Shown here one piece after another: positions 1-11,869 of a stretch of 11,869 bases of DNA. Location of the stretch: positions 1-11,869 of the forward strand of contig CAKVMU010000029.1 of assembly GCA_934773085.1 (NCBI GenBank), in the 5' to 3' direction. Positions within the stretch are counted from its first letter, which is position 1. Every line of letters begins with the position of its first letter. Origin of the DNA: an uncultured Candidatus Melainabacteria bacterium. Lineage in GTDB: Bacteria > Cyanobacteriota > Vampirovibrionia > Gastranaerophilales > Gastranaerophilaceae. A model generated the notes under the pieces. That model was not told the DNA's origin and made no database searches. It was given only the letters and a program-made list of their open reading frames with translations. The position numbers and the translations under genes are program-made.

Positions 1-1034
1 GAATTATAGTTAACCATTCCTCTAGCAAATTCAACATCGTTTTCATCACAAATTGACACAACCTCACCTTGCTTAAATTCGTTGACTATACGAATTATGC
101 CAACAGGCAAAAGACTTGTACAATTTTCCAGAATAGCTTTTTTAGCACCCTCGTTTACTACAATTTTTCCGATAACATTTGTTGCGTAACCAATCCAACG
201 CTTTTTACCGGACAAATTTTCATCTGTTGGAATAAACATCGTTCCCAAATCTTCTTCTGCAAAAATTCTGCTGAGAACGTAAGGTTCTTTTCCGTTTGCA
301 ATAAGAACTTTTCCACCAAATCTTGTAACAAGCTTGGCTGCCTCAAGCTTGGTTTTCATACCGCCTCTTCCGCCTTCCGAAGCATCTGTTCCAAGAGCGA
401 GGATTTCATCAGTTACACAGTTGACCTCTTTTATCAATTTAGCATCAGGATGTGTTTTAGGGTTAGCTGTATACAATCCGTTTATATCCGTAAGCAGAAT
501 CAACAAATCAGCATCAAGTTCACTAGCAACAAGAGCTGAAAGTTTGTCATTATCCGCAAAGCAAACCTTCATTCCTGCAAATTTATCGTTTGGTTGAACC
601 GTTAAAACCGTGTCGTTTTGGTTAATGATAGGAAGTACACCTAACTCAATAAGTTTGTTCAGCGTGGTTCTCAAGCTCAAATAACGGTGTCTCAACGAAA
701 AATCGTCTTCTGTCAACAAAATTTGAGCAATCGGGATTCTGTATACTCCAAACCCATTTTCATAAAAAGACATCAAACGACTCTGACCAACAGCCGCACA
801 TGCCTGCTTAACGCCGTCACCTTCTGTCGTTTCAAGATTAAGTTTTTTCTTGCCGAGTCCGACTGCACCACTGGTTACCAAGATAACCTCTTTACCAGAT
901 TTTACCAGTTTAGAAATATCTTCAATGAACGAATATATTCTTGAAAGAGCAATTTCGCCGTCTTCATTTCTCAAAACGTTTGTACCGAGTTTAATTACAA
1001 CCCTTTTTACATCAATAAAATCCTTGCGAAGCAT
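1..1034 (-). CDS. proB: Glutamate 5-kinase ProB, 3' end missing
   Basis: ProB phosphorylates L-glutamate with ATP to give glutamyl 5-phosphate, the first step of proline synthesis in the cytoplasm. 344 codons are visible. An amino-acid-kinase domain spans about residues 8-260, with VIKLGTNV at 13-20, VTSGAVGLG at 53-61, INQNDTV at 137-143, DNDKLSAL at 161-168 and the GGRGGMKTKLEAA stretch at 221-233. A PUA domain begins near residue 277 (KKRWIGYA) and is still running at the edge (ARGMVNYN, typical of its end), so about 25 residues are probably missing against a usual length near 370. The start is fixed: the only upstream in-frame codons before it are AAA and the TAA stop of thrC, so ProB begins 3 bases after thrC in the same frame. 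No strong Shine-Dalgarno is seen (only GGGG inside the thrC end), so coupling to thrC translation is likely. The usual partner proA is not in the window. Confidence 0.97.
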   Translation of the reverse strand, partial: MLRKDFIDVKRVVIKLGTNVLRNEDGEIALSRIYSFIEDISKLVKSGKEVILVTSGAVGLGKKKLNLETTEGDGVKQACAAVGQSRLMSFYENGFGVYRIPIAQILLTEDDFSLRHRYLSLRTTLNKLIELGVLPIINQNDTVLTVQPNDKFAGMKVCFADNDKLSALVASELDADLLILLTDINGLYTANPKTHPDAKLIKEVNCVTDEILALGTDASEGGRGGMKTKLEAAKLVTRFGGKVLIANGKEPYVLSRIFAEEDLGTMFIPTDENLSGKKRWIGYATNVIGKIVVNEGAKKAILENCTSLLPVGIIRIVNEFKQGEVVSICDENDVEFARGMVNYN

Positions 1035-1037
1035 TTT

Positions 1038-2096
1038 TTAGAACCCCATCACTTTGAGTACGTCATTAATTTCTGCAGATGTCTTTTTAACACCGGAATT
1101 CGAATATTTTATCGCATTATCCGGATCTTTCAAGCCATTTCCGGTTAATACACAAACAATATCTGAACCTTCTTTTACAAGCCCCTGCGCTTGTACCTGA
1201 ATAAGACCTGCAACAGATGCTGCGCTCGCCGGTTCGCACAAAACACCTTCTGTTGAAGCCAAAAGTTTGTATGCTTCTACAATTTTTTCATCTGAGACAC
1301 AACCAATTTTGCCATTGCTTTCATCACGAGCTGCTTCAGCTTGTTTCCAACTTGCAGGATTTCCAATTCTTATAGCAGTTGCGAGAGTTTCCGGATTGAA
1401 AATTCTTTCTCCACGTACAATTGCTGCAGAACCTTCTGCTTCATAACCCATCATTTTCGGTAAGTTTTGAATAACTCCGGCAGATTTGTATTCTTTATAA
1501 CCTTTCCAATATGCAGTAATATTTCCTGCATTCCCAACTGGAATAAAGTGGTAATCAGGAGCTTTCCCGAGAGCATCACAAACCTCAAAAGCTCCGGTTT
1601 TTTGACCTTCAATTCTGAACGGATTAACAGAATTCACAAGAGTTATAGGATGAGTATCGGAAATTGTTCTAACGCATTCAAGCGCTTGGTCAAAGTTTCC
1701 TTGAATTGCAATAATTTCCGCACCGTACATCATCGCCTGAGAAAGTTTACCCAAAGCAATATAACCATCCGGAATAAGCACAAAGGTTTTTATACCTGCC
1801 TTTGCACCATAAGCAGCAGCTGATGCAGAAGTGTTTCCGGTAGAAGCACATATAATCGCACCTGCGCCCGCTTCTTTCGCCTTGGTTACAGCCATTGTCA
1901 TACCACGGTCTTTAAAACTGCCTGTAGGATTGCAGCCTTCAAATTTCAGATAGACATTGCATTCCAATCCGATTTTCTTAGCAAGATTGTCCGCTTTGAT
2001 TAAAGGAGTGTTCCCCTCATTAAGAGTAACAATAGGGGTTGATTCACTAACCGGAAGATATTTTCTATACTTGTTGATTAATCCCTGATAATACAT
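1038..2096 (-). CDS. thrC: Threonine synthase ThrC
   Basis: This PLP enzyme converts O-phospho-L-homoserine to L-threonine and phosphate, the last step of threonine synthesis. At 352 residues it has the length of the short Bacillus-type enzymes and resembles them along its whole length. EGNTPLI lies at 27-33. [11 protein letters not shown] begins at residue 60 with the Schiff-base lysine K62. [15 protein letters not shown] follows, and further on come [39 protein letters not shown] and, near the C-terminus, [10 protein letters not shown]. The ATG has a clear Shine-Dalgarno (GAGG) 7 bases upstream. It begins 27 bases after tsaB and ends 3 bases before proB, so it is part of the same operon. 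No leader peptide, T-box or riboswitch is seen in front of it; the short gap to tsaB leaves no room for one. Its product is also the substrate for the t6A pathway served by the two genes before it. Confidence 0.98.
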
Positions 2097-2103
2097 AACA
2101 AAA

Positions 2104-2108
2104 CCTCG
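2104..2108 (-). promoter_or_regulatory. Ribosome binding site of thrC
   Basis: CGAGG on the minus strand sits 7 bases before the ATG at 2096. It lies in the 27-base gap after tsaB, so thrC can initiate on its own even though it is in the operon. Confidence 0.7.
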
Positions 2109-2123
2109 CTTCTAAATTCAATC

Positions 2124-2747
2124 TTACTTTCCGAAAACAGGTGGCGGTTGGATGTATAACGGCTTAAGACTGCGCCAATCAGAATTCTCACCTTGTTCAA
2201 GTTTTTTGAACGCCAACTCGGAAAGAATTTGCCCCAACTGATATTCACCCTGTTGGTAAGAAACCGCTTCGGATGCAAAAGCACTCAATCTTTCAAACAA
2301 ACTGTTGTCTGTTATCAATCTTCTGCCCTTAACCATTTCGTCTACTTTTTCAAGCTCCACTGCACCCAAAATTTCTCCGTCATAAATATATGCCTTGTTC
2401 TTCCTTGCATCCAGAGCAACTAAATCATCTCCACCGAGGATTTTAGATAAAATCTCCAAAGAAGATATGCCGACCGCCTTAATGCCTAATTGCTGAGAAA
2501 GCATTCTCGCAACCGTCGTACAAGCTCTGATTCCTGTGAAACTTCCGGGACCGATGTCAGTTGAAATGCAGTCCAAATCTTTAGGTGTCATGCCGGAAGA
2601 TTTCAAAACCTCTACAATAGTTGAAATCAAATATGCGGAGTGATAATTTTCTCCGGTAGATAAAATTATTTTATTTTTGTAATTTACACCGTCAAATAAG
2701 GTTACATACGTCTTATCTAAACAGGTATCAAAAGAAAGCATTTTCAC
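2124..2747 (-). CDS. tsaB: tRNA threonylcarbamoyladenosine (t6A) protein TsaB
   Basis: TsaB is the non-catalytic partner of TsaD in the bacterial complex that transfers the threonylcarbamoyl group to A37 of ANN-reading tRNAs. The protein has 207 residues, a little shorter than the E. coli protein. Visible hallmarks are an N-terminal strand MKMLSFDT at 1-8 that lines up with the family's M-x-x-L-x-x-DT start, ENYHSAYL at 33-40, the signature GPGSFTGIR at 66-74 and an ending PLYIQPP like the usual PxYxRxP. I place the start at a GTG, which gives the family N-terminus, overlaps the tsaE stop in a GTGA, and has GAAGGA 8 bases upstream; the alternative ATG two codons later would cut off two residues of the first strand. 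It is translationally coupled to tsaE, its complex partner. TsaD and TsaC are not in the window. Confidence 0.93.
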   Translation of the reverse strand: MKMLSFDTCLDKTYVTLFDGVNYKNKIILSTGENYHSAYLISTIVEVLKSSGMTPKDLDCISTDIGPGSFTGIRACTTVARMLSQQLGIKAVGISSLEILSKILGGDDLVALDARKNKAYIYDGEILGAVELEKVDEMVKGRRLITDNSLFERLSAFASEAVSYQQGEYQLGQILSELAFKKLEQGENSDWRSLKPLYIQPPPVFGK

Positions 2748-3214
2748 TGTTTTAGTCCTTCAATAACATATTCATACTTATCCCCGACGCAACTGAACTC
2801 ATAAATTCTGTTGTCGTCATCGTCATAAGTTACATTAATCTCAATTCTGTCAAACGGAAGCTCCCCTTGAGAAAACTCCGCCCATTCCACAAAAGTTATT
2901 TTTCTGCCCTCGGAATATTCACGCAATTCATCCGTAATGGTGGATATGCCGACATTTTCCAATCTGTATAAATCGAAATGATACACCGGAATGGATGCAC
3001 TGTGGTATTCGTTCAAAATAACAAAACTCGGACTTGTAACTTTTTCTTTAATTCCAAGAGCACCCGCCGTAAGTCTTACAAATGCAGTCTTTCCGGCTCC
3101 GATTTCTCCGTATAAATTAACAAAACAACCTTTTTCGCAAACCAATTTCGCAAACTTTTCCGCAAGCTGTTTCGTATCTTCCAATGTATTACATTTTTGA
3201 ATAAATTTATTCAT
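2744..3214 (-). CDS. tsaE: t6A biosynthesis ATPase TsaE
   Basis: TsaE is the P-loop ATPase that drives turnover of the TsaB-TsaD complex in t6A synthesis. With the start chosen here it has 156 residues, the normal family size. Walker A GEIGAGKT is at 36-43 (about 3086-3109), the TSPSF motif at 60-64, HFDLYRL at 79-85 and VEWAE at 109-113, all in the family order. A longer frame opens upstream at 3301 but would add 29 residues that lie inside the GGDEF gene and do not look like the family. The ATG at 3214 gives the typical N-terminus and overlaps the preceding stop by 8 bases (ATGAATAA). No strong Shine-Dalgarno precedes it, so it probably depends on coupling to the cyclase gene. Its stop overlaps the tsaB start by 4 bases. 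Confidence 0.95.
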   Translation of the reverse strand: MNKFIQKCNTLEDTKQLAEKFAKLVCEKGCFVNLYGEIGAGKTAFVRLTAGALGIKEKVTSPSFVILNEYHSASIPVYHFDLYRLENVGISTITDELREYSEGRKITFVEWAEFSQGELPFDRIEINVTYDDDDNRIYEFSCVGDKYEYVIEGLKQ

Positions 3215-4625
3215 TTGTACAAACCCTGTTTCTTCCACCTGTTTTTGCATCATACAAAGCTTTGTCGGCTCTTTCAAAGAGTTCTTCCCCACTTTCTTCA
3301 CGGTTGTACTCCGCCAAGCCCATACTTATTGTGACATTGATATCTTTTTTGTCAACACTGTCTTGGTTAACAGAAATAATCGCATCTTCAACAGCCTTGC
3401 GCAATCTTTCGCCAACAATTTTGGCTTCATCCAGCTTTGTATAAGGAAGCAAAACTGCAAACTCTTCACCGCCGTACCTTGAAGGAATATCAGATTCACG
3501 AAGATGTTCCTTGATTATACCCGCAACACTTCTCAAGACTTCGTCTCCAGCAGCATGGCCATATGTATCATTAACTTTTTTAAAGAAGTCAATATCAATC
3601 ATCATCGCACATAATGGATTGTTCTGACGTTTTGCAATCGCAATTTCTTGTTTTTGACGAACCTCAAATTGACGTCTGTTATTCAAGTTTGTAAGTGCAT
3701 CCAATGTTGCATACTGCAAGATTTTAGAGTAATTGTTCGCTCTGTTTATCGTAGCCGCAGATTGCCTTGTAAGCTGTTCCAAATAATCAATATCACGTTT
3801 AGAAAGCTTTTCAATCATACTTCTTGCCACAATACATCCCGTAATTTCATCATCAGATACAAGCGGAAACGCACCAATTTTATCATCATTAGTCAATATG
3901 TGACCGTAATCCGAATCCAATTGTTTCAAAACATCAAATACTCTTTTGTCATTACAAGCTTTCGGCCATACAAGTTTGAATTCGTCATCCTGTTTCAAAA
4001 ATACATATATCAAGTGGTCAGATATAAATCTGTCAAGCATTTCGCCAATCAACGGAACAATATAGTTAAGTTCGTACTGAGTTTCTATGATTTTCGCAAT
4101 ATTTTTCATTGAATCATGAAACTCAACATTTATCTGTGACTGCTCATTGAGAACAATATTCTGCAACTTCAATGATACTTGCGCACCCAATATCTTCATA
4201 AGGAACAAGAATTCCATATCTACATAAGTTTCAGAATTAAACTCCAATTCCAAAATTCCGAAAACCATCCCATTCTTCACAATCGGAATAAACAAAGAAT
4301 CTATCTTAAAACTTATCTCGCTTATCGTTTGCGGAAGTCTGTATGCCTTACCGTTTATAACAAAATCATTTCCGTGAATTTCGTCATAAGCCTTGTATAT
4401 AGATTCCTTTACGTCATTTTGCAAAACCTCATCAATTACACACCAATTCTGCGCATAATTCCTCAGCGTGGAAGTATTCGGGTCAAAAACATATATATTT
4501 AGGCTGTTCACATCAATATATGATTTCACAACTACAGTAAGTTCCTGTACCAAATCGTAAGAATCAAATTCTTTTGTAAGAATATCAGACGTCTTTGCCA
4601 GAAAATGCAGATTCTTATTGTCCAT
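3207..4625 (-). CDS. Cytosolic GAF-GAF-GGDEF diguanylate cyclase
   Basis: Predicted to make c-di-GMP from two GTP. The 472-residue protein has no membrane segment. Residues about 15-165 and 180-300 look like two GAF-type sensor domains; the C-terminal GGDEF domain spans about 310-470. It carries the metal-binding DIDFFKKVND at 344-353, YGHAAGD just after, and the active-site loop GGEEF at 385-389 (3459-3473). An inhibitory-site RxxD (RESD, 376-379) lies exactly five residues before GGEEF, so product inhibition is expected. TLDALTNLNNRRQF marks the domain start. The ATG at 4625 is preferred over the in-frame ATG at 4652 because AAGAGGA lies 9 bases before it and it overlaps the stop of the TPR gene by 11 bases. 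It sits between a membrane TPR protein and tsaE, an unusual place for a signalling enzyme. The ligand of the GAF domains cannot be read from the sequence. Confidence 0.92.
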   Translation of the reverse strand: MDNKNLHFLAKTSDILTKEFDSYDLVQELTVVVKSYIDVNSLNIYVFDPNTSTLRNYAQNWCVIDEVLQNDVKESIYKAYDEIHGNDFVINGKAYRLPQTISEISFKIDSLFIPIVKNGMVFGILELEFNSETYVDMEFLFLMKILGAQVSLKLQNIVLNEQSQINVEFHDSMKNIAKIIETQYELNYIVPLIGEMLDRFISDHLIYVFLKQDDEFKLVWPKACNDKRVFDVLKQLDSDYGHILTNDDKIGAFPLVSDDEITGCIVARSMIEKLSKRDIDYLEQLTRQSAATINRANNYSKILQYATLDALTNLNNRRQFEVRQKQEIAIAKRQNNPLCAMMIDIDFFKKVNDTYGHAAGDEVLRSVAGIIKEHLRESDIPSRYGGEEFAVLLPYTKLDEAKIVGERLRKAVEDAIISVNQDSVDKKDINVTISMGLAEYNREESGEELFERADKALYDAKTGGRNRVCTNE

Positions 4626-5685
4626 CGTATTCGTCCTCTTTAAAATACTCAAAACCTGCGCAACTCTTGAAGTTTTTCAACATAGCTTTATCAAAATCAT
4701 CATCCGCCACAATTCTGCCGTTAATATATGTATAGCTTATACCAACAGAAGGTTCTCCGGAAAGCTTTTGAGTGTAATATTCGTCACTGGTAATAAATCT
4801 TCTTGTAACCTCATTTAAGAGATTGAAAATATATGCCGTTTGTAAAGAAGAAGAACTCGGGGATTCCGAAATCAACAACGCTGCCTTTTCGAGTTCCGCA
4901 ATAGATTCCTTATTGCGATTTAATCTTCGCAAAAGCACTGCCAGATTGTAGTGCCCCTCAAAATTCATAGGAGAAATCTCTATAGCCTTGCAATAATCCA
5001 ACCCGGCCTCTGTATATTCGCCACGCAAATGATGCGCCACAGCACGGTTGTAATAGACATCATAGCTTTTTTTCAAGAATTTGTTTGCTTTTGTATAAGC
5101 TTCAATAGCTTTACCTAAATACTCATAAGCCAAATATTGTTTTTCCACAGGCAAATACAAGGCTTTTTGTCTGTATGCAACACCTTTATTGAAATACGCC
5201 AATCCTCTGTTGGTTTTTACGCTTTTTACATTGCTATATACAAACGGAATCCACAACTTAAGGAGTTTTATATTAGTAACTGTATCAAACTGCTTAATCG
5301 CATCGTCAAAAAAGCCTAAATCTTCCGAATAAACAATCCCCAGATTCATCCTTGCCATAACAAATTTCGGGTTAGCAGCAATTGCGTGCTCGTAAGCATC
5401 CACAGCAGAATAATAATCTTCGTGCACAGCGTAAATGTTGCCTAAGTTAAACCAAGCTTCATAGTGCTGCGGATAAAGCTCCAACCCTGCTCTGTAGTAA
5501 TCCAGCGTTTTTCCCATATTATCGTGAGCATAAGCATTATCCCCTTTGTAAATGTAATACATACCTTTTGCATGATGATACTGCTCAATAAACCATCCAC
5601 GATAAAAATAACCTGCCGCAGCTAACAGCAGAATAAAAAACAAAAGTCCCGCTTTAGAAAAAAGCTTTCTTAAGAAACGTTTCAT
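4615..5685 (-). CDS. Membrane-anchored tetratricopeptide (TPR) protein
   Basis: A 356-residue protein with a basic N-terminus (residues 1-11) followed by one hydrophobic segment at about 12-28. There is no cleavage site that I recognise, so it is probably an anchor leaving the rest outside the cytoplasm. TPR-like helical pairs follow: about 42-74, 75-108 (AWFNLGNIYA...AIAANP), 109-140, 162-200, 208-240 (VYYNRAVAHHLRGEY...AIEISP) and 242-272. The last 80 residues (VGISYTYINGRIVADDD region) are not TPR and are unrecognised. TPR arrays bind protein partners; none is evident. It is the first gene of the operon and overlaps the diguanylate cyclase gene by 11 bases. An in-frame TAA at 5697-5695 forces the start to 5685 or later, and the N-terminal anchor argues for 5685. 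No Shine-Dalgarno precedes that ATG. Confidence 0.88.
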   Translation of the reverse strand: MKRFLRKLFSKAGLLFFILLLAAAGYFYRGWFIEQYHHAKGMYYIYKGDNAYAHDNMGKTLDYYRAGLELYPQHYEAWFNLGNIYAVHEDYYSAVDAYEHAIAANPKFVMARMNLGIVYSEDLGFFDDAIKQFDTVTNIKLLKLWIPFVYSNVKSVKTNRGLAYFNKGVAYRQKALYLPVEKQYLAYEYLGKAIEAYTKANKFLKKSYDVYYNRAVAHHLRGEYTEAGLDYCKAIEISPMNFEGHYNLAVLLRRLNRNKESIAELEKAALLISESPSSSSLQTAYIFNLLNEVTRRFITSDEYYTQKLSGEPSVGISYTYINGRIVADDDFDKAMLKNFKSCAGFEYFKEDEYDGQ

Positions 5686-5693
5686 ACCGTATA

Positions 5694-5722
5694 ATTATAA
5701 CCCAAATTTTCATTCTTGAATA
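5694..5722 (-). promoter_or_regulatory. Putative promoter of the TPR-to-proB operon
   Basis: A perfect TATAAT lies at 5699-5694 on the minus strand, with a weak -35 candidate TATTCA (3 of 6 consensus bases) at 5722-5717 and a 17-base spacer. The last base of the -10 is only 8 bases from the ATG, so transcription would begin at or within a base or two of the start codon. Confidence 0.45.
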
Positions 5723-5753
5723 GAAGAAATAGCAAAAAAATAAATTTACACGT

Positions 5754-5759
5754 TATAAA
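5754..5759 (+). promoter_or_regulatory. Possible -10 element for the 405-residue protein gene
   Basis: TATAAA sits 31 bases before the ATG at 5791, within the 105-base divergent spacer. No -35 hexamer of any quality is found at 16-18 bases upstream, so this is a weak call; a second TATAAA at 5776-5781 is too close to the start codon to be preferred. Confidence 0.2.
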
Positions 5760-5778
5760 ATCAACGTACATGATTTAT

Positions 5779-5784
5779 AAAGGA
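5779..5784 (+). promoter_or_regulatory. Ribosome binding site fixing the start at 5791
   Basis: AAAGGA is followed by 6 bases and then ATG. It decides the start of the 405-residue protein: the frame is open further upstream to a TTG at 5716, but that codon lacks a comparable site. Confidence 0.7.
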
Positions 5785-5790
5785 CTCAAT

Positions 5791-7008
5791 ATGCTTATCA
5801 ATCCAATTAACAACACAATTAATAATACAAATACATTCAAAGGCGGTCCAAATCCAACTATTGCAAAAAACCAAATGAAAATTCTTTTAACTCAGGATAT
5901 TTGGGCGCCAAAATTGAAAATTAAAAAGCCGGAGAGTCCGCTGGAAAAAGAAGTTTTGCTAGAAGTTTTGCAAAACAGAATGCATCTCGACAGATTTGCA
6001 AGACTAAAGAACGACCGATTTAAACTTATTTCTCAAATCCTCACTGCAAATAGCTGCGAAGATACAAATTCCCCTGAGTACAAAAATGTTTTGACAAATC
6101 TCTCAAAAAGAGGAAATCTTGCTTCAACACTCAACACTCTGGATAAAGATATTGAGATGGAAGAGAAGAAAAATCGACCGGCAATTGAATATTTTAAAGA
6201 AATTGATAAAACCATGGACGAGTATCTTGATAAACACCTTATCAAATATCCGGCAATGGAAAAATTTTGGTATAAAATTAGCAAAAACAATATTAACCAA
6301 GACGGAAAATATTCTACAAAAGAATTAATCAACATCGTTCAAAACAACACTGTGGATGAAATCGCAAATACTCCGAAAGCAACTCCTCAGCTTACCAAAA
6401 AACAACTTTTTGCAAAAGTTGAAAAACAATACGAACAAATTTTAAGAGAAACCGTGGACGTTTATGACAGAACTTTTCAACACGCAAATGAAGCAAGAGA
6501 AGCACGAAAAATTATCACCAAAACAAATGCAGAATATTTCAAGAAATTCCCAGGAATCGAAAAACAACTTCCAAAATTATATGAAATGGTTGAAAACAGA
6601 TTCATCCATAAGATGACAAGATTGCAAAATATGGAAATTTATCCAATTGGTGAAATTTGGGCAGGAATGCAAAATTTTGAACGCAAAATCAGACTCCTTA
6701 CAAAAAATATTCCTGTACTTAAGGAAAAATTGAAACAAAATCCTAATGATGCTGAAACAACAAAACTCTTAGAATCTCATGTCGTTGGGGTTTATAAAAT
6801 GAAAAAAACTTGGCTGGAAGGCTTGGAATGCAGTATTAAGTACGAAAAGATTAACCATGAAAGAGCAATCACGGAAGGATTTGGCGAAGAGTATGACTAC
6901 GTGACTGCTGCAAACAAAAACATTAACAAATACAAAAATGCTCACGAAATTTATGTAAACAACAAGGATGAACTTCCGGAAGATTTTTGGGCAAATATTG
7001 TCGGTTAA
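5791..7008 (+). CDS. Lysine-rich helical protein with an EF-hand-like loop, unknown function
   Basis: I do not recognise this 405-residue protein. It begins with an Asn-rich leader (MLINPINNT, then FKGG at 16-19), without a hydrophobic signal peptide or membrane segment. The rest is highly charged and mostly helical in appearance. Residues 167-178 (6289-6324) fit an EF-hand loop: Asn at positions 1 and 3, Asp at 5, Gly at 6, Tyr at 8, Ser at 9 and Glu at 12, followed by a hydrophobic helix ELINIVQ. A short related motif occurs twice 100 residues apart, KYPAMEK at 152-158 and KFPGIEK at 252-258, hinting at a diverged duplication. The start follows a good AAAGGA site. It is transcribed away from the TPR operon and is followed after 150 bases by the giant reading frame on the same strand. 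A role as a calcium-binding or secreted protein is possible but not shown. Confidence 0.85.
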   Translation: MLINPINNTINNTNTFKGGPNPTIAKNQMKILLTQDIWAPKLKIKKPESPLEKEVLLEVLQNRMHLDRFARLKNDRFKLISQILTANSCEDTNSPEYKNVLTNLSKRGNLASTLNTLDKDIEMEEKKNRPAIEYFKEIDKTMDEYLDKHLIKYPAMEKFWYKISKNNINQDGKYSTKELINIVQNNTVDEIANTPKATPQLTKKQLFAKVEKQYEQILRETVDVYDRTFQHANEAREARKIITKTNAEYFKKFPGIEKQLPKLYEMVENRFIHKMTRLQNMEIYPIGEIWAGMQNFERKIRLLTKNIPVLKEKLKQNPNDAETTKLLESHVVGVYKMKKTWLEGLECSIKYEKINHERAITEGFGEEYDYVTAANKNINKYKNAHEIYVNNKDELPEDFWANIVG

Positions 7009-7016
7009 AGAATGTA

Positions 7017-7045
7017 ACAATTTCATCGTAATTGTAATAATTTTT
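7017..7045 (+). terminator. Weak hairpin and T-run after the 405-residue protein gene
   Basis: ACAATT at 7017-7022 pairs with AATTGT at 7030-7035 around a 7-base loop, and TTTTT follows at 7041-7045. The stem is only 6 pairs and almost all A-T, and the T-run is 5 bases away, so this would be a poor intrinsic terminator. Confidence 0.25.
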
Positions 7046-7107
7046 ACATAATCATTAAAGTTTTTGTCCAAAAGTGCCGTTATACCTCATGTAGGTTTAT
7101 AAAATCC

Positions 7108-7133
7108 TTGTACTCATTTTGAATTCATATAAT
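7108..7133 (+). promoter_or_regulatory. Putative promoter of the giant reading frame
   Basis: A perfect TATAAT lies at 7128-7133, giving a start of transcription near 7140 and a leader of about 19 bases. The nearest -35 candidate, TTGTAC at 7108-7113, matches only at TTG and is 14 bases away, shorter than usual. An imperfect inverted repeat at 7081-7099 lies just upstream. Confidence 0.4.
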
Positions 7134-7146
7134 ATGAGTATAAGTC

Positions 7147-7152
7147 AGAAGG
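7147..7152 (+). promoter_or_regulatory. Ribosome binding site of the giant reading frame
   Basis: AGAAGG is followed by 6 bases and the ATG at 7159. An in-frame TAA at 7141-7143 rules out any earlier start, so this site and ATG define the N-terminus. Confidence 0.75.
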
Positions 7153-7158
7153 TTAAGA

Positions 7159-10100
7159 ATGACCGATTTAACAGTAAGACAAAAACAAGTATTTGATAAT
7201 TATAAGAAAACACACCCTAAAATGAGTGATGCGGAAATCCTTTCTGCTCTTGTAAATTTAGGACAAATTCAATTATCAGAAACACAAAAACTGTCATTAT
7301 TCAATAATCCTACAAATGATAATTCCGATATGGGATTAAAATTAGAACATTCTGCTAATCTTACAAATAATCAGCCAGAAATGGTTGAAAAAGCAAACGA
7401 TGCATTAATGGCAAAAATAGACCAACAACAAGCTATACTCAATAAAACAAAAAAAGAACAGGGATTTTTAGGCAAGTCTTGGGATTGGTTTAAAAACATA
7501 ACCGGAATCGGTGACAGTTCAAATAAAGCACAAAAGCAACTGGATAAAGAAAGAAATCTAGTTATACAAATTCAAAATGAGAACATCAACCATGAAGACT
7601 TTAAAGATGCCACAGGATTAGATTATAGTAAAGAAAATCTGCAAAAATTGAAAAATGGCGAACTAGAATTAAAATCAACCGAAAAAATAAAAGGCTATCA
7701 AGAAGGGCAAGAAATGGCAACTGATGTGATAGCAGATATGACAGCGGGTATGGTTGCATTTGGCATATATACAGCAGCCGTGGCAGCAACACCGTTTACA
7801 GGCGGTACTTCAATAGCCGTTGGCATTGCCGCAGCAACTGCAACTGGATCATTATTAAAAACCGGTCTAAAATATGCTGATGCCAAAAGTGGTGACAAAG
7901 AGTACAAAGGCAAAGAGTTTGGCAAAGATATACTTACAGGTGGTTTAAATGGTGTATTAGCACCTGTTACAGCCGGTTTAGGCGGTGCAATTGGAAAAAC
8001 TGTTGCTACTAAATTAGGAGTTCAAGCTGTTACACAAGTCGGAAAACAGGTTACAAAAGAAGTTGGGATGGAACTCGCCGAGCAGGGCGGGAAAGAAGTA
8101 CTTAAAGACGGATTTAAACAAACATTTAAAACATTATTATCAAAACCAACCGCATTAACATTTGAAGGGGGTAGTAAGACAGGAAGAATATTAGCTTGGG
8201 GGGCTGAAGCATCAACAGCCGGTGCTGCTTGGGGCGGTGTTGATGGTGGTGCAAGAACAACATACGACCAAGTTGAATCAGGAGAAAACATAGATGTTAG
8301 TCAAATTGCAATGTCAACGGTTGAAGGAACAGTTGGCGGTGCAGTGGCCGGACTTGGTTTTGGTGGTGCAATAAAAGGCGTAAGTAAATTATTTGGCAAA
8401 TTTAGAGGTAAAATTTTTGGCAAAGGCAAACCAAAGGCAGAAGCCAGCAAAGGCAATGCCACAGTTGAATATCAAACAGTTAACACAGAAGAAAAATTAA
8501 TGACAAATTCTTCACAAATTATAAAACCAGCTGCAGAAAATGTTCAACTCGCATTGAATACGGAATACAAAGCCATAATAGAAAAAGACCTACGATTAAG
8601 TGATGAAGTCAAAGCAATTTTATTGAAAGAAACAGACGCAAATTTAATGCAAAAACGAATTGAATTATGCGAAGCTTTAAAATGTGAATTTAGAATTGGT
8701 GACGAAAGATATAATTCACTAATAAAAGAGATGCCGATAGAAACTATCGAAGAAAAACTGAAATTATATGAACTTGTTAAAAAAGACCCTCAGTACGAAG
8801 AATATATTAAAGAAATATTCTTTGATAAAAATTGTAAAACATTAGAAGATTTAAAAACAATTAAAAAAACAGATATAGAGCTAAAATTAAAACAAGAGGA
8901 AAAAATAAAACAAGCAGAATTATTAGAACTTGAATGGCAAGCAAAGGTACAAGAAAGTTACAAAAAAATAGAACAGACTTTTGGAAAAACAAAAGAAGAA
9001 ATTCTAGATGAATGTGCTTCTTATAGTGTCACCAGTACCGAAAAAATGGTTAATATTATAAGCGAATGTATTGATAAAGCAAAAAATTTAGATAAAAATC
9101 TGGATTTTAAGAGGTTCTATGAACTGGCAATGTTACAAAATGAAAATGAGTATAAGATTAACTTTTTAGAAATAGAAACATTATTTAGCGAAAACCCAAA
9201 TATAACAAAATTTCTTAATGCTTTTAGACGCTCTGCACAAATGGTAGTGGATGAGCATGATGCAATTCTTGAGAACAAATTAAAACTATTTACAAAAATT
9301 ATTGAATGCAAAGAACCTCCAATATTGAAAAATGATAGAATATGGAACTCCGAATTATCACAAAATATTTTCAGTTATTTGGGACAAGATTGTACTGATT
9401 TAAGATTAAACTTATTAAAATTAGCCTGCAAAGATAACAAAAATACTAATTTTATACTTGATTGCATAGAAAAAGTTAATGCTAAAGAGATGTATAACGT
9501 CATAGATAAAATATTGAAAATAGAGCCTTTAATAAAAGATGAATCTAGCATGTCTCGCATATCCGAAATTTTTAATACAAAAGACTTTAACTGTGAAAAA
9601 GTAAATATATTTTTAGATTATGTACTACAAAACAAAGAATTCGCCAATTCAAAGATGTTATTGCAAAATGCATCTGCGATATTACACACAATTGCTTCTC
9701 AAAATGAATATTTACCTATTTTAGAAAAGATAATATCCAACAAAGATATTTATAGTAATGACGCAATTATAAATCACTTCAATGGTTTAATTTCAAGTGT
9801 ATATTACCAATTAGACCAAAAAGTTCTAGCAAAAAACAAGTTAACAATGTTTAATTATTTACTTGAAGAACCAAAACTTTTAAAAAACAAAGAATTACTG
9901 GATACCTATATGCATAGCATTGAATATGCCGGTGAAGAAACTGCTGAAGTAAATGCCAAACTGCATTATTTAAAACAACTTTTTAGTAATAAGTATGACG
10001 AATCTAAATATGCTGAAAAATTTTTTAATAGTTTTTCATCAATTGATTCAATGGAAAATGCTCAAAACTTTTTATCTGCAATTAAAATAATATCTACTGA

Positions 10101-11869
10101 CAAATTTTCAGAAGAACTAGCAGAAAAAATTATGATATTCTCTAATAATAAAAATGCATTAGAATTTGTTAAATTTGTTTCTGAAAATGAAAAATTAATG
10201 AATGATAAAGCTTTTATTGACAATTATTTTGGAGATATTATTGGCAATTTATCAATAAAAAGTGGTCTAAGCCTTGAAAATACAATAAAAATCATTAATA
10301 CGCCCGAATTATATACAAAAGAAAATCTAATGTTATGCAAAATTATTGGTAAAAAGGAATGCATTGCTCAAGATGAAACAGTACAAAATGCCATTCTAAG
10401 ATGGGTAGAAAATAAAAATATCAGTCGTGAATTAATAAAAGATTTGGCAAAAAATCTTGATGAAAACAATGTAAAATTTGTGGAAAAATATATAAATAAT
10501 CCCGATTTTGAACCAAAATCAGCACTTCAATCTATTTTAGAAACATTTAGCCAATTATATTTTAATCAGGATTTAACCTATAAAGAAATTACAGAAATTT
10601 TGTGCGAAAATAAAACATTCCCAAAAGACTTAATCTCTGAAATTGTACAATATTCTCATAAACTAAATAAAGAGTTTATTTTAAAACTTGTAAATGATAA
10701 CAACATTAGTAAAGAAAATATTCCAAGATTAGCATATTTAACACAAAATTCCGTAGCAGTAATAAACTCACTAGAAGATTTGAATAATAGAATTGCATTA
10801 ATAGAAAAACTCATTCATGATAAAGAACTTGGTTTCCCACAAAAAGGAATTGCCAGTTTTGTAGAAGCTCGTTTAATAGAAGATACAACAGATCCAAAAT
10901 TGTTAAATAAACAATATATGAACCTATTTAAAAAAATTGCAGAAAAAAATGGTACTGCAATGGATATGACATTAGCAAATGCATTTTTTGAGTTTTGCGA
11001 AAAATCGAATTACCAAGAATTATCAAGAACTCAAAAAAGAGAATTCTTGTATAAATTATTGGAACAGAAAAACAATATTGCTTCTGAAGAAAACACCGGA
11101 ATATTATCACTTATACCAAAAAATGAACAAGAATATGTTGATATTATTAAAACAATAACTAACGATTTAAACATGAACCTGAAACCTTTATCTTCAAGCG
11201 AACTTAATTTATTTACAAAAGAGTTAAATAGTTTAATATCACATAGTAGTAGCATAGAACCTGCGCAAACGAGGGCTATATGCCAAAACATAGCAAAATT
11301 TATGCCGGAAATTTTTGCAGAAAATAAAGCGACTATTTCAGATAAGTTAATATTAACTTTAGACAAAGTTATGAAAAATGAAACATTTGAAAAATTATCA
11401 GATAAAGACAAACAAATTCTTTTCCTATCTACTTTATTACAAACCGAAAGAAAAGGATTTACCGGAACAGATAAAGCATTTGATGCATACTTTATCGCAA
11501 AGAAACTTAATTTATCAGATAACGAAGCGAACCGAATATACACAATAGTAGAAAGTTCTGATTTGGTTCAACAATTTATGGCTACTTCTAAAACAGAAAC
11601 AGTTATAAGCGGTTTTAGACAGAATCAAACTATTGTTGGCTCAGAAAGAGAAGATTTATTTGACTTGGCCGCATTTAGACTACAAAACGGTAACGATTTT
11701 GAACTTGCAAGAATTTTATATTCTGCTAATGAACCCGAAGGTTTAACAAGACATTTTGACAAACTTTTACAACGCAGAATCAAAGAAATTAAAGCAACTA
11801 ATTTTATTATGCCTCAAACATCTAAAAGTGTTTATGAAGCAAAAGCCAAACCTATGACCATCTGGAGAG
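7159..11869 (+). CDS. Giant multidomain protein (at least 1570 residues), 3' end missing
   Basis: The frame is open from the ATG to the window edge with no stop, 1570 codons plus one base. I cannot name it. Visible layout: residues 1-185 are polar, with a Trp-containing patch GKSWDWFKNITGIGDSS near 113-129; no N-terminal signal peptide. Residues 186-414 are rich in Gly and Ala, with hydrophobic hairpin-like stretches at about 190-235, 255-285 and 350-405, including GGVDGGARTTYDQVESGE from residue 359. Residues about 415-435 are basic and glycine-rich. Residues about 535-620 are strongly charged and could form a coiled coil. From about 640 to 1400 the sequence is a run of Leu/Ile-patterned helices rich in Lys and Asn, like an alpha-solenoid. 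Residues 1415-1474 resemble an HD-phosphohydrolase helix bundle lacking the HD pair. An effector, toxin-like or surface role is conceivable from the hydrophobic module and size, but is inference. The missing C-terminus may hold the active domain. Confidence 0.9.
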   Translation, partial: MTDLTVRQKQVFDNYKKTHPKMSDAEILSALVNLGQIQLSETQKLSLFNNPTNDNSDMGLKLEHSANLTNNQPEMVEKANDALMAKIDQQQAILNKTKKEQGFLGKSWDWFKNITGIGDSSNKAQKQLDKERNLVIQIQNENINHEDFKDATGLDYSKENLQKLKNGELELKSTEKIKGYQEGQEMATDVIADMTAGMVAFGIYTAAVAATPFTGGTSIAVGIAAATATGSLLKTGLKYADAKSGDKEYKGKEFGKDILTGGLNGVLAPVTAGLGGAIGKTVATKLGVQAVTQVGKQVTKEVGMELAEQGGKEVLKDGFKQTFKTLLSKPTALTFEGGSKTGRILAWGAEASTAGAAWGGVDGGARTTYDQVESGENIDVSQIAMSTVEGTVGGAVAGLGFGGAIKGVSKLFGKFRGKIFGKGKPKAEASKGNATVEYQTVNTEEKLMTNSSQIIKPAAENVQLALNTEYKAIIEKDLRLSDEVKAILLKETDANLMQKRIELCEALKCEFRIGDERYNSLIKEMPIETIEEKLKLYELVKKDPQYEEYIKEIFFDKNCKTLEDLKTIKKTDIELKLKQEEKIKQAELLELEWQAKVQESYKKIEQTFGKTKEEILDECASYSVTSTEKMVNIISECIDKAKNLDKNLDFKRFYELAMLQNENEYKINFLEIETLFSENPNITKFLNAFRRSAQMVVDEHDAILENKLKLFTKIIECKEPPILKNDRIWNSELSQNIFSYLGQDCTDLRLNLLKLACKDNKNTNFILDCIEKVNAKEMYNVIDKILKIEPLIKDESSMSRISEIFNTKDFNCEKVNIFLDYVLQNKEFANSKMLLQNASAILHTIASQNEYLPILEKIISNKDIYSNDAIINHFNGLISSVYYQLDQKVLAKNKLTMFNYLLEEPKLLKNKELLDTYMHSIEYAGEETAEVNAKLHYLKQLFSNKYDESKYAEKFFNSFSSIDSMENAQNFLSAIKIISTDKFSEELAEKIMIFSNNKNALEFVKFVSENEKLMNDKAFIDNYFGDIIGNLSIKSGLSLENTIKIINTPELYTKENLMLCKIIGKKECIAQDETVQNAILRWVENKNISRELIKDLAKNLDENNVKFVEKYINNPDFEPKSALQSILETFSQLYFNQDLTYKEITEILCENKTFPKDLISEIVQYSHKLNKEFILKLVNDNNISKENIPRLAYLTQNSVAVINSLEDLNNRIALIEKLIHDKELGFPQKGIASFVEARLIEDTTDPKLLNKQYMNLFKKIAEKNGTAMDMTLANAFFEFCEKSNYQELSRTQKREFLYKLLEQKNNIASEENTGILSLIPKNEQEYVDIIKTITNDLNMNLKPLSSSELNLFTKELNSLISHSSSIEPAQTRAICQNIAKFMPEIFAENKATISDKLILTLDKVMKNETFEKLSDKDKQILFLSTLLQTERKGFTGTDKAFDAYFIAKKLNLSDNEANRIYTIVESSDLVQQFMATSKTETVISGFRQNQTIVGSEREDLFDLAAFRLQNGNDFELARILYSANEPEGLTRHFDKLLQRRIKEIKATNFIMPQTSKSVYEAKAKPMTIWR

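Follow-up and report, generated by a model that had tools for sequence, protein, structure and literature searches.

Likely giant modular effectors with exchangeable C-terminal tails in gut Gastranaerophilales

The window analyzed here, a stretch of 11,869 nucleotides from an uncultured Candidatus Melainabacteria bacterium, ends inside a giant gene whose product, judged from its sequence and from that of its relatives, is likely a giant modular effector of the Gastranaerophilales that has swappable tails and is aimed at other cells. The family is most likely a variant of the polymorphic-toxin principle that has a leader of no known type and comes so far from this order.

A giant uninterrupted reading frame of modular build

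In the list of open reading frames (ORFs), the plus-strand frame that opens with the ATG at position 7159 proceeds to the window edge through 1570 codons with 0 stops. Each of the five remaining frames there contains 38 to 182 stops, and for 1570 successive codons to lack a stop at the local base composition, log10 P is about −62. The nearest relative, P0001 (1956 aa), is encoded on a different contig, aligns to window residues 1 to 1570 with 73% identity, and runs 325 residues past the portion seen in the window. Since a protein from a separate contig aligns to all 1570 residues, the frame is not an assembly artifact, and the giant uninterrupted frame reported in the first-pass annotation is thus real. 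The single very large modular protein proposed there is upheld by P0001 as well as by the relatives that share its front end. The gene and the modules of its product are the following.

7159..11869, + strand: giant effector-like gene, 1570 codons in the window, 3′ end beyond it
7147..7152, + strand: probable ribosome-binding site AGAAGG, recognized by eye 5′ of the ATG
7159..7659, + strand: module 1, polar helical head, residues 1 to 167 (composition, predicted structure, profile matches)
7660..8193, + strand: module 2, conserved Gly/Ala-rich hydrophobic segment, residues 168 to 345 (composition, model, profile)
8194..8478, + strand: Gly/Ala-rich (36%) continuation, residues 346 to 440 (composition)
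8479..8958, + strand: charged Lys/Glu-rich stretch, probable coil, residues 441 to 600 (composition)
8959..11328, + strand: long stretch, putative helical solenoid, residues 601 to 1390 (by eye)
11329..11808, + strand: HD-fold domain, residues 1391 to 1550 (relatives, alignment)
11809..11869, + strand: first ~20 residues of probable module A (deduced from P0001)

By composition, this module order is roughly the one claimed at first, with the "solenoid" being a call made by eye alone; residues 601 to 1390 are common to P0001 and P0002 over the full length and to other relatives in part. The rest of the window holds ordinary genes, named by Pfam match as proB, thrC, tsaB, tsaE, a GGDEF gene, and a TPR gene on the minus strand, and the 5′ neighbor gene at about 5791 to 7008 was assigned to no family in searches of Pfam and PHROGs.

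Relatives confirmed that the segment first described as HD-like is an HD domain, but its catalytic residues are lost in the window protein, which has LLQTERK where many relatives show LLHDxGK. At the aligned position the HD doublet was seen by eye in 17 of 28 alignment rows, and the window protein has QT there. The HD domain of this protein is probably only structural. A Pfam HD match in P0004 sits elsewhere in that protein and was left out.

The front end defines a large family

Searches of the Pfam and NCBIfam models gave no fitting model for the window protein, and its best match in PHROGs was an unnamed family with an E value of 0.006. The initial verdict of no recognized family holds for these three collections, but the protein is no orphan, as it belongs to a large unnamed family; both its N-terminal unit and module A, the commonest C-terminal module among its relatives, are unnamed in Pfam.

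The family is defined by the first ~345 residues, which comprise the polar helical head and the Gly/Ala-rich hydrophobic segment. In the first round, 53 of 55 homologues matched the window protein within its first ~385 residues, a proportion that favors conserved parts because these homologues were picked by shared words. A second search with residues 80 to 345 yielded 202 proteins at E ≤ 1e-10, 120 of them among the matches listed. The N-domain was recognized by profile in 162 of the 181 proteins collected, a count biased by searches that favor the front end; the 19 proteins without the N-domain were dropped, and the 162 carriers form 108 groups at 90% identity. When genomes were scanned, the window protein alone gave no match, and the profile made from alignment A1 gave 31 loci.

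The first 60 residues reach a top 19-residue hydropathy of 0.72, and thus the protein has, by hydropathy, no signal-peptide-like start; 19-mers above 1.3 are confined to residues 190 to 237. Neither Pfam nor NCBIfam matched a known leader (signal peptide, PAAR, LXG/WXG, or TPS) in the window protein. An AlphaFold2 model of the N-domain, built from 22 sequences and covering the first 384 residues, was helical with a mean pLDDT of 60, better at residues 80 to 190 and poor beyond 269, and predicted long helices for module 2 with low to middling confidence. Compared with the PDB, this low-confidence model gave no structural match. Earlier it had been suggested that the protein may act on membranes or other cells; the hydrophobic module could indeed act on membranes, and an action on other cells is what we infer.

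In five ORFs of 2618 to 3331 aa, the match to the N-domain model is limited to about residues 5 to 167 (the head part), several ORFs of ~890 to 1110 aa match it mainly at about 165 to 367, and module 2 is also found behind a different head, "NPYLYTGT" (L105 and L107). Since the head and the hydrophobic halves occur apart, the head, the hydrophobic segment, and the tail look like separable modules. Two frames with a similar head are larger still (L103:117-10109, 3330 aa, and L104:576-9644, 3022 aa), and the former, whose match is of the head-only kind, has last 50 residues that resemble module A by eye.

Tails are diverse and exchanged

The last 300 residues of the 162 carriers formed 20 clusters (6 singletons; largest, n = 84), and these numbers are approximate, as single linkage may split or chain clusters or count cut-off ends as types. 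The ADPrib_exo_Tox model of Pfam was matched above its cutoff in the tails of L026, L106, and P0095; R, S-T, and E-x-E were invariant in 5 of 5 tails aligned (alignment A5), and L012, L013, and L022 were called ADP-ribosyltransferases by their place in that alignment, with the L013 tail giving no Pfam match. The ADP-ribosyltransferase tails match solved C3-type enzymes in the PDB. Weaker assignments were obtained for a zinc-peptidase type with an HExxH motif (ATLF in P0046, 26.5 bits versus a cutoff of 27.4), a calpain-like tail in P0027 (Peptidase_C2, 20.7 versus 23.8), and the L025 tail (a "polymorphic toxin system" DSP phosphatase, 26.3 versus 27 bits), and the remaining tail types received no label from searches. 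A deaminase-like reading of the P0029 tail (CAE/PCSTC), made by eye only, had no match in Pfam, and ADP-ribosyltransferase-like readings of P0017 and P0033, also made by eye, found no support in Pfam nor, for P0033, in the PDB; these candidates were set aside. The homologues with variable C termini anticipated in the first-pass annotation, some of them toxin-like, were thus found, as 20 clusters that include ADP-ribosyltransferase tails.

At two loci, L013 and L015, the gene lies between glmS and metK, and their DNA is 92% identical over 3.9 kb, from glmS through about codon 475, shares nothing in the tail, and resumes at 95.6% identity from the gene end to metK. L014 occupies the same pre-metK site, and its DNA diverges from that of L013 and L015 after 1.0 to 1.2 kb; the tails of L014 and L015 belong to one protein cluster. 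L010 and L022, which come from one genome bin (G005), share 99.3% identity over 1444 nt, beyond which their sequences show no relation. As judged from these comparisons, tails are demonstrably exchanged by recombination around a constant front end and chromosomal site.

The window stops before the tail of its own protein, and from the tails of P0001 and P0002 we expect that this protein probably ends in module A. This alpha/beta module carries His, Lys, Tyr, and Glu residues that are nearly invariant, and searches assigned no function to it. Among the 98 carriers matching it, module A is terminal in 83 and internal in 15 (P0021, P0027, P0029, L004, L027, and ten more), mostly around residues 491 to 803 and then followed by further tails. 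Since it can be internal, module A need not be the active part; it may be that part, or else a processing or release module. No clear relative of module A was found in the PDB, and hhalign revealed no relation to the ADP-ribosyltransferase tails. A Foldseek comparison of a model of the HD domain plus module A with the PDB and BFVD gave nothing at E ≤ 0.001, with VIA rows limited to the HD part plus one long helix, so that the fold of module A was barely probed. Two identities considered for it were not adopted, namely, an R-S-E ADP-ribosyltransferase, which profile comparison did not support, and an H-Y-E-type ADP-ribosyltransferase, suggested by the invariant H, Y, and E, whose order and spacing do not decide. 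At L011, two module-A genes (L011:3-2858 and 3694-9183) are arranged in tandem with an integrase gene in between.

Host and distribution of the family

By label, 21 of the 31 loci come from Candidatus Gastranaerophilales or Melainabacteria, 9 from a "bacterium," and one (L016) from Acinetobacter. In 20 family-bearing genomes, the top match to the window ThrC showed 74 to 91% identity, the closest being that of the roe-deer-gut genome of L004 and L011 (91%), and the genome labeled Acinetobacter (G007) encodes a ThrC 90% identical to that of the window. From these identities and the labels of related loci, we conclude that the host is a non-photosynthetic gut cyanobacterium of the order Candidatus Gastranaerophilales.

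Of 192 genomes from the order, 52 gave a match to the front end, in many cases to just one of its halves and in 15 with an E value below 1e-110; in a sample of 386 genomes from the phylum, the front end was likewise detected in 52. Such accessory spread, along with tail swapping and ADP-ribosyltransferase tails, is a misfit for housekeeping and renders it unlikely that the protein is an unexported cytoplasmic or envelope scaffold with regulatory roles, even though no known toxin is related to module A and intracellular proteins often contain HD domains and helical stretches.

The gene could also be cargo of a mobile element (integrase or TniB-type transposon) and be selected as a module against competitors or phages. 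A phage-type integrase gene adjoins L011 (L011:3008-3556), with similar ORFs, by their sequence starts, at L002 and L028, and a TniB/AAA gene adjoins L016 (L016:7604-9269), with a similar set at L003 (L003:4857-5276) and L006; these neighbors are of the TniB/HTH type. However, several loci sit between housekeeping genes, e.g., glmS and metK, Pfam identified no mobile gene in the window, and one scan of the IMG/VR contigs with alignment A1 returned no relative, so that a phage origin is not favored either. We therefore regard a mobile cargo as very improbable.

Downstream genes do not follow an immunity pattern

A small downstream immunity gene, as envisaged in the first-pass annotation, proved not to be the rule among 28 relatives with a 3′ end (a few of them without an intact 5′ part, and L007 with its front end split over two ORFs). 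The next downstream gene is metK in 3, there is no same-strand ORF within 400 bp in 11 (for L012 and L029, owing to a contig end), and a conserved partner (128 to 147 aa) follows in 8, ~10 to 44 bp downstream and behind three tail types; an opposite-strand gene is among the common next genes. Other downstream genes are present in 6 (L001, L004, L009, L017, L025, and L026), and all of these except L009 have a gene on the same strand, unrelated and encoding 120 to 309 aa, at most 205 bp downstream. The partner gene is located as follows.

L008:16120-16563: partner gene, with relatives in L005, L010, L019, L020, L021, L024, and L027

When the partner was compared with known chaperones and families (Pfam, NCBIfam, and profile comparison), the sole match was a weak one to Cmr5 (E value of 0.011). 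As this one partner stands behind three types of tail, we do not regard it as a general immunity gene. L106 (L106:1049-5007), an ADP-ribosyltransferase with another head, and an ADP-ribosylglycohydrolase gene are arranged tail to tail, ~5 bp apart; the product of the latter was recognized with an E value of 1.2e-68 and also matches the immunity protein Tri1, far under the model cutoff. This neighbor is plausibly an antidote, and the two genes may form a toxin-antidote pair.

The latter arrangement and the five loci with an unrelated small downstream gene, together with tail swapping and a tail repertoire typical of polymorphic toxins, would suit a classical antibacterial polymorphic toxin used against close kin, its immunity genes being short, far away, or unrecognized. 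Against this stand the counts over the 28 relatives, in which metK, the lack of any ORF within 400 bp, or one partner for three tails is met in 3, 11, and 8 cases, and we consider this explanation possible but doubtful. As searches revealed no known leader and the 28 relatives no regular immunity gene, we did not file the family as a classical polymorphic toxin. In the available text of PMC3482391, toxins that outnumber immunity genes are taken to indicate that the targets are hosts or other species; given the scarcity of immunity genes here, the target would more likely be a eukaryotic cell or another species than close kin.

A second flagellar-type export apparatus in family-bearing genomes

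Using one Pfam model each as marker for type IV, type VII, and contractile systems, we found VirB4 in 0, WXG100 in 0, and a sheath protein in 1 of the 20 family-bearing genomes. OEP outer-membrane proteins (efflux or type I export) were encoded in 20/20. The FlhA family was also present in all 20. By score, 10 of these genomes have the flagellar kind and 18 (all but G104 and G194) have a second kind of full length, and a lone C-terminal FlhA domain of ~460 to 510 aa occurred in every one of them. The C-terminal half of FlhA is the chaperone-docking part of the protein. FliP was detected in 20/20 as well; 11 genomes have one kind, and 19 (all but G004) have a second, shorter kind. Flagellin is encoded in 12 of the 20 genomes, and all 8 flagellin-less genomes retain the second-kind FlhA and FliP. 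An operon of the second kind, FliE-FliF-x-FliH-FlhA, was identified by Pfam in L079, and the same order was recognized in L077, L082, L083, L084, and L101 from gene order and sequence starts; FliM/N-FliO-FliP-FliQ-FliR was identified by Pfam in L099, with similar sets in L097, L098, L100, and L102. The loci in question are given below.

L081:9016-10491: stand-alone C-terminal FlhA half
L077:5008-10984: second flagellar-type export apparatus
L079:4794-10750: second flagellar-type export apparatus
L099:8415-12435: second flagellar-type export apparatus
L101:10011-15945: second flagellar-type export apparatus

Export of the giant protein probably does not proceed by Sec, and we tentatively put forward the second flagellar-type type III apparatus as the best candidate for delivery. 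FlhA was found at E ≤ 1e-100 in 190 of the 192 genomes of the order, 70 with the high-scoring kind and 120 with only the other; since the apparatus is near-universal and the effector front end is present in 52/192, their co-occurrence proves no link.

An N-terminal I-N/S-F-x-G motif recurs in the order (window 5791-7008, L008:16120, L023:1048, and L099:13712). Its broad pattern was found in 36 of 507 ORFs versus 18.9 ± 4.1 in shuffled sequences and 19 in a control stretch, and its narrow form was seen 8 times at N termini and 0 times in both control stretches. This motif could be a targeting signal.

Discussion

In the reading that we favor, that of an effector aimed at other cells, a conserved head and hydrophobic segment are reused before many different tails. 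The head would act as the export signal, the hydrophobic segment would help the protein to traverse or reside in a membrane, the middle would be a spacer or a binding platform, and the C-terminal part would act in the target cell.

Type III effectors and translocators are known for a non-Sec start, Gly/Ala-rich hydrophobic helices, and a small adjacent gene. The present family resembles such substrates in its start and its Gly/Ala helices, in the small downstream gene of 8/28 relatives, and in the export gate encoded in the genomes; unlike them, it has a partner without chaperone homology, and its link to an apparatus, here known from genes, is a proposal of ours. Conceivably, the second, filament-less and flagellum-derived type III apparatus and the lone FlhA_C docking protein inject giant effectors with a common front end and swappable enzymatic tails into gut protists, host cells, or rival bacteria, a scheme in which we place limited trust. 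As to the tails, some relatives share R, S-T, and E-x-E and the PDB and Pfam matches with C3-type ADP-ribosyltransferases, from which the module A expected in the window protein differs by profile comparison.

The exchange of C termini by recombination is described as a hallmark of polymorphic toxins in the accessible part of PMC3482391, and of the systems covered there, MafB-N of Neisseria and Microscilla-N resemble our family in having a lineage-restricted N-domain, recombining C termini, and common tail enzymes. In contrast to these two, the family has no signal-peptide-like start (by hydropathy) and no regular immunity gene, and its proteins are very long. The leader formed by its front end is absent from the secretion leaders given in Table 1 of that paper, as far as the table is available. 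Similar also are APD1 and APD2 of Amoebophilus asiaticus (same source, in part), which combine a constant N terminus with diverse C termini and hardly any immunity genes, and these effectors target a eukaryotic host. APD1 and APD2, however, own a signal peptide and a lipobox, whereas no hydrophobic stretch is present in the first 60 residues here.

In the available text of PMC4040986, PMC5877343, PMC4451040, and PMC3787301, the gut-dwelling Gastranaerophilales are portrayed chiefly as fermenters, and the word "toxin" appears there 0, 0, 1, and 0 times, respectively, the sole mention (PMC4451040) concerning environmental substances. Our search of the open literature, which excluded subscription papers and preprints, found no effector family of this order. 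Incomplete flagellar gene sets were read as reduction or loss by Di Rienzi 2013 and Soo 2014 (PMC3787301 and PMC4040986, in the text available). If our reading is true, giant effectors with toxin-like tails would let the Gastranaerophilales act on other cells, and the flagellar gene sets formerly read as lost might gain a function. As neither the N-terminal unit nor module A has a name in Pfam, this family may prove a source of new export and enzyme domains.
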